Source: Flavobacteriales bacterium
GTDB taxonomy: Bacteria; Bacteroidota; Bacteroidia; CAIKAF01
Reading direction: 5' to 3'
NCBI GenBank assembly: GCA_022402535.1
Contig: JAKRSD010000017.1
Coordinates: 1-64,000 of the forward strand
DNA: 64,000 nucleotides
Both the position numbers and the translations under genes were made by a program. The notes beneath the pieces were generated by a model. The model was given only the letters and a program-made list of their open reading frames with translations. It did no database searches and was not told the DNA's origin. How positions within the stretch are numbered: position 1 is the stretch's first letter; every line of letters begins with the position of its first letter. This document shows positions 1 through 64,000 of this stretch, one piece after another.

Positions 1-147
1 TAATAATGTTAAACAGTAGAGAAAAACGGTCAACATTATTTAGGCATAAACTTCTAAATACTCAATACTTACTACTTAATACCTCTCCTTGCTCCTCTTG
101 ATGGGTGACAGTTACAGCGATTTACTCATCAACCTTAAATCAGCATT
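1..147. other. Left-edge non-coding stretch with a 9-bp inverted repeat
   Basis: No convincing gene is seen here. Bases 2-10 (AATAATGTT) and 32-40 (AACATTATT) form a perfect 9-bp inverted repeat with a 21-base spacer. The rest is AT-rich and carries no recognisable promoter or terminator. It lies just beyond the 3' end of the minus-strand gene at 148-2742 and may be part of a larger element cut by the window edge. Confidence 0.4.
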
Positions 148-2742
148 TTATCGTCCGCTGCGCTGTATGTAAATATTGGCGCTGTCGGTATTTCCTTCGG
201 CCCGGAATACTTCGGCCATATTCAGATACAGGTCGGGAATTGGGGGATATTTTACTATTCCTTGACGCAGATACACTTTGGCACTGTCGGTATTATTATT
301 CAAAAAATGAGCTCTTGCCATCAGGCTGTACTTTTCGTAGCGCTCTTTATCTTTCTGATATATACGTCGGGCATTTACCAGAAACTGGGGATACATACCC
401 CTGGTAACATAAATTTCGGAAAGTTGATAATACGGATCCATGAATGTATTGTCAATAGTTACGGCTTTTTCAAAGCCCGCAATGGCCATATCCATATCCC
501 CGATAACCAGCCCTACCCGGCCTTTATCATACGCAGCATTAAAAAACTCGGGCCATATTTGCAGGGCTTTATCAAAATGAAAACCGGCCAGTTGCCGCAT
601 GGAAAGCTGATCCTGCGGTGTCCATTTCAGCGATTTATCGTACGAAGAAGCCATCAGATTCAGGGCATACAGATTATGCGCCTGGGCCGAATTTTCAAGG
701 TGTTCAATATCATTGCCCATCAGGGTCAGGTTGTCTTTCCAGTCGGTATTGCGCAATAAAGTGCGCATGCCGAACCCAATTACCACAATCAGAAAAACGA
801 CTTCAGGAATTTTCAGATTTTTAAACGAGAAATCGGGTTTGAACCCCTGAAATATGGCAGCAACAGCAATACAAAAGCCGGCGGAAGCCGTAAAAGCAAG
901 GCGTTCGCCCATCATACCGGCCACCAGTTCCACCCAGTTACTGAACAACAAAATAGAAACCAGATACCAGAAAATTCCTAAACTTAGCATAGGTCTTTGG
1001 CGCAACTGCCACAAGGCCAAAACCACCATTCCCACGTGGAACAAGAGCGAAACCCAAACCCAGGGATTTCCCATGCCTTCGGTTTTTACTTTGGCATACC
1101 CGTAATAAAAAGAAAGTTCGTAGGGAAAAATCATCAGGCGCAGATATTCGCCCAGGATAATCGCCCCGGTACCGATTTTTTCCCCGAAGGTATGAGTGGC
1201 CATGAGCGTATTTTCCACGTATTCCAGTTTTCGGCCTTCCTGTAAATCGGAAACCCGGATTTCCTGAGCAGAATTTATTTCATTGGAAACGATTTCCGGT
1301 GCAGGTAAAGTTGCTTTCCATTGTATAATAAACCCTATACAAACCAAAGCGAGCAGGGTCACTTTGATTTCTGCAAGGGGAATTCGTGAAGTCTTTATTT
1401 CCAAGGCAAAAGCCACAACAGACCACAGGATGGCTACCTCAAAAAAAGCAAACCCTTTCTCAAAAACAAGAGTGGCAATTAAAACTAACAGCCCGAAAAC
1501 GAGTCCATACAGCTTCTTTCTTTTGAACAGAAATACAAGAATACCCAAAATAAAGACTTCGATAACCTTACCCCAAGATTGAAAAACCACCCAATACAAT
1601 ACTATGGGCAGAACAACCGCAATCCAGGCAAAATAGTCTCTTTTTTCAGTGTACTCAAATCGAAGAGCCATATGATAAAAACCTAAAACAATCCCTGATG
1701 TTACCCAAAAAGAAAATTGGAACAACGTACCGGTACATGCCAGCAAAAGTGCCATGAACGGAAGCCCTAAACGAGGCTTGAGAAAAAGTAGAATAACTGC
1801 AGAAGTAATGCTGAAAACAACCGGATAAACAGAAAAATTTAAATATCCAGTTATAGCTAGGAATAAAGAAATTCCCATTAAAATGAATGGCAGAGTTGTT
1901 GATTTTTCTTTAAGTTGTTGAAATCCGTATGAGCCATTTTTTATAGATTGATGTACCGTAAAAAAAACTGCGGAAAACAACGGGGGCATTATCAGCAGGA
2001 GTAGCATTTTCATGTCTGGAACGTCTGCAACAATCCAAGAACCGGGAATCACCCAGAGTAAGGATAGTATGAGCAGGCTTTTTAGCGAAGTGTTTTCAAA
2101 CAGCACGAGCGCCATTGGAAAAATAAACACCAGCGGATACATACTTTTTTTTGAAAGCAGGGCACATACAAACCATATGGCCGATAAAGCGAAATGCAGT
2201 ACTGCATTTTTCCTGACCGCACGAGTAGCCGCAATTCCGGCCATGAGACCAAACAACAATGCGAGGATTTCATCGCGGTTTTTGAGACTGGCCACCACCT
2301 CGGTATGCACCGGATGCACGGCAAACAGCACGGCAGCCAACACGGCCACCGTAAACCCTTTTTCCCCCATCCAAAGATGCAGGAGCCTGAAAAACAACAT
2401 CACAAGTATGGCAAACAACAGTACATTAAAAAAATGTCCCGTGGCAGGACTTTCCCCAAAAAGCTGATGTTCTATGGCAAAGGAAAGATGCACCATAGGC
2501 CTATACCCGTAGGCATAACCCATATTATCGCTATAGTAGGGATTCGTAAAAATATCACCAATGGCGTGTAATCCTTTGGAGGTGTATTTATGTTTGCGGG
2601 TAACCAGCTCATCGTCCATATTATAGCTATGCCCCAAGGTATTGGCAAACAGTATAAAAGCTAAAGCGGCTAAAAACAAACCGGTATATTTTTTCCAGAA
2701 GGGAACGGGAGAAACGGATACCGTTTTGGCTTTTGTACTCAT
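148..2742 (-). CDS. TMTC-like polytopic membrane protein with C-terminal TPRs
   Basis: An 864-residue protein with about 14-18 hydrophobic segments, followed by a soluble C-terminal part (about residues 690-864) rich in TPR-like helical pairs. The first extracytoplasmic loop carries an acidic DDE triad (residues 43-45), as in GT-C glycosyltransferases of the protein O-mannosyltransferase/TMTC type, and an HPVHTE motif follows near residue 143. This architecture suggests a lipid-phosphate-sugar dependent glycosyltransferase acting on the periplasmic side. It is the last gene of the minus-strand polysaccharide cluster, about 50 bases after the SGNH hydrolase gene. Upstream on the minus strand a TACATTCG element resembles a Bacteroidota -7 box, so it may also have its own promoter. 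The substrate is unknown. The GT-C assignment rests on architecture and the acidic motif only. Confidence 0.7.
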   Translation of the reverse strand: MSTKAKTVSVSPVPFWKKYTGLFLAALAFILFANTLGHSYNMDDELVTRKHKYTSKGLHAIGDIFTNPYYSDNMGYAYGYRPMVHLSFAIEHQLFGESPATGHFFNVLLFAILVMLFFRLLHLWMGEKGFTVAVLAAVLFAVHPVHTEVVASLKNRDEILALLFGLMAGIAATRAVRKNAVLHFALSAIWFVCALLSKKSMYPLVFIFPMALVLFENTSLKSLLILSLLWVIPGSWIVADVPDMKMLLLLIMPPLFSAVFFTVHQSIKNGSYGFQQLKEKSTTLPFILMGISLFLAITGYLNFSVYPVVFSITSAVILLFLKPRLGLPFMALLLACTGTLFQFSFWVTSGIVLGFYHMALRFEYTEKRDYFAWIAVVLPIVLYWVVFQSWGKVIEVFILGILVFLFKRKKLYGLVFGLLVLIATLVFEKGFAFFEVAILWSVVAFALEIKTSRIPLAEIKVTLLALVCIGFIIQWKATLPAPEIVSNEINSAQEIRVSDLQEGRKLEYVENTLMATHTFGEKIGTGAIILGEYLRLMIFPYELSFYYGYAKVKTEGMGNPWVWVSLLFHVGMVVLALWQLRQRPMLSLGIFWYLVSILLFSNWVELVAGMMGERLAFTASAGFCIAVAAIFQGFKPDFSFKNLKIPEVVFLIVVIGFGMRTLLRNTDWKDNLTLMGNDIEHLENSAQAHNLYALNLMASSYDKSLKWTPQDQLSMRQLAGFHFDKALQIWPEFFNAAYDKGRVGLVIGDMDMAIAGFEKAVTIDNTFMDPYYQLSEIYVTRGMYPQFLVNARRIYQKDKERYEKYSLMARAHFLNNNTDSAKVYLRQGIVKYPPIPDLYLNMAEVFRAEGNTDSANIYIQRSGR

Positions 2743-2792
2743 ATTAATGTCAGGTGTTCAGTAACGAATGTAATGAAAATAAAAAACCGAAA

Positions 2793-4283
2793 CTACTGTG
2801 AAATTTTAGCCTGTATCAGAGAATCTAAAAAAATCGAATACGTATAATTGCCTTGATCATTCAAATGATTACTCTTCATCTCATAATCTGATTTAGAAAA
2901 CGTGGCCATATAATATTCGAAGTTTGAAAAAACAGCAGGATAATCAAGGGGTGTAACCCACTGACCAAAAGTTGAAATATCGGGTAATATGGAAAGAATG
3001 AATGTGGAACCGTTTTCTTCGCACAACTTTTTAATTTCAGCAATATCGCCCATATATGGATTATCCAGCCTAATAGCGTCTTCCTTGGTATATTGTTCTA
3101 TCCATTCGGGATGTCTGAAGTCAACAAGTTCCCATTTTTTACATGCATACCAAAATAAAGCTCCCGTAGCGGTTAAAGAGCACCAGCGGTTAAACCCATT
3201 GTTTCGGGAAGGAATTTTAAGATTACTGACTGCATATTCGTATGCCGTTTTATAATCAGAAAAACACACTCCCAACGGACAGTTCATAATAGCTCCAGCA
3301 TTGGTAAACGTAAACAGGGGCATATTGGAGGAAGGGATTCTTTTAAAATTTAATAAATCATTTCCCATATAAAAATTCATAATCACAACATCCGGTTTCA
3401 GTATAGGAATGTATTGTTTTGCAACAGCAAGATATTGTGCCGGATCTGTTGCTGTAATTCCTGAATTGTACACCGCATACCCTTTGGCTAAAAGCTCATC
3501 GGCAAACGAATTGGTTTTGTTGGTTGTTGAATGTCCCCAGGTAAAAGAATCGCCCAGAAGCAAAATCTTAGTTGCATCTGTTTGAACAGGTTTGAATGCA
3601 ATACTTCTAAAACCTTGTTCATTTATTGGCGAACGGTGATATTCAAGAATGGCTGAATCAAGTTCATTTTGAGAACCTTCCGATTGAATTTTATATATAA
3701 ATCTTGAATATGAATTATCCGGTAAATTCAAATAATTTTCTGCCAGTATATACACTTCTTCCAAGCCGGTAAACGAAATCAGTTCATCTTCGGTAAAAAT
3801 CTTGCCTTGTTCTCTTTTCTTTTGAATTCTATCCGCCGCCAACGGCGATACCTTCATAATTCCCAACGAATCACAATAATATCCTTGCAATTCATAGTGA
3901 GAATCCACTTCGTGAAAGTAGGTATACGGTTTTACCCTGCCGGGCTTCCATCTATATAGTCGCAGTGTAATTTCTACGGCTCCGAATGTGATAAAAACCG
4001 ATACCCAAAACAGAAGGGCATTTTTTTTAAAATGAATGGGTTCATAATGAAATACTGCAGCAGTTATACCTACGAAAGCAGCTATGATAAGCAGTAAAAT
4101 CAGCATAAAAGAGTGTTGGGCTATCCAATAAAGTTGTGATGAGTAATTAGGGAAATTCGCTTTATAAAACTCTTCGCCCAATGTCAAAAATTTAGAGATA
4201 AAAATAATCAGATATAATGCGGCGGATAATATTCCTGTAAATAATAACAAAACAACAGGAATATAGATGTATTTAAACTTCAT
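2793..4283 (-). CDS. Membrane-anchored SGNH/GDSL hydrolase-family protein
   Basis: 496 residues. Three hydrophobic segments (about residues 7-32, 56-78 and 88-108) anchor the protein, and the rest would be extracytoplasmic. The SGNH signatures are visible: LLLGDSFTWG with the nucleophile Ser246, a MGND block near residue 313, and NHLNDQG close to the C-terminus that could supply the Asp/His block. Such proteins are often carbohydrate O-acyl esterases or O-acyltransferases acting on surface polysaccharide, which fits the cluster. The start ATG overlaps the stop of the upstream glycosyltransferase by ATGA, indicating translational coupling. Substrate and direction of acyl transfer cannot be read from sequence. 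Confidence 0.72.
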   Translation of the reverse strand: MKFKYIYIPVVLLLFTGILSAALYLIIFISKFLTLGEEFYKANFPNYSSQLYWIAQHSFMLILLLIIAAFVGITAAVFHYEPIHFKKNALLFWVSVFITFGAVEITLRLYRWKPGRVKPYTYFHEVDSHYELQGYYCDSLGIMKVSPLAADRIQKKREQGKIFTEDELISFTGLEEVYILAENYLNLPDNSYSRFIYKIQSEGSQNELDSAILEYHRSPINEQGFRSIAFKPVQTDATKILLLGDSFTWGHSTTNKTNSFADELLAKGYAVYNSGITATDPAQYLAVAKQYIPILKPDVVIMNFYMGNDLLNFKRIPSSNMPLFTFTNAGAIMNCPLGVCFSDYKTAYEYAVSNLKIPSRNNGFNRWCSLTATGALFWYACKKWELVDFRHPEWIEQYTKEDAIRLDNPYMGDIAEIKKLCEENGSTFILSILPDISTFGQWVTPLDYPAVFSNFEYYMATFSKSDYEMKSNHLNDQGNYTYSIFLDSLIQAKISQ

Positions 4284-5182
4284 TCAAACCTCCTTTCCCA
4301 CCTCCACCAAAAATTACGGCGTTTGGCTTTTTTCTGGCTTTTGTCATTTGCCAACTCTTGCGCCAACGTGTATCCGGATTTATGCTTTTGGAGCGCTTTT
4401 TCGTACTGCTGCATCCCTGGAGCTAAAAGCCCATCCGTACCGTCTAGAATACATCGAATGGTGAAAATGTTGTAATGCGTAAAAATCAAAGGAAATTCGT
4501 CGTTCAAATATACATGTCCGTCTTTTAAGCTTCTTGGACTTGTTTCCACATTCCATGCTGCCACATTGCAGCCTCTATGTTTCAGAATTTCTACGCGGTC
4601 AAACAATATTGGAAACAAATCCAAGTATTTTTGGTCGTCAAAAAGCCCTCTGTGTGCAGCCTGTTTTACATTATACTTGCAACAACCGGCCCACCAGTTC
4701 ATAGCGGTTAATGCATTTTTATTTACTCCTATAAATCCTGCATTAAATAAACCCACTCTAAAATTCGCTTCCAATTGATCCTGATTTTTTTCATAATCTA
4801 CCGGATAAAAATGAGGCGTCAGCAATACATCGGAAGTTTGGAGTTTTTCAAATAAAAAATCAGCGGATGCATAAAAATACAAGTCGTTATCACCATAAAT
4901 TACCGCGTCATACCCCTGCTTCAGCAAATATTCAAGATACAAGGGCTTGCAAGCCCATCTCAGGGCATTTCCGGTGTATTTTTCTATTATAGATTTTGCA
5001 TGTAAACCGTTAAGCACATTTAACCCTTGCCAATGAATTCCATCACGTTCTATTTCATCCGTAATTTCATCCGTAATCAGACAAAATAAATCGGTTTTTG
5101 TATGTCTTTTTACCGACTCCAGCATAGCATTCGACTTAAATACATGACTTTGTGTAGAAATTGTACAAAACGCTGTTTTCAT
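4280..5182 (-). CDS. GT-A fold glycosyltransferase (GT8-like)
   Basis: About 300 residues. The start at 5182 (MKTAFCTIS) is preferred over an ATG eight codons upstream (5206), because the family normally begins directly with the first beta strand. A DND acidic motif in YGDNDLYFY (about residues 98-100) is the expected DxD nucleotide-sugar/metal site. Later motifs such as FNAGFIGVNK and FDDQKYLD match the general plan of nucleotide-diphospho-sugar transferases. It probably adds one residue of the surface glycan in the cytoplasm. Its stop overlaps the start of the SGNH hydrolase gene by ATGA. Donor and acceptor are unknown. Confidence 0.72.
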   Translation of the reverse strand: MKTAFCTISTQSHVFKSNAMLESVKRHTKTDLFCLITDEITDEIERDGIHWQGLNVLNGLHAKSIIEKYTGNALRWACKPLYLEYLLKQGYDAVIYGDNDLYFYASADFLFEKLQTSDVLLTPHFYPVDYEKNQDQLEANFRVGLFNAGFIGVNKNALTAMNWWAGCCKYNVKQAAHRGLFDDQKYLDLFPILFDRVEILKHRGCNVAAWNVETSPRSLKDGHVYLNDEFPLIFTHYNIFTIRCILDGTDGLLAPGMQQYEKALQKHKSGYTLAQELANDKSQKKAKRRNFWWRWERRFE

Positions 5183-5236
5183 GCTGCTGCCGTTTACCGC
5201 AAACATAAATCAATAAATTCAGAAACCGTACATATC

Positions 5237-6298
5237 TTATGTAGTCAATGGTAATATCACTTCTTCGAACTCCTTATCGGCCATTCCCCAATTTTCGGGA
5301 TTGGTTATCAAGAAATCCACGGGACCGTTTATGAATCGTGAAGCTTCCACCAGTCTTTTAAACATCTTGTCATTGTAATATTCAGGCGCATTATGTTCAA
5401 AGGTATTCGTGTGCATTTGATGATACACCGGATAAGGTAATATATTCTCTTTTAAACCAGAGGCCAGACAAGATATCAAAAACAGGGAATCGGTATGCAT
5501 GGCCGAATAGGTATCTTCAGGATATCCGCGCAGTTTCTCCCAATTTTCTTTAGCCGTAAGAGTAAAATCGCCACAGGCGTGAAAATGATATTTAAGCAGA
5601 AACAATTCCCTTTTAGGCACATAGGGTATAATATTTCTATACTTTTCCAAAAAAGAAAACGGAGCTAATAAAATAGAATATCCTCTTCCCCACCGGGCAT
5701 AAACGAAAGCCAAAAACCTAAAAAGCCAGTATGGTTTCCATTTTTTGCGCTCATACAGACCCAGCCGGGTATAAATTTTCCAAATTTTGGAAACCTGAAT
5801 TCCTTTCAACAAATCGTCTTCACTCAATTTCTCAAAATCAAATCTGTCAGACCTGTAGTATGCCCCGCTTTCCAATTCATGTTTTTTTAACCAATAAAAT
5901 AACCTGTCATCAAATACAATATCAGCATTCGTACTTAGCACAAAAGAAGCAGAAGCTCTGCGAATTCCTACATTTTTGGCAATAAACTCCAATACCGGCA
6001 GTTTCATTCTTTCCTTTCCGTCGCGCAACCACTCTTCATGAACTTCAGAAGGCACGGTAATCATGCGAATTATAAGATAAGGATGATCAACCGGCCATGT
6101 AATCATCTTTTCAAAAGGCATTTCATTCGTCAGAGGATTATAATTGACCAACACCAATTCTACCGGCAATTGGGCTTTAATCAATTGCCCTGAGAGTGAA
6201 TTCAACGAATTTTGAAACCTTTGGGTAAAATCCCCCCCATAGTTATCATTTCTAACTACAATGACTATGCTTAAACATGGGCTGATTTTAGTACTCAT
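5237..6298 (-). CDS. Putative family 2-like glycosyltransferase
   Basis: 353 residues. The N-terminus CLSIVIVVRNDNYGG is the typical first strand of a family 2 GT-A glycosyltransferase, and a TNADIVFDD stretch near residue 125 can serve as the DxD-type site. The middle (about 165-235) is basic and aromatic with short hydrophobic patches, suggesting membrane association. It lies 9 bases downstream of the UbiA-like gene, so the two are surely co-transcribed. A DGD/GDFTLTAKENW region in the C-terminal half resembles the acceptor-side motif of the family. It probably acts in assembly of the surface polysaccharide, with unknown sugar specificity. Confidence 0.68.
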   Translation of the reverse strand: MSTKISPCLSIVIVVRNDNYGGDFTQRFQNSLNSLSGQLIKAQLPVELVLVNYNPLTNEMPFEKMITWPVDHPYLIIRMITVPSEVHEEWLRDGKERMKLPVLEFIAKNVGIRRASASFVLSTNADIVFDDRLFYWLKKHELESGAYYRSDRFDFEKLSEDDLLKGIQVSKIWKIYTRLGLYERKKWKPYWLFRFLAFVYARWGRGYSILLAPFSFLEKYRNIIPYVPKRELFLLKYHFHACGDFTLTAKENWEKLRGYPEDTYSAMHTDSLFLISCLASGLKENILPYPVYHQMHTNTFEHNAPEYYNDKMFKRLVEASRFINGPVDFLITNPENWGMADKEFEEVILPLTT

Positions 6299-6307
6299 AA
6301 TACCTTA

Positions 6308-7462
6308 TTATATTAATTCCATCCATTTATCAACTATTTCTTCACAGCTTTTTTGCCTTTTAATGACAGCCCGCGGTTTATTGTTTTTTTCATTCCTCTG
6401 CTTTGCTCTTTGCTTTAAATCTACCCCCAATAATTTGAAGGAATAATACAAAAAATAGTTCACCGAGAAACTGATTACATACCAATATATTATCCTATAA
6501 ATCTGAATAATCCATAGTCTAATTTTATTTCGGATGGCAGGAATAAATATAAACATAAGTGTTGGCCAGTATTGCACTTTTGAATCATATAATATGGATA
6601 TCCAAATGCATAAAAAGCCATAAAACATTACATCCAGTTCTGGAGATGCTGAAATCCATCTGCTCTTTTTAAATAAAAAATAAAAAATCCCCTTTACGGC
6701 CACGGATATTACAGGTAAAAACAAAATCAGTTTAAATAAAACATCCTTCACAAGAGGCAGCGAATAGAAGGAAAATACGGTCCAGATAAACCATGAAGCC
6801 ATTATGAAAAAATAAAACGCTTTATGCGTAAAATCCGGATATTTTGACCCAAAAGTTTTAATGCCGGTATATGAGTCGTTGAGTGCATCTTCAGCCTGAT
6901 GTTGGAATATATTTTTCAGCCCTATCAAGCAATAAAATAGCAGTAAAAACAAAGTTACAAAATCAAACTTTTCTGCAAATTGATCCAGAACAGTAAACAT
7001 AATGAGGAGCGGATTTATATATGCATAAAATGCATCCGCCAATATCCCCAACATTCCCCTTTCTTTTAGACGGATTATGGTTACCGAATACATAAATAAT
7101 ACAATCAATTGAGCAATCAGAAAAGGTAATGTTTTTATATTATGTGTAGCCAAGACTGAAACACCGGTAGATGCAGAAAAAACAAGCACGCCCCATTTTT
7201 GATATTTATTCCAGTGTGAGACAATATTATATTTTCCAACCGATTCATCAGCCTGAACATCAAAAATATCATTGAGTACATAACCATAAACACCAATAAA
7301 AAAGAAAGAAGAAAACAAAACAAGGGCACTTTGTAAAAATTCAATTCCTTCTATACCATGGCTAAGAGATAGCCATGTATATATAAAAGCAAACAGACCA
7401 AAGTTATGGTTAAACAACTGAAGCAGCTTGGGCGATTTGAATGTGGAAAACAGCTTAAGCAT
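6308..7462 (-). CDS. UbiA-family prenyltransferase-like membrane protein
   Basis: About 384 residues with eight or nine hydrophobic segments. The first aspartate-rich motif NDxxDxxxD of the UbiA superfamily is present (YVLNDIFDVQADE, beginning near residue 64), and an EDALNDSYTG stretch near residue 185-195 lies where the second motif is expected. In a glycan cluster the closest functional analogy is decaprenyl-phosphate phosphoribosyltransferase-type enzymes, which join a phospho-sugar to polyprenyl phosphate, rather than quinone biosynthesis. Two in-frame ATGs are possible: 7462, overlapping the upstream glycosyltransferase by 8 bases, or 7480. The shorter form is annotated because it leaves the usual short overlap. 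The function is inference. Confidence 0.62.
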   Translation of the reverse strand: MLKLFSTFKSPKLLQLFNHNFGLFAFIYTWLSLSHGIEGIEFLQSALVLFSSFFFIGVYGYVLNDIFDVQADESVGKYNIVSHWNKYQKWGVLVFSASTGVSVLATHNIKTLPFLIAQLIVLFMYSVTIIRLKERGMLGILADAFYAYINPLLIMFTVLDQFAEKFDFVTLFLLLFYCLIGLKNIFQHQAEDALNDSYTGIKTFGSKYPDFTHKAFYFFIMASWFIWTVFSFYSLPLVKDVLFKLILFLPVISVAVKGIFYFLFKKSRWISASPELDVMFYGFLCIWISILYDSKVQYWPTLMFIFIPAIRNKIRLWIIQIYRIIYWYVISFSVNYFLYYSFKLLGVDLKQRAKQRNEKNNKPRAVIKRQKSCEEIVDKWMELI

Positions 7463-8627
7463 ACATATCGTTTGCTGCATTTTTCATGATATACTTCCAT
7501 ACGGTCCAATGTTCGTCGCCAAAATGATGAAAGACATGCACAAATTCAGGTTTTAACCAATCTTTGCCATTATGCGAAAAAAGAGCATCCTTTTCATTTA
7601 TTTCCAAAGCCTTATTTTCATAATCAACAATAAAATTAAATTTAGAAGACAACTTGTCATGGTTTTGCAAACCCATTTTCCATACAGCGGCTATGAGAGC
7701 TCCCTGATCCCTTACCTTCCATTCCGAATCTTGAAACAATGAAATACAGTATGAATGCCATAAATTCATAAAAGATTCCGACTCATCTGAAAATAAAAAA
7801 ACGCCCCCGTTCCAATGCTGCCAATTCCAGTCTGTTATATCTAGTTCAAATTTACTTTTGATGGAAGAAAAAATATGAGTACATACATTTGAAAAACCTG
7901 AAAAAACACTACTGCTCAACGTTTTTACCTTTAAATATTCTTTCATGTATTCTTTATCACTGAATATATTTTCAAAAGAGTAAAATTCTTCAACAGTCAT
8001 ATTCTTACCTTTCAAAAACCATTCTTTCGTCTTTTTATCGAAGCGGTACTCTGCATTTAAGTTGAAAAAACGGGCGGATAAAAAATATCGACATCTCAAT
8101 TGAATGAAATTAATCCAACCTGACTGTTTATTACTCATCAATGCATTTATGCGCATATACACCTCATTTTTTTCTGCCAGAACATGCGTTTTGTATGCTT
8201 CCAAATCTGAATGAAAATCTTCAATACACCGACAATTTACAGCATATGGGCTAAAAAAACACAATGGCAAATGATCCGGCGCAAAAAGTACAGGGGCTTT
8301 ATATTCATCAAAAACAGAGTCAGGGTTTTTATGAATCGCCACTACATCCGTATCTAGATAACAATACAAATTCCCCTTAGGTAAATGATGAGCCAAACCG
8401 GTCTTTAAATAAATGGCAGCCTGATGATTAGAATATGTGTCAGGAACCTGTATATGTATTACGTGCTCATGTTGTATGGGAATTTCATTTCTGCTATGAT
8501 CCGTTACAATCCAAACAGGCTGTTTTGTTCTTTTTTTAAGTGCAGCAAGCGAATAGTGAAGAGTATGAATATGAGATGCGTCTCCGCAAACCACAAATAC
8601 ATAAACTTTATCTTTCACATTACTCAT
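7455..8627 (-). CDS. GT-A glycosyltransferase (GT8-like, DxD type)
   Basis: 390 residues. YCYLDTDVVAI contains a clear DxD motif at residues 92-94, preceded by the conserved K-T-x-L-A-H type helix of nucleotide-diphospho-sugar transferases. A WNGGVFLF segment, a DQGALIAAVW segment and the terminal HVFHHFG resemble the later conserved blocks of GT8-like enzymes. The central 150-270 region is an unusual insertion rich in aromatic and charged residues. The gene is AT-rich compared with the housekeeping genes further right. It lies 36 bases after asnB and overlaps the UbiA-like gene. It is probably a cytoplasmic glycan-assembly enzyme of unknown specificity. Confidence 0.72.
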   Translation of the reverse strand: MSNVKDKVYVFVVCGDASHIHTLHYSLAALKKRTKQPVWIVTDHSRNEIPIQHEHVIHIQVPDTYSNHQAAIYLKTGLAHHLPKGNLYCYLDTDVVAIHKNPDSVFDEYKAPVLFAPDHLPLCFFSPYAVNCRCIEDFHSDLEAYKTHVLAEKNEVYMRINALMSNKQSGWINFIQLRCRYFLSARFFNLNAEYRFDKKTKEWFLKGKNMTVEEFYSFENIFSDKEYMKEYLKVKTLSSSVFSGFSNVCTHIFSSIKSKFELDITDWNWQHWNGGVFLFSDESESFMNLWHSYCISLFQDSEWKVRDQGALIAAVWKMGLQNHDKLSSKFNFIVDYENKALEINEKDALFSHNGKDWLKPEFVHVFHHFGDEHWTVWKYIMKNAANDMYA

Positions 8628-8663
8628 GGATTAAAGAAACAGAATCCGGGTCATTACAGCAAA

Positions 8664-10439
8664 TTACATCCATTTTTTCCACCAGTTTTCCAACACAAAC
8701 AATTTCCAAAGCCGCCAGTGGTCTTTAATTTGATATAATCCTGAAATATAAGACTGATTAATTACCCCTTCAGCCACCAGCCGGCCATGTATCAGAAGTT
8801 GGTGATACAAATCATAATCCTTGTAAAATTGATCCGGACCCACAAATCCTTGCTTAGGACGGTCATATAAATCAGCAGGGACTTTATCTTTCAGATAATT
8901 CCTGAGTCTCCATTTCTGTTTACCTGCTCTAAAATATTCTTTTTCAGGAATCGAAAATAAAAACTCCACCAATTCATGATCTAAAAACGGTACCCTTACT
9001 TCCAGTGAATTTGCCATGGAAGCTCTATCTACTTTGTTCAGAACCAATTCGGACATAAACGTATGAATATCCAAATACTGAATCTGCTTAAGAGTAGAAA
9101 TACCTTCTTCGCGATATTGATCAAAATGAGTAAACGGGTCTACGGGAATGGCATTTTGCCATTCTTCGGTGAAAGCTTTTCGTAATTCACCGGTATCAAA
9201 AAGGCCCATACTCATGGACTGAATGTAATGCGTTTTAATATCTGAAAACCGTTTTCCAAAAATGTCAGCCCTCAGCTTGCTCCATTTATCAGGAAAATAG
9301 AAATTATCAGGTTGCTGCCACCCATATCCACCGAAACATTCATCCGCCCCTTCGCCCGACAAAACTGCCTTCACATGGCTTGAGGCTAATGCACTTACTT
9401 TAAAGGTGGGCAATATGGATATATCCGCAATGGGTTCATCGTAGAAATACATCAGTTTTTCTACATCACCCAAATCTATTTTTTCCAATAATTCCACTTT
9501 CAAATCGGCACCCAGAGCGTCCGCAGCCATGCGGGCAAACCGGTCTTCACTGTTTTCCCAACCGGTAAAACCGATTGAAAATGCCTGAGGCTTATCCAAT
9601 TCTTTTTTCATAAAACTCACAATGGTCGTGGAATCCATCCCACCGGAAAGGAAAGCCCCCACAGGAACATCACTGATCAGATGCGATGAAACGGATTGAT
9701 ACAATCGTTCTTCTATTTCGGCCTGCAAACCATCAGAATCAGAAAACTTACGGGGGAGCGGATTCAGTTTCCAATAGCGATGTATAGTATATTCAGAGGT
9801 GCTTACCTCCCACTCCAAAAAATGAGCAGGGGCAAGTTTAAATATGTGTTCCCAAATGGTTTGAGGTGCCGGTATATACCGGTTGGCCAGAAAAAGCGAT
9901 ACAGCCAAACGGTTAATCTGTTTTTCGGTCACAGAAAACGGGAATATGGCTTTCAACTCAGAGGCAAACACCAAAGTGTTGCCAAAAATTCCATAATACA
10001 AAGGCTTAATTCCAAACCGGTCACGCACCAACAGCACTTTTTCGCTTTGCTCATCATACAGAGCAAAAGAAAACATTCCTTTCAGTTTTTGGGGCAGTCT
10101 GTTTCCCCATGCTTTATAACCGTGAAGAAGTATTTCTGTATCAGAATTTGTCCGGAAAGTGAAACCCGAATTCTCCAGTTCTTTTTTTAATGCAGGAAAG
10201 TTATAAATCTCTCCATTAAAAACCACATGCAAATATCCGCCGGCATCCGTCATGGGCTGGTGACCCGAACTCCCCAAATCTAAAAAGGATAAGCGGGTAT
10301 GCCCCAAGCCCACGGTGTTGGAAGCATTCCCATATTCCCCTGCATCGTCAGGGCCCCGATGATGCAATAATCTGACGGCTTCGGAAAGCTCCTGTTTATT
10401 AAATCCATCGGGCGATACTATACCTACTATTCCACACAT
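8664..10439 (-). CDS. asnB: Asparagine synthase (glutamine-hydrolysing) family amidotransferase
   Basis: 591 residues and complete. It starts MCGIVGIV, leaving Cys2 as the N-terminal nucleophile of the class II glutaminase domain (about 1-190). The synthetase domain holds the PP-loop FLSGGMDSTT near residue 260 and the conserved GEGADECFGGY. AsnB homologues inside polysaccharide clusters often amidate a sugar carboxylate rather than aspartate; the location here makes this plausible, but the sequence cannot separate the two. A TACCTTCG element lies 7 bases upstream of the ATG and could be a -7 box giving a very short leader. GC content looks intermediate between the AT-rich genes on either side. 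Confidence 0.9.
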   Translation of the reverse strand: MCGIVGIVSPDGFNKQELSEAVRLLHHRGPDDAGEYGNASNTVGLGHTRLSFLDLGSSGHQPMTDAGGYLHVVFNGEIYNFPALKKELENSGFTFRTNSDTEILLHGYKAWGNRLPQKLKGMFSFALYDEQSEKVLLVRDRFGIKPLYYGIFGNTLVFASELKAIFPFSVTEKQINRLAVSLFLANRYIPAPQTIWEHIFKLAPAHFLEWEVSTSEYTIHRYWKLNPLPRKFSDSDGLQAEIEERLYQSVSSHLISDVPVGAFLSGGMDSTTIVSFMKKELDKPQAFSIGFTGWENSEDRFARMAADALGADLKVELLEKIDLGDVEKLMYFYDEPIADISILPTFKVSALASSHVKAVLSGEGADECFGGYGWQQPDNFYFPDKWSKLRADIFGKRFSDIKTHYIQSMSMGLFDTGELRKAFTEEWQNAIPVDPFTHFDQYREEGISTLKQIQYLDIHTFMSELVLNKVDRASMANSLEVRVPFLDHELVEFLFSIPEKEYFRAGKQKWRLRNYLKDKVPADLYDRPKQGFVGPDQFYKDYDLYHQLLIHGRLVAEGVINQSYISGLYQIKDHWRLWKLFVLENWWKKWM

Positions 10440-10485
10440 GAGGTATCGAAGGTAATCGGAATTTATTTAATGGTTATAAATATTG

Positions 10486-11679
10486 TCAGTCTTTTAAAAC
10501 CTGAAATTCAAAAATGGTATCGCTCCTCTCAAAGAATACATCCGGATTGAACACAAACGTACTTTTAACCTGACCAGAGAACCCTGAAATACTTTTTCCG
10601 CTCGATTCCCCAATCTCATAAGTATACACAGGAAAATCATTAAGCATCAACAATAGTGAATCATTGTGATATAGTATGTTCCCGTCTTTTCTTTTGTATT
10701 TGTGTAATTGAATTGAAAAATAATCTGTTTTTAAGCAAATATTATTTTGCAAATTAATTTCTGAAATTATTTCAAGATTAGAAATACGAAAAGATGAAGA
10801 ATATATACCCATTAAATTATTTTTAATGCTTGTCTTAACCCCTTCACCTTTTCTCATTCTCCTGTACTCTTTATCTCGGGCAATAACATCTGCGGGTATA
10901 TACGAATCAGAAACATTTAGCAGCAATGACTCACCTTCTGACAAGTGAAAACTATATTTTTTTTCGGGAGCAACGGGTATAGTATCATACCAAAGCTCTA
11001 CTTTGTTGTTTAATGTTGACTTGAGTATATTTTCAAATAAAAAATCCAGAGGACCGTGATAAAGTTTTGAAATGTATTCGGGAGTTGATGTTATTTTATC
11101 AATACTTAATATTTCACCATCAAGTTGCAGATACACTCCCCTATGCGGATCAAAAAAATGCCATGCATCGTCATAAAAAACTTCAGATACCACATGACCA
11201 TCCAACCCCCAAACTCTTGATTTAAAACCCATTGATTTACACAAATTTACAAAAACTGCGGCAGCATCATCACAAAGACCAAAGCCATACACATTAAAAA
11301 AACGGGCGGGATGATGCATATCCTGGCCTGAAAACCCCATAGTTCTAAAATCAGGTAAATAATGTTTAAATTGATTATGTACAAAATCAAACACCGCTAA
11401 AACTGAATCCTGGCCAGAGCTGTAAGAACCTTCAGAATATGATAAAGCTGTAGCAATAATTAACGAATCAGAAAAAAGCAGATTCTTACCCTTTGTTACT
11501 AACAAAAAATCATAGCTTACTGTATCATCATTAATAAACTCTAAAGGAAAGGGTGATTTTGAAAAATGTAATTCAGAATGCTGAACAACATCAGTAATAA
11601 AAATAATCTCTTTATGCCTACATGAATTTAGCAATAAAACAAAAAATAAACACCTGAAAACCAAACAAAACAACTTCAT
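10486..11679 (-). CDS. Transglutaminase-like domain lipoprotein
   Basis: About 397 residues. The start at 11679 (MKLFCLVF) gives a short signal peptide ending in a lipobox (LLLNSC, Cys20); an upstream ATG at 11709 would put ten extra residues before it and overlap the neighbour. A transglutaminase/protease-like core is visible with Cys136 (GFGLCDDAA), His162 (GLDGHVV) and Asp177 (HFFDPHRG), the expected Cys-His-Asp order. The C-terminal 200 residues look beta-rich and match nothing I know. As an envelope lipoprotein it could act as an amidase, protease or peptidoglycan-modifying enzyme. It follows the methyltransferase gene at once, inside the AT-rich part of the polysaccharide cluster. Confidence 0.7.
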   Translation of the reverse strand: MKLFCLVFRCLFFVLLLNSCRHKEIIFITDVVQHSELHFSKSPFPLEFINDDTVSYDFLLVTKGKNLLFSDSLIIATALSYSEGSYSSGQDSVLAVFDFVHNQFKHYLPDFRTMGFSGQDMHHPARFFNVYGFGLCDDAAAVFVNLCKSMGFKSRVWGLDGHVVSEVFYDDAWHFFDPHRGVYLQLDGEILSIDKITSTPEYISKLYHGPLDFLFENILKSTLNNKVELWYDTIPVAPEKKYSFHLSEGESLLLNVSDSYIPADVIARDKEYRRMRKGEGVKTSIKNNLMGIYSSSFRISNLEIISEINLQNNICLKTDYFSIQLHKYKRKDGNILYHNDSLLLMLNDFPVYTYEIGESSGKSISGFSGQVKSTFVFNPDVFFERSDTIFEFQVLKD

Positions 11680-11699
11680 AAAGAATACATCAACATTTT

Positions 11700-12446
11700 T
11701 TAAATCCAACTCAAAAAAGGCTGCACATTATCAGGTTTTGTTTTTTTATTACTGCAAACGAGGTATCTGCGTGGAAAAGAATATGATTGAACATTATCCC
11801 ATGTCCCAATTTCTATTTTTCCAAAAAACTTACCTAACCAACGAACCCATTGGTCCAGATTAGGATAAATCAAATTTAAATGACTTACACCATTTGATTC
11901 GTTGCAAGTTGAAATAACAGCATTCATTAGTGAATTTAACGATTGAGCTTCTACTTCTGTAAAATGATAATTAACTTTTACACCGTATAAATCCTGTATA
12001 TCAAGTGGAGTCAAAAAAAGTTTTCCACCGGAAGATACCCAAGACCATAAATTTTCTACTGATTTTTCAATCAAATCAAGACTACCCAAATAGGCCCACG
12101 GCTGTCCTGTACAGGTAACTAAATCCCAATTATTATTCCACTCCGCATTGGGTTTAGACAGGTCATGAGTATTTAAAAATAAAGCATCGGGATTAGCATT
12201 TTTTGCAATTTCTATCATTGTTTCAGATAAATCAAATCCTGCCCGACTGATTTCAGAAAAATGACTGAGAAAAAAACCCGTTCCGCAACCGGCATCTAAC
12301 CAACGTGCATGAAGGGTTAATAAAGATTTAATGGTCTGTATATGAGAATTGGCTTCTTCTTTATGTATTGGATTTTGGGACCAATTATGATTATACATCT
12401 TGGCATAATCTTCATTATAAGGTTCAACAAACTTTTTATTATTCAT
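11700..12446 (-). CDS. Class I SAM-dependent methyltransferase (paralogue 1)
   Basis: 248 residues with a Rossmann-type methyltransferase core. Motif I is RWLDAGCGTGFFLSHF, the acidic end of strand 2 is GFDLSE, and NPDALF and WDLVTCTGQPW follow in order. It is a clear tandem paralogue of the gene immediately upstream: both share the YA-x2-Y N-terminus, RWLD-GCGTG-FLS and F-EI-R-G-D. The start overlaps the upstream stop by ATGA. In ABC-exported O-antigens methyltransferases often cap the chain; given that wzt lies two genes away, capping or sugar O-methylation is the best guess. Acceptor unknown. Confidence 0.8.
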   Translation of the reverse strand: MNNKKFVEPYNEDYAKMYNHNWSQNPIHKEEANSHIQTIKSLLTLHARWLDAGCGTGFFLSHFSEISRAGFDLSETMIEIAKNANPDALFLNTHDLSKPNAEWNNNWDLVTCTGQPWAYLGSLDLIEKSVENLWSWVSSGGKLFLTPLDIQDLYGVKVNYHFTEVEAQSLNSLMNAVISTCNESNGVSHLNLIYPNLDQWVRWLGKFFGKIEIGTWDNVQSYSFPRRYLVCSNKKTKPDNVQPFLSWI

Positions 12447-13300
12447 AATTGATAAAAAAATCTTTTGAACAACTCCTTTACTAATTGTATAGATTTAAAT
12501 TGTGCCAAATTATTCAATTCAAATACATTATTATTTAATGAAGTTGAATTATCATTTTTTAATAATTCGGATTCTTCATGCTTTACATTAAATTTATATT
12601 TTGCAACAATAGCCTTCCTCCTCACCCAACCCGGCTTATACTCAGGATATCTTACCACTTCTATCGTTTCAAAATATCCGTTCAACAGACTAATAAAATA
12701 ATCAATCTGAGGAGCTATTAAATGTTTATGTTCTTTCCCATTTTCATGTTCAACCCAAGTCCAGGTAGTTGAAGTAAGAAATACCGTTCCTTTATATCCG
12801 TCCACATCGGTGGGCATTTCATAAGGCAACACGGTGTGAGGTCTCAAGTCCTCCAAATCTACCACAGGAATAAACAATGAACCTTCAACATCTACGAGAT
12901 TGACCAGATTTTGGACAAACCGGTCAAATTCCCACATAGAATCCAAATAGTTATAAGGTGTCCACATGCAAGAAATTAAATCCCATTTTTCATTAAGCTT
13001 TGGCAATATGTCTCTAAAATCACCTTGAATAAACCTAACGTCAGGGTTTTTTAACCTTGCCACTTCCAACATATCCTTAGAAGCGTCTATTCCGAATCTT
13101 TTTATTTCAGGAAAAAGACTGAGAAAATAACCGGTTCCGCAGCCTACGTCTAACCAGCGGGTTTCTGACCGGATAAGATTACTTAAAATAGATTTTTCAA
13201 AATCTGCACTTAACTTAGAGTATGGAGATAACAAAAACCTGCTCTCGTAATCCGCAGCATATTGTTTATCATATATTTTATTTGATTCTGCTGAATGCAT
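12443..13300 (-). CDS. Class I SAM-dependent methyltransferase (paralogue 2)
   Basis: 285 residues. Motif I is RWLDVGCGTGYFLSLF, followed by FGIDAS and the FIQGDFRD and WDLISCMWTPY blocks of class I methyltransferases. The C-terminal 50 residues, absent from paralogue 1, are encoded by very AT-rich DNA (row 12481-12540 has 11 G or C of 60). It lies 9 bases after wzt and overlaps paralogue 1 by ATGA, so exporter and both methyltransferases share one transcript. The pair looks like a tandem duplication followed by divergence. Likely substrate: a sugar hydroxyl of the exported glycan. Confidence 0.8.
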   Translation of the reverse strand: MHSAESNKIYDKQYAADYESRFLLSPYSKLSADFEKSILSNLIRSETRWLDVGCGTGYFLSLFPEIKRFGIDASKDMLEVARLKNPDVRFIQGDFRDILPKLNEKWDLISCMWTPYNYLDSMWEFDRFVQNLVNLVDVEGSLFIPVVDLEDLRPHTVLPYEMPTDVDGYKGTVFLTSTTWTWVEHENGKEHKHLIAPQIDYFISLLNGYFETIEVVRYPEYKPGWVRRKAIVAKYKFNVKHEESELLKNDNSTSLNNNVFELNNLAQFKSIQLVKELFKRFFYQL

Positions 13301-13309
13301 TTTACCCTT

Positions 13310-14365
13310 TTATACTATTATTACCGAGTTTACCTCCTGCCCAAAAGTAAAATAAGTTCCATGATTTTGTGTAACATGAACTATACAAGAATCTAGAACT
13401 TCATGTGAATTTACTAATGGTTGCAATATTTGAAATATATAACGCCCTACGGCAAGCTTAAAGCCTAATTTTATAACAAAATGACCCTCTACTTTTTCTA
13501 AATCAGCAAGTGTATAAATATCGGATGCTGCCAACCCACTACCTGATGCCGCTGTTATGTATAAAATTATCTTTGATGAGAGTGTAATTTTCCCTCTCCT
13601 AAACAATCTGTCTGTTGGAATACAGACCCTATCAAGGTAATTATCATTCCATACAAAATCCCATTCTTCAGCTGTTTCAGAATCATTTTTTGCTATACTT
13701 ATATTAGAATGTCCACTAAATTTCAAAATATCGATTTCACGGTTGATTACATTTTTAATGGAATTAAAATCATGATAAATTATCAAAAGCGTCCGGCCTT
13801 CATCTTTCCATTTTGTTATACATTCTGCCGATTTATTTTGAAAATTTTCGTCTCCGACAGCCAACACCTCATCCAACAAATACACATCAAAATCCAAATG
13901 CGCCATGATACTGAAAGCCAGACGCAAGTACATGCCGTTGGAATAGTTTTTTACCGGTTCATCAATAAATTTTTCAATGCCTGAAAATTCAACAATCGCA
14001 TCAAACTTGGCGGCTATTTCTTTCTTCGTAAATCCGTGTATTTGTCCGTTTAAAAACACATTTTCTCTCCCGCTCAGTTCAGTATGAAAACCCGCACCGA
14101 TATCCAATATAGAGGCCACACGGCCAAATATTTCAACCTTTCCGGAAGTAGGCTTGGTTACCCCTGCAAGAATTTTCAGCAAAGTACTTTTACCGCTGCC
14201 GTTAGGCCCGATAATGCCCACGGATTCCCCTTTTTTGATCTCAAAACTGACATCTTTCAAGGCCCATAATTCATGGGTTTCTTCTTCCGTATCCGTGGTA
14301 ACAGGATGACGCATATGATACCTTTTGGAAACATTCTCAACTCGTATGGCCACCTCACTACTCAT
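13310..14365 (-). CDS. wzt: Polysaccharide ABC exporter, ATP-binding subunit with C-terminal glycan-recognition domain
   Basis: 351 residues. The nucleotide-binding domain (about 1-215) has Walker A GPNGSGKSTLLKI, a YSNGMYLRLAF signature of the Wzt/TagH type, and Walker B VYLLDEVLAVGD. After a linker (EWDFVWND) a beta-rich domain of about 130 residues matches the size and position of the Wzt carbohydrate-recognition domain. It powers export of lipid-linked glycan together with Wzm. The start overlaps wzm's stop by ATGA. Base composition changes inside the gene: row 14161-14220 has 30 G or C of 60, while rows 13741-13800 and 13561-13620 have 18 and 19 of 60. This suggests that the 3' half belongs to a horizontally exchanged segment. 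Confidence 0.88.
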   Translation of the reverse strand: MSSEVAIRVENVSKRYHMRHPVTTDTEEETHELWALKDVSFEIKKGESVGIIGPNGSGKSTLLKILAGVTKPTSGKVEIFGRVASILDIGAGFHTELSGRENVFLNGQIHGFTKKEIAAKFDAIVEFSGIEKFIDEPVKNYSNGMYLRLAFSIMAHLDFDVYLLDEVLAVGDENFQNKSAECITKWKDEGRTLLIIYHDFNSIKNVINREIDILKFSGHSNISIAKNDSETAEEWDFVWNDNYLDRVCIPTDRLFRRGKITLSSKIILYITAASGSGLAASDIYTLADLEKVEGHFVIKLGFKLAVGRYIFQILQPLVNSHEVLDSCIVHVTQNHGTYFTFGQEVNSVIIV

Positions 14366-15180
14366 GCAAAATCAGTGAATTTCGTTTCGTTCCGGGTGTA
14401 TACCCAAAAACCGATTATAACCAAAAGTAAGTTAAAACCCACAGAAAGCGAAAATAAGGGAGAGATATCATAGGCATCAAAATAGCACCAACGCCAAAAC
14501 TCCACCGAGGCAGCCATAGGATTTACCCAAACCAAAGGCTGCAGTATTTCAGGAATGAGACTACGGGCATAAAAAACCGGAGTAACCCATATCCCGAAAT
14601 AAATCACATAAGGAACAATGTGTATCAAATCGCGGAAACGGTATGAAAGTGCTGAAATCCAAAACACTAATGACATGGCGTTCAAAGCAGTAAGTAAAAC
14701 GGCAACCGGCAAGAAAATAATCCGCCAGGATGGCATAATACCAAACCAGAAAAACAACGGAATAATGAGAACCAGACTGATGGCCAGTTCCACCAGACCT
14801 ACCGTTATTTTTGAGAGGGGCAAAACCGCTTTGGGGAAATAAATTTTCTTGATTACCTGTGCCGATTCCTGTATGCTTGCCGTACCTTGAAACACACCAT
14901 ACGCAAAAAAATTCCAGGCCAAAAGTCCTGATGTAACATACAGTACAAAAGGCACGGAACCCGAATCTAATTCTAACAGGTAACCAAAGAAAAAGGTGTA
15001 CAACACAATTCCGGTTGCCGGCTGAAGTATAGTCCAGGCAAGGCCCAGATAAGTCTGTGCATATTTTACTTTCAAATCGCGGCGGGCAAACGTGAGGATA
15101 AGCGAACGGGAACGCCATATCTTTTTCAGATAGACCTGCATGGAATCCGGCTCAGAAGTTATGAGAGTATATGGATTCAT
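14362..15180 (-). CDS. wzm: Polysaccharide ABC exporter, permease subunit
   Basis: 272 residues with an amphipathic N-terminus (RSRSLILTFARRDLKVKYAQT, residues about 24-44) followed by six hydrophobic segments, the ABC-2/Wzm layout. The motif YLGLAWTILQP and the later YFPKAVLPLSK are characteristic of polysaccharide export permeases. With Wzt it moves undecaprenyl-linked glycan across the inner membrane. Both ends overlap neighbours by ATGA (aminotransferase upstream, wzt downstream), so the three genes form one coupled unit. This pair tells us that the cluster uses the ABC-transporter route rather than Wzx/Wzy; no wzy-like gene is seen in the window. Confidence 0.9.
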   Translation of the reverse strand: MNPYTLITSEPDSMQVYLKKIWRSRSLILTFARRDLKVKYAQTYLGLAWTILQPATGIVLYTFFFGYLLELDSGSVPFVLYVTSGLLAWNFFAYGVFQGTASIQESAQVIKKIYFPKAVLPLSKITVGLVELAISLVLIIPLFFWFGIMPSWRIIFLPVAVLLTALNAMSLVFWISALSYRFRDLIHIVPYVIYFGIWVTPVFYARSLIPEILQPLVWVNPMAASVEFWRWCYFDAYDISPLFSLSVGFNLLLVIIGFWVYTRNETKFTDFA

Positions 15181-16259
15181 GAGCGGAGTATTTGTTTCAA
15201 TACGTGGATAATGTAGCTTACTTCTTCGTGTTTGATGCCGGCATACAGCGGCAAACGGAGAAGGGTATCGGCAAACAGGTTAGTATGTTCAAGCGATTCG
15301 GAATGTGCAGGAAAACGGCTTCCAAATACCGATTGGTGCAAAGGCTGATAATGAAACGTGCAATATATACCCGCTTCCTGAAATTGTTGAATTACATGGG
15401 GTCTATCGGCCTCTTGGGGCAAAACAACAAAGGCTCCCGCTCTTCCATGGATTTTATATCCGGATTCCCGGTTATACCGGGAAAGTACACGTTCCAATTC
15501 AATCCGAATTTCCCCGTAGTGTTGCAATCCTGCCCAAAGAATGGCTGCCGAAGCTTCGGGCATACGAAACTTACTTCCTATGCTTACCCACTGATACGTT
15601 GGGCTTTCTCCGCGTAAAAAAGCGGCTTTGTCGGTGCCCATATCGATGATTTTTTCTACCGGATCCACCCATCGGGAATCATTTACTACAAGCGCACCTC
15701 CCCGGCCTGCGTGCAGCGGTTTGGTATGATCAAACGATATACAGCTGATATGCCCGAAACTCCCAAGAGGCTTTTCTTCATACTCTGAAAAGAGCCCGTA
15801 TGCGGCATCTTCCACAACGAATAGATGGTTTCGCGTAGCGATTTCTAAAAGGGTATCCATTTGTGCGGGAATGCCCATATAGTGCATCACCAAAAGCGCC
15901 CGGGTATTTGACGTGATAACCCGCTCCACGCTTTCAGGGCAGAGATTACCCTGCCTGTCGATATCGGCCCAAACAGGTTTAAGTCCTGCCCTAACAGCCG
16001 CATTTCCGGCTGAAACAAAATTCCACGAAGGCATAACCACTTCGGAGCCGGCAGGAAGATCCAAGGCCATAAAAGCCGCTTCTAATGCATGGGTACAGGA
16101 CGAAACCACCCATACCCTGCTGCCCGAAAATCGGCTTTCCAACCAGATTTCACAGAGAGATGCAAAATGCCCCGTAGTGTTATATTCCGGATGATGAACC
16201 AATTCATTTAAGAATTTTTCCTGCTCCGGCAATATTATAGGTTTCACTAAGGGAATCAT
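15177..16259 (-). CDS. DegT/DnrJ/EryC1/StrS-family sugar aminotransferase
   Basis: 360 residues from the ATG at 16259 (MIPLVKP); an upstream ATG at 16283 exists but would overlap the divergent gene. PLP-site features are visible: VVEDAA with Asp151, and SFDHTKPLHAGRGG with Lys180 as the Schiff-base lysine. The THALEAAF and PSWNFVSAGNAAV blocks fit the WecE-like branch that makes 4-amino- or 3-amino-dideoxy sugars on nucleotide carriers. Coupled to wzm by ATGA. With the GNAT gene (17132-17653) it can form an N-acylated amino sugar. The exact sugar cannot be told; no 4,6-dehydratase gene lies in the window. Confidence 0.85.
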   Translation of the reverse strand: MIPLVKPIILPEQEKFLNELVHHPEYNTTGHFASLCEIWLESRFSGSRVWVVSSCTHALEAAFMALDLPAGSEVVMPSWNFVSAGNAAVRAGLKPVWADIDRQGNLCPESVERVITSNTRALLVMHYMGIPAQMDTLLEIATRNHLFVVEDAAYGLFSEYEEKPLGSFGHISCISFDHTKPLHAGRGGALVVNDSRWVDPVEKIIDMGTDKAAFLRGESPTYQWVSIGSKFRMPEASAAILWAGLQHYGEIRIELERVLSRYNRESGYKIHGRAGAFVVLPQEADRPHVIQQFQEAGIYCTFHYQPLHQSVFGSRFPAHSESLEHTNLFADTLLRLPLYAGIKHEEVSYIIHVLKQILRS

Positions 16260-16267
16260 TACTTTTG
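16260..16267 (+). promoter_or_regulatory. -7 promoter element (TACTTTTG) directly before a start codon
   Basis: TACTTTTG fits the Bacteroidota -7 consensus TAnnTTTG and ends only 6 bases before the ATG at 16274, so the transcript would have almost no leader. It also overlaps the first codon of the divergent aminotransferase gene. No clear -33 TTTG was identified, so the call is tentative. Confidence 0.4.
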
Positions 16268-16273
16268 GGCCCG

Positions 16274-17152
16274 ATGGGTTCATTCTGTCATATCATCAAT
16301 CCGGTCAAAGTTAACCAAAGCGTTGATTTATTCATCGCCCAACCCATTACTTTTGCCTCCTTAATCAGGGCGGCAGATTTTTCAAAAAAAACAATACAAC
16401 CCGAATTGCTGGCCTTGTGCTACAATCAGGATAAAGACATTGTGCCCGGAAGGTTTAATATCATGGATTTATCCGACAGAAGCATTCGAACAATATTGAA
16501 TAACCCACAAAAGAAAAATCTGCCCTTGTTATCGGATATATTGAATACGGCATATAAAGCCACCCAGGCAGAATATATTATTTACACCAATTCTGATATT
16601 GCCGTACAACCCCATTTTTATCAATTTATAGCGGAAAAAATCCATGAAGGTCTTGACGGATTCATCATTAACCGAAGGCGGATTCCGTTTGGAAATTACA
16701 CCCCCGAGGATTTGGACTTTTTATATACGCAGAAAGGAAAATCTCACCCGGGATTCGACTGCTTTATTTTTAAACGGGAGCTGATTCCACAGATGGAGCT
16801 GGGAACCGTGTGTGTAGGTATTCCGTTTATGGAGGCTACTTTGGCGTACAACCTTTTTGCCCTGAGTAGGAACTTCAAATTATTTGACAAAGAATTTCTG
16901 ACGTTTCATTTGGGTATGGAAATCTTCAAGAAACGGGATAAAGAACTGTATTGGCATAACCGGCATCAGTTTTTTCGTCATATAAAGCCAAGGCTATGGC
17001 ATCGATTGGATGTTCGAAATATACCTTACTACGATAGCGGTTTCCCCGTGCGATACATTAAATGGGGATTAAATCCGGCATTATTCACCCTCATGAATTT
17101 AAAACTGGATATCCGGCGAATACGGGCAAAATCAGGCCAGCATACCCGTTAA
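16274..17152 (+). CDS. Putative glycosyltransferase on the opposite strand of the cluster
   Basis: 292 residues from ATG 16274 (MGSFCHIINPV); an in-frame TTG at 16265 lies inside the putative -7 box and is less likely. YIIYTNSDIAV (about residues 101-111) resembles the DxD strand of GT-A enzymes, with the Asp at about residue 108, and the order RRRIPFGNYTPEDL, GFDCFIFKREL, GIPFMEATLAYN fits small surface-glycan glycosyltransferases. It is the only plus-strand gene in the first 20 kb. It begins 14 bases from the aminotransferase start and its last 21 bases overlap the 3' end of the GNAT gene. It therefore needs its own promoter and is antisense to the operon transcript. Substrate unknown. Confidence 0.62.
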   Translation: MGSFCHIINPVKVNQSVDLFIAQPITFASLIRAADFSKKTIQPELLALCYNQDKDIVPGRFNIMDLSDRSIRTILNNPQKKNLPLLSDILNTAYKATQAEYIIYTNSDIAVQPHFYQFIAEKIHEGLDGFIINRRRIPFGNYTPEDLDFLYTQKGKSHPGFDCFIFKRELIPQMELGTVCVGIPFMEATLAYNLFALSRNFKLFDKEFLTFHLGMEIFKKRDKELYWHNRHQFFRHIKPRLWHRLDVRNIPYYDSGFPVRYIKWGLNPALFTLMNLKLDIRRIRAKSGQHTR

Positions 17153-17653
17153 TTTAGGCCGTTTTATTGTGTAAGCCTGCCTACTCAGTTCCCAAATATA
17201 GAAACCTGTACCGGTTTCTGTTGTTTTTTGAAAACCCAATAACCGGTTATATTGCTCCGCCTGAATATTGTCTTGTTTTACTTTCGCCCTGATCGTTTCC
17301 AGCCCCAACGTATCAAAAGCATAATCCAATAAAAGCAAAGAAGCGGCCAAAGCAACACCTGTGCCGATAAACAATAGGTTGCCGATAAACAAACCCGATT
17401 CCGCAGTTTTTTCTTCGGAATTAATTTGTGCCAGATGAATCATGCCCACCTGAACCTGATCACTGTAAATCATGAAATAAGCATATCGGTTATTCTGAAT
17501 ACGTTCTAACCATTTCTGCTGCATTTCAGTAGAGATGAAATCTCTGTATTCCATCTGGGAAGATACTTCAGGACTGTTTCGCCACACCCTTACCTGTTCG
17601 GCAGTTTCTGAATTCAAAGGTTCAAGCCGAATGCCCCAACCATGCAGAATCAT
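17132..17653 (-). CDS. GNAT-family N-acetyltransferase
   Basis: 173 residues with the RimJ/RimL-like GNAT plan: N-terminal GIRLEPLNSE, VRVWRNSPEV (the arginine-tryptophan helix typical of PseH-type sugar acetyltransferases), a GMIHLAQI strand, the acetyl-CoA loop IGTGVALAAS and the C-terminal NRLLGFQK. Together with the aminotransferase gene it would acylate the amino sugar on its nucleotide carrier. Coupled to the upstream glycosyltransferase by ATGA. The 3' end overlaps the convergent glycosyltransferase by 21 bases, so the two C-termini share DNA in opposite frames. Ribosomal-protein acetylation is the alternative but fits the context less well. Confidence 0.78.
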   Translation of the reverse strand: MILHGWGIRLEPLNSETAEQVRVWRNSPEVSSQMEYRDFISTEMQQKWLERIQNNRYAYFMIYSDQVQVGMIHLAQINSEEKTAESGLFIGNLLFIGTGVALAASLLLLDYAFDTLGLETIRAKVKQDNIQAEQYNRLLGFQKTTETGTGFYIWELSRQAYTIKRPKLTGMLA

Positions 17654-18567
17654 CGAAGTTCCTCCGACACGATTAATCTTTCCAGATTATTCTGATTTAA
17701 CCAGATTCTGCGGATATATTCACCGATTATCCCTAAAGAAAGCATAATCAATCCGGTAGAAAAAAATATAGAAACGATAATGGAAGTATATCCGATTTCG
17801 GTAAAATGAAACAACTTTCTGTATATGAAATATAAACCCATTACAAAAAACACAACAGACATAAAAATGCCTAATCGGGTAATGAATTTTAAGGGTAAAG
17901 AAGAGTGAAACAACAAGAATTCCACGCTGAGATTAAAAAGCCTATACACAGAATATTGCGAGCGGCCTTGGGCCCGGCTTCCATGCGCCACCACACAGCT
18001 CGATTTTATACTGGCATAATGCAGAAAATATTGCTCAATATACTTTACCGGTGTATTGATATTTTTAAATATGGCGGCTGTTCCCGATTTCATTAAGCGG
18101 AATGAGGTAGCCTGGGTATAATCTCTATTTTTTTCAAGCAAAAGAAATTTTAGCAGCCGGCTACCCGCCGTGCGAAAAAAGGGATGTTTGCGCTGAGCAA
18201 AAGTGCCGTAAACCAAATCGGCTTCGTCTTCCTCCATTTTTTTAATCAACTTCTCCAACTCAAAAGGATCATGTTGCAAATCATCATCCATCGTGGCTAT
18301 AAGGGGAGCCTCAGCATACGAAAGTCCACAGGCCGTTGCTGCCATCTGTCCATAATTTACGGTAAGACGTAATGCTAAAATTTCGAAAGAATATAACGGT
18401 TTAAGCGTTTTCAAAGTGGAGAATGTATGATCCATACTACCATCATCCACCAAAATGATGCGCACTTTTCTTCCCGAAAAGTCAATCCACTCCTGAAGCC
18501 TGTCCAACAAGGCTTTTAAGTGCGCTTCCGCTTTATACAATGGAATTACGATATCGAGCTCGGGCAT
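17650..18567 (-). CDS. Family 2 glycosyltransferase, ArnC/dolichol-phosphate-mannose-synthase type
   Basis: 305 residues. The GT-A domain starts ELDIVIPLYKAEAHL, with ILVDDGSMD and the signature MDDDLQHDP near residue 94-102. Two C-terminal hydrophobic segments (about 230-252 and 262-284) precede IRRIWLNQNN. This layout is that of ArnC/DPM1-like enzymes that transfer a sugar from a nucleotide to polyprenyl phosphate at the inner membrane. Two GT-C enzymes in the window (148-2742 and 44585-46222) could use such lipid-linked sugars. It sits 24 bases after the ketosynthase gene. The sugar may be the acylated amino sugar inferred from the neighbours. Confidence 0.84.
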   Translation of the reverse strand: MPELDIVIPLYKAEAHLKALLDRLQEWIDFSGRKVRIILVDDGSMDHTFSTLKTLKPLYSFEILALRLTVNYGQMAATACGLSYAEAPLIATMDDDLQHDPFELEKLIKKMEEDEADLVYGTFAQRKHPFFRTAGSRLLKFLLLEKNRDYTQATSFRLMKSGTAAIFKNINTPVKYIEQYFLHYASIKSSCVVAHGSRAQGRSQYSVYRLFNLSVEFLLFHSSLPLKFITRLGIFMSVVFFVMGLYFIYRKLFHFTEIGYTSIIVSIFFSTGLIMLSLGIIGEYIRRIWLNQNNLERLIVSEELR

Positions 18568-18591
18568 GAGAACAAAGTAAAAGAAAATACC

Positions 18592-19584
18592 CTATAATTC
18601 AACCGGTAACCCGAACACTTTGGGAGAAAAAGGAATTAATGCGGAGGCTACAGAAAAGCCCACCCCAAAACCGGATATTAAAATCCAGGAGCTGTCATAC
18701 CCGTCATTCCATGCACAGCCCAAGGTAAGCGGAATGGTGGCAGAACCCGTGTTTCCATACTCATACAAGGTATAAGGAACTTTTTCTTCCGGAAATCCGG
18801 CTTTCTTACGTATGGTTTCATTAATGAGCCGGTTGGCCTGATGAAACACAGCCATCTGCAATTCTTCTTGTTTTTTTCCGGAATAGGTTATCAACTTTTG
18901 AATGTTATCGGGCACGTAGCGAAGCGTATAGTTAAATACATCAATGCCCTGCATACGCATAAAGGCATCAGGCGGAGTTACTTTGATGGCATCAAACCCT
19001 TTACCCACGGTTTCTAAGTTGAAATACCCGGAAATAGTATCCGAATGGGCATCAAAACGAATACCGATAGCGGACACCGCATCAGAAAATACGGGTTTCA
19101 CTGAGCGATCCTGTGGGTCGGTAAACCGCGATGAAAAATCGCCACAGATCAATATGGCCCTCGCTCCCGGCTTGTTCAACCCTTGCAGTAAGGAATACAC
19201 CGTATATAAACCATATACAAATCCTGAACAGCCCGAATTTATATCAAAACACAAAGTATGCGGAGGCATACCCATTTTCCCATGCACATCGCACGAAACA
19301 CTCGGCAGCGGCTGGTCCGGACTTTGGGTAACGGTAATAAACACATCAATGGAATCGGAACTCCACTCCAGTTTTTCACAAAGAATCTCCGTTGCTTTTT
19401 GAACATAATCCACAAACCGAACCCCGGCAGGAACAATGTGCCGGTAGCGGATTCCCGTATGGGTTATCAACGATTCACGTTCCGACTCAGTCAATAAATC
19501 CAACAGGCTATTGTCTTCAGTCTGGGATGGAACCACAGTTACAATCCCTTCAATGGAAGCTCCTTTAGTTTGTGCTAAAGCCAT
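18592..19584 (-). CDS. 3-oxoacyl-ACP synthase III (KASIII/FabH-like) in a glycan cluster
   Basis: 330 residues. The catalytic triad of KASIII enzymes is intact: Cys119 in INSGCSGFVYG, His248 in FHQANRL and Asn278 in YEYGNTGSATIP. The C-terminal ISGFGVGFS glycine-rich loop is present. The gene overlaps the 3' end of the ACP gene by 20 bases, so they are co-translated. A FabH beside a dedicated ACP but without other fatty-acid genes is more likely to make a special acyl group for a sugar than to serve housekeeping lipid synthesis. It could load or elongate an acyl chain that the GNAT enzyme then transfers to the amino sugar. Confidence 0.88.
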   Translation of the reverse strand: MALAQTKGASIEGIVTVVPSQTEDNSLLDLLTESERESLITHTGIRYRHIVPAGVRFVDYVQKATEILCEKLEWSSDSIDVFITVTQSPDQPLPSVSCDVHGKMGMPPHTLCFDINSGCSGFVYGLYTVYSLLQGLNKPGARAILICGDFSSRFTDPQDRSVKPVFSDAVSAIGIRFDAHSDTISGYFNLETVGKGFDAIKVTPPDAFMRMQGIDVFNYTLRYVPDNIQKLITYSGKKQEELQMAVFHQANRLINETIRKKAGFPEEKVPYTLYEYGNTGSATIPLTLGCAWNDGYDSSWILISGFGVGFSVASALIPFSPKVFGLPVEL

Positions 19585-19816
19585 GAATACGATTTACGAT
19601 AAGGGAATGAATATCACCCAACGTGGTGCAGGACGCTAAATCGGCTGAAGAAATCAACACATCCGCATGTTCATTTACTCCCGAAATAAACAATAAGGCA
19701 TTAAGAGAACTCCAACTGCTTATTTTTCGAAATTCAGATTGAGGGCTTAGCCCCTGAACCTGTAATTCCTTTTCTGCAAAGTCTATAAATTGCTGAATAT
19801 CTGTTAAATCCTGCAC
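19565..19816 (-). CDS. Acyl carrier protein
   Basis: 83 residues, the usual ACP size. Helix 2 begins with ISSWSSLNALLFI: Ser37 sits where the phosphopantetheine serine of the DSL motif belongs, but the preceding Asp is Ser. Helix 3/4 residues (ISSADLASCTTLGDIHSLIVNRI) fit the ACP pattern of L-T/T-I-GDL. It overlaps the KASIII gene by 20 bases and follows the small unknown gene by 11 bases. It is probably a dedicated carrier for the KASIII product. Modification by a phosphopantetheinyl transferase is expected, but the altered motif deserves testing. Confidence 0.75.
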   Translation of the reverse strand: MQDLTDIQQFIDFAEKELQVQGLSPQSEFRKISSWSSLNALLFISGVNEHADVLISSADLASCTTLGDIHSLIVNRIHGFSTN

Positions 19817-19827
19817 TATATTATCAA

Positions 19828-20106
19828 TTATAATTCTACGTCCACAATAGCATGAATAGGTATAAGCACATCGCCTTTCAGCATTAACTGATTTTCAGAA
19901 GCTTCCCAAACCGTAGTTTCCACTTTTCTAAGACCTTCGGTGGTCTGGAATACGATTTTCACCTTAGCCTTATATCCATTGCCTAACAGCATCGCCTTTT
20001 CCAATTTGGCAAAGCGTATCTCCTTTTCTCCCGATGTCAACAACACATCTTCCGTCGGAAATTTCACCTGATGCACCTCTTCTTTTTCAATCCATTTTGC
20101 CTCCAT
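19828..20106 (-). CDS. Small conserved-looking protein of unknown function
   Basis: 92 residues from ATG 20106; a GTG at 20127 is an alternative start but lies within a likely -7 element. No domain is recognised. The predicted fold is beta-rich: alternating strands VHQVKFPTEDVLLTS, IRFAKLEKAMLLG and AKVKIVFQTTE, with a final VLIPIHAIVDVEL. No signal peptide or membrane segment. As the first gene of the polysaccharide transcript, directly after the frr terminator and 11 bases before the ACP gene, it may be a regulator or a housekeeping gene that happens to lead the operon. Confidence 0.6.
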   Translation of the reverse strand: MEAKWIEKEEVHQVKFPTEDVLLTSGEKEIRFAKLEKAMLLGNGYKAKVKIVFQTTEGLRKVETTVWEASENQLMLKGDVLIPIHAIVDVEL

Positions 20107-20126
20107 ACATACGTCTTTTAGGTTCA

Positions 20127-20134
20127 CTAATGTA
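20127..20134 (-). promoter_or_regulatory. Possible -7 element for the polysaccharide operon (TACATTAG)
   Basis: On the minus strand TACATTAG differs from TAnnTTTG at one base and lies about 20 bases upstream of ATG 20106, just after the frr terminator. Transcription of the ACP-KASIII-glycan genes needs a start near here. No clear -33 box is seen because the upstream DNA is the terminator hairpin. Confidence 0.3.
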
Positions 20135-20139
20135 AAAAA

Positions 20140-20165
20140 AAAGAGAATACCGGAGTATTCTCTTT
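20140..20165 (-). terminator. Rho-independent terminator of frr
   Basis: A perfect 11-bp stem (20140-20150 with 20155-20165, AAAGAGAATAC) and CGGA tetraloop are followed on the minus strand by a U-run from the A-tract at about 20134-20142. It lies 22 bases beyond the frr stop and separates frr from the polysaccharide operon. Confidence 0.85.
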
Positions 20166-20186
20166 CAATATGAAGCTATAGTCGGA

Positions 20187-20750
20187 TTATACTGTCATGA
20201 TTTCTTTTTCTTTGGCGGCAAGAATATCATCGACCTTTACAATATGTTTGTCAGTACCTTGCTGTACACGGTTTTCACCGTCTTTCGCCAAATCTTCGGC
20301 TAATCCGTCTTTTTGGAGTTTTTTAATTTTTTCGTTTGCATCTCTGCGGGCATTTCGGATGCTTACTTTAGCATCTTCCGCCATACCCTTTGCCATTTTT
20401 ACCAATTCCTTGCGTCTTTCCTCGGTCAGGGGCGGTAATGAAATGCGGATAATTTCGCCATCATTGCCCGGGTTCAATCCTAACTGAGAATTGATAATTG
20501 CGGTTTCAATAGCTCGCAAAGTAGTCTTATCCCAAGGCTGAACCACCAAGGTACGGGCATCCGGTGTGGTAATGTTGGCTACTGCATTCAAGGGCATACT
20601 GGAACCATATACATCGGCAAAAATGCCTTCCAATAAAGCCGGGTTGGCTTTTCCCGTGCGAACCCGTAATAATTCCTGTGCCAAGTGATTACAGGCTTTA
20701 TCCATGGATGCCTGGGCATCATTTATAATATCATTCAGTTCCTGACTCAT
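20187..20750 (-). CDS. frr: Ribosome recycling factor
   Basis: 187 residues, normal length. It dissociates post-termination ribosomes together with EF-G. Recognisable blocks are the N-terminal AQASMDKACNHLAQELLRVRTGKANPALL, the central TTPDARTLVVQPWDKTTLRAIE and the C-terminal VSIRNARRDANEKIKKLQKDG, which together form the three-helix bundle and hinge of RRF. The gene follows pyrH by about 76 bases. A -7-like TACATTTG on the minus strand at 20783-20790 suggests its own promoter besides any read-through from pyrH. Confidence 0.97.
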   Translation of the reverse strand: MSQELNDIINDAQASMDKACNHLAQELLRVRTGKANPALLEGIFADVYGSSMPLNAVANITTPDARTLVVQPWDKTTLRAIETAIINSQLGLNPGNDGEIIRISLPPLTEERRKELVKMAKGMAEDAKVSIRNARRDANEKIKKLQKDGLAEDLAKDGENRVQQGTDKHIVKVDDILAAKEKEIMTV

Positions 20751-20782
20751 CGTTTCGTTGATTTAAATCTATTCAAGAGGCG

Positions 20783-20790
20783 CAAATGTA
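20783..20790 (-). promoter_or_regulatory. -7 promoter element of frr (TACATTTG)
   Basis: TACATTTG matches TAnnTTTG and lies about 32 bases before the frr start, in the pyrH-frr gap. A perfect TTTG -33 box is not present; a GTTTC sequence lies in the approximate position. Confidence 0.45.
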
Positions 20791-20826
20791 AAAAAATATA
20801 GACTGAAACTTTGATGAAGTTGAACG

Positions 20827-21534
20827 TTAAACTTCAACCACCGTACCCACTTTTTCGCCTTGTACAATACGCAACAAATTTCCGGGTGTGTTTATATCAA
20901 ATACCACAATAGGCAGATTGTTCTCTTTGCAAAGCGTAAAGGCCGTCATATCCATTACATTCAGGTTTTTCTCATACACTTCCTGAAAGGAAACCGTGTT
21001 GTACTTAACGGCAGAAGCATCTTTTCGGGGGTCGGCAGAATAAATGCCGTCCACTTTGGTTCCTTTTAAAATCACATCCGCTTCTATTTCCACGGCACGT
21101 AAGCTGGCTGCTGTATCGGTTGTGAAATAAGGGTTTCCGGTTCCTGCGCCAAAAATAACCACTCTCCCTTTTTCTAAATGCCTGACGGCTCTGCGGCGGA
21201 TAAACGGTTCTGCCACCTCTTTCATTTCAATAGCCGATTGAAGACGGGTTTGCACGCCTTCTGAATCTAAAGCCGATTGCAAAGCCATACTGTTGATTAC
21301 CGTAGCCAACATACCCATATAGTCGCCCTGTACACGATCAAAACCACCTTCCACAGCCTGAATGCCGCGGAATATATTTCCTCCGCCGATTACCACGGCA
21401 ACCTGGATTCCTTTGTCGGTAACGGTTTTAATTTCTTTTGCATAGTGATTCAGAATAGTATGATCTATTCCGAATTGTTTGTCGCCCATCAGGGCTTCTC
21501 CACTGAGTTTTAATAGTATTCTTTTGTATTTCAC
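20827..21534 (-). CDS. pyrH: UMP kinase
   Basis: 235 residues from a GTG at 21534 ([17 protein letters not shown]). The longer reading frame from ATG 21588 begins in the loop of the tsf terminator hairpin, so it cannot be the natural start. The amino-acid-kinase fold is clear: the N-terminal [38 protein letters not shown] and [15 protein letters not shown]. It phosphorylates UMP to UDP in pyrimidine nucleotide synthesis, which also feeds UDP-sugars. pyrH followed by frr is the common bacterial order. No convincing promoter was found in the 35 bases between the terminator and the start. Confidence 0.95.
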
Positions 21535-21569
21535 GGGTCGTTCTGTTTTTCCGGATAAATAAAACAAAA

Positions 21570-21599
21570 AAAAAGAGAGAATTTTCATTCTCTCTTTTT
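21570..21599 (-). terminator. Rho-independent terminator of the rplM-rpsI-rpsB-tsf operon
   Basis: A perfect 13-bp stem (21570-21582 with 21587-21599) around a TTTC loop lies 5 bases beyond the tsf stop. The A-tract on its left gives a U-run in the minus-strand transcript. It closes the ribosomal-protein operon before pyrH. Confidence 0.88.
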
Positions 21600-21604
21600 G
21601 AGTA

Positions 21605-22444
21605 TTAACTTACTGAGAACCGCTTGAAGTCGGTAACAGTTAATTCTTTATCGATGCTTTGAAGATATTGCTTCACGCTAGACTTACCGTCTTTAATGAA
21701 ATCCTGATTGAGTAAGGTGCTCTCGGCATAGAATTTTTTCAATTTACCCTGAGCGATCATTTCAATTTTATCTTCTGGTTTGCCTTCTTTGCGAAGTACT
21801 TCGCGGGCAATTTCCAACTCTTTCTCAATGATATCGGTAGAAACTGAATTCTCATCTAAAGCGATGGGAGCCATAGCGGCAATCTGCATGGTAACATCTT
21901 TACCTACTTCAGCCTGATTGGCGAAACCGGCTTTGTTGAAACCCGCAAGCGATACTACACGGTTACCCGGGTGAATGTAAGCGGCTACATAAGGGGCGTT
22001 GATTACCGCATAGTCAGAAATTTCAATTTTCTCTCCGATTTTTCCTACCATTTCCACAATGTGGTCATTGATAGAACGGTCATCAATCAATAAAGCACCC
22101 AAGGCTTCTTTATCTGAAGGCGTATTAGCTAACGCTAATTCTGCAATTTTTTCTGAAAGGGCCACAAACTCGCCATTTTTGGCTACAAAGTCTGTTTCAC
22201 AGTTCAGTGCAGTAATAATTCCTTTGGTTCCGTCTGCAGTAACTTTAGCGATGGCGTATCCTTCGGTAGCTTCGCGGTCGCTGCGTTTGTCAGCTACTTT
22301 CTGACCTTTTTTACGTAAAATTTCTATGGCTTTTTCAAAATCGCCTCCGGCCTCAGCCAGTGCGTTTTTACAATCCATCATGCCCGCACCGGTAGTTTGT
22401 CTGAGTTTGTTTACTTCTGCGGCACTAATTGCAACTGCTGACAT
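21605..22444 (-). CDS. tsf: Elongation factor Ts
   Basis: 279 residues. It is the nucleotide exchange factor of EF-Tu. The N-terminal UBA-like domain has the signature [16 protein letters not shown], and the EF-Tu interaction motif follows with [16 protein letters not shown]. The C-terminal dimerisation part ends [20 protein letters not shown]. It follows rpsB by 29 bases in the classical rpsB-tsf order and is last before the terminator hairpin. Confidence 0.97.
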
Positions 22445-22473
22445 ATTTAAAATTTCCTTTAATGATAAATTAA

Positions 22474-23244
22474 TTATTCTTCTGTAGAAGCGGTAACTTC
22501 AGCACCGGCTTCTTTTCCTGATACTTCTGCTTCTTCTTTGGCAGATTCTTTATCCGTTTTGCGCTCTTTCAATCCGTCGATGATTGCCTGACAAACCACA
22601 TCTAAAATAAGAGAGATGGATTTGGTCGCATCATCATTGGCAGGGATTGGAAAGTCCACCTCATTCGGATTGCTGTTTGTATCTACAATAGCAAACGTAG
22701 GGATGTTCAATCGGCGCGCCTCAGCTACGGCAATGTGTTCTTTTTTGATATCCACGATGAACACGGCAGCTGGAAGACGATTCATGTCGGCAATGCTTCC
22801 GAAATCTTTTTCCAGTTTCGCTTTGGTACGGGTCATGGTCAGACGCTCTTTTTTGTTGAGCGTATCAATGGTTCCGTCGCTGATCATTTCGTCGATGTTG
22901 GTCATTTTTTTAACCGCCTTACGAATGGTCACGAAATTGGTAAGCATTCCACCGGGCCAACGCTCTGTAACGTATGGTTGGTTGATTTTAGAAACTTTCT
23001 CCGCAATGATTTCGCGGGCCTGTTTTTTGGTTCCTACGAAAAGAACTTTTTTACCCGATTTAGCAATCTGAGAAAGTGCATTGCATGCATCTTCTAATTT
23101 TACTACGGTTTTGTTGAGGTCAATAATATGTACCCCGTTCTTTTCCATAAAAATGTAAGGAGCCATTGCAGGATCCCATTTTCTCTTAAGGTGTCCGAAG
23201 TGAACACCTGCGTCGAGTAATTCTTCTACCGAAGTTCTTGGCAT
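22474..23244 (-). CDS. rpsB: 30S ribosomal protein S2
   Basis: 256 residues starting at ATG 23244 ([18 protein letters not shown]). The longer reading frame would run back into rpsI and adds a non-conserved N-terminus, so it is rejected. Typical S2 blocks are visible: [40 protein letters not shown] and [25 protein letters not shown]. The C-terminal tail is acidic ([15 protein letters not shown]), common in this phylum. It lies 22 bases after rpsI within the rplM operon. Confidence 0.97.
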
Positions 23245-23266
23245 AACTTTTCGCTGATATAAACAA

Positions 23267-23656
23267 TTAACGTTTGCTGAATTGGAATCTCTTACGGGCC
23301 TTGGCACGTCCGAATTTCTTGCGCTCAACCATGCGCGGATCGCGGGTAACTAATCCCTGCTCACGAAGAGCCGGTTTGTATTCCGCATTTATTTCTACTA
23401 AGGCTTTAGAAACCGCCAGACGAATCGCTTCGGCCTGACCGGTTATTCCACCGCCATCAACATTTACTACTAAATCATATTTCTTCTTATCCTCACCGGT
23501 AAGAAGAAAAGGCTGATCAACTTTGTACTGAAGCACCATATTCGGAAAATACTGTTTGTAGTCTTTTCCGTTTACCGTTACGTTTCCGGTGCCTTTGGAT
23601 AAGTAGATACGGGCTACGGAAGTTTTTCTTCTTCCAGACTGTGCAATCCTTTCCAT
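23267..23656 (-). CDS. rpsI: 30S ribosomal protein S9
   Basis: 129 residues. The N-terminus [12 protein letters not shown], the central [19 protein letters not shown] and the basic C-terminal tail [19 protein letters not shown] are all diagnostic of S9; the final lysine/arginine residues (KRFQFSKR) reach the P-site tRNA in the ribosome. It follows rplM by 5 bases, the near-universal rplM-rpsI pair. Confidence 0.98.
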
Positions 23657-23661
23657 TCGGT

Positions 23662-24120
23662 TTATTTAATATCTTTTAAATTAATCTGACGAGGTTTCTG
23701 TGCTTCCTGCTTATGCTCCGATCCGGCATAAACAAAAAGATTTCCCGAAAATACCGCACGGCCTAAACGGGATTTGGGCAACATACCGCGGATGGCTTTT
23801 TCTACCACACGCTCAGGATGACGCTCCAACATATCTTTTACCGGAGTAAAACGCTGACCGCCCGGATGACCCGTGTGGCGAACATATTCTTTATCCTCCA
23901 TTTTATTTCCGGTTAAGCGTACTTTTTCGGCATTGATGATAATTACCTTATCGCCGGTGTCCGCATTCGGAGTAAAAGTGGCTTTATGTTTTCCGCGAAG
24001 AATTTTAGCCACATTAGAGGCTAAACGGCCTAATACCATATTCTCGGCATCTATCAAGATCCACTCTTTTTCTACACTAGCCTTATTGGCTGACTGAGTT
24101 CTGTAACTTAACGTATTCAC
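23662..24120 (-). CDS. rplM: 50S ribosomal protein L13
   Basis: 152 residues from a GTG at 24120. Bacteroidota L13 proteins begin with a (M/V)xTLSYKT-type sequence, and here VNTLSYRTQSANKAS matches; an ATG 17 codons upstream (24171) would lie inside the promoter's -7 element. L13 blocks include GRLASNVAKILRGKHK, RHTGHPGG and AIRGMLPKSRLGRAVF. It is the first gene of the rplM-rpsI-rpsB-tsf operon, preceded by a 42-base leader. Confidence 0.96.
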   Translation of the reverse strand: MNTLSYRTQSANKASVEKEWILIDAENMVLGRLASNVAKILRGKHKATFTPNADTGDKVIIINAEKVRLTGNKMEDKEYVRHTGHPGGQRFTPVKDMLERHPERVVEKAIRGMLPKSRLGRAVFSGNLFVYAGSEHKQEAQKPRQINLKDIK

Positions 24121-24168
24121 TTCAAACCTTTTTATCCGGTTAACTGATTCCCACTTTTTACGGGGCTG

Positions 24169-24198
24169 CAAAGATAAGCACTTTTTCTAATTCGCAAA
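24169..24198 (-). promoter_or_regulatory. Promoter of the rplM operon (TTTG-N18-TATCTTTG)
   Basis: On the minus strand the -33 box TTTG (24195-24198) and the -7 box TATCTTTG (24169-24176) are separated by exactly 18 bases, an excellent match to the Bacteroidota housekeeping promoter. Transcription should begin near 24163, about 42 bases before the GTG start. Confidence 0.75.
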
Positions 24199-24290
24199 AA
24201 AATATTCAGGAATGTTTTTTCTCCTCCTTACTTTTTCTTTTCCTGCTGATTTTTAGGGAACTAATTTTTAAAAATCAGGTTTCCGGAAAC

Positions 24291-25163
24291 TTAATCCTGC
24301 TGAATTTGAATTTTTAGGGCTTTTGGGCCTTCAGGGGTTTTTAAAATTACAACATACATGCCCGTAGGCAAATCTTCAACAGAAATTCCCCAATTCAGGT
24401 TACGCACATTTTTAACTAATCGACCTTCCATGTCCCATATTTCAAGTTCTCCAACTTCGGAGACATGATTCACATAAAACCTCTCACGTGCAGGATTAGG
24501 GTAAACGGAGAGTTCCGATTCATTTTCTTCCATTCCGAGTCCGCTTATAAAAACCCGTTGAAAATCAACGTCGTGGGCCAAACATCCTACTTCGTCTGTT
24601 ATTCTTAAGGAATAAAAAGTGGTTTCCGTGGGTTTTGCCCAAACCGGAGAATTTGTAGAATCGGTTAATCCGTTGTTGGGATACCAAAGCAGATTGTAAC
24701 TGCCGGTTCCGCCCCATATATTTAACGGTCCCGAAAGTAGCACCGAATCGCCGGGTAAAATAAAATGAGTTAAAAACGACAGCCCGGATACAAATCTTGA
24801 AAAACGAACCCTTACAGTATCAAAACAACTTATATTGTTAAAATCAATAATCCGTAGTACAAATTCTACGGAATCAAAATCAAATGCATCATTCACCACG
24901 GGGTTCAAAAGAGTTGAATCCGACAAAAAAGAGGATGCCGTAAATGTAAAAGTGGTATTCCCTACCTGCACCTGCTCAAATGCAAGCCAACTGAATGTAT
25001 ATGGCGGCGTACCCCAATCCAGGTAATTACCTCCGATCTGAGCCGTATCTGTACCCAAATGCGACACACATATTATCTTATCCGTTCCGGCATTTCCGGC
25101 ACACTGGGCAAAATGAATATTCGGCAAAAGAACGGTTACAATAATAAAAAGTAGATTTTTCAT
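24291..25163 (-). CDS. Secreted protein with T9SS C-terminal sorting domain
   Basis: 290 residues from ATG 25163, which gives a clean Sec signal peptide (MKNLLFIIVTVLLPNIHFAQ); the longer frame would run under the divergent gene's start. The mature part has PKD/Ig-like strands (about 40-200; GGTGSYNLLWYPNNG, FYSLRITDEVGC) and ends with a typical type A T9SS sorting domain (LSVYPNPARERFYV, LEIWDMEGRLVK, LPTGMYVVILKT). It should be exported by Sec, pass the outer membrane by the T9SS and be cleaved by PorU. Function of the passenger is unknown. It stands alone and is divergent to the DUF255 gene. Confidence 0.82.
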   Translation of the reverse strand: MKNLLFIIVTVLLPNIHFAQCAGNAGTDKIICVSHLGTDTAQIGGNYLDWGTPPYTFSWLAFEQVQVGNTTFTFTASSFLSDSTLLNPVVNDAFDFDSVEFVLRIIDFNNISCFDTVRVRFSRFVSGLSFLTHFILPGDSVLLSGPLNIWGGTGSYNLLWYPNNGLTDSTNSPVWAKPTETTFYSLRITDEVGCLAHDVDFQRVFISGLGMEENESELSVYPNPARERFYVNHVSEVGELEIWDMEGRLVKNVRNLNWGISVEDLPTGMYVVILKTPEGPKALKIQIQQD

Positions 25164-25169
25164 ATTAAT

Positions 25170-25177
25170 TACTTTTG
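25170..25177 (+). promoter_or_regulatory. -7 element upstream of the DUF255 gene (TACTTTTG)
   Basis: TACTTTTG fits TAnnTTTG, 24 bases before ATG 25202, in the 38-base gap between two divergent genes. No clear -33 TTTG is present upstream. Confidence 0.4.
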
Positions 25178-25201
25178 TGCCACAACAGAAATTCAAAGTT
25201 A

Positions 25202-27184
25202 ATGCAAAACCTGCTGCAGTTCGAAACCAGTCCTTATTTATTATCACACCAAAACAATCCCGTTCACTGGGTGCCCTGGGATGAAAAATTCCTGCTGCAG
25301 GCCGAAAATCAAGATAAACTCATCATTGTTTCTATCGGCTATTCCGCCTGCCACTGGTGCCATGTCATGGAACACGAAGTGTTTGAAGATGAAGCCTGTG
25401 CCGCGTTGATGAATGCCCATTTTGTGAGCATTAAGGTGGACCGGGAAGAACGTCCAGATATTGACCATATATATATGGATGCCCTGCAGCTGATGACCGG
25501 CTCCGGCGGATGGCCCCTAAACTGCATCCTGCTGCCCGACGGAAGACCCGTGTACGGCGGAACGTATTTTCCCAAAGATAATTGGATTCAGGTGCTGAAC
25601 AGTTTGGTAGACATTTGGCAGAACGACAGAAAAAAAATGTATGAATATGCCGAAAACCTGCATGCTGCCCTCAAATCCAATGCCCCTGCGCCCGTTTCGC
25701 TTTCGGGAACTGAAACCGACTACGGCGATCTGCTCGACAAAACCGTGGGAAAATGGAAAAACGGATTTGACCCCGAATTCGGCGGTCCCCGAAAAGCGCC
25801 CAAATTCCCCATTCCCAATAATTACCGTTTTCTACTCCGGTATGCCACGCTGTCCCAAAACCAAGAAGTGGCCGACCACACCCTTTTTACGCTGAATATG
25901 ATGGCCAAGGGAGGAATTTATGACCAGATAGGCGGCGGTTTTGCCCGCTACTCGGTAGATGCCTATTGGAAAGTGCCTCATTTTGAAAAAATGCTGTACG
26001 ACAATGCCCAACTCATTTCTTTATATGCCGAAGGGTATGCCCATTACAAGGAACCGCTTCTTAAAGAAACGTTAGACGAAACTATTGCTTTCTGCCTGCG
26101 CGAATTGCATACCCCCGAAGGCGGATGGATGAGCGCCCTCGATGCCGACAGCGAAGGCGAAGAAGGCAGATTTTATGTGTGGAAATACGATGAAGTTGAA
26201 CAATTGCTGGGCGATAAATTTGCCCTGGCCCGCGATTACTACAATATCAATGCGCAGGGATATTGGGAACACGATCATTATATCCTCCTCCGACAGACAG
26301 ATGATGCCGAATTTGCCCAAAGCCAAAACCTGAGTCTGGAAGAATGGAAACAACTCCGCAGCGAAATCAAAGAAATACTTTTCCGGGCCCGCGAAAAACG
26401 GATACGCCCCGCCACTGATGATAAAATACTGCTGTCGTGGAATGCCCTCATGATTTCGGCGCTTTGCGATGCCTACCGGTACACCCGCAAATGCGGATAT
26501 TTGAGTTTAGCGGAAGAAACCTGGCGGTTTATTCAAGACCGGATGAAAAGAGACGAGAAATATTACCGTTCCTATAAACTCGGAGAAGCCAAAATTCCCG
26601 CTTTTGCGGAAGATTATGCCTTTTTGGCGGGCGCTGCCCTCGATTTGGCCGAAGCCGGACTAAATACCGATTACCTGAAGGAAGCCGAAACCATCTGCCG
26701 CCAGGCTATCAACTTATTTTGGGATGAAGAAAAAAAGCTCTTCCGTTTCAAATCGTCCGAAGGACAAAAATTAGTGGCCGAAACCTACGAAATACAGGAC
26801 AATGTCATTCCATCCGCCAATAGTCAACTGGCCATCTGCCTGTTTAAACTTTCGCGGCTGCAACACATTCCCGAATGGGAAAATAAAGCCAGAACCATGC
26901 TGGGCCATGTGCTCAACGCCATGCCAAATTATGGACCGGGGTATTCAAATTGGGCCATGCTGGTTCAATTCATGCAGGAATTTAAAGAAGTGGTTTTTGT
27001 AGGGAAAAACGCCAAAGCCGCGGCGGCCGAATTGATGAGCGGTTTTCATCCGAAAAGTTTTTGCGCTGCTTCGGAAGAAGCGTCTGCTCATCCCCTCTTT
27101 GAAGGGCGTTTTGTGGAAGGAAAAACCCTCAAATATGAATGTGTGAACCGGGCCTGCGGATTGCCCGAAGAAGTATTTTCCTGA
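25202..27184 (+). CDS. DUF255 thioredoxin-domain / six-hairpin glycosidase-like protein (YyaL family)
   Basis: 660 residues from ATG 25202 (MQNLLQFETSPYLLSHQNNPVHW). The N-terminal domain is a thioredoxin fold with the family-typical CHWCH motif in SACHWCHVMEHEVFED (about residues 48-58). The remaining 480 residues form the helical (alpha/alpha) barrel seen in YyaL/SPATA20 proteins, with DADSEGEEGRFYVW and LSWNALMISALCDAY. No signal peptide is seen, so it is cytoplasmic. The enzymatic function of this widespread family is not established. It runs into truB, whose start is 30 bases downstream, but truB seems to have its own -7 box. Confidence 0.88.
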   Translation: MQNLLQFETSPYLLSHQNNPVHWVPWDEKFLLQAENQDKLIIVSIGYSACHWCHVMEHEVFEDEACAALMNAHFVSIKVDREERPDIDHIYMDALQLMTGSGGWPLNCILLPDGRPVYGGTYFPKDNWIQVLNSLVDIWQNDRKKMYEYAENLHAALKSNAPAPVSLSGTETDYGDLLDKTVGKWKNGFDPEFGGPRKAPKFPIPNNYRFLLRYATLSQNQEVADHTLFTLNMMAKGGIYDQIGGGFARYSVDAYWKVPHFEKMLYDNAQLISLYAEGYAHYKEPLLKETLDETIAFCLRELHTPEGGWMSALDADSEGEEGRFYVWKYDEVEQLLGDKFALARDYYNINAQGYWEHDHYILLRQTDDAEFAQSQNLSLEEWKQLRSEIKEILFRAREKRIRPATDDKILLSWNALMISALCDAYRYTRKCGYLSLAEETWRFIQDRMKRDEKYYRSYKLGEAKIPAFAEDYAFLAGAALDLAEAGLNTDYLKEAETICRQAINLFWDEEKKLFRFKSSEGQKLVAETYEIQDNVIPSANSQLAICLFKLSRLQHIPEWENKARTMLGHVLNAMPNYGPGYSNWAMLVQFMQEFKEVVFVGKNAKAAAAELMSGFHPKSFCAASEEASAHPLFEGRFVEGKTLKYECVNRACGLPEEVFS

Positions 27185-27202
27185 ACAGAAGCCCGAGAAA
27201 TG

Positions 27203-27210
27203 TACTTTTG
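27203..27210 (+). promoter_or_regulatory. -7 promoter element 3 bases before the truB start (TACTTTTG)
   Basis: TACTTTTG is a perfect TAnnTTTG and ends 3 bases upstream of ATG 27214. A start of transcription 6-8 bases after this box would fall at or within the first codons, giving a leaderless transcript, or the real start codon may be downstream. It could also be a chance match. Confidence 0.35.
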
Positions 27211-27213
27211 CGC

Positions 27214-27921
27214 ATGTTTTCAACCGAACTGAAAGAAGGAAAAGTCCTTCTTGTACACAAACCCAAAGGCATTACTTCTTTCGATGCCGTGTATAAAATA
27301 CGCAAATGCTACCAGCGAAATGCGAAAGAAAAGCTGAAAGTGGGACATGCCGGCACACTGGATCCGCTGGCTTCGGGGTTGTTGATTATCTGCACAGGAA
27401 AACAGACCAAAAGCATCGATAATTTTATGGGGCTGCCCAAAACCTACACGGGTACGTTTTTTCTGGGTGCCGTTACTCCTTCTTTTGATTTGGAAACCGA
27501 ACCCGACCACTCCTTCCCTACCGACCACATTACGGATGACTTGATACACGAATGTGCGGCTTCTTTTCTGGGCACATCTGAACAGTTGCCGCCCATGTAT
27601 TCGGCAGTGAAATTGGGAGGCAAAAAAGCCTACGAATTTGCCCGAAAAGGAAAAGAAATAAAAATGGCTACCCGTACCATAGAAATCACCCGGTTTGAAA
27701 TTACGGATATCCGTATGCCCGAAGTGGATTTTAAAATTACCTGTTCCAAAGGCACGTATATACGCAGCATTGCGGATGATTTTGGTAAACGCCTGAACTC
27801 AGGAGCATACCTGAAAGAACTCTGCCGAACCGATATCGGCGAATATGCCCTAAACGAGGCGCTTGCCATTGAAGAGATTCAGCACAAAATCAAACAGGAT
27901 TTCAGAGAAATTGAATCTTAA
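27214..27921 (+). CDS. truB: tRNA pseudouridine(55) synthase
   Basis: 235 residues from ATG 27214 (MFSTELKEGKVLLVHKPKGITSFDAV); the longer frame back to 27139 overlaps the DUF255 gene and is unsupported. The catalytic aspartate is Asp50 in VGHAGTLDPLASGLL. The LPPMYSAVKLGGKKAYEFARKG motif and CSKGTYIRSIADDFG are standard TruB blocks. It makes the universal pseudouridine-55 in the T-loop of tRNAs. The protein lacks the longer C-terminal PUA region of E. coli TruB, as in many Bacteroidota. Confidence 0.95.
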   Translation: MFSTELKEGKVLLVHKPKGITSFDAVYKIRKCYQRNAKEKLKVGHAGTLDPLASGLLIICTGKQTKSIDNFMGLPKTYTGTFFLGAVTPSFDLETEPDHSFPTDHITDDLIHECAASFLGTSEQLPPMYSAVKLGGKKAYEFARKGKEIKMATRTIEITRFEITDIRMPEVDFKITCSKGTYIRSIADDFGKRLNSGAYLKELCRTDIGEYALNEALAIEEIQHKIKQDFREIES

Positions 27922-27978
27922 ATTAACATCTGTTAACTAAATAAAACACCCCCTTCAAACCCATTCAAACGGATAATC

Positions 27979-28002
27979 AACCACTTGCCTAAATAAGTGG
28001 TT
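27979..28002. terminator. Hairpin between truB and queA
   Basis: An 8-bp perfect stem (AACCACTT 27979-27986 with AAGTGGTT 27995-28002), 8-base loop, about 58 bases beyond the truB stop and immediately upstream of the queA promoter. The following T-run is short (GTCAAATTTTTG), so it is a weak terminator or an operator-like palindrome. Confidence 0.35.
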
Positions 28003-28010
28003 GTCAAATT

Positions 28011-28040
28011 TTTGTAAAGGAGATTCACACACTACCTTTG
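28011..28040 (+). promoter_or_regulatory. Promoter of queA (TTTG-N18-TACCTTTG)
   Basis: The -33 box TTTG (28011-28014) and the -7 box TACCTTTG (28033-28040) are 18 bases apart, an excellent match to the Bacteroidota consensus. The expected start near 28046 leaves a leader of about 23 bases. Confidence 0.72.
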
Positions 28041-28068
28041 CCGCCCTAATAAACAGGTTTTCAATAAT

Positions 28069-29118
28069 ATGAAACTATCAAATTTTAAATTTAAGTATCC
28101 CGAAGAACTGGTGGCACAGCGCCCCACAGACAATCGTGATGAGTCGCGTCTGATGGTTATTGACCGCAAGACGGGAAAAATTGAGCACAAACTGTTCAAA
28201 GACATTCTGAACTATTTCAACGAAGGGGATGCCATGATATTGAATAACACCAAGGTGTTCCCGGCCCGTTTATACGGAAACAAAGAAAAAACCGGCGCTA
28301 AAATCCAGGTGGTGTTACTCCGCGAGCTGGATGCCGAAAGCAAATTATGGGATGTACTGGTAGATCCTGCCCGAAAAATCCGTATCGGAAACAAACTCTA
28401 TTTCGGAGACAATGATATGTTGGTGGCCGAGGTGATTGATAACACCACCTCGCGTGGGCGTACCTTGCGCTTTTTGTACGACGGCACACACGATGAATTC
28501 AAAGAGGTACTTTACAGCATGGGCGTTCCGCACCTCCCCGAATATATTACCCGCGAACCGGATAAAGAAGATTTTGAACGTTATCAGAATTACTTCGCCA
28601 AAATCGAAGGGGCTGTTACCGCTCCCTCTGCCGGATTGCACTTTAGCCGTGAGTTATTGAAAAGATTGGAAATCAAAGGAATTGAATTTCCTGAAATTAC
28701 CCTGCACTTAGGTTTAGGCGGGTTCAGACCTGTGGAAGTGGAAGACCTGACCAAACACAAAACCGACAGTGAAGAAGTAATCATTAACGAGAAGGCGGCC
28801 CAGATGATCAATAAAGCCATTGACGGACGCAAAAAAGTATGTGCCGTGGGTACATCCGTGATGCGCGCTATTGAAACCAGCGTTTCTACCGATCGCCATG
28901 TAAAACCCATGAGCGGATGGACCAATAAATTCATCTTCCCTCCTTACGATTTCAGCATTGCCAATTGTATGGTGGTGAATTTCCATCAGCCTGAATCTAC
29001 ATTATATATGTTGGTTTCTGCTTTTGCCGGCGTGGAGCTTTGCGAAAAAGCTTATAAAACTGCTATCGAAGAAAAATACAGACTCTTTGCTTACGGAGAC
29101 GCAATGTTGATTTTATAA
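28069..29118 (+). CDS. queA: SAM:tRNA ribosyltransferase-isomerase
   Basis: 349 residues, full length. QueA makes epoxyqueuosine in the anticodon wobble position by transferring the ribosyl part of S-adenosylmethionine to preQ1 in tRNA. Family blocks: the N-terminal [59 protein letters not shown] and [21 protein letters not shown]. The start is an ATG with a promoter placed just upstream. No other queuosine gene lies in the window. Confidence 0.96.
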
Positions 29119-29181
29119 TACAACAAAAACTATCCGCACATTACCTTGTTTACATAAAGTGTATCACTAATTTAATCATAC

Positions 29182-30360
29182 ATGGCTGCTGATAAATTTG
29201 AATTTCATGATTATTACCTGACGGAAGAATTGCTCACCGAAGAGCATCGTCTCATTCGCGAAACCGTTCGTGCATGGGTAAAAAAAGAACTTTCGCCGGT
29301 AATTGAAGATTACGCCCAACGGGCAGATTTCCCCAAACATTTAATTCCCGGTCTGGCTGAAATCGGTGCCTTCGGGCCATACATTCCGGCCGAATACGGC
29401 GGAAGCGGATTAGACCAGATTGCCTACGGAATCATCATGCAGGAATTGGAAAGAGGCGACAGCGGAATCCGTTCCACAGCTTCTGTACAGTCTTCTCTGG
29501 TGATGTATCCGATTTATTCATTCGGCAGCGAAGAACAAAAAAGAAAATACCTGCCCAAACTCGCCAAAGGCGAAATGATGGGTAGTTTCGGTCTTACGGA
29601 ACCTAATCAGGGTTCTGATCCGGGAGGAATGACTACCTGGTTTAAAGATGAAGGTGACCATGTGATATTGAATGGCGCCAAAATGTGGATTTCTAACGCT
29701 CCGTTTTGTGATATTGCCGTAGTATGGGCAAAAAGCGAAGCCGGCGAAATTCATGGCATGGTGGTAGAACGCGGCATGGAAGGATTTTCAACGCCCGAAA
29801 CCCACAGCAAATGGTCGTTAAGAGCATCTGCCACGGGCGAATTGGTTTTTGATAATGTAAAAGTGCCTAAAGAGAACATTTTTCCAAACGTAAAAGGATT
29901 GAAAGGGCCATTAAGCTGTCTGAACAGCGCCCGTTACGGAATTTCCTGGGGTGCCATCGGAGCCGCATTGGACTGCTACGATACCGCGCTGCGTTATTCC
30001 AAAGAGCGTATGCAGTTTGGCCGCCCCATAGCCGGATTCCAGCTTCAGCAGAAAAAACTGGCCGAAATGATTACAGAAATTACCAAAGCCCAACTGCTTA
30101 CCTGGAGATTGGGCGTGCTGAAAAATGAAAACCGTGCCACACCGGCTCAAATTTCTATGGCAAAGCGTAACAACGTAAACATGGCCTTAGAAATAGCCCG
30201 CGAGGCTCGTCAGATTTTAGGCGCCATGGGAATCATCGGAGAGTACAGCATTATGCGCCACATGATGAACTTAGAATCGGTGGTTACCTACGAAGGAACA
30301 CACGATATCCACCTGCTTATTACCGGTATGGATATTACCGGGTTGAATGCATTTAAATAA
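29182..30360 (+). CDS. gcdH: Acyl-CoA dehydrogenase, glutaryl-CoA dehydrogenase-like
   Basis: 392 residues with the three-part acyl-CoA dehydrogenase fold. The FAD/substrate segment FGLTEPNQGSDPGGM, MWISNAPFCDIAVVWAK and the C-terminal YEGTHDIHLLITG with its catalytic glutamate are present. CLNSARYGISWGAIGA and RMQFGRPIAGFQLQQKKLAEM are characteristic of glutaryl-CoA dehydrogenase, which oxidises and decarboxylates glutaryl-CoA in lysine/tryptophan breakdown. The LRASATGEL motif supplies the arginine that binds the distal carboxylate. The gene ends in a strong terminator. Confidence 0.88.
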   Translation: MAADKFEFHDYYLTEELLTEEHRLIRETVRAWVKKELSPVIEDYAQRADFPKHLIPGLAEIGAFGPYIPAEYGGSGLDQIAYGIIMQELERGDSGIRSTASVQSSLVMYPIYSFGSEEQKRKYLPKLAKGEMMGSFGLTEPNQGSDPGGMTTWFKDEGDHVILNGAKMWISNAPFCDIAVVWAKSEAGEIHGMVVERGMEGFSTPETHSKWSLRASATGELVFDNVKVPKENIFPNVKGLKGPLSCLNSARYGISWGAIGAALDCYDTALRYSKERMQFGRPIAGFQLQQKKLAEMITEITKAQLLTWRLGVLKNENRATPAQISMAKRNNVNMALEIAREARQILGAMGIIGEYSIMRHMMNLESVVTYEGTHDIHLLITGMDITGLNAFK

Positions 30361-30384
30361 GTAATCTGAATATTTATTGAGTAA

Positions 30385-30414
30385 GGCTGGTGTTTTCATC
30401 AGCCTTTTTTTGTT
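30385..30414 (+). terminator. Terminator of the glutaryl-CoA dehydrogenase gene (repeat copy A)
   Basis: Stem GGCTGGTG (30385-30392) with CATCAGCC (30397-30404), one G-T wobble, TTTT loop, followed by seven T. It lies 24 bases after the stop. 27 of 30 bases are shared with copy B at 31222-31251 on the other side of the HepT/MntA genes. Confidence 0.82.
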
Positions 30415-30433
30415 ATCACCAATCCGTTTTACT

Positions 30434-30549
30434 TCTGCTAATAGCGGTTCGCGGGTTGGCGAAGTTGCTGTATTCAGTTCACTTTGCTATCAGCTTGCAA
30501 CAAAGCTCAAACTTGCAACTTACCCGGCAATTTTGGCAAACCGCTGAAA
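30434..30549. repeat. Imperfect inverted-repeat element next to hepT (attC-like or intergenic mobile repeat)
   Basis: The arms AGCGGTT (30443-30449) and AACCGCT (30539-30545) pair perfectly, and further in AAGTTGC (30462-30468) pairs with GCAACTT (30515-30521). CGGGT and ACCCG near 30452 and 30522 also match. Between them a small hairpin AGCTT-N6-AAGCT is seen near 30492-30507. The element follows the hepT stop by about 14 bases, as an attC site would follow a cassette gene, but the RYYYAAC/GTTRRRY boxes of attC are not clearly present and the outer bases have the opposite polarity. I see no coding content in it. Confidence 0.5.
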
Positions 30550-30558
30550 AGATGGTTG

Positions 30559-30891
30559 CTAAAGGGATAACTTCAAAACTTCCTTCTTTAAAGGATTTAA
30601 ATGTCGAATAATTATCACCCAAATGATTGAATTATCAATACTGTCATAAGCGTGAACTAATCTATTCCTGATAGAAACAATTTGTTTATCGTATTCAATT
30701 TCAATGGTCGGCTCAACTTTTCTGAACTTACTCAGAGCTTCACCAATAATTGCAAGTTGTCTTTCTACCGCACTTTGCGTTTTTCGATCAGATTCATAAG
30801 CACTAAAATCGGTTATTTCCTTTGTGAATTCCTCTATTAGTGAAATCGCCATCAATATATCAGAAAGATACTTTAAGCCCTTGTCTGTCAT
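30559..30891 (-). CDS. hepT: HepT-family toxin (HEPN ribonuclease)
   Basis: 110 residues. The RX4HXY motif of HEPN nucleases is intact (Arg75, His80, Tyr82 in RNRLVHAY). The helical organisation and the ERQLAIIGEALSKF helix match the DUF86/HepT family, which cleaves cellular RNA when not neutralised. The reading frame overlaps the mntA gene upstream by 32 bases, so the two are translated together. In the known system MntA blocks HepT by adding AMP to its tyrosine near the active site; Tyr82 is the obvious candidate. The gene is visibly AT-rich compared with its neighbours. Confidence 0.88.
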   Translation of the reverse strand: MTDKGLKYLSDILMAISLIEEFTKEITDFSAYESDRKTQSAVERQLAIIGEALSKFRKVEPTIEIEYDKQIVSIRNRLVHAYDSIDNSIIWVIIIRHLNPLKKEVLKLSL

Positions 30892-31195
30892 ACACTAACA
30901 CCTTTGATGAATCTATATTTTTTCTCAGAATTGGATTTCTAATCGATGAAGATGTCAGCAAATCAACCTTGCGTTGGAAGTAGGCTTCGAGCTTATCCCA
31001 TAAATCTAGCAAGTTTTGTCCTCTTTTAATCGGATCTTCGGTATTCAATTCGACTAATAAGTCAATATCGCTAGTGTCTTCCTTAAAGTTGTCAGTCACA
31101 GAAGATCCAAATGCATATACCGATTTCACATCATGGCTTTTACACAATGAAATAAACTCGTCTGGTCTAACTTGTATTGTGTCCTTCAAATTCAT
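30860..31195 (-). CDS. mntA: MntA-family nucleotidyltransferase antitoxin
   Basis: 111 residues. The minimal nucleotidyltransferase signature is AFGSSVTDNFKEDTSDIDLLVE: Gly30-Ser31, eleven residues, then Asp43-Ile-Asp45; the usual spacing is ten. It is the partner of HepT, probably using ATP to AMPylate it. A -7-like TAAATTTG lies just upstream at 31209-31216 on the minus strand. The C-terminal DRQGLKVSF codons overlap the hepT start. Together with HepT this is a type VII toxin-antitoxin pair, thought to act in stability or phage defence. Confidence 0.85.
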   Translation of the reverse strand: MNLKDTIQVRPDEFISLCKSHDVKSVYAFGSSVTDNFKEDTSDIDLLVELNTEDPIKRGQNLLDLWDKLEAYFQRKVDLLTSSSIRNPILRKNIDSSKVLVYDRQGLKVSF

Positions 31196-31208
31196 ATTGC
31201 TAAGATAA

Positions 31209-31216
31209 CAAATTTA
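31209..31216 (-). promoter_or_regulatory. -7 element of the mntA-hepT operon (TAAATTTG)
   Basis: TAAATTTG (minus strand) fits TAnnTTTG and lies 13 bases before the mntA ATG. The approximate -33 position falls in terminator copy B (TGTG near 31234-31237), so the promoter and the repeat overlap. Confidence 0.45.
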
Positions 31217-31221
31217 CCTAC

Positions 31222-31251
31222 GGCTGGTGTTTTCACAGGCCTTTTTTTGTT
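31222..31251. repeat. Terminator-like repeat copy B flanking mntA
   Basis: 27 of 30 bases are identical to the terminator at 30385-30414 and in the same orientation. The stem is weaker (one G-A mismatch and one wobble), and seven T follow. No plus-strand gene ends just before it; the mntA gene begins 26 bases to its left on the other strand. It looks like a duplicated copy rather than a working terminator of a present gene. Confidence 0.7.
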
Positions 31252-31328
31252 CAAGGATGACGTTATTACCCAGCATCTTGTCTATTGCCGGTTTTTTTTA
31301 ATTAACCCGTTTTTGCCGGAATTAAAAA

Positions 31329-31355
31329 AAATACGCCCCGATTTGAGGCGTATTT
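31329..31355 (-). terminator. Terminator of porV
   Basis: AAATACGCC (31329-31337) pairs with GGCGTATTT (31347-31355), 9 bp, loop of 9. The A-tract at 31324-31331 gives a U-run on the minus strand, 25 bases after the porV stop. Confidence 0.8.
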
Positions 31356-31379
31356 ATTAATATGTAAGAAATTACTTGT

Positions 31380-32657
31380 CTATTTTTTTCTGCCGGGCAG
31401 CGGTTTTGAACCTTCCTTACCCATCGTGCTCAGCTTATCAAAATCAAAGGCCAGCGTAAAGCGGATGGTATTCTCCAGCGGATTTCTGCTTACTACGGGC
31501 ACCAGATAAGAGAAATCAAATCCGAATACACTGTAACGTAATCCGACACCCATGGTGAAGTATTTACGGTTTCCTTTTTGACGGGCTTCGTTAAAATATC
31601 CGGCACGAACCGCAAAAATACGGTTGTACCAGTACTCCATACCAAAAGCAATATTATACTCATGGAATTCTTCGCGTACACCGCCCGGAGCATCAGCAAA
31701 TGAGGTAAACATACCGCCGATTACACTTCTGTTGGGGCTTTGTCCAAATTCAATCACCGGATTTCCTTGTGTATCCACAATAATAAACCCGGAAGAATCA
31801 CGCTCAAAACTGGGATTCGTAGGCACCAACAATTTATTGATTTCAACCGCCACCATCAAGGTATGTAAACCTTCCTGATCCAATTGCATATCTAAGGAAG
31901 GTCCAAAACGCAGGTTCATGGGAATAAAATCGGCACGGGCCTGCGTGGTGGTGTATTTAATTTTGGAACCGATATTGGTGAAGGCAGTTCCCCAACGGAA
32001 TACTACGGGCATTTTGGCAATTTTCCAATCGCGGTTTTCATAATATAACGAGATATCACCCGCACCGGCTAAACCGGGTTTGGTAGATACCCCCCCCACA
32101 CTCTGACCGAGGGTAAGGTTTGAGTAAATAAAACGGAAAGCCACGCCCATACTGAGTTTGTCAATCAGTTTCATGGAGTAACCCGCATCTAAAGCAAATT
32201 CGTTGGGATTATAATTCCCGATTACCCCACCCGATACATCGGTAAAGGTTACGTTACCTAAAGAAAAATATCTTAACGAAGCCGATACGGCTCCAAAGTC
32301 TTTAATTTTTTGACTGAAACCCACATAAGCCAGGTTTACGTCAGGAATCAACGCACGGAGCCAGGGACTGTATGATATGCCGATGGAAGTGGCTCTTTCC
32401 TGAAAAGGAGCCTTCGCCAAATTCCAGTGCATGCTGGCATTATCAGGACGGGTGGCTACACCCAAATCGCCCATACCGCCCGCACGGGCATCGGGAGAAA
32501 TTCCTAAGAATGGAACCGCAGTAGTTATAGGATTGATAATGGTTTTATTTTTATAATCCACTTTATAATCTCCGGTCGGAGCGTTGGTACTCTGACCCAT
32601 TGCTGAAAGACCGATCGTACTTAATGTACTAATGGCGATAATTTGCTTAACGTGCAT
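31380..32657 (-). CDS. porV: T9SS outer-membrane protein PorV (LptO family)
   Basis: 425 residues with a signal peptide cleaved after GLSAMGQ. The mature N-terminus TTAVPFLGISPDARAGGMGDLGVATRPD is the strong PorV/LptO signature, and MHWNLAKAPF follows. The rest alternates hydrophobic and hydrophilic residues as in a 14-stranded beta barrel. PorV accepts cargo from the Sov translocon and delivers it to the PorU sortase. porV is next to porU on the same strand, with a 113-base gap containing a -7-like box; a terminator follows. Confidence 0.93.
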   Translation of the reverse strand: MHVKQIIAISTLSTIGLSAMGQSTNAPTGDYKVDYKNKTIINPITTAVPFLGISPDARAGGMGDLGVATRPDNASMHWNLAKAPFQERATSIGISYSPWLRALIPDVNLAYVGFSQKIKDFGAVSASLRYFSLGNVTFTDVSGGVIGNYNPNEFALDAGYSMKLIDKLSMGVAFRFIYSNLTLGQSVGGVSTKPGLAGAGDISLYYENRDWKIAKMPVVFRWGTAFTNIGSKIKYTTTQARADFIPMNLRFGPSLDMQLDQEGLHTLMVAVEINKLLVPTNPSFERDSSGFIIVDTQGNPVIEFGQSPNRSVIGGMFTSFADAPGGVREEFHEYNIAFGMEYWYNRIFAVRAGYFNEARQKGNRKYFTMGVGLRYSVFGFDFSYLVPVVSRNPLENTIRFTLAFDFDKLSTMGKEGSKPLPGRKK

Positions 32658-32677
32658 ACCCTTTTATAAGATTGGTG

Positions 32678-32685
32678 CAAAGATA
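32678..32685 (-). promoter_or_regulatory. -7 element of porV (TATCTTTG)
   Basis: TATCTTTG (minus strand) fits TAnnTTTG and lies 20 bases before the porV ATG. The -33 box is unclear (a TTTA instead of TTTG). Confidence 0.42.
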
Positions 32686-32770
32686 ATATTCAGGAACATT
32701 AAACTGCCCCTTGCATAAATTATTGCGTAAAGATTAAAAGTTTTGTTAAAAAAAGAAACTTCCCGGGGTT

Positions 32771-35700
32771 TTAATTCGTTACCACGAGTTTGTTCGACGC
32801 TTTCAACGCTTTGCCTTTTCCGTTGGTCAGGAACAACGTATACACGTACATACCCGAAGCTATGCGGCCTCCACCGTCAAGATTCCCATCCCAATAAATC
32901 TCTGTAGAACGAAATCCCGGCGAATTCACATTCTGCTTAATCTGTTTTACCATTACGCCCTGTAGCGTGTAAATGCGCAAATCAGCCTGAAGGTCCGTGT
33001 CCGGCAAATTGTGTTCAAAAGAAAAGGTGGTTCCTCCCGTAGTCGGATTGGGATAATTATACAAATTGTTCACTTTCAATCCCGAAGTATCCACTGTAAA
33101 CATTACGGAACCCCATCCGGAGTTATTACAGGCATCCCATGCCCGCAATGAAAGCGTGTATTCGCCCTGAGGCAAATTGCGGAGCGGATAAGCCAAGGAA
33201 CCCGACTGATACGTTCCCGCATCGGCTTCATAAAAATCATTCACAAAATATTCCTCGTTTTTGGGGCCCGTAAGGGTCAGCATTAAATCATGACCGATTC
33301 CTGCTCCGGAAAGATTGATTCCGCTTTCATCATATAAACGGGCAAACACCGTAGGATTCGCATTGGATATACCGCCATTCATAAAGTGTTCATCATTCAG
33401 ATACAGTTGTATGGTCGGTCCCTGTGTTTCGTTGCAGTTATTTTCAGAGCCGCCTACCGTGATTACATCAAATCCGTGCGCATCTTCCTCTCCGTTTTCG
33501 GCATAATAACTGATTTTGCCGTCGCCGAACGCATAATCAATATCCAATGGCAGTTTGAAGGAAAATTCAAATGAACCGTTTTCCACTTTGGTTTTTCCTT
33601 TGAAAAGAATATTCTTTTGAATTTCAAACAAATACAATTCAGCACCCGGGTCATTTTGTTTAGTCCGCAAAGAAGAAGGTTTATCAAATACAGTAGGATA
33701 TACCCAACCGTTATAATCTCCCAAAATAAACCCATCCTGATCGGTAACCATGCCCGTAACCGTTACCACCTGCGTAGCTTTGATGGTATCTATTTCTTCT
33801 CCCAAAACATTGGTTACGGATTGCGTTACTACTTTATGTTCCGGATAAGCCAATCTTAATGCAGGGTCTCCAAAAAGCAGCAACAGGGGCTGAATAGCCC
33901 AGGGACCACCCGAAGTATTTTTTCCTTTACGTACCACATCGCCCAAACGGGGCATTTCGCCGGTAACCGTATCCCGGGTAAACAGGGCATTCATATAAGC
34001 CTGACTTTGGGAACTGCTCGGTGCAATCGGCCTTGAGGTGGAAATGAGTCCGATACCGCCTCCATCGGGTTTCATGAGCACATACTCCCCTGCCGAAATA
34101 AATTGTGGATCGTCAAAACGGGTGAATGTACAGGTGGCTGTTACCCAAAACGGAAGCTTGTTGATGGTGTTCCAGGTATCCACATCCTCCGTCTGCATCA
34201 ATCGTTCTTTAGTAAGTCCTCTTTCTCCGCCGTGGCCCACATAATTAATGAACAAAACCCCTTTATCCATTTTATCGGCCAGGGCTTTTTCAGCATCAGG
34301 GTAACGCTGACCGGCTGTAACCACCTGATCATAGGCATCCAGATACAATTTATCTACGTTGTAAACAGGAAATTTTGTCTGAACAATGTTATCAAGCGTT
34401 TCATTAATGGGTACAAATAAAAAATCGGGATTAGGCACATCATAATCATCAGCCATAAGCAAAAGTCGGTTCCGCCAATCGCCCATGCAGGCTTCGTTCG
34501 ACATATAATGAATGAATTTATCCACCATACCTTCGGCTTCCTGAGGAGTACGAACCAAAATACGCCCGATTCCGATTTCCAGATAATCTGCTAAAAAGGT
34601 GCCGTCATTGCCCCCTTTTCCGGAAGCCATGATTCCAAAATAATCATCCGTAGAAAACGTGGAACCTCCCTGACTGAAAGAATTGGTGGTTTGCCAACTG
34701 GGTACAAAATAGGTATTGATGTTAATCCGGGTTCCTGCACTGTCTCTGTAGGTTCTATTCAGATAGGTTTTAGGGTCATAAGATCCATCGCCGAATAAAG
34801 TCAGATACTTGGGCATGGGATGAACGCCGTCATTTTTACGCTGCCAAAACATGCGCACAAAATTTCGAATCGCTACCGGGTCGGCATTTCCTGAGGAAAA
34901 TTCATTGTAGATTTCATCTACCGTTACCAGATGATAGGAAAGTCCGTCAGCATTTTTGTGATACTCTGCCAGTCGTTTAGCCTGATTGTAAAACAGCGGA
35001 TGGGTAATCACGAGATTATCGGCATAAGGAAGCCCATGTAAATTCTGATTGGGCTGCGCTCCGATTAAAACAGGACGCAAAAAATTAGTGTTTTCAAATA
35101 CGATAAATGTCTTAACCCCATTCCCCGAAGCGATAAATTGGCCATTAGTGTGGGTAACCACCTGCGCCTGCACGGGATTGGTCACATCCCAAATCTGAGT
35201 GCCCGAGGCATTTCCCAGGGTATATTGTACCCATGTATTTCCTGTAGAGTGTCTATCAGAAAAATGCATCTGTGTGCCCTGACGCACCAGATTTCTTCTT
35301 CCTGAGATGGCAATAAAGTCTAACCAGGCATCCACACCCTGCCCCTGAGGCGATGTGCGCTGTATGGTTACCGAAAAGTTCTGCGCTCCCGAAAAAGTTG
35401 TAAATGTATTTTCACCATCCTGGGCAAATGCCCCCTCCGGATTGTTGGGCCCTACGGATACGCTTCCTAATGTAGAACCGTTCATAGAAACCTGATAGGA
35501 TGAATTACATCCCACACAATTGGCCGCCATAACCACACGAACCCTGAGGGCACTGTCCGGACGAAAACCACCCGGCATGGAAGCATTGAAAGTATGCGAA
35601 GTAATGTATTTAAAGTCTTTCCAAAACCAACGGCGCCCCGAACTCATCAGATTCAAGCTGTCTTTTTCTATCGTGATTACATCATCAAATGAATTGCTGA

Positions 35701-36211
35701 TATAATCGGCCGGTCCCGAATTGGCCGGTTGAACCACCATAGGAAGCGAGTTGCCATTATTCACCGTAATAAAATAATGAGCGGTGTCGGAATATATATT
35801 TCTGCGAAGTTCAAATCGGTTTTGCGGCTGACGATAAAATTTATCATGCGGACCTTTTCCATAAAAAAGTATGTAATCATTCCCGTTAAAAATGCCGTCA
35901 CTGTTTACATCTACTATACGTAAGGGATTTTCAATCAAATCGTCGGCATTGGCATCACCATTTCGCTCAGGCATCATGGAACCGCCATTACCAAACAGGC
36001 GAATGGATTGAATGGGTAAATTAGTTCCCGCTCCCAATTGTTGTAAATCAGACGGAACCAGCGAATACACACCATCTTCCGTTACTCCGATTCTAAACCA
36101 ACTGCCCGATGATAAGACGGACTGGTTAGTATAATTATATTGGCTGTAAGCAATTGTAGCAAACAATAAGAAAGATATAATGACAGAAAAACGTAGTTTT
36201 ATTGAACCCAT
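32771..36211 (-). CDS. porU: T9SS C-terminal signal peptidase/sortase PorU (peptidase C25 family)
   Basis: 1146 residues from ATG 36211 (MGSIKLRFSVIISFLLFATIAYSQ), which gives a normal signal peptide; twelve codons further upstream another ATG exists. The gingipain-like domain has the catalytic His in INYVGHGGERG (about residue 655) and the Cys in FWVTATCTFTRFD (about 693). The C-terminus ends in its own T9SS-type domain (NLYNYPNPTTGGTTF...), as in known PorU. It removes the sorting domain of cargo at the outer surface and attaches it to A-LPS-like glycan. It is divergent to the PorP-like gene. Confidence 0.93.
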   Translation of the reverse strand: MGSIKLRFSVIISFLLFATIAYSQYNYTNQSVLSSGSWFRIGVTEDGVYSLVPSDLQQLGAGTNLPIQSIRLFGNGGSMMPERNGDANADDLIENPLRIVDVNSDGIFNGNDYILFYGKGPHDKFYRQPQNRFELRRNIYSDTAHYFITVNNGNSLPMVVQPANSGPADYISNSFDDVITIEKDSLNLMSSGRRWFWKDFKYITSHTFNASMPGGFRPDSALRVRVVMAANCVGCNSSYQVSMNGSTLGSVSVGPNNPEGAFAQDGENTFTTFSGAQNFSVTIQRTSPQGQGVDAWLDFIAISGRRNLVRQGTQMHFSDRHSTGNTWVQYTLGNASGTQIWDVTNPVQAQVVTHTNGQFIASGNGVKTFIVFENTNFLRPVLIGAQPNQNLHGLPYADNLVITHPLFYNQAKRLAEYHKNADGLSYHLVTVDEIYNEFSSGNADPVAIRNFVRMFWQRKNDGVHPMPKYLTLFGDGSYDPKTYLNRTYRDSAGTRININTYFVPSWQTTNSFSQGGSTFSTDDYFGIMASGKGGNDGTFLADYLEIGIGRILVRTPQEAEGMVDKFIHYMSNEACMGDWRNRLLLMADDYDVPNPDFLFVPINETLDNIVQTKFPVYNVDKLYLDAYDQVVTAGQRYPDAEKALADKMDKGVLFINYVGHGGERGLTKERLMQTEDVDTWNTINKLPFWVTATCTFTRFDDPQFISAGEYVLMKPDGGGIGLISTSRPIAPSSSQSQAYMNALFTRDTVTGEMPRLGDVVRKGKNTSGGPWAIQPLLLLFGDPALRLAYPEHKVVTQSVTNVLGEEIDTIKATQVVTVTGMVTDQDGFILGDYNGWVYPTVFDKPSSLRTKQNDPGAELYLFEIQKNILFKGKTKVENGSFEFSFKLPLDIDYAFGDGKISYYAENGEEDAHGFDVITVGGSENNCNETQGPTIQLYLNDEHFMNGGISNANPTVFARLYDESGINLSGAGIGHDLMLTLTGPKNEEYFVNDFYEADAGTYQSGSLAYPLRNLPQGEYTLSLRAWDACNNSGWGSVMFTVDTSGLKVNNLYNYPNPTTGGTTFSFEHNLPDTDLQADLRIYTLQGVMVKQIKQNVNSPGFRSTEIYWDGNLDGGGRIASGMYVYTLFLTNGKGKALKASNKLVVTN

Positions 36212-36299
36212 TTTTACATTTTTTATAAAACAACACATAAACCCCAAAGTTTAAAAATTATTGCCCGACTGCCAAAAACATTGAGAAAAATAAAAAAAG

Positions 36300-36316
36300 T
36301 TGAAGAAAAACTTCAA
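36300..36316. promoter_or_regulatory. Palindrome between divergent T9SS genes
   Basis: TTGAAG (36300-36305) - AAAAA - CTTCAA (36311-36316) is a perfect 6-bp inverted repeat in the 207-base gap between porU and the PorP-like gene, 7 bases upstream of the -33 box at 36324. It could be an operator read by a regulator of both genes, or a small hairpin. Confidence 0.4.
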
Positions 36317-36323
36317 GAGATAT

Positions 36324-36355
36324 TTTGTTAATAAATTATGTTTATTGTACATTTG
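36324..36355 (+). promoter_or_regulatory. Promoter of the PorP-like gene (TTTG-N20-TACATTTG)
   Basis: TTTG (36324-36327) and TACATTTG (36348-36355) are spaced by 20 bases, a good match to the Bacteroidota consensus. The expected transcription start near 36361 leaves a leader of about 58 bases before ATG 36419. Confidence 0.68.
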
Positions 36356-36418
36356 ACTCTTCAACCTTCTGCACTAAACAAAGAAAAACGAACGTTATAG
36401 CATAAAATTTACGCCAAG

Positions 36419-37390
36419 ATGCGCCAAACATTTACGAAAGTTTTCACGGTGTTAGCCACTGTATCAATGATTTACGGAGGCGAAACCCAAGCACAGGATC
36501 CCCAGTTTTCTCAATTTTACGCTAATCATTTATACCTGAATCCGGCGTTTGCGGGTTCGGCCAGATGTGCGCGTTTTAACTTAAATTACAGAAATCAGTG
36601 GCCTGCCATTTCCGGAAATTTCCAGACTTACAGTGTTTCTTACGATCAACACTTGTACCCTCTTCAGGGAGGTATCGGAGCGTTGGTTTATCTGGACCGT
36701 GCAGGAAACGGAACATTACAAACCGTTTATGCCGGGGCAATGTATGCCTATCAGTTGAACGTAACGCGTAAGTTTACCATGCGTTTCGGTTTACAGGCTT
36801 CTTACGGTCAACGGAGCATCGACTGGAGCAAACTGACTTTCGGTGATCAGATTGATGCCCGTTATGGATTTATCTACAATACCCAAGAAGTACAGGGGTC
36901 TGAGGTTTCCCGATTCTTTGATGTAAACGCCGGTATCTTAGCCTATTCAGAAAACTTTTATGGAGGGGTTGCTGTTTCTCACATGACCCGTCCGAATGAA
37001 GGATTTTTGGGAAGAGCCCGTTTACCGATTAAAGTTACCGTACATGCAGGGGCTAATTTCCAGTTGAACAAAAGAAGCCGTTTCGTATCACCGGCCACGA
37101 TTTCTCCCAACGTATTATTTCAAATCCAACAAAACTTCCGTCAGTTGAATATCGGTTTATACGCCACCAAAGGAGTATTTGTAGGAGGTTTATGGTATAG
37201 AAACTTGGATTCATTCATATTATTGGGAGGTATCCAATACAAAAAATTCAGAATCGGGTACAGCTACGACTTCACGATTTCGAAACTTACCAACGCTACC
37301 GGCGGGGCTCACGAGGTATCATTGGGTTTCCAGATTCCATGTCGTCCACCACTCAAAAAATTCAGAACGGTTAAATGTCCATCGTTCTAA
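36419..37390 (+). CDS. PorP/SprF-family type IX secretion membrane protein
   Basis: 323 residues with signal peptide (cleavage near TQAQD). QDPQFSQFYANHLYLNPAFAGS is the diagnostic N-terminal motif of the PorP/SprF family, followed by FNLNYRNQWPAISGNFQTYSVSYDQ. The rest is a predicted outer-membrane beta barrel ending in a conserved basic tail. Members support T9SS assembly (PorP) or surface delivery of an adhesin (SprF). No SprB-like adhesin gene is adjacent, so a PorP-type role or a specific cargo helper cannot be told apart. gldJ follows after 78 bases. Confidence 0.9.
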   Translation: MRQTFTKVFTVLATVSMIYGGETQAQDPQFSQFYANHLYLNPAFAGSARCARFNLNYRNQWPAISGNFQTYSVSYDQHLYPLQGGIGALVYLDRAGNGTLQTVYAGAMYAYQLNVTRKFTMRFGLQASYGQRSIDWSKLTFGDQIDARYGFIYNTQEVQGSEVSRFFDVNAGILAYSENFYGGVAVSHMTRPNEGFLGRARLPIKVTVHAGANFQLNKRSRFVSPATISPNVLFQIQQNFRQLNIGLYATKGVFVGGLWYRNLDSFILLGGIQYKKFRIGYSYDFTISKLTNATGGAHEVSLGFQIPCRPPLKKFRTVKCPSF

Positions 37391-37468
37391 AATTTCTTAA
37401 AAAACGTTGTATTCATACATCACACAAGTAAAAACAAGTTAACATTGTTGTTTAATAAGGCTATACAC

Positions 37469-39037
37469 ATGAAGCTAACAATGAATAAAATCGGCGTAAT
37501 TCTGCTTGCAGGCGGTTTAGGATTTGCATCCTGTTCCAAACCCACATCCAATGCTACCGGATGGAATTACAACGATAAGAAAAACGGTGGTTTTGAGAAA
37601 ATTCCTTACACGGAACAAGAAACCGGTCCGGGTTTAGTACTTATTGAAGGGGGTACCTTTACCATGGGTAGAGTGGAACAAGACGTAATGTACGATTGGA
37701 ACAATATGCCAAGACGTGTTACGGTTCACTCATTCTATATGGATGAAACCGAGGTAACCAACTTAAACTATCGTGAATACCTGTATTGGATCAGCCGTGT
37801 TTGGGCTTCCGACTATCCTGAAGTGTATAAAAAAGCGCTTCCTGATACATTAGTTTGGAGATCTAAACTGGCTTACAACGAGCCTTATGTAGATTATTAT
37901 CTGCGTCACCCGGCTTATAATGAATATCCTGTAGTAGGAATTAACTGGCTGCAGGCAAACGATTATTGTGCCTGGAGAACTGACCGCGTAAACGAAAACA
38001 TCCTTATCCGTGAAGGCATTCTGAAAGTGAATCCGAATCAGGTAGGAGAAGATAACTTTAATACGGAAGCGTATTTATCTGCCCAATATGTCGGTTTAAC
38101 GACCAAAACAGGCGGTCTTCCTGACTTAAACCCAACAGGAACGGGTGTACGTCAAGTAAGAATGGAAGATGGAATTTTATTACCCAAGTACCGCCTGCCC
38201 ACAGAAGCTGAATGGGAATATGCAGCTTTTGCTTTGATTGGCAATACAGATCCTTCCTCTGACAGAGAAATCATCAAAGACCGTAAGTTATATCCTTGGA
38301 CCGGACATATTGCCCGTAATCCTAACGATGCCTTCAAAGGAGACTTCTTAGCCAACTTCCGCAGAGGACGTGGTGACTATATGGGTGCTGCAGGTCGTTT
38401 GAATGACAACGCTTCCATTACGGCTCCGGTTTATGCATACTGGCCAAACGATTACGGTCTGTATAACATGGCAGGTAACGTTTCTGAGTGGGTACTGGAT
38501 ACTTATCGTCCATTATCACTTATGGATATGGATGATTTCAACCCATACCGTGGTAACGTATTCAAGAAAAAATTACTGGATGCCAACGGCGATTTAGAGC
38601 TTAAAGACTCTTTAGGTCGTATACAATATGTTGACGTTACCGAAGCAGACAACGTAAACAGAAGAAACTACAAAAAAGCGGATTACCGTGATGTAAACGA
38701 TGGGGACTTCAATTCATCAATCTACTACAACGAAGAAGAATTTGCTACCTCAGAAAAGAAAAATTTACTGATGTATGAATTCACCAAAACATCTTTGTTA
38801 AACGACGAAGCCAAAATCATCAAAGGGGGTTCTTGGAAAGACCCTGCTTATTGGATGGTTCCCGGAACACGCCGTTATCTTGACGAACAGCAATCTACCG
38901 CTTGGATCGGATTCCGTTGCGCTATGGATCGCGTAGGAAGCCCCGTGGGTCTTGGCAAAGGAAAATCACGCAAAAACAATATCAAAAGCGTAAGCAAAAA
39001 GAAAATGAAGAAGGGCAAAAAGCTCTACAGCAAATAA
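37469..39037 (+). CDS. gldJ: Gliding motility/T9SS lipoprotein GldJ
   Basis: 522 residues from ATG 37469 (alternative 37481). A lipoprotein signal ends in LGFASCSK (Cys22 from 37469). ATGWNYNDKKNGGF followed by EQETGPGLVLIEGGTFTMG matches GldJ, and the rest is a formylglycine-generating-enzyme-like (SUMF1) fold with EWEYAAFALIG, YNMAGNVSEWVLDTYR, KGGSWKDPAYWM and TAWIGFRCAMD. The C-terminus is strongly basic. GldJ forms part of the periplasmic gliding/T9SS structure and stabilises GldK. gldJ next to porV/porU is the arrangement known in Flavobacterium. Catalytic cysteines of FGE are not evident, so it is structural. Confidence 0.9.
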   Translation: MKLTMNKIGVILLAGGLGFASCSKPTSNATGWNYNDKKNGGFEKIPYTEQETGPGLVLIEGGTFTMGRVEQDVMYDWNNMPRRVTVHSFYMDETEVTNLNYREYLYWISRVWASDYPEVYKKALPDTLVWRSKLAYNEPYVDYYLRHPAYNEYPVVGINWLQANDYCAWRTDRVNENILIREGILKVNPNQVGEDNFNTEAYLSAQYVGLTTKTGGLPDLNPTGTGVRQVRMEDGILLPKYRLPTEAEWEYAAFALIGNTDPSSDREIIKDRKLYPWTGHIARNPNDAFKGDFLANFRRGRGDYMGAAGRLNDNASITAPVYAYWPNDYGLYNMAGNVSEWVLDTYRPLSLMDMDDFNPYRGNVFKKKLLDANGDLELKDSLGRIQYVDVTEADNVNRRNYKKADYRDVNDGDFNSSIYYNEEEFATSEKKNLLMYEFTKTSLLNDEAKIIKGGSWKDPAYWMVPGTRRYLDEQQSTAWIGFRCAMDRVGSPVGLGKGKSRKNNIKSVSKKKMKKGKKLYSK

Positions 39038-39041
39038 TTCA

Positions 39042-39069
39042 AATAGGGGCTTAGGCCCCTATTTTTTTT
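39042..39069 (+). terminator. Terminator of gldJ
   Basis: AATAGGGGC (39042-39050) pairs perfectly with GCCCCTATT (39055-39063), TTAG loop, followed by a run of T to 39069. It lies just after the gldJ stop. Confidence 0.88.
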
Positions 39070-39083
39070 GACTTGACAATACT

Positions 39084-39115
39084 AAAAAAGAGAGCCCATC
39101 GGACTCTCTTTTTTT
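39084..39115. terminator. Bidirectional terminator between gldJ and menB
   Basis: AAAAAAGAGAG (39084-39094) pairs with CTCTCTTTTTT (39104-39114). The A/T tracts on both sides make it usable in both directions. It closes menB on the minus strand, 26 bases after its stop, and backs up the gldJ terminator. Confidence 0.8.
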
Positions 39116-39139
39116 AATGTTTATCATTCCTATCGATTC

Positions 39140-39964
39140 TTACGGGAACAAAGGATATTTTCCAAAATCGGGATCTCTCTTTTCCAAAAAGGCATTTTTT
39201 CCTTCCTGTGCTTCTTCCATCAGATAATACATCAAGGTAGCATCGCCTGCCATTTCCATGATACCCACCTGACCGTCCAATTCGGCATTTAATCCGCGTT
39301 TAATCATTCTAACGGCCAAAGGGCTGCGTTTCATAATGGTTTTACACCAGGCTACGGTAGTATCTTCTAATTCAGCAAGCGAAACCACTTTGTTTACCAT
39401 ACCCATATCCATAGCTTCCTGAGCCGTGTATTGCTCACATAAAAACCAAATTTCGCGGGCTTTCTTTTGTCCCACATGACGGGCAAGATAAGAGGATCCG
39501 AATCCGGCATCAAAACTCCCCACTTTAGGACCCGTTTGACCGAACCGGGCATTATCAGAAGCAATCGTTAAATCACATACCACATGCAATACATGACCGC
39601 CTCCGATGGCATAGCCATTTACCATGGCAATAACCGGCTTAGGTAAAGAGCGGATTTTTTTGTGCAAGTCTAATACGTTCAATCGGGGAACACCGTCCTG
39701 CCCCACATACCCTCCTACTCCTTTCACATTCTGGTCGCCACCGCTACAAAATGCTTTATCGCCCGTACCGGTTAAAATAACCACCCGTACATCCTGTCTT
39801 TCGCGGCAGATGTCCATCGCATCCAACATTTCTACATTGGTTTCGGGGCGGAAGGCATTGTACACTTCAGGGCGATTGATGGTAATTTTGGCAATTCCCT
39901 CAAAAAACTCAAATTTAATATCCTGGTAATCCTTAATGGATTTCCATTCTCTTGTCGTGCTCAT
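39140..39964 (-). CDS. menB: 1,4-dihydroxy-2-naphthoyl-CoA synthase
   Basis: 274 residues. MenB closes the second ring of menaquinone from succinylbenzoyl-CoA. Crotonase-fold blocks: [32 protein letters not shown] with the substrate-binding SGGDQ, the oxyanion-hole helix [22 protein letters not shown] and the [19 protein letters not shown] loop with the catalytic serine/aspartate. The start overlaps the menD stop by ATGA, so both are translated together. Menaquinone is the normal respiratory quinone of the phylum. Confidence 0.96.
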
Positions 39965-41610
39965 ATTATTTGGCTTAATTGTTTCAGATAAGAATTAAAA
40001 ACACCGGAATTTGTTTCAGCATCCGTGAATATTTCTAAGATTTTTCCTTTCGTTCCCTTGTCTACAAAATGGCTCCAACATGTCTCCAACTCTTCAAATG
40101 TTGAGGCTGAAAAATAATCCATTCCATGCTCCTTGGCTTTATGTTGGGCAGAACTTTGAATTCGGGCTTCAAACCGTTCTGCCATCTCGGGCACGGAAGC
40201 CGGTCCATCTATCAAACGGAAAATACCGCCACCCGAATTATTAAAAACAATGATGCGGATGTTTTTGGGTACATATTGGTTCCAGAGCGCATTTCCGTCG
40301 TAGTGAAAACTTAAATCGCCGGTAAATACCCAAACCGGTTTTTCAGAAACCAATGCTGCGCCTACCGCCGTGCTGATACTTCCGTCAATTCCGCTCGTGC
40401 CACGGTTACAAAACACCGCTACCGATTCAGGAAGTAAAAAAGAAAAGAGATTAAGGTACCTCACCGCCATACTGTTGCCTACATGCAGGAGTGTATCGGC
40501 AGGAATGCGAGATGTTGTAAATCGATAGGCTGATAAATCTGAAAAAGGAATCGAACCGGTGAGTTCATCCACTCTGTTTTGGGTGATTTCAGAAAAGTTC
40601 TTCCAAACCGTTTGAAATTCAGACGAAATATTTAACTCTTGAATTCTGTTCAATACTTCGTTTTCCGGCACAGCACATACATGCGTCAGGCATCCATAGG
40701 TATCCATCACTTCGGCCGAAGAGGAAATGTGCAGATGAACCGCAGGTTTTACATTTCGGATAAATGATTTTAGTCCTTTGGAAACCACTCCGTTTCCAAA
40801 CGTAATCAATACTTCCGGAGCTAATTTCGTCTTACCTTCTTCAGCCGCAAAACGAATAATTTCATTGGCGTTGGAAATGATATTTTTTCCCTTGTGATTT
40901 GATAGGGCTTCAGCTAAAACGGGAATAGTAATCCCCGTAAAATCATTTGAACCATGATGGAATCCCGCACCCGATACTACGAGCCATTTTGCATATTGCT
41001 GGCTCCAGGATTGTAAGATTTCAGCTACGTTTTCCTCGTGAAGATTGGTGATAAAACGGGGCGGTTTTTCAACGGGTTGTAGCGAATATAAGGGTTCTTC
41101 AAACGAAATATTAATGTGAACGGGACCTTTTGCCTCCTGTTGTGAAATAATCAGGGCTTCATTTACGATGCGATGCAGGTAATCGGTTTCATCCTGCGTG
41201 CGGATCTCTCCCGAAACGGAATAGCTCTTTTTAACATGGGCACCGAAAATATGCTGCTGAAAAATCGTCTGCCCGTCCTGTTGACCTATCATGCGTTGTG
41301 GGCGATCGGCAGTGAGAACCAGCAAAGGGATTTTCTTAAAAAAAGCCTCAGCAATTGCCGGCGCAAAGTTGAGCACAGCCGTACCTGAAGTACAAACCAA
41401 AACCACAGGTTTGCCACTTGTTTCGGCCATTCCCAATGCTATAAATGCGGCGGAACGTTCATCGACGATGGTGTAACACTGAATGCCCTGCGTTCTGGAA
41501 AAAGCGAGCGTAAGCGGAGCGCAACGGGAGCCGGGACATAACACCACCTGATCTGCCGAGTGAAACCGGCAAATTTCTGCGATGTCATACATTCCCTTTT
41601 TTGATTCCAT
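39961..41610 (-). CDS. menD: SEPHCHC synthase (2-succinyl-5-enolpyruvyl-6-hydroxy-3-cyclohexene-1-carboxylate synthase)
   Basis: 549 residues, a thiamine-diphosphate enzyme. The N-terminal domain has [15 protein letters not shown] and the catalytic glutamate in [15 protein letters not shown]. The C-terminal ThDP motif is [16 protein letters not shown]...[12 protein letters not shown]. It joins isochorismate and 2-oxoglutarate, the first committed step of menaquinone synthesis. menB follows by ATGA. No menF, menC or menE lies in the window. Confidence 0.95.
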
Positions 41611-41682
41611 GATTTTGAGGGCGTAAAATTAGCATTAATTCATGCTTTTAAAGCGCTAAAAGCACGCAGAATAAAATAAAAA

Positions 41683-41706
41683 AAGCCCCTCCGGAAGGAG
41701 AGGCTT
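41683..41706 (-). terminator. Terminator of trxA
   Basis: AAGCCCCTCC (41683-41692) pairs with GGAGAGGCTT (41697-41706) with one C-A mismatch, GGAA loop; the A-rich left flank gives a U-run on the minus strand. It lies about 20 bases beyond the trxA stop and separates trxA from menD. Confidence 0.82.
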
Positions 41707-41725
41707 GCGTTATGATTTACTCATC

Positions 41726-42043
41726 TTACAATTGTGCATCTAACTTTTTAGCTAACACGTCTTTAGGCGCTACACCTACATGGCGATCAACAATAGATCC
41801 TCCTTTGAAAAAAAGAAGGGTTGGAATGGAACGGATTCCGAACTCCATGCTGATGTTCGGGTTTTCATCTACGTTTACTTTTCCGATAACGGCTTTGCCT
41901 TCGTATTCGTTGTGAAGTTCTTCCACAACCGGACCGATCATTTTACAGGGTCCGCACCATTCGGCCCAAAAGTCAATCAATACGGGTTTGTCTGAATTTT
42001 TTACTAACTCTTCAAAATTAGCGTCTGTAATGGTAAGTGCCAT
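41726..42043 (-). CDS. trxA: Thioredoxin
   Basis: 105 residues, the size of canonical thioredoxin. Active site WAEWCGPCKMIGP, the cis-proline in FGIRSIPTLLFFKGG and the buried Asp in VLIDFWAEW are all present. No signal peptide, so it is the cytoplasmic thiol reductant, reduced by thioredoxin reductase. A single-gene transcript is indicated by its own promoter and terminator. A GGAG Shine-Dalgarno-like sequence lies before the ATG, unusual in this phylum where SD motifs are weak. Confidence 0.97.
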   Translation of the reverse strand: MALTITDANFEELVKNSDKPVLIDFWAEWCGPCKMIGPVVEELHNEYEGKAVIGKVNVDENPNISMEFGIRSIPTLLFFKGGSIVDRHVGVAPKDVLAKKLDAQL

Positions 42044-42066
42044 AATATTTCTCCTGTGTTTGGTTA

Positions 42067-42094
42067 CAAATTTACTGTTCTGTTTATTTTCAAA
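42067..42094 (-). promoter_or_regulatory. Promoter of trxA (TTTG-N16-TAAATTTG)
   Basis: On the minus strand TTTG (42091-42094) and TAAATTTG (42067-42074) are 16 bases apart, slightly short of the usual spacing. The -7 box lies 23 bases before the ATG. Confidence 0.5.
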
Positions 42095-42175
42095 ATCCGA
42101 ACCAATCTTAATTAATCCTTAAAAATTCAGAATTAGCGGTTGAAGACCTGAAAATTTGGCACAAAAGTATATAAA

Positions 42176-42901
42176 TTATTCAACCGCCCTATAGCGTTTT
42201 TTGGCGGTTTCGCGGCTACATGCATTAAAATGCCACCATTCGTGGGGCACTCCCGAAAAGCCAGCCTTCTTCATCACTTCGCGCAACAGTTGTCGGTTAG
42301 CCACCTGACCGGATGTCAGTTTTCCGGATTTCACGAACGTGCTTTCCATAAAGGGATAAGCCAGTTCTCCAAAAAAATCAAATTCGGTGCCCATATCCGC
42401 ATAATTTCCGTTTTCATCGGCAAGCGCTAAATCTACCGCGGCCCCATAATTATGCACGCTATGATTGGCAGGATTGCTTACATACTTCCCTTTTTCAGAA
42501 GCCGGCATTTCCAATGCATCCCACATTTTTTTCTGTACCGAAATGGGTCTGGCACAATCATAAAGCACCAGTTTCCAACCGGGTTTATTGATTTTCAAGA
42601 GGCTGTCGGCCATTTTCAATTTCTTTACCACATCGGGCTGCAGATAACACGAACTGAAATCACCATATACATTCTTTCTTAAAAAGTTATTTTCAGTGGC
42701 ATAGCGTATATCCAATATCGCATCGGGTATATGCTTTTTTACATTAGAAAGTCCATGCTGAATCATCCGTTTTTCTAATTCAGAAATGGTTACCGCTTTC
42801 AGCACAGAATCACCGGACATATTGGACAAAGCAGGCTGTTGGGCAACCGGCTTCACCACCAAAAATAAAAGCGCAAATGCGGATAGAAAGGACGGTTTCA
42901 C
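42176..42901 (-). CDS. D-alanyl-D-alanine dipeptidase (VanX/DdpX-like, peptidase M15D)
   Basis: 241 residues from a GTG at 42901 (VKPSFLSAFALLFLVVKPVAQQ), which creates a Sec signal peptide; the longer frame would overlap the divergent gene. Zinc ligands and catalytic residues are present in the VanX order: Arg118 (CARPIS), His150 and Asp157 in SVHNYGAAVDLAL, Glu221 and His224 in PHEWWHF. It hydrolyses D-Ala-D-Ala, most likely in the periplasm during peptidoglycan recycling rather than vancomycin resistance (no vanA/H nearby). Only 37 bases separate it from the divergent metallopeptidase. Confidence 0.86.
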   Translation of the reverse strand: MKPSFLSAFALLFLVVKPVAQQPALSNMSGDSVLKAVTISELEKRMIQHGLSNVKKHIPDAILDIRYATENNFLRKNVYGDFSSCYLQPDVVKKLKMADSLLKINKPGWKLVLYDCARPISVQKKMWDALEMPASEKGKYVSNPANHSVHNYGAAVDLALADENGNYADMGTEFDFFGELAYPFMESTFVKSGKLTSGQVANRQLLREVMKKAGFSGVPHEWWHFNACSRETAKKRYRAVE

Positions 42902-42938
42902 CCTGCAAATTTCTACTTTAGCGTCAAATAAAAGCGCT

Positions 42939-44573
42939 ATGCACAAATTATTCCCTGTTTGTTTCGGTCTGTTTATCCTTTTCTCGGCATGTGGTAACAC
43001 TAAAAAAGAACCCGTTTCACAAGAGCCTTCTGCCGCAGAAACCGGATTGCAGGGCTATGTGGAGGTGGAACTTACGGCCGATTTAAGTTCGCTCGAAGAT
43101 AATTACAAAAAAATGATTCCGCTGCTGATAGCCGCCGCAAGGGAAATGGATACCCTATTCTGGCTTCAGGCGTATGGAATGCCCGATACCTTTTTGAACC
43201 GACTATCATCTGAAGCTGAAAAAAAATATGCGCTGATCAATTATGGTCCTTGGGATAGGCTGAATGACAATACTCCTTTTCTGGACGGCTTTGGAAATAA
43301 ACCGGAAGGCGCCGGATTTTATCCTACGGATATGACCAAAGAAGAATTTGAACAGGCAGCACTTGCTGACAAAAAAAGCCTCTATACCGTGATTCGACGT
43401 GATGAAAACGGCAAACTGAAAACTGTTCCCTATTCGGTGTTTTATGCCTCACGGCTTCAAAAAACGGCGGATTTATTATTAAAAGCGGCTGAATTAAGCA
43501 GCGATAAGGGACTTACCCGCTATCTTACCCTACGGGCTGAAGCCTTGTTAAACGACAATTATCTGCCTTCTGATTTGGCATGGATGGATATGAAAACCAA
43601 TCCGGTGGATATCGTTATCGGGCCGATTGAAAACTATGAAGACGCCCTTTTCGGCTACAAAGCGGCTTTTGAAGCCTATGTGCTGATTAAGGATATGGAA
43701 TGGAGCAAAAAACTGGAAAAATTTGCCGCCTTTTTGCCCGAACTGCAACAGGGACTTCCCGTTTCTGCGGAATATAAACGCGAAAAACCGGGCACCGATG
43801 CCGACCTGAATGCCTACGATGTGGTGTATTATGCCGGGGATTGTAATGCCGGCGGAAAAACCATTGCCATAAACCTTCCGAATGATGAAGAGGTGCAGCT
43901 GAGCAAAGGAACCCGCCGCCTACAACTGAAAAACACCATGCGTTACAAATTCGATAAGATTCTGGTACCCATCGCCAACGAGCTCATCAGTAAGGAACAA
44001 ATAAAACACATTACGTTTGATGCGTTCTTCAGCACGGTGATGTTTCATGAGGTGGCGCACGGATTAGGCATAAAAAACACCATAAACGGAAAAGGTTCTG
44101 TTAGAGAGGCTTTGAAAGAACATTACTCGGCATTGGAAGAAGGGAAAGCCGATATTTTGGGACTTTATATGATTACCCAGCTGCATCGCAAAGGCGAAAT
44201 TGAAGGCTCTCTGGATGATTATTATGTAACTTTTCTGGCCGGCATTTTCCGTTCGGTACGATTTGGAGCTGCAAGTGCTCATGGACAGGCCAACATGATC
44301 CGGTTTAATTATTTCAAAGAAAAAGGCGCTTTTGTGCGTGGAAATGACGGGCGTTATCTGGTAGATTTTGTAAAAATGGAAGATGCCATGAATTCGCTAT
44401 CGGAATTGATATTAACCCTTCAGGGCAACGGGGACTACGAAGGCACCGACCGCCTGGTGAAGGAAAAAGGAGATATATCGGCCGAATTGCAAAACGATTT
44501 GGACAAACTGAAAGAAAAGAACATTCCGGTGGATTTAATTTTTAAACAAGGAACCCAAGTTTTAGGACTATAA
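42939..44573 (+). CDS. Zinc metallopeptidase-like lipoprotein (DPP III/M49-like)
   Basis: 544 residues from ATG 42939, giving a lipoprotein signal FILFSACGN. Zinc site: HEVAH (His370-Glu371-His374) in MFHEVAHGLG and a second glutamate pair EEGKAD (Glu400/401) about 30 residues later, the spacing of M49-type peptidases, though those of classical DPP III have HExxxH. The upstream QAYGMPDTF, YGPWDRLNDNTPFL and YAGDCNAGGKTIAINLPND blocks occur in bacterial and plant proteins related to DPP III. It may act as an envelope dipeptidyl peptidase. It starts 37 bases from the divergent dipeptidase gene, so both may be co-regulated. Confidence 0.7.
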   Translation: MHKLFPVCFGLFILFSACGNTKKEPVSQEPSAAETGLQGYVEVELTADLSSLEDNYKKMIPLLIAAAREMDTLFWLQAYGMPDTFLNRLSSEAEKKYALINYGPWDRLNDNTPFLDGFGNKPEGAGFYPTDMTKEEFEQAALADKKSLYTVIRRDENGKLKTVPYSVFYASRLQKTADLLLKAAELSSDKGLTRYLTLRAEALLNDNYLPSDLAWMDMKTNPVDIVIGPIENYEDALFGYKAAFEAYVLIKDMEWSKKLEKFAAFLPELQQGLPVSAEYKREKPGTDADLNAYDVVYYAGDCNAGGKTIAINLPNDEEVQLSKGTRRLQLKNTMRYKFDKILVPIANELISKEQIKHITFDAFFSTVMFHEVAHGLGIKNTINGKGSVREALKEHYSALEEGKADILGLYMITQLHRKGEIEGSLDDYYVTFLAGIFRSVRFGAASAHGQANMIRFNYFKEKGAFVRGNDGRYLVDFVKMEDAMNSLSELILTLQGNGDYEGTDRLVKEKGDISAELQNDLDKLKEKNIPVDLIFKQGTQVLGL

Positions 44574-44584
44574 CACACGCCACA

Positions 44585-46222
44585 TTGAACCGGGACACAC
44601 TCAATAAAATCAGTATTATACTCTTGTCGGGAGTTTTATTTTATCCTTTTCTGGGTGGCGTACACCTGTTTGATTGGGATGAAATCAACTTTGCGGAAAT
44701 AGCACGCGAAATGCTGTTAACGGGAGATTATCTTCGCCCACAAATCAATTTTGAACCCTTTTGGGAAAAACCGCCGCTGTTTATCTGGATGCAGGCACTG
44801 AGCATGCAACTTTTTGGCATCAATGAGTTTGCTGCCCGTTTCCCGAATGCCGTTTGCGGCACATTGAGTCTTTTGACCCTGTACTCAATCGGCAAAAAAG
44901 TGAAAGATGAGCGCTTCGGGCTTTGGTGGGTTCTGGCATATGTGGGTTCCATTTTGCCGCACCTTTATTTCCGTTCGGGTATTATAGATCCTTGGTTTAA
45001 TCTGTTCATCTTTTTAGGCATCATCCAATATTTGAATTTCAGGGAAAAAAGCGCAAATAAATCGTGGATTCCCATAGCCCTTTCCGGATTTTTTATCGGA
45101 TTGGCCGTACTCACCAAAGGACCCGTGGCATTATTGATTTTTGGGTTGTGCGGAGCCGTATTTGGATTATTTACCCGGTTCAGAAAGTGGCTGAGCCTGC
45201 CGGCGGTTTTCATTTTCGCCCTCACTTTTGTGGCCACCAATGCCCTGTGGTACGGTGTAGAAATTGCCCGCAACGGAACCTGGTTTGTGGAAGAATTCAT
45301 CACTTATCAAATCCGGCTGTTTCAAACCAAAGATGCGGGACATGGCGGTTTTCCGGGGTATCATGGGGTGATTTTGCTTGCCGGATGTTTTCCTGCTTCG
45401 GCTTTTGCCCTCAGCGGATTGTTTACCTCGCGCAATGCGCCAAAAACCACAACCGAACAAGATTTCAGGCTGATGATGAAAATTCTGTTTTGGGTCGTAT
45501 TGATTCTTTTCAGCGTGGTGAGTACTAAAATTGTACACTACTCCTCGCTGTGTTATTTTCCACTCACATTTATTGCCGCTCAGGAACTCTATCGGTTAAG
45601 TACCGAAAAAGAACGACTCAGCATTTTATCTTCGGTGGTATTGGGCATCGTGGGCGGATTGTTTGTTGTGGCGGCCTTGGCATTTCCCATTTTGTTGGAT
45701 TTCCGCGAAAAACTGCTCCCCTATTTTAACGATCCGTTTGCCGCAGAAGCCATGTTTTCTGCTATTTCGGCACCGTGGTATTTGTATGTAGCCGGCATAT
45801 TTATTTTGGCGGTACTCACGGTCAGTCATTTCAAAGTACGAAGCGCACAACCCGAAAACGGATACCGCATTTTATTCCTCGGCAATGCCCTTGCGGTGGC
45901 TATGGTGTTATATCTTTTTATCGGCAGAGCCGAAATGTTCAGTCAATATGCCCATATTGAATTTTTGAAAACCTGTGCCGAAAAAAATATACCCGTTCAG
46001 ACAGCCGGATTCAAAAGCTACGCCCAATACTTTTATGGCCAATCCACACAAACGCTGCCCGGCTGGAAAGAAATCCTGAACAATGAGTTTGACGGAGATG
46101 TCTATTTGGTGGCGAAGGTGAACAAAGAGAAAGAACTGGACGCGCGAAGCGATTTAGAAAAAACGGGCAGAAAAAACGGTTTTGTGTTCTACTTTAAAAA
46201 AGGAAATCATGCTGCAGAATGA
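44585..46222 (+). CDS. GT39/ArnT-like membrane glycosyltransferase
   Basis: 545 residues with about 12 hydrophobic segments. FDWDEINFAEIAREMLLTGDYL (Asp32-Glu33 in the first loop) is the catalytic acidic motif of ArnT/PMT-type GT-C enzymes, and FWEKPPLFIWMQAL follows, as in ArnT. It transfers a sugar from a polyprenyl-phosphate carrier to lipid A or another envelope acceptor on the periplasmic side. The ORF has no upstream ATG; the start is a TTG at 44585, 9 bases after the previous stop. The 3' end overlaps meaB by 14 bases. The ArnC-like gene at 17650-18567 could supply its substrate. Confidence 0.82.
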   Translation: MNRDTLNKISIILLSGVLFYPFLGGVHLFDWDEINFAEIAREMLLTGDYLRPQINFEPFWEKPPLFIWMQALSMQLFGINEFAARFPNAVCGTLSLLTLYSIGKKVKDERFGLWWVLAYVGSILPHLYFRSGIIDPWFNLFIFLGIIQYLNFREKSANKSWIPIALSGFFIGLAVLTKGPVALLIFGLCGAVFGLFTRFRKWLSLPAVFIFALTFVATNALWYGVEIARNGTWFVEEFITYQIRLFQTKDAGHGGFPGYHGVILLAGCFPASAFALSGLFTSRNAPKTTTEQDFRLMMKILFWVVLILFSVVSTKIVHYSSLCYFPLTFIAAQELYRLSTEKERLSILSSVVLGIVGGLFVVAALAFPILLDFREKLLPYFNDPFAAEAMFSAISAPWYLYVAGIFILAVLTVSHFKVRSAQPENGYRILFLGNALAVAMVLYLFIGRAEMFSQYAHIEFLKTCAEKNIPVQTAGFKSYAQYFYGQSTQTLPGWKEILNNEFDGDVYLVAKVNKEKELDARSDLEKTGRKNGFVFYFKKGNHAAE

Positions 46223-47198
46223 CCCTGAAATACTTTTGAATGGTTTAATCCGAGGGGACAGGGTTTCGCTGGGCAGGGCTATTACATTGGCAGAAAGCAG
46301 CAAAACCGAGCATAGAGAAATTGCGAATCAGATACTGTGTAAAGCGACAAAACATGCCGTAAAAAGCCGCCGGATAGGAATTACCGGGATTCCGGGAGCC
46401 GGTAAAAGCACATTTATAGAAACCTATGGTTACCGTCTTGTGCAAAACGGGCACAAAGTGGCCGTGTTGGCAGTAGATCCATCGGGAGTGATGAGCAAAG
46501 GAAGCATACTGGGCGATAAAACCCGGATGGAAAAACTATCCACCCACCCGAATGCATTCATACGCCCTACTCCTTCGGGTAATATGTTGGGCGGAGTAGC
46601 CGCCGGAACTGCCGATGCTATTCTGCTCTGCGAAGCGGCCGGATACGATACCATTCTGGTGGAAACCGTGGGTGTGGGTCAATCCGAAACTGCCGTGCGT
46701 GAACTCACCGATTTATTTGTAATGTTGGCCATTTCAGGAGCAGGTGATGAACTGCAGGGAATCAAAAGAGGCATTATGGAAACCGCCGATCTGGTGGTGG
46801 TAAACAAAGCCGACTCAGGTAATGAACAATTGGCGGAACAAACGGCCAAACGCATTCAAAATGCCTTGCATTACTTTCCGGCAGGCGAACGAACCTGGGA
46901 AGTGCAGGTAATTCCCGTTTCATCCACCCTGGGAAATGGAATTTCAGAATTTGAAAAAGAAGTAGACTCCTGTTTTACTGAACTGCATAAAGCCAACCGG
47001 CTATCATTTAAAAGAACTCAGCAGGATACCCAACGCTTCCGAACCATGATTAATCATATTGCGCTGCACCAAATCATTCAACATCCGCAAACAGCAGCCT
47101 TTATAGCGGAATCGGAAAAACAGATTTCAATGGGCAAAAAAACAGGACTGACCGCGGCATTAGCGTTCGAAAACCTGATTCGTTCACTGATTCGCTAA
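46209..47198 (+). CDS. meaB: MeaB/ArgK-family G3E GTPase
   Basis: 329 residues from ATG 46209, preceded by AGGAAATC. Nucleotide motifs: Walker A GIPGAGKST, the switch/Walker B region VETVGVGQSE, and NKAD. SGNMLGGVAAGTADA and RELTDLFVMLAISGAGDELQGIKRG are typical of MeaB, the chaperone that protects adenosylcobalamin-dependent methylmalonyl-CoA mutase. No mutase gene is adjacent here, unlike the common arrangement. It overlaps the GT39 gene by 14 bases but is functionally unrelated to it. Confidence 0.9.
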   Translation: MLQNDPEILLNGLIRGDRVSLGRAITLAESSKTEHREIANQILCKATKHAVKSRRIGITGIPGAGKSTFIETYGYRLVQNGHKVAVLAVDPSGVMSKGSILGDKTRMEKLSTHPNAFIRPTPSGNMLGGVAAGTADAILLCEAAGYDTILVETVGVGQSETAVRELTDLFVMLAISGAGDELQGIKRGIMETADLVVVNKADSGNEQLAEQTAKRIQNALHYFPAGERTWEVQVIPVSSTLGNGISEFEKEVDSCFTELHKANRLSFKRTQQDTQRFRTMINHIALHQIIQHPQTAAFIAESEKQISMGKKTGLTAALAFENLIRSLIR

Positions 47199-47240
47199 GG
47201 CTTTCATTGAATCAAATTGATTAAAACCGTCAGAATTATT

Positions 47241-47248
47241 TACTTTCG
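47241..47248 (+). promoter_or_regulatory. Possible -7 element of the bestrophin gene (TACTTTCG)
   Basis: TACTTTCG is a TAnnTTYG-type box, 22 bases before ATG 47271. TTG at 47217-47219 lies 21 bases upstream and may be the -33 box. Confidence 0.38.
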
Positions 47249-47270
47249 GGAAACCTAATCCTTTTTCATC

Positions 47271-48206
47271 ATGATAACCCGAAGTCATTTCAGTATTCAG
47301 AGTGCAGTCATATTTTCCTGGCGGATTTTATTATTCAGCTTTTCGGTGACGTTAATTGCCTACTTATCGCACCATTATACTACCGTAAAATTTATTGAAG
47401 TCCCCTTATCCATTGTAGGAATCATGGGAACGGCACTGGCCATCATTCTTGGGTTCAGAAATTCATCGGCCTACGACCGCTGGTGGGAAGCACGCAGAAT
47501 TTGGGGCGAAATCGTTAACGAAAGCCGTACCCTTACCCGGCAGGTAATAACTATTGTGGATCCTGAAAAAGTACCTGCTGCGCTCTGGAATGAAAGCGTA
47601 AGCATCGTACACAGACAACTGGCCTGGATTTATGCGTTAAAACTTCAGCTTCGTGGGCAGCAAGACTTATCTCAATGGGAAAAAGAAGTAAAACCTCTGG
47701 TCTCTGAAAAAGAATATGAACTTGTGATGTCACTCAGTAATAAAGCCACCCAATTGATGATGATGCAGGGCCGCGCCATTAAAAAAATCAATTCGGATCA
47801 TACGCTGGATACCTACAGCTACATTCAGATGGATGATACCCTGACGCGATTGACCAATCTGCAAGGCGGAAGTGAACGCATAAAAAACACACCGCTTCCT
47901 AAGCCTTATGATTATTATACCTTGGCCTTTTTATACATTTTTGTGGCTCTGCTTCCCTTTGGTATCATGAATGAATTGCAGGGACAGAGCATATCCTTTT
48001 TGGTATTTCCCGTAAGCATTGTAGTCAGCTGGATTTTTTACCAGATTTACATTTTGGGTAAGGTGCTTTCCAGGCCATTTGATAATTTACCAACGGATGT
48101 GCCACTAAATGCACTATGCCGAATTATTGAAATAGATTTGAGGCAGGTGCTTCTGGAAAATGAAATTCCCAAACCCATAACACCGCAGCATGGGGTTTTA
48201 GATTAA
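47271..48206 (+). CDS. Bestrophin-family ion channel (UPF0187)
   Basis: 311 residues with four hydrophobic helices. The characteristic FRNSSAYDRWWEARRIWGEIVNESR motif after the second helix and the pore-neck LGFRN identify the bacterial bestrophin family, pentameric monovalent ion channels of the inner membrane. DNLPTDVPLNALCRIIEIDLRQ near the C-terminus is the second conserved block. It ends 3 bases before the convergent DUF5916 gene, so the two transcripts overlap. The physiological ion is unknown. Confidence 0.88.
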   Translation: MITRSHFSIQSAVIFSWRILLFSFSVTLIAYLSHHYTTVKFIEVPLSIVGIMGTALAIILGFRNSSAYDRWWEARRIWGEIVNESRTLTRQVITIVDPEKVPAALWNESVSIVHRQLAWIYALKLQLRGQQDLSQWEKEVKPLVSEKEYELVMSLSNKATQLMMMQGRAIKKINSDHTLDTYSYIQMDDTLTRLTNLQGGSERIKNTPLPKPYDYYTLAFLYIFVALLPFGIMNELQGQSISFLVFPVSIVVSWIFYQIYILGKVLSRPFDNLPTDVPLNALCRIIEIDLRQVLLENEIPKPITPQHGVLD

Positions 48207-48209
48207 TTA

Positions 48210-50444
48210 TTACACTTTAGATTTTTTCCTGTTGAAAAGCGGATCAAAACGATACACACATTTCAGAATCAGTCCCCTGTTTTTGATATTCAACAGTTCG
48301 GTTCCATAGTTTTCGGTATATACCAAAAACAAATCCGACATGGGTGCAAATCGCCACTGCACACGCCCATAAATATTCAGGTTTCGGGCCTGAGTATTGT
48401 ACTGAAAAAATCCCGTGATAAAAAGGTTATTCAGCGGAGTGATTTCGATTTTGGGGCTGATGAGTAAAATCCGGTCAATTCCATAAGGCGCGGGAAATTC
48501 CACGTAATCGTACGAAAAGTTCAAGCTGAAATTCCCCCAGGGTTGAGCCCTATAGCCTATTCCCCCACTCACGCCGGCCAATAAACCTGTGAAGAAAGAC
48601 CCCGCCGTGAGCTGCATGTTTCCATTGAGACGTTTCCGGAGATTGGTATTAAAACGCACCGCACCCGAACGATACGAATATCCGCCCACCGGTAATGGAG
48701 TGCTCATATTACCGGTAATATCTGACGGAAAAAGCAGACGGGTGAAGTTTTCGTAATAATTGAATGTGATGGAAGCCGAATTTTTAAAATCGATAGAGAG
48801 GTAAGGGTTATACGTAACATCGTTGGAACTGAAGGAACTATCGGCATAAAAATTCCAGTAAAACCCGGGGGTAATGGAAAATATGCTGGGTGCATTTTTA
48901 GGATAAATAATATAAGAAATCAACGGCTCCAAACGCCAATAAGAAAGCCTGCGTAATTCCATTTTGAGGGCATCATATACCGCCTGACGGGGCACAAAAC
49001 CTACATCTACCCGGTAATTTTTCCCCACATATTCATGGTTCCACATGATGGACCATTTTTTAGTGTTATACCCTAAGTAGGAAGCATGGGCGTATGAATC
49101 TTTCAACGTTCCGGGTTGAAAACTATGGTGAAAGAAGAATTTACCCGTCCATTTATTATCCTTTGAATTCAGGTCATAATCAATTCCCACTACCCGGTTA
49201 TAATCATACGGATTGAAGCGGTTACCCGTAAATCCCTGCCGGTTCACGATGATTAATCCGATGTTGCTGCGTGCAAATACCCGGCGCTGAACGGCAGCCG
49301 TAAAGAAGTTTTCAGGTCCTGAACCGTTTACCCCGGGAACGGGTCCGGTCTGTATATCCATAATACCGATCCGCCAGTCACGGTTTATTTTTCCGCTGAG
49401 CCGGACTCCGCCGTAAATGGGAACGGGCTGCCCGTTTTTTAAACCGATCTGACGCGAAAAAAACGGACGTATTCTGGAAAATCCGAATCGGGCAAACAAA
49501 TCGCTGTTATCGATAAAAAACTGCCTTTGCTCCGGAAAAAACAGACTGAAGCGCGTAAGGTTCGTAATCTGTTGATCTACATCCACCTGCGAAAAATCGG
49601 GCAATACGGTCAAATCCAGATTTAAGGACGGCGTGATGGATATTTTCATATCGCCACCCACTCCCCATCTCCATTGGCTTTTATTGGTCTGATAGTCGTG
49701 GGTATATCCGCCCAGCGCAAATGGAATAATAGAAATATTGGGCCCCGGCTTGGGAGGGGCATTTTCCCAAAGCAGTTTTCCGGTATGCGATAGCGACGAA
49801 AATGAATAGACTATGGGCACCGGATTCCAAACGGACAATTCGTTCAAATCGCCGTCCGTACGGGCAAAGTTCATATGCCAATGATTCAGTTCGGGTTTGT
49901 AACGTAAGGTTTTAAAGGGAATTTTCATTTCAAGGGTCCATCCGTTTTCATGGCGTTTCACCGCCGACCACCATTTGTTGTCCCAACGCAGTTCATCGCC
50001 CCAGTTTCCTCCGTTTTGAAGCAGACTTTCTTCCTGGGCGCCATACGCATTCACCGAAAAACGAAAACCGTTGATAAAATCGCCGAAGGGGTCAAAATAT
50101 ACACTGAACCCATCATTCGAAAGCAAATCAAAATCGCGCTTTAGAGAACTGACCACATATTTGCCGCCGGGCATTTTGTCGCATTCGGCATAGACATACA
50201 AAAAGGATTGATCGTAGAGCATTTTCACCCGGGTTTGCGAACGGGCATATCGGGTATCTTCGGGAAACTGCATTTTAAAGGAATCGGCCACAAACGCAAG
50301 TTTCCAGGCTTCTTCGGCTGCAACCCCGTCTATTTTAATTTCTTCGCGGGTTTCTATGATTTTATATTCCTTTTCCACCTGTTGTGAAAACAACAATAGC
50401 CCGGTAGAAATCCAACAAAAACATATGAATACAGCCCTTTTCAA
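48210..50444 (-). CDS. DUF5916 outer-membrane protein with CBM9-like N-terminal domain
   Basis: 744 residues from a TTG at 50444 (LKRAVFICFCWISTGLLLFSQQ), giving a signal peptide; the longer frame starts within the neighbouring terminator hairpin (50467-50494). The N-terminal domain (about 25-210; IKIDGVAAEEAWKLA, DQSFLYVYAECD) resembles carbohydrate-binding module 9. The rest (about 220-744) is the DUF5916 region of alternating beta strands, probably an outer-membrane barrel (DLTVLPDFSQVDVDQQ, RFSLFFPEQRQFFIDN). Function unknown; it is common in Bacteroidota. The final residues are basic (FDPLFNRKKSKV). Confidence 0.82.
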   Translation of the reverse strand: MKRAVFICFCWISTGLLLFSQQVEKEYKIIETREEIKIDGVAAEEAWKLAFVADSFKMQFPEDTRYARSQTRVKMLYDQSFLYVYAECDKMPGGKYVVSSLKRDFDLLSNDGFSVYFDPFGDFINGFRFSVNAYGAQEESLLQNGGNWGDELRWDNKWWSAVKRHENGWTLEMKIPFKTLRYKPELNHWHMNFARTDGDLNELSVWNPVPIVYSFSSLSHTGKLLWENAPPKPGPNISIIPFALGGYTHDYQTNKSQWRWGVGGDMKISITPSLNLDLTVLPDFSQVDVDQQITNLTRFSLFFPEQRQFFIDNSDLFARFGFSRIRPFFSRQIGLKNGQPVPIYGGVRLSGKINRDWRIGIMDIQTGPVPGVNGSGPENFFTAAVQRRVFARSNIGLIIVNRQGFTGNRFNPYDYNRVVGIDYDLNSKDNKWTGKFFFHHSFQPGTLKDSYAHASYLGYNTKKWSIMWNHEYVGKNYRVDVGFVPRQAVYDALKMELRRLSYWRLEPLISYIIYPKNAPSIFSITPGFYWNFYADSSFSSNDVTYNPYLSIDFKNSASITFNYYENFTRLLFPSDITGNMSTPLPVGGYSYRSGAVRFNTNLRKRLNGNMQLTAGSFFTGLLAGVSGGIGYRAQPWGNFSLNFSYDYVEFPAPYGIDRILLISPKIEITPLNNLFITGFFQYNTQARNLNIYGRVQWRFAPMSDLFLVYTENYGTELLNIKNRGLILKCVYRFDPLFNRKKSKV

Positions 50445-50466
50445 AACGAGAGCAAAGAAAATAAAA

Positions 50467-50494
50467 AAGGGTTGCTCCGCAAGAAGCAACCCTT
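50467..50494 (-). terminator. Terminator of the T9SS hydrolase-like gene
   Basis: A perfect 10-bp stem (AAGGGTTGCT 50467-50476 with AGCAACCCTT 50485-50494) and 8-base loop lie 20 bases beyond the stop at 50514; the A-run at 50463-50468 gives a U-run on the minus strand. It closes the TonB receptor-hydrolase operon. Confidence 0.88.
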
Positions 50495-50513
50495 GATAAA
50501 ATAATGGGATGTG

Positions 50514-52088
50514 TTATTTGAAAATCACCTTGCGGTTGAATACTCCCGCTGTGGTGTTTACACGAACAATGTAAGTTCCGGGAGCTAAGGTACCGCGCTC
50601 TAAAACAGGCATAGTGCTGTTCAGGTTGTTGTAAGCGGCCACGATTCTTCCGTTTAAGTCAACCACATTCACCGAACGTACCATTACCTCGTTAGTTGTA
50701 ATGGTAAAGTGCGTAGTTACCGGATTAGGGAACAGATTTACTTTATCTAAACCGGACTCCACAATGTTGGAGCTTCCTATAATCACGTTGTTGTAAATTC
50801 TTGGTGAAGAATACTTCATCACCGTATCAATGTATGCACGGCCTTTGGCGGCAGACATATTCGGGTTAGTAAGTAAACCGGAAAGGTGCAGGTTGTTCGG
50901 ATTACCGTTGGCACCCGTTCCTGAAGTAGGAAGACCTAAAATTGCAGAAGTAGCAACTACGGTGGTAGAATCCCACCAATCCCAAGGAGAACCTTCTTCT
51001 AAACCGCCGGGAAGAGCCGGTGTACGGAATTCGAAAAGACCTTCAAACTGTGCTTTAGGGTTTAACGAATATCCGCGTAATGAAATCGGATCGGTGTAGG
51101 TAGCATTCAACATAATGTCGTTGTTACCTAAAGCTACCGCTTTTTGAATCATTTTGCGGGTTCCGATAACTTCGCCTACTACTAGGTCACCGGTAGTAGG
51201 TACATATACCTCACCGCTGTCATAAGGAGCAAATAAATCTTTCCAGCAGTGGAAACCTACCATAGGTACTTCGCCGCCTTCGAGCCAGCTGGCATCGCCA
51301 AGGGCTCCACCCAGGTTAATAACCATAGATACAGAATTATCAAAACCGGAATGATTATACTGATTCCAAGTTCCGCCTACTCCGTTTACGTTACCCCAAA
51401 TGGTTGTATCGATTACACTGTTACCGAAATCATCCTGGAATTTATCCAAAGCGGTTTCGGCATAACGGTCTAAAGTAGCGTATGCATTAGTAACATAACC
51501 ACCTGAACCTAAACCCACCAGAATAATTTTATTGGGGTTGATTTTGTAGGTAGCCGCATTGGCTTTGAAGAAACGTACTGCAGTCTGAACATCATGCACG
51601 GCACGATATACAGCAGTTAATAAGGTACGTGTACGGGTAATTTGATCGGAGCTGGTTGGATTCCAACCTAAACGGTAGCGGGGTGCTGCCGTCACATATC
51701 CTCTTTTGGCAAAACGTCTGGAGATTTCTACGATAGAACTGTCTCCTTTGTCGCCGGTGGTTCCGCGGTTGATGTAACGCGGAAGAAAGTTTCCGGTGTG
51801 TACCACAATCACCAACGGACGTTCGGTTTCGGTATCTCCGTTAGGCTGATACACGTCTAATGTCATAGGACCCACGGTAGGCGTGTAACCCAAAGGCGGA
51901 ATGGCCGCCGGTGGAACCGTTGGATCTAAAGGAGAGTCGTGTAAGGGAACAAAGTGAAAGTTACTCCCGTAAACCGTACCGAAGGTAAAGTCCACGTTGG
52001 TAAACACTTCATCCACATAACGAACCTGAGCTTGTGCCGCAAAGCCGATGGCCATTGCTCCCAGTGCACTGAGTAAGATTCTTTTCAT
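50514..52088 (-). CDS. T9SS-sorted alpha/beta-hydrolase-like protein with altered nucleophile elbow
   Basis: 524 residues: signal peptide (to AAQAQ), an alpha/beta-hydrolase domain (about 75-400) and a T9SS C-terminal sorting domain (VNLFPNPVTTHFTI, LNGRIVAAY, LAPGTYIVRVNTTAG). The esterase-like run is VYRAVHDVQTAVRFFKAN then NKIILVGLGSGGYVTN: where esterases have GxSAGG with the catalytic serine, this protein has GLGSGG, so the nucleophile position appears to be Gly with a Ser one place later (about residue 190). It may be inactive or use a shifted serine. It follows the TonB receptor gene by 55 bases, in one operon. Confidence 0.75.
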   Translation of the reverse strand: MKRILLSALGAMAIGFAAQAQVRYVDEVFTNVDFTFGTVYGSNFHFVPLHDSPLDPTVPPAAIPPLGYTPTVGPMTLDVYQPNGDTETERPLVIVVHTGNFLPRYINRGTTGDKGDSSIVEISRRFAKRGYVTAAPRYRLGWNPTSSDQITRTRTLLTAVYRAVHDVQTAVRFFKANAATYKINPNKIILVGLGSGGYVTNAYATLDRYAETALDKFQDDFGNSVIDTTIWGNVNGVGGTWNQYNHSGFDNSVSMVINLGGALGDASWLEGGEVPMVGFHCWKDLFAPYDSGEVYVPTTGDLVVGEVIGTRKMIQKAVALGNNDIMLNATYTDPISLRGYSLNPKAQFEGLFEFRTPALPGGLEEGSPWDWWDSTTVVATSAILGLPTSGTGANGNPNNLHLSGLLTNPNMSAAKGRAYIDTVMKYSSPRIYNNVIIGSSNIVESGLDKVNLFPNPVTTHFTITTNEVMVRSVNVVDLNGRIVAAYNNLNSTMPVLERGTLAPGTYIVRVNTTAGVFNRKVIFK

Positions 52089-52143
52089 TTGTGTTTTGTT
52101 TTTTTAATTTAACCTCTTTATAGTTGCTCAAATTTAGCCAAAA

Positions 52144-54960
52144 TTATTGGGGTTTGTTTTTGTTTTTACCCACATTTTTTCCGGTACCCCAGTCTCCCAT
52201 ATCAAATTGAATGGAGAAGTAGGCCAGACGCCCTACGCGAGGACCACCGTATACCTGATATACTTTGTTGTTTAACAGGTTTTGCGCTCCGATTTTAAAC
52301 GTCAGGTGCGGTTTTTTCCAGATGTAATTAATCTGCGCATCCAGCATATCGTAGGTAGGAATGGAACCGGTGAATTGCGGAGAACCTTCAAAGAGGAAGC
52401 CTTCTATCCACTTGTAGTTGATGTTAAAACCCCAGTTGTTCAATTTCAATTTTCCGATTCTCATCTGAATGTCGCGTCCTCCGATACCCACGTTGAATTT
52501 GTGGCGGGGCGTGTTAAAGGCCGGAATCAGCGGGTCGTCGCTGCCACGGCGGTCGAGTTCGTTGTAGGTGTAATTTCCGCTCAGGGTATAGTATTTTTTA
52601 AAGAAGTACGACAACTGCACCGATACCCCGCGGGTATGGACGATATCGCGGCTGTTGGTAGCTACACGCACCGCACGCACATTTACCGGGTTGAATAAAC
52701 CATCGAAATCGGAGAATACCCCGATTTTATACCCGATGAAGTTTTGGTAAAAGCTGTAGAAAGCCGAAAAATCCACATAGAGTTTTTTCCACAGGGTTCC
52801 GCGATAACCTACTTCGGCCGTCCACACACGCTCCGGACGCACCGGGTCTACGGAAAAATACTGCAGCGTATCGAAGTTTTTGATGGGGGCCTGAATATAA
52901 TCACGAATAGATTCCACGGTTATCAGTGAATCATATCCGGAAATATTTCCGAGCAGGGTGGCACGGCCCACAAAATAATTCAGGTACTGATCGGCCAGGG
53001 TAGGATTCCGCACCCCCGAAGAGAAAGACACACGCACGGTATGATCGCGCTGCGGAGTGTACACAAACGATAGTGCCGGCGACCAAAGGAAAGGAAAGTT
53101 GATGTTTTTATCGACCCGGTTGGTGAGGCTGATTTTTATTTTTTCAAATTTCAACTCGGCGCCAAAATATACCCCGCCTTCAAAGTTATAAATACGGGTA
53201 CCGGCTGTATCGCTGAAAATGGTTCCTCTGGAATCGGGCGCATACAAACGGAAATTGGCTCCGGCAGTCAGTTCCAGCCTGCGGCGCCATACATGGGCTT
53301 TGTACTCACCATGCAGATGATACAGCGCCGAACGGTCGTAAAAACGGGCTCCGCCCTGTCCCAATAATCGGGTGGTTACCCCGGCAAAAGCCGTATCAAA
53401 ACGATCGGTTCCGGGCTCAAAAAAGGGCTGATAGTCTGCCGTTGAAATGTTATTTATAGAATCTTTGACCGCCTGATGCCAAGAGGCTACATCATTATGA
53501 TAAAAATTAAGAATAGATTGGTGTTGATCAAAATCATAGGTAAATAATGGTCCTGTTGCCATGCCTGGAAGTGCATTGGCCTGACTTAAAAAGCCCATAT
53601 TACTCCACAACTGACGGTAACGGTTAACATAAATATCCAACGGCATACTCATATCCCGCAGTAAATTGGCTGCCACCACGGCATCATAGGTATTCCCGGC
53701 GTCTTCGTTAGTAGAGTAAAAACGGATGAAAAATTTATCTTTCTGACGGAATTCCAGTCGGTTCTGAAAAAACATGATATCGCGCATGCTGTAGCGGTTT
53801 TCGCCCTGATACACGGTGGTACCGTAGCTGAAATTGGAGGCCGCAATCAATTCATATTTCTTTTTAATCATGAAATGCAGGGCCGCATTGGCTTTCAGGT
53901 TCTGGGTTTTATAATCCACGATGTCTTCTTCGCGGTAACCATCCCGATGAAAAATATCCAATCCTTTAAAAAGTCGTCTTTCGCCGGGTTGGGTGAAATA
54001 ATCATTTTTACCGGCTATGGCTTCATCGCCATATACGTTTACGGCATCATAGCCCCCAGGATTGGTAACGCCTACTTCACTGTCGGTAGCCGGGTCATAA
54101 TTGGTGGCTTCCCAGTCATCGGCACGCATGGCCATCACATTCACTTTGTAGGCGAACCAGTCGTTGCCCTGTTTATTCTGAAATTTTTGTGCCCAGCGGG
54201 CAGCGCCTTCAAACAGGTTTCGTTCCCCGATTTTAGAGGATATGCTCAACCCCGTAAAATCGAACGGGCTTTTGGTTTCCATGGCAATTACCCCGTTAAA
54301 GGCGTTGGGCCCATAAAACGCGGAAGAAGCGCCCTGTACCAGATCCACTTTGCGGATATCCAGTTCGGAAGCGCCCAAAAAGTTTCCGAGCGAAAAGTTC
54401 AACCCCGGCGACTGGTTATCTACCCCATCAATCACCTGTAAGGAACGTACAGGTGAAGTACTGTTGAATCCGCGGGTATTAATTACTTTAAAACCTAAAC
54501 TGGCCGAAGTAACATCCACCCCTTTCAGGGAACCCAAACCCTCATAAAAGTTGGCTGAAGGCGTTTCTTTAATACCGATGAGGTCCATACTTTCTACCGT
54601 TAAAGCCGCTTCCTGCTGCTTTTGGGTAATGCGCGTATCTTCAATTTCTATACTTTTCAAAAACACATTGTCGGGCTCCAGCGAAAACTCCAGCTTATCG
54701 GATACCGCCGTAATTTCAAATTCTTTTTTGGTGTAGCCCAGTGAACTCACCACCATGGTAAACGGCGGCTTGGTGGCACTCACAAACGAAAATTTTCCAT
54801 CCAAATCGGTGGGGGCTCCCTGCGAAGTACCTTTGATAATTACGTTTGCTCCGATAACGGGCTGCTTGGATTTGGCGTCTAAAACACGGCCTGCATATTT
54901 ATTTTGGGCAAGGGCCGAAGTGCATACAAAAATCAGTGCGAGTAACAGTTTCTCTCTCAT
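52144..54960 (-). CDS. TonB-dependent receptor with carboxypeptidase-regulatory-like N-terminus
   Basis: 938 residues from ATG 54960 (MREKLLLALIFVCTSALAQN). An N-terminal CarboxypepD_reg-like domain (GRVLDAKSKQPVIGANVIIKGTSQG) is followed by a plug (ETPSANFYEGLGSLKGVDVTSASLGFKVINTRGF, DLVQGASSAFYGPNAFNGVIAMET) and a 22-stranded barrel that ends IQFDMGDWGTG. It imports a substrate across the outer membrane using ExbBD-TonB energy. There is no SusD-like partner; instead the next gene encodes a T9SS-exported hydrolase-like protein, so the pair may bind or process a common ligand. The ligand is not evident. Confidence 0.9.
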   Translation of the reverse strand: MREKLLLALIFVCTSALAQNKYAGRVLDAKSKQPVIGANVIIKGTSQGAPTDLDGKFSFVSATKPPFTMVVSSLGYTKKEFEITAVSDKLEFSLEPDNVFLKSIEIEDTRITQKQQEAALTVESMDLIGIKETPSANFYEGLGSLKGVDVTSASLGFKVINTRGFNSTSPVRSLQVIDGVDNQSPGLNFSLGNFLGASELDIRKVDLVQGASSAFYGPNAFNGVIAMETKSPFDFTGLSISSKIGERNLFEGAARWAQKFQNKQGNDWFAYKVNVMAMRADDWEATNYDPATDSEVGVTNPGGYDAVNVYGDEAIAGKNDYFTQPGERRLFKGLDIFHRDGYREEDIVDYKTQNLKANAALHFMIKKKYELIAASNFSYGTTVYQGENRYSMRDIMFFQNRLEFRQKDKFFIRFYSTNEDAGNTYDAVVAANLLRDMSMPLDIYVNRYRQLWSNMGFLSQANALPGMATGPLFTYDFDQHQSILNFYHNDVASWHQAVKDSINNISTADYQPFFEPGTDRFDTAFAGVTTRLLGQGGARFYDRSALYHLHGEYKAHVWRRRLELTAGANFRLYAPDSRGTIFSDTAGTRIYNFEGGVYFGAELKFEKIKISLTNRVDKNINFPFLWSPALSFVYTPQRDHTVRVSFSSGVRNPTLADQYLNYFVGRATLLGNISGYDSLITVESIRDYIQAPIKNFDTLQYFSVDPVRPERVWTAEVGYRGTLWKKLYVDFSAFYSFYQNFIGYKIGVFSDFDGLFNPVNVRAVRVATNSRDIVHTRGVSVQLSYFFKKYYTLSGNYTYNELDRRGSDDPLIPAFNTPRHKFNVGIGGRDIQMRIGKLKLNNWGFNINYKWIEGFLFEGSPQFTGSIPTYDMLDAQINYIWKKPHLTFKIGAQNLLNNKVYQVYGGPRVGRLAYFSIQFDMGDWGTGKNVGKNKNKPQ

Positions 54961-55007
54961 AAATTTAAACAGTGCCGAAAGGTAAAAATTCTTTTTATGC
55001 GTTTCAA

Positions 55008-55015
55008 CAAATATA
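55008..55015 (-). promoter_or_regulatory. -7 element of the TonB receptor operon (TATATTTG)
   Basis: TATATTTG (minus strand) matches TAnnTTTG exactly and lies 47 bases before ATG 54960. The -33 region has no TTTG, so it may need an activator. Confidence 0.45.
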
Positions 55016-55073
55016 TGTTTTTTCGGTGCGGAATAGTTTACCTCCATTCGATTTTTCGCCGACCTGCATACAA

Positions 55074-55091
55074 ATACTACATGCGTAGTAT
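55074..55091. promoter_or_regulatory. Perfect palindrome between divergent TonB receptor and hypothetical gene
   Basis: ATACTAC (55074-55080) - ATGC - GTAGTAT (55085-55091) is a 7-bp perfect inverted repeat, centred in the 177-base gap between the two divergent genes. Its position upstream of the TonB receptor's -7 box makes a regulator binding site likely. Confidence 0.45.
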
Positions 55092-55137
55092 GTAAGACCT
55101 TCACAAATTTCAAAATCTTTGTGCACTAAAGTTTTGC

Positions 55138-56853
55138 ATGATGACCCGATTTTTTGCCTTTGCGATATTGTATTTCAGCCTTACGTTAACCCTTCATTCC
55201 CAAACCTGTAACACCCAGATTGAAAACCGGCTCCGAAAACTGGAAGATGTAATCCTAAAACCCGAAATGAAAAATAACCGGGCGTTTGATTCCCTGAAAA
55301 CAGAAGCTACCGCCATTGTCAAACTGATTGAATCCTGCACCGAGATCAATTCCAGTTATTCAGCGCGGGGAAAACTTTCCAAAATCAGTGTGTATTACAA
55401 CATGGCTGCGTTAGCGGGCCTGGTAAAAAAATACGACGAAATGTTGAAATACATTGAGTTTATGGAAAAACTGCTGCCTACGCAGGGCGCCATCAGCGAG
55501 AGTGCGGCCGGCTCGTTTACCATTGACGGAAAAAAATACACGGCCAAAATTCCTCCGGGGTATGTAACGGGACTCTATTATCAGATTATGGAAAAACGAG
55601 TGAATTACTACTATTTCTATACCCGCGATTATGCCAAAATTATTACCACCTACGAAAAAATATTGCAGGCGCCTTCCTCGTTTAAACCCGCTTCTTTAGA
55701 AGCCCTGCTGTATGTAGATGCTATGAAAAAAACAGGAAAACCTTCCACCGAGTATTTCAAACAACTGGTGAGGGCCGGCGAACTTTTTGCCGTTACGTGG
55801 AACAAAAAAGAAGAACACGACAGTTCCACCATCAACAACCATTCGTTGATGCTGAGTTGGTTTCGTACCGAAGTATCGAGCTACAACATCAAAAATCTGA
55901 ATGAATCGGACCCCACGGGCAATCTGCGTTTGCGGGCTGCCAAAGCGGTTTTGGATAATGATGATCGCGATTTGGCCAAAAAATACGCCATCAGCGGAGC
56001 CGAAAACGGAGCCAATCAAAAATCGGATGGTTTCTGGTATCTGGATGTACTTTCGGATAATGAACCCGTTCATGTGAATGCGGCCCTTACCATACTGGAA
56101 AAATCGGTGTATGCTTTTACGGAAAGTGAACTTAACCGAATGTTGCCCATTGCCGAAAAAAACAACAAAACCGAAATGGCCCGGGATATTCGTGAGAGAC
56201 TGCGCAAATTGGCAAGTTTCCGAAAAAGAACCACCATTTCTTTGGTGCCTTCGGTGGAGCTTATCGGACTTCCCTTCGGGCATGTGCCGGTATCACTCAA
56301 CCTGCGGACAGGAAGAATTTGGAGTGAATTCCGCTTCGATTATGTGTATGGAGCCAAAACCAAATACCGTTTCGGAATGCTTCGCGCCAAAGGCAGCGAA
56401 AAACAGCGGTTTGAATTCACCGGCTGGGATGTGGGTTATGCCTTCGGATATTTCATGAAACAAGGATTCAGACAGGGAAACAAAAAAGGCGGACGCAGTC
56501 AATTTTATGCTTCGGCATTCGGGTTTGATGTGCGGTATGCCAACTGGAATTTTGCGCCCATCACCACCAATATTTTCAACCCGGCAACCGAAACTACGGA
56601 TTACAATGTGCTGATTAATGCCAAAACTAACCGCTATGAGTTCTGTTTTCGCACCAGTCTGGTGTATATGACCCGTTTTGTTACACTGGATTATTATATG
56701 GGATTGGGAATAGGTTACCGCACACTTACCACCGCCGAGGGACGTAATGTAAAAGCAGAAGAATTTTCGGATTCCCGATTATTTGGCGAACGATGGAACA
56801 GGGTGTATATGCCACTCCGTCTCGGACTTAAAGTCGGATTTAATATCCTGTAA
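55138..56853 (+). CDS. Exported protein of unknown function, helical N-terminus and beta-rich C-terminus
   Basis: 571 residues with a signal peptide (cleavage near LHSQTC). Residues 20-350 are rich in alpha-helical, TPR-like repeats (YDEMLKYIEFMEKLL, YAKIITTYEKILQ, YAISGAENGANQ); residues about 365-571 alternate hydrophobic and polar residues as in an outer-membrane barrel and end with LRLGLKVGFNIL, whose final aromatic-free pattern still fits a beta-signal. I recognise no family. It is divergent from the TonB receptor and ends directly against dnaX (no spacer). It may be a cell-surface or periplasmic protein. Confidence 0.72.
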   Translation: MMTRFFAFAILYFSLTLTLHSQTCNTQIENRLRKLEDVILKPEMKNNRAFDSLKTEATAIVKLIESCTEINSSYSARGKLSKISVYYNMAALAGLVKKYDEMLKYIEFMEKLLPTQGAISESAAGSFTIDGKKYTAKIPPGYVTGLYYQIMEKRVNYYYFYTRDYAKIITTYEKILQAPSSFKPASLEALLYVDAMKKTGKPSTEYFKQLVRAGELFAVTWNKKEEHDSSTINNHSLMLSWFRTEVSSYNIKNLNESDPTGNLRLRAAKAVLDNDDRDLAKKYAISGAENGANQKSDGFWYLDVLSDNEPVHVNAALTILEKSVYAFTESELNRMLPIAEKNNKTEMARDIRERLRKLASFRKRTTISLVPSVELIGLPFGHVPVSLNLRTGRIWSEFRFDYVYGAKTKYRFGMLRAKGSEKQRFEFTGWDVGYAFGYFMKQGFRQGNKKGGRSQFYASAFGFDVRYANWNFAPITTNIFNPATETTDYNVLINAKTNRYEFCFRTSLVYMTRFVTLDYYMGLGIGYRTLTTAEGRNVKAEEFSDSRLFGERWNRVYMPLRLGLKVGFNIL

Positions 56854-58539
56854 TCAAATCGGGGTTTCGGTATCGAGTTCAAACGCGCGACGCATTTCGT
56901 GCAGCACGGGATTGCTCTGCGCCATCAGTTCAAAACGTTCGTGATTGGTCAGGTAAACCGGGCCTTTTTTTTCGGGTGGAAGTTCCACGATTACTTTCAG
57001 GGAAATGCTTTTATTTCTGAGCTTTTCGCGAATCGGTTCCAACATATCGGGTTTTTCTTTTTCAAGTTCCGATTCCTGAATTTTATTAGTGATTTTTATT
57101 TCAATCAGGGAACCTTCAATACGATAAGGAAAGTTAGTCCAGGTTACATAAAGACTTCTTTTACCCGCAGCTTTCAGACTTTCGATGTATTCGGAAAGTG
57201 CACTGCGCAACTCTTCTTCCGTAAATGGCTGATCTTCTTGATTGGAAGTTGGTAAAGCGGAGGTATCAACTTCATTTTTCACTTCGGTTTTTTTCATCAC
57301 TTTTTCCGGATTAATGGAAATAGTGGAAGCCGATAAAGGCATAATTTTAGCCGTGCCGGGCGATTTTACAGAAGTAGCCGGTTTGGTTGAGGATGGAGCA
57401 GCGGCAGGAGTTTCCACTTCTTCCGGTTCATCTAGTTTACTGAGTTTTTTTTTTAAGGTCGCAATCTGCAACAACATCAGTTCTATTAATAATCGCCGGT
57501 TGGAAGTTACCTTATATTCGGCGTCGGTTTTCATGGAAATTTTGAGGGCTTCAATCAGCCAGGCCGGTTCTGATTTTTGCCCCTGTTCAAAATATCGGGC
57601 TTTGGTGTTTTCGCCCACTTCGAGCAATCGAACCGTTTTGGCATCGCGGCTCACCAGCAGATTTCTGAAGTGTTCGGCCAGTCCTGCGTTAAAGTGCGAC
57701 CCGTCAAATCCTTTATCCAAAATTTCGTTGTATACATTCAGCAATCCCTGATAATCTCCTTCCAGAGCCATATCGGTCATCCTGAAATAATATTCGTAAT
57801 CTAAAATATTTAGGTTATTAATGACTTCAGCATAAGTAAGATTTGCCCCCGTAAAAGTAACCAGACGGTCAAATATGGAAAGGGCATCGCGTAAGGCACC
57901 ATCAGCTTTTTGCGCAATAATATGGAGCGCATCTTTTTCAAATTTTACGTTTTCCGAGGAGGCAATCTTCTCCAGATGAGCCGTAATATCTTCCACCGAA
58001 ATGCGGTTGAAATCATATACCTGACAACGGGAAAGAATCGTAGGCAGGATTTTATGCTTTTCAGTTGTAGCCAAAATAAAAATGGCGTGTGCCGGCGGTT
58101 CTTCCAAGGTTTTCAGAAAGGCATTGAACGCCGCCTGAGAAAGCATATGTACCTCGTCGATAATGTAAACACTGTATTTACCGATTTGGGGAGGAATGCG
58201 CACCTGATCTACCAAAACCCGGATATCATCTACTCCATTATTGCTGGCGGCATCCAGTTCATGAATATTAAATGAATGGCTTGCTTCGAAAGACTTACAG
58301 GATTCACAGGCATTGCAAGGCTCAAGGTCGGGCCCCGGATTCATGCAGTTAAGCATTTTGGCCAAAATACGTGCAGAGGTTGTTTTTCCCACTCCGCGCG
58401 GTCCGCAGAACAAAAAAGCATGCGCCACTTTGCCGGTTTTCATGGCATTTTTGAGCGTATTGGTAATATGCTTTTGACCTACCACGCTATCAAATGCGGA
58501 GGGGCGATACTTTCGGGCGGATACTAAAAATTCTGACAC
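56854..58539 (-). CDS. dnaX: DNA polymerase III subunit gamma/tau
   Basis: 561 residues from a GTG at 58539 (VSEFLVSARKYRPSAFDSVVGQ); the longer frame is unsupported. The clamp-loader AAA+ domain has Walker A FCGPRGVGKTT, the zinc cysteines CMNPGPDLEPCNACESC, Walker B VYIIDEVHML, and the SRC motif LSRCQVYDF. The C-terminal part (about 400-561) carries the proline/threonine-rich linker and the domain that contacts the polymerase. No programmed frameshift signal producing a short gamma form is obvious. It is convergent with the hypothetical gene without any spacer. Confidence 0.95.
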   Translation of the reverse strand: MSEFLVSARKYRPSAFDSVVGQKHITNTLKNAMKTGKVAHAFLFCGPRGVGKTTSARILAKMLNCMNPGPDLEPCNACESCKSFEASHSFNIHELDAASNNGVDDIRVLVDQVRIPPQIGKYSVYIIDEVHMLSQAAFNAFLKTLEEPPAHAIFILATTEKHKILPTILSRCQVYDFNRISVEDITAHLEKIASSENVKFEKDALHIIAQKADGALRDALSIFDRLVTFTGANLTYAEVINNLNILDYEYYFRMTDMALEGDYQGLLNVYNEILDKGFDGSHFNAGLAEHFRNLLVSRDAKTVRLLEVGENTKARYFEQGQKSEPAWLIEALKISMKTDAEYKVTSNRRLLIELMLLQIATLKKKLSKLDEPEEVETPAAAPSSTKPATSVKSPGTAKIMPLSASTISINPEKVMKKTEVKNEVDTSALPTSNQEDQPFTEEELRSALSEYIESLKAAGKRSLYVTWTNFPYRIEGSLIEIKITNKIQESELEKEKPDMLEPIREKLRNKSISLKVIVELPPEKKGPVYLTNHERFELMAQSNPVLHEMRRAFELDTETPI

Positions 58540-58678
58540 AGCATTTTTGGTTTGGAGCAAATTTAATGGGCACGAAGTAATAATCCGGAGTATTGTTGAT
58601 AAAAAATAAGAAGTAAACGGAAAACCAAAACCCAAATCGGGTCGTTACTTTGATGTTCAGTTTATAATTGCATTTATC

Positions 58679-59212
58679 ATGAAAAAAAATACTGCATTCC
58701 GGATGACTTCTTATGTCGTACGTTTGAGCCTGTTTATATTAGTCCTCACGTTGCCGGCGTGCAGTCATAGTCAACAAACATCCAATTCATCTGCTGTTAT
58801 GAAAGAAGAAATCACCGACGAAAATTTACCCAAAAATGAAAACGAATGGCGAGCCGTACTCACGCCCGATCAGTATAAAATACTTCGCGAAAAAGGCACC
58901 GAAAGACCAGGAACCGGTGAGTTTCTTTTCCATAAAGAAAAAGGTATATACACCTGCGGGGGATGCGGCCTCGAACTGTTCACGTCCGATATGAAATTCG
59001 ACAGCCACTGCGGATGGCCCAGTTTCGATAAAGAAATAGAAGGCGGCAAAATCAAAAAAATAGCCGACTATTCGTATGGAATGATCCGCACCGAAATAGT
59101 ATGCAGCCGTTGCGGAGGACATTTAGGCCACATTTTTGACGACGGGCCCACCGAAACGGGTATGCGTTACTGCGTGAATTCCCTTTCACTGGGATTCAAA
59201 AAGGCGGAATAA
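58679..59212 (+). CDS. msrB: Peptide-methionine (R)-S-oxide reductase, exported form
   Basis: 177 residues. The first 35 residues form a signal peptide, probably a lipoprotein signal (LVLTLPACSHSQQ). The SelR domain has the zinc cysteine pairs CGGCGLELF and CSRCGGHLGH, and the catalytic cysteine in MRYCVNSLSL. It repairs oxidised methionine in the envelope. FDSHCGWPSF is another family block. It stands alone 100 bases before the permease gene. Confidence 0.92.
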   Translation: MKKNTAFRMTSYVVRLSLFILVLTLPACSHSQQTSNSSAVMKEEITDENLPKNENEWRAVLTPDQYKILREKGTERPGTGEFLFHKEKGIYTCGGCGLELFTSDMKFDSHCGWPSFDKEIEGGKIKKIADYSYGMIRTEIVCSRCGGHLGHIFDDGPTETGMRYCVNSLSLGFKKAE

Positions 59213-59311
59213 GACAGGCTTTACCATTCAAATTTCTCAGTTAATCGAAAATTAGGCTTTCGTGTTTCCGGGGATGATACATTTGTATTCCGTGAAATTC
59301 ATATTGCCGAA

Positions 59312-60550
59312 TTGAAAGAACTTTTTGAAAATATTGACATTGCCTACCGTTCCATACGCGGACAGATGCTTCGTACCGTACTCACCATCCTGATTATTGC
59401 ATTCGGAATCATGGCGCTGGTGGGTATGCTCACCGCCATTGATGTTTTGGAGCAGAACATCAATACGTCTTTTCAATTTTTGGGTTCCAACACGTTTGTG
59501 ATTCAAAGTTCGGTGAACAGTGGCGGAAGGCCCCAAAAAAGAACCCGGCGCGAGGCACCTCCCAAAGTAATCAGCTATGATGAGGCAATTCGTTTTAAAG
59601 AACGATACACCTTTCCATCCACGGTTTCCATTTCAGCTTTTGCCACGGCTACAGGCATCATTCAATACGGAAAAGATAAAACCCAGCCCAATATTCCGGT
59701 TTCGGGAGGCGATGAAAATTTTATTCTGACGGGAGGTTACGAAATTGAGATGGGGCGAAACTTCAGTCAGGGGGAACTGCAAACCGGAGCCGACGTGGTA
59801 ATCATTGGGGAAGATATCGCCGACGGACTATTTAAAGGGACCAATCCGGTAGATAAGTTTGTAAACATCGGCACCCGTCGCTATATGGTGATCGGGGTAT
59901 TGAAAAAAAGCGGCTCGGGTATTAATACGGGACGAGACCGAACGGCCATTATTCCCATCAGTAACTTAAGGGCTTATTATGCCGGGCCGGGAACATCGTA
60001 TGCTATCAATGTGATTGTCCCCAAAGCTGAAATGATGGACGCCGCCATCCTGGAGGCCGAGGGAGTTTTCAGAAGCATTCGGGGCATAACGGCATCCATG
60101 AAACCCAATTTTGAATTTGAGCGTAGCGACAGCGTGATCAATTCCATATTGAGCATGACCTCCACCCTGGCTTTCGGAGCCATCATTATCGGTATGATTA
60201 CGTTGTTGGGAGCGGTAACGGGACTGGTAAACATCATGCTCGTATCGGTGAATGAACGCACGGTTGAAATCGGAGTCCGAAAAGCTCTGGGAGCCAAACG
60301 GCGAAGTATTCTCATCCAGTTTTTGGCCGAAGCCATTTTGATTTGTCAGGTAGGAGGAGCGCTGGGAATTGTGTTCGGAATTCTGAATGGAAATTCCCTC
60401 ACCTTTTTTATGGGCGGAAACTTTGTCATTCCCTGGCTTTGGATTACCATAGCCGTAGTACTTTGTTTTGTGGTAGGCATTATTGCCGGGGTGTATCCGG
60501 CCATTAAAGCCTCCCGGTTAGACCCCGTGGAAGCCCTTCGTCACGAATAA
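59312..60550 (+). CDS. MacB/FtsX-type ABC transporter permease
   Basis: 412 residues. An N-terminal transmembrane helix (MLRTVLTILIIAFGIMALVGML) is followed by a periplasmic MacB core domain (about 60-270) and three C-terminal helices with the signature VRKALGAKRRSILIQFLAEAI and YPAIKASRLDPVEALRHE. It would work with a LolD/MacB ATPase and an MFP, neither of which is adjacent. The start is a TTG at 59312; no ATG occurs in frame near it. It ends 2 bases before the convergent GWxTD gene. Confidence 0.85.
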   Translation: MKELFENIDIAYRSIRGQMLRTVLTILIIAFGIMALVGMLTAIDVLEQNINTSFQFLGSNTFVIQSSVNSGGRPQKRTRREAPPKVISYDEAIRFKERYTFPSTVSISAFATATGIIQYGKDKTQPNIPVSGGDENFILTGGYEIEMGRNFSQGELQTGADVVIIGEDIADGLFKGTNPVDKFVNIGTRRYMVIGVLKKSGSGINTGRDRTAIIPISNLRAYYAGPGTSYAINVIVPKAEMMDAAILEAEGVFRSIRGITASMKPNFEFERSDSVINSILSMTSTLAFGAIIIGMITLLGAVTGLVNIMLVSVNERTVEIGVRKALGAKRRSILIQFLAEAILICQVGGALGIVFGILNGNSLTFFMGGNFVIPWLWITIAVVLCFVVGIIAGVYPAIKASRLDPVEALRHE

Positions 60551-60552
60551 AA

Positions 60553-62028
60553 TTATCTGGGATTCACAAAAATATCTCGGCTCCAACCCCCGTGCTGATT
60601 TCCCGGCGAAGTCTGATCTATATCCGTGGTTCCTTTTCCGCGATTGTATAACACCATTTCCCATCGTTCGTTTTTCTGTTCCATGATGGCATTGCTGTGC
60701 AGCAATTCATAATTATTGGTGGCGGCATTCCGGTTCCAGAAAACAAACATTCGGTTGGTCTGACGCATCTGCGAAATCGGATTATACAATTCGTAATACT
60801 GCCATATTTCATACGGATAAGCAAAAGGTTCATTGGGTCTTTCGGCTCTTACGTTGGGCGGTCCGTATTGTAAAAACACACGGCCTCTGTCGGTATTATA
60901 GGCCCTGAGATATTGTGTGCCGAAGAGTTTCTGGGCCATGGAAACCTGGGCTTTATAGTTCATCCAGGCTTTGTAGGCATCATTCGGATTGCGGCGAAGC
61001 CAAAACGAAACAATGTATTTTTTCATCAATTCTTTATCGCCGTTTTTGATTACGTTTTTGGCAAAGTTCTGTTCCTGACTCATGGAAATCGGATCCAGAC
61101 AGCGGATGAACTCAATCAGCGAATCGGTATTTTCTACCCGGGCCATAAAATCAGTGCCCACGGTAGATAAATCTTCAATTACGGTCATATTCACTTTTCC
61201 ACCGCGCTGAAATACACGTTCTACGCGGGTAACCGGCTCGTTGAGTTTGTTGCGTACTTCAAAAACCAGAGAATAATTTCCCGGCGGTACATTTTTCAGG
61301 CTGATGGGAAATAATGCCCCATACACAGGTTTAACCTGAGCCACGGCAATGGATTCCGTGCCGGGTACTTTATTCCCTGATTCGTAACTTTTCAAATGGT
61401 AACTTACTACAAAGCGTTCCCCTTCTCCAAAATATTTTGCGGTCTGATATACTTCGGCATAAAAAGCCATTACACTGTCTTCACCGGCAAAAAATCCCGT
61501 GGTATTCGGAATAATATCGATTCCGGCTTTTGAAAATACATTTTCGGCCTTGGTGGGCGAATAGCGATTCACCAAAACGGGAGTAGAAATCTGGGGTTTA
61601 TCGTCGCTAAACGATACCGTGATTGAATCGGCGTATTCAATAAAATTGGGCGTGTTCGATTTTAAATCGGTAATCACCAAATCTAACCGGAAGGTACCTT
61701 CGGGCACTCCGAAACGCTTTGTATCCAAAAGGGTAGCAAATCCGGTATCGGAAGCGGCAATTTCACCTGTATTCAGTTTGTACTTATCATACCACTGGAG
61801 TTTACCGTCGGATGAAGCCACCAACGCAATTTCAAGCTCACCGCTATAGGTACCGTTTGCGTTCTTTGAATAGGCGAAAGTGCCTCCGAATATACTGATG
61901 TAAGCTTCCACGTATGCCTGCCCTTCGGTAGTTTTAAACAGACCATAATCAAAAGCTCCGTTCAGGCGGGCCTGTCCAAACATGACAAGTGAAAGGAAAA
62001 ATGCGCTGCAGGTAAAAATATATCTCAT
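60553..62028 (-). CDS. GWxTD-domain protein
   Basis: 491 residues with signal peptide (MRYIFTCSAFFLSLVMFGQA). The C-terminal half matches the GWxTD domain family: SFWLRRNPNDAYKAWMNYKAQVSMAQKLFG followed by LRAYNTDRGRVFLQYGPPN and YEIWQYYEL. The family-naming motif is changed to RAYNTD here. The N-terminal half has beta-strand repeats likely of Ig-like fold. Function is unknown; it is exported and probably surface- or periplasm-located. Its leader carries no clear promoter. Confidence 0.78.
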   Translation of the reverse strand: MRYIFTCSAFFLSLVMFGQARLNGAFDYGLFKTTEGQAYVEAYISIFGGTFAYSKNANGTYSGELEIALVASSDGKLQWYDKYKLNTGEIAASDTGFATLLDTKRFGVPEGTFRLDLVITDLKSNTPNFIEYADSITVSFSDDKPQISTPVLVNRYSPTKAENVFSKAGIDIIPNTTGFFAGEDSVMAFYAEVYQTAKYFGEGERFVVSYHLKSYESGNKVPGTESIAVAQVKPVYGALFPISLKNVPPGNYSLVFEVRNKLNEPVTRVERVFQRGGKVNMTVIEDLSTVGTDFMARVENTDSLIEFIRCLDPISMSQEQNFAKNVIKNGDKELMKKYIVSFWLRRNPNDAYKAWMNYKAQVSMAQKLFGTQYLRAYNTDRGRVFLQYGPPNVRAERPNEPFAYPYEIWQYYELYNPISQMRQTNRMFVFWNRNAATNNYELLHSNAIMEQKNERWEMVLYNRGKGTTDIDQTSPGNQHGGWSRDIFVNPR

Positions 62029-62103
62029 ACTTAGTATTGAATCTATAATTGGAACAGCGAAGGTACAAAATCGAAAGCCTGTCCGAAATACAAATTTTGC
62101 CTT

Positions 62104-63471
62104 TTATCGGAAAGATCGCAACAAACCCGAAATCACCTGTTGGGCATCCGGTGCCGTGGGCAAAGGAGCTGAGGGTTCCAGATACCTTCCGTCGGGCGTG
62201 AGCAACATGCAGGTACAATCACTTTTCAGTCGGAAATCAGCCAAAACCGAAAACTGTACATTGCGAAATAAATCCACATTGAGCTTTAACGTCTGCTGAA
62301 GCCTGCCCAATGCCGAAGGTTCCGCATTGATAATCACCGGTACAAACTGTACTTTTTCTTTCACTTTTTTGCGCAGTTCATTCAATGCAGCCAATTCCTG
62401 ACTGATAACCTGACTCTTAGGGTCGAAAAAACACAAATAAACCGGCTTGTCGAATCCTGTAGGCACGTCAAAAGAAAGCCCCGCTTTGTTTTCAACCCGA
62501 ATCTGGGGCGCCGTATCCATTGGCGATGGCATTTTGTATTTCTTATACAGATTGGCTGCCAAGGTTTTCACTGAAGGATATGACGAGGAATCTGCCATCT
62601 GATTCATCAGAAACAACAATTCGTCGCGGGTGTAATTTTTATCGGAAATCAATTCCGACAAACCTAACAATACGGCCCCCTCGCCCACTTCGCTACGGGG
62701 GTAAAACGGTTCTGTAGAAAAAAGCGTCAGCAGGGTATCGGCGCCCAAATAGCGATGAATGCTGTTTCGGGCGGAGGCCATTTTATTTTTAAGCAGTATT
62801 TCGCGAAAACGCCCTTTGTACATTTCTGAAAAAGCATAAGCATAATCAGGATTTTCGGGACGAAAAGGCTTTTCGGCAAAACGCAGGCTGAACATTTTAT
62901 TTACCGAAAACACTTTCCCCAACAGCCGGAGTTCATCTAACCGAAAACCTAAGTACGTCTGAAACAAGGAATCTTTTACCAGAGCAAACGAAGTTTGAAC
63001 CGAATCACAGAACAGGGCAGTTTTTTTGGCCAATCCACCCGTAAACAACTGTGTATTGTAAGTGCTCACATAGGTATTCACGAGCAGATTTAACGAATCG
63101 CAGAAGCCGTTTGGATCTTGCGGATGGATTTGTATTCTTTCTAAATATGAACCTTCATCATCCGTGAAAACCTTCAGTTTATATTTTCCGCCGGGATGTA
63201 CAATCAGGTCTTTGTGAATTCCCCCTCCGGTCACCCGCACCCAGGTGGGTTTGGGTATTTCAAACTGTAGGTTGATGGAAGATTCCGCAGAAAAAGATTC
63301 GGTAAGAAAAACCGGCGAAAGCGAGATGTAATCTTTGAATGTAACCACCGAAAAACGGGGAATTCCGAAAGGAATGGATTCTATGGAAACTTCTACTTTT
63401 TTGTTTTGCGCCGTGGCAAAGAAAAAAGAGAAAGACAAACAGACAAATAGCAGACTTTTCATGCGCATCAT
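62104..63471 (-). CDS. Exported protein with a thioredoxin-fold C-terminus lacking CxxC
   Basis: 455 residues (or 452 from the second Met). A signal peptide ends FFFATAQNKK. The N-terminal half includes beta strands (INLQFEIPKPTWVRVTGG) typical of DUF4369-like domains of Bacteroidota thioredoxin proteins. Residues about 330-455 (DKPVYLCFFDPKSQVISQELAALNELRKK... LLTPDGRYLE) follow the TlpA/AhpC-like pattern, but the CxxC site is replaced by DPKS. It is probably redox-inactive or structural. It lies 75 bases upstream of the GWxTD gene on the same strand. Confidence 0.68.
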   Translation of the reverse strand: MMRMKSLLFVCLSFSFFFATAQNKKVEVSIESIPFGIPRFSVVTFKDYISLSPVFLTESFSAESSINLQFEIPKPTWVRVTGGGIHKDLIVHPGGKYKLKVFTDDEGSYLERIQIHPQDPNGFCDSLNLLVNTYVSTYNTQLFTGGLAKKTALFCDSVQTSFALVKDSLFQTYLGFRLDELRLLGKVFSVNKMFSLRFAEKPFRPENPDYAYAFSEMYKGRFREILLKNKMASARNSIHRYLGADTLLTLFSTEPFYPRSEVGEGAVLLGLSELISDKNYTRDELLFLMNQMADSSSYPSVKTLAANLYKKYKMPSPMDTAPQIRVENKAGLSFDVPTGFDKPVYLCFFDPKSQVISQELAALNELRKKVKEKVQFVPVIINAEPSALGRLQQTLKLNVDLFRNVQFSVLADFRLKSDCTCMLLTPDGRYLEPSAPLPTAPDAQQVISGLLRSFR

Positions 63472-63533
63472 ACAGGCTAACGATATAAAATCCGTGCCGG
63501 TATAAACAACCCGGCATATGAAGCGGAATTCAT

Positions 63534-64000
63534 TTATAACAAAGGAATAACCGCTTCGGGGACAAACTGGCTCACATCGCCTCCGTGGCGGTGAATATCG
63601 CGTACAATGCTGGAATTAATAGCTGAAAGTCCCGGCGAAGAAATGATAAAAACCGTTTCAATGGACGGTTCCAGGGCATTGTTTGCCTGTGCTATATTCC
63701 GTTCATATTCAAAATCGGTTGACGAACGAAGCCCTCTCAAAATGAAATGCGCGCCTTTCTGCTTGCAGAATTCGGTGGTTAGTCCTTCGTAAGCTTCTAC
63801 CGACACATTGGGCATTTTATCAAACACTTTGTGAAGCATTTCTAACCGTTGTTCCAGCGTAAAGTATCCGGCCTGCGGTTTTGCCGAATTATGGCCAACC
63901 GCCACCACAATATGATCAAAAAGGGGCAGAGACCTCAGCACCATGGCTTCATGGCCTTGGGTAACCGGGTCAAACGTTCCGGGATAAACAGCAATTCGTT
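63534..64000 (-). CDS. coaD: Phosphopantetheine adenylyltransferase (incomplete at the window edge)
   Basis: About 154 residues are visible; the start codon lies just beyond base 64000. The end of the window on the minus strand encodes RIAVYPGTFDPVTQGHEA, containing the TxGH nucleotide-binding motif, so the ATG at 63944 is internal. Other CoaD blocks are ILRGLRSSTDFEYERNIAQANN and SSSIVRDIHRHGGDV-like INSSIVRDIHRHGGDVS. It converts 4'-phosphopantetheine to dephospho-CoA in coenzyme A synthesis. It is the precursor supplier for ACP phosphopantetheinylation. Confidence 0.95.
   Translation of the reverse strand, partial: RIAVYPGTFDPVTQGHEAMVLRSLPLFDHIVVAVGHNSAKPQAGYFTLEQRLEMLHKVFDKMPNVSVEAYEGLTTEFCKQKGAHFILRGLRSSTDFEYERNIAQANNALEPSIETVFIISSPGLSAINSSIVRDIHRHGGDVSQFVPEAVIPLL

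Follow-up and report, generated by a model that had tools for sequence, protein, structure and literature searches.

Toxin–antitoxin modules on bacterial chromosomes are gained and lost from strain to strain with no mobile element in sight. How they enter is an old question, and a locus in the genome of a Flavobacteriales bacterium (assembly GCA_022402535.1) raises it in compact form. In the window, the stretch of 64,000 nucleotides analysed here (contig JAKRSD010000017.1, positions 1 to 64,000), a gene pair resembling HepT/MntA stands between an acyl-CoA dehydrogenase gene and porV, with a copy of the same hairpin sequence on either side. Does this repeat record the entry of the module and, if so, how did so small a unit get in? 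The answer we reach, and consider probable, is that the module entered horizontally and was inserted at the hairpin terminator of the gcdH-like gene, with duplication of its target and without a dedicated recombinase.

A HepT/MntA-like pair between two related hairpins

The junction contains the following features.

29182..30360, plus strand: acyl-CoA dehydrogenase gene (gcdH-like; Pfam Acyl-CoA_dh_N/M/1), ended by terminator copy A
30382..30414, plus strand: direct repeat copy A, the intact gcdH terminator hairpin, of the TTGCCT-hairpin family (family match from 30377; fold and pair comparison)
about 30438..30550, minus strand: imperfect inverted-repeat element of 113 bp directly behind hepT, attC-like in outline, with degenerate ends
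30559..30891, minus strand: HepT-like gene for a predicted toxin of 110 aa, with an RNRLVH motif at residue 75 (Pfam PF01934, E 1.8e-19)
30860..31195, minus strand: MntA-like minimal nucleotidyltransferase gene, predicted antitoxin, 111 aa (Pfam PF18765/PF01909)
31209..31216, minus strand: putative Bacteroidota-type -7 box of mntA, TAAATTTG, recognized by sequence
31219..31251, plus strand: direct repeat copy B, hairpin with mismatched stem (family match from 31214, where module homology ends)
31330..31362, minus strand: porV terminator, unrelated in sequence (fold z -5.3)

An earlier reading of this DNA, made from the sequence alone, had proposed an intact toxin–antitoxin pair between two terminator copies, and the pair is indeed intact: neither reading frame is interrupted, the two share 32 nt, and they have matches in the HepT-like and nucleotidyltransferase families of Pfam. 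The HepT-like protein scores 70.1 bits against a Pfam cut-off of 23.5, and its RNRLVH is the RX4-6H motif of HEPN toxins; the MntA-like protein, above cut-off for the Pfam nucleotidyltransferase families, carries GS-X11-DID, where the type VII motif is GSX10DXD. As the NCBIfam HepT_toxin and MntA_antitoxin equivalogs give 39.4 and 41.7 bits, below their cut-off of 60, we name the pair only HepT/MntA-like, a predicted toxin with its predicted antitoxin. Searches of the PDB gave nothing decisive. The interval from copy A to copy B contains hepT, mntA and the inverted-repeat element and nothing else, with no transposase or integrase; the element occupies the space between hepT and copy A, in line with its earlier description as lying between the repeats. 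The order queA-gcdH is conserved in the family.

The terminator duplicate had been described as 27 of 30 bases shared in the same orientation by 30385-30414 and 31222-31251. This match is real and widens to 29/33 between copy A, TAAGGCTGGTGTTTTCATCAGCCTTTTTTTGTT (30382-30414), and copy B, TACGGCTGGTGTTTTCACAGGCCTTTTTTTGTT (31219-31251), beyond which the flanks have no likeness. Dinucleotide-shuffled windows gave 0 matches as good, and a search of the 3.4 Mb genome that allowed up to three mismatches to the pair found, besides A and B, a single further site, at C7:115466. Because terminators are alike by function, we scored hairpins against one another in addition to the shuffles, taking 495 terminator-like hairpins from 1.69 Mb, about half of the organism's own 3.41 Mb genome. 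Unlinked pairs reached 29/33 in 3 of 121,974 comparisons, and pairs less than 1.7 kb apart in 11 of 255. Since this degree of identity is so rare among unlinked hairpins, the likeness of A and B is not a matter of chance and reflects either local duplication or membership of one family.

Copy A folds into a perfect stem (-15.2 kcal/mol, z -5.3), whereas the stem of copy B is mismatched (-9.3 kcal/mol, z -2.0), as the claim of a damaged stem had it, with its U-tract kept. No remnant gene was seen before copy B, an Rfam search of 29-33 kb returned no match and no similar DNA was found in a plasmid collection. From copy B to porV (window 31280-31362) there is an AT-rich inverted repeat (31292-31303/31320-31331), then the strong porV terminator.

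The -7 box consensus of Bacteroidota is TAnnTTTG, and the box noted earlier beside copy B is present at 31216-31209 on the minus strand. The family element of copy B begins within this box, supplying the first three of its bases. At the same position G014, a genome from another genus of the family, has TGAATTTG, and no clear -33 box for mntA was seen. The junction with copy B may have completed the -7 box of a predicted mntA promoter.

Relatives of the inverted-repeat element, 73-96% identical, occur beside toxin-like genes in two other genomes (L096 1494-1630; L097 1486-1622), adjoining an mntA/hepT-like pair in G099 and lying behind a toxin-like pair in G005. Judging by these sequences, attC-like inverted repeats may mark cassette-like toxin modules in Bacteroidota. 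The organism's own genome also encodes a tyrosine recombinase, about 370 aa long, that has an additional region at its N terminus (G000:C32:17506-18315; L150 9219-10319), and similar proteins occur in G014, G099 and G131.

Horizontal arrival as a bare operon

MntA is 94% identical in G014, where gcdH is 83% and PorV 50% identical, a disparity that indicates recent horizontal transfer; by sequence comparison, the module is a horizontal acquisition. G014 retains mntA but no more than the 5' part of hepT, and has them at a different place. Similarity to other mntA/hepT loci (L109, L111, L113 and L114) stops at 31214-31215, the edge of copy B, and at the other border similarity to L111 reaches 30560, the end of hepT, which together define the mobile block as the bare operon. 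No flanking repeat was detectable at the closest copies of the module (G014, G131 and G167).

A search of 15 other genomes of the family found gcdH and porV adjacent in none, and the best PorV relative in a scan of the named genome collection, at 59%, is too distant to show the window's own empty site. The earlier proposal that the module entered with a duplication is partly supported: lateral entry and a local duplication in excess of chance bear it out, and the window's own duplication may have arisen in this way.

Spanning repeats and single-copy empty sites at some sister loci

Comparison with other HEPN/MNT loci places the window's repeat in a wider pattern. Seven of the 25 complete HEPN/MNT loci with an MntA homologue elsewhere in Bacteroidia have a direct repeat of 26-170 bp that spans the module; L113 is spanned by a repeat as well, and was left out of this count on account of a contig end. 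Random segments had a spanning repeat far less often (42/3000, or 1.4%, in the organism's own genome; 34/3000, or 1.1%, in family relatives; 12/3000, or 0.4%, in other Bacteroidota; Fisher p 5e-9 for 7/25 against the pooled segments), and none was found at 43 core-gene loci. A sample of MazF loci gave a weak signal, with only 2 of 25 spanned. The repeats differ from place to place, comprising gene 3' ends, one gene 5' end and a tRNA end with its terminator.

A duplicated target predicts a single copy in relatives free of the module, and this prediction, made for the window in the earlier reading, was borne out at two sister loci, each in a different genus from the window. The first concerns an aminopeptidase gene in the genus to which G023 belongs: its 3' end and downstream DNA occur once in each of the 12 inspected relatives that lack the module and twice in the carriers, G023 and G246. 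The two copies in G023 are 97% identical, and the 673 bp that they enclose are purely the operon. The second concerns a different host gene in the genus of G227, whose 3' end is doubled around mntA in G227 and single in 4/4 inspected module-free relatives. Repeat ends vary between copies at the sister loci, which speaks against a site-specific recombinase.

The same gene ends have received other inserts. The 3' end doubled in G227 occurs three times in G436, where the inserts are a vapBC-like (PIN/DUF2281) pair and a parDE pair; L118 likewise combines two modules with three repeats. The G436 array (L288 2470-4923) has its vapBC-like and parDE pairs separated and bordered by the three copies of the host-gene end. 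In G479, two copies of the aminopeptidase 3' end surround a different insert (L289 1945-2594), a 161-aa reading frame with no Pfam match.

Repeat-flanked inserts elsewhere in the genome

We also scanned 1.69 Mb of the organism's own genome, without reference to gene content, for direct repeats 300-2500 bp apart and sorted the resulting list by eye. The scan returned repetitive genes, repeat clusters and scaffold gaps, and among the inserts between direct repeats, sorted in this way, toxin modules are prominent. A mazEF-like pair behind groEL is flanked by a duplicated groEL 3' end with its terminator (58 bp at 98%), and the coding ends of the two copies differ mainly at third codon positions. 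This module lies directly behind groEL on contig C7 (L162 6546-7432). Other direct repeats enclose a Fic gene, a higBA-like pair, a parE-like toxin with its antitoxin (parDE-like) and an S1-domain gene, and one duplicated gene end has no reading frame between its copies. Apparent duplicated terminators at L166 (6.1 kb) and L175 were discarded because they flank scaffold gaps.

A hairpin family private to this genome

Both copies of the repeat belong to a dispersed hairpin family with a TTGCCT foot followed by GGTyGGTG-TTTT-CACCrACC. At a threshold of 16 bits the family has 27 hits in the 1.69 Mb taken from the organism's own genome, against 2 in shuffled sequence; no hit of at least 18 bits was found in 1.30 Mb from other genomes, and the pattern was found neither in 15 family relatives nor in viral contigs. 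Copy A is 28/33 identical to a hairpin beside the Fic gene, nearly as close as it is to copy B. An element GGC..GCC and a GTT tail, however, are common to A and B and occur in no other member. Hairpin pairs border the HepT/MntA, HigBA, Fic, S1 and DUF4143 genes. In the case of Fic and S1 the repeated sequence is not confined to the hairpin but continues past it for 90-180 bp into locus-specific DNA. No motif of a REP-associated (RAYT) transposase was found in the 1.69 of 3.41 Mb scanned. It had been held against a duplication that the two sequences might prove common in many unrelated intergenic regions: this is so to the extent that the family of A and B gave 27 hits in half of the genome, but only one other member comes within three mismatches of the pair.

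Hairpins of the form TTGCCTnnGGTyGGTGTTTTCACCrACC stand in clusters, in inverted pairs and around toxin genes (L162 1213-2020, L222 6475-6552, L203 1775/2569, L241 1642-3052 and L189 3618). We considered whether a hairpin is a general property of duplicated targets and rejected the idea, as it holds for several sites in this genome and for L131 but not for L112, L113, L118 or L126.

Weighing the explanations

The strongest rival to target duplication is that A and B are two self-spread members of this REP-like family, with the module merely between them. The number of hits and their confinement to one genome, the shared foot, the near equality of the Fic-side hairpin and the existence of clusters and inverted pairs all favour it. 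Yet the GGC..GCC element and GTT tail belong to A and B only, hairpin pairs around single inserts exceed chance for about 13 scattered loci, the Fic and S1 repeats run far beyond the hairpin itself, and the half genome scanned shows no REP-transposase motif. We judge independent spread unlikely, though it deserves more weight than any other alternative. For A and B we favour duplication at a hairpin hot spot, because of the features private to the two copies and the locus-specific extensions at Fic and S1; the window site may itself be such a hot spot. Points against target duplication are that the window's repeat, at 33 bp, is shorter than most of the others, that the closest copies of the module show no flanking repeat and that the MazF sample gave so weak a signal.

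The remaining alternatives fare worse. Tandem terminators are common in bacteria, and the two hairpins could be backup terminators of gcdH, or the end of a lost gene, with the module landing between them without duplication. The fold and U-tract that copy B retains would suit such a history, but on the mntA side nothing lies between module and hairpin, similarity ending at most 5 bp from copy B, and the lost gene has left no visible remnant; this reading is improbable. Slightly less credible still is that the module is an integron-type cassette, with the element behind hepT as its attC and an integrase acting in trans. The related inverted repeats in G099 and G005 speak for a cassette, as does the match of the organism's tyrosine recombinase to the integron-integrase model, which lies below the cut-off. 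No integron integrase above cut-off was found in nine genomes, however, and the model also matches ordinary control genomes; the GTTRRRY/RYYYAAC ends are degenerate and not clear in the window's element, the closest mntA/hepT relatives are without that element, and cassette integration would leave the hairpins unduplicated. Convergence of two terminators by chance can appeal to the G+C stem and T-tract that terminators share by function, but the rarity of such likeness among unlinked pairs leaves about 0.006 expected among the 255 linked ones, and we give it almost no credence.

Origin of the copies and proposed mechanism

The mechanism proposed here builds on the repeat, the horizontal acquisition, the borders of the module at the repeat, the recurrence at other toxin modules and the single-copy empty sites at sister loci, all of which are observed. 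Between copies of the coding repeats there are 39 differences, of which 29 fall at third codon positions, boundary codons having been left out by hand (p 2e-7 against one third; p 0.01 against an expectation of 55%). This excess is more than simple decay of one copy would give and suggests, from the sequences, that the copies come from two diverged alleles. The distal copy in G246 is 89% identical to the allele of another species, against 84% to the strain's own gene. Together, these results fit one-sided homologous recombination with donor DNA: a fragment bearing the end of the neighbouring gene and the module would recombine homologously on one side and be joined illegitimately on the opposite side, leaving the resident's own gene end behind. 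Template switching, which the earlier reading had put forward, remains compatible as a route of capture; how the joining took place, retention by addiction and the origin of the window's own repeat by target duplication are matters that we infer.

In the most likely course of events, the hairpin, being fragile or stalled, would have captured DNA bearing the operon alone, or such DNA would have recombined homologously with the neighbouring gene at one end and been joined illegitimately at the other; repair or the additive join would have left the second copy of the target. Deletion between the repeats would then be frequent, yet loss of an addictive module would poison the cell, so that inserts would persist while the redundant copy B decayed. 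It counts against this account that some repeat-flanked inserts are without a known toxin (the S1-domain gene and the 161-aa frame in G479). The mechanism predicts that addiction, rather than a recombinase, decides which inserts stay.

Extended beyond this locus, our results lead us to a tentative proposal, one we would not yet bet on, that toxin–antitoxin operons of Bacteroidia are minimal mobile units that insert without a recombinase at gene ends or hairpins, duplicate 30-170 bp, stack into arrays and persist since their loss is lethal, with the private hairpins as the preferred landing site in this genome. Gene ends with stacked modules offer sites at which insertion, loss and replacement can be followed.

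Comparison with known systems

REP and BIME elements are short extragenic palindromes with a conserved foot and are also targets of insertion. The family described here resembles them in its short extragenic hairpins, conserved foot, many copies per genome, location at gene ends, clusters and inverted pairs; it differs in its TTGCCT foot, in the lack of a REP-associated transposase motif in half of the genome and in having toxin modules, not insertion sequences, as inserts. Toxin–antitoxin cassettes of integrons likewise present an operon followed by a hairpin-forming element, and arrays of modules separated by repeats (as in G436 and L118), but here the repeats are not attC sites but the ends of host genes, variable in length, and no integrase scored above cut-off. 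The gene pair shares with the type VII HepT/MntA systems (PMC7641770, PMC11586414) its HEPN and MNT domain architecture, its organization as a pair and the RX4-6H motif of the toxin, and differs from them in falling below the NCBIfam equivalog cut-offs and in its GS-X11-DXD in place of GS-X10-DXD.

The closest parallel is with restriction-modification systems, for which chromosomal insertion with long and variable target duplication has been described (PMC3874152 and PMC3031569, citing Nobusato et al. 2000 Gene; Furuta et al. 2010 NAR). Both cases involve an addictive unit in the chromosome, no mobile element and direct repeats of a variable target, and both were recognized by comparing related genomes. 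The repeats there are of the order of 100 bp, against 33 bp in the window and 26-170 bp elsewhere. The present case differs in its cargo (HEPN/MNT, mazEF, higBA, parDE and vapBC modules in Bacteroidia), in the stacking of several modules behind a single gene, each set off from the next by a copy of the repeat, and in a duplicated target that, in this genome, is often a hairpin. No report of target-duplicating insertion of toxin–antitoxin modules was found in the literature searched, which leaves most subscription journals outside it; we regard such insertion as a variant of the restriction-modification mode, with weak evidence for its novelty. Bare operons within repeats, together with single-copy empty sites, nevertheless provide a concrete and testable mode of entry that toxin–antitoxin modules would have in common with restriction-modification systems.
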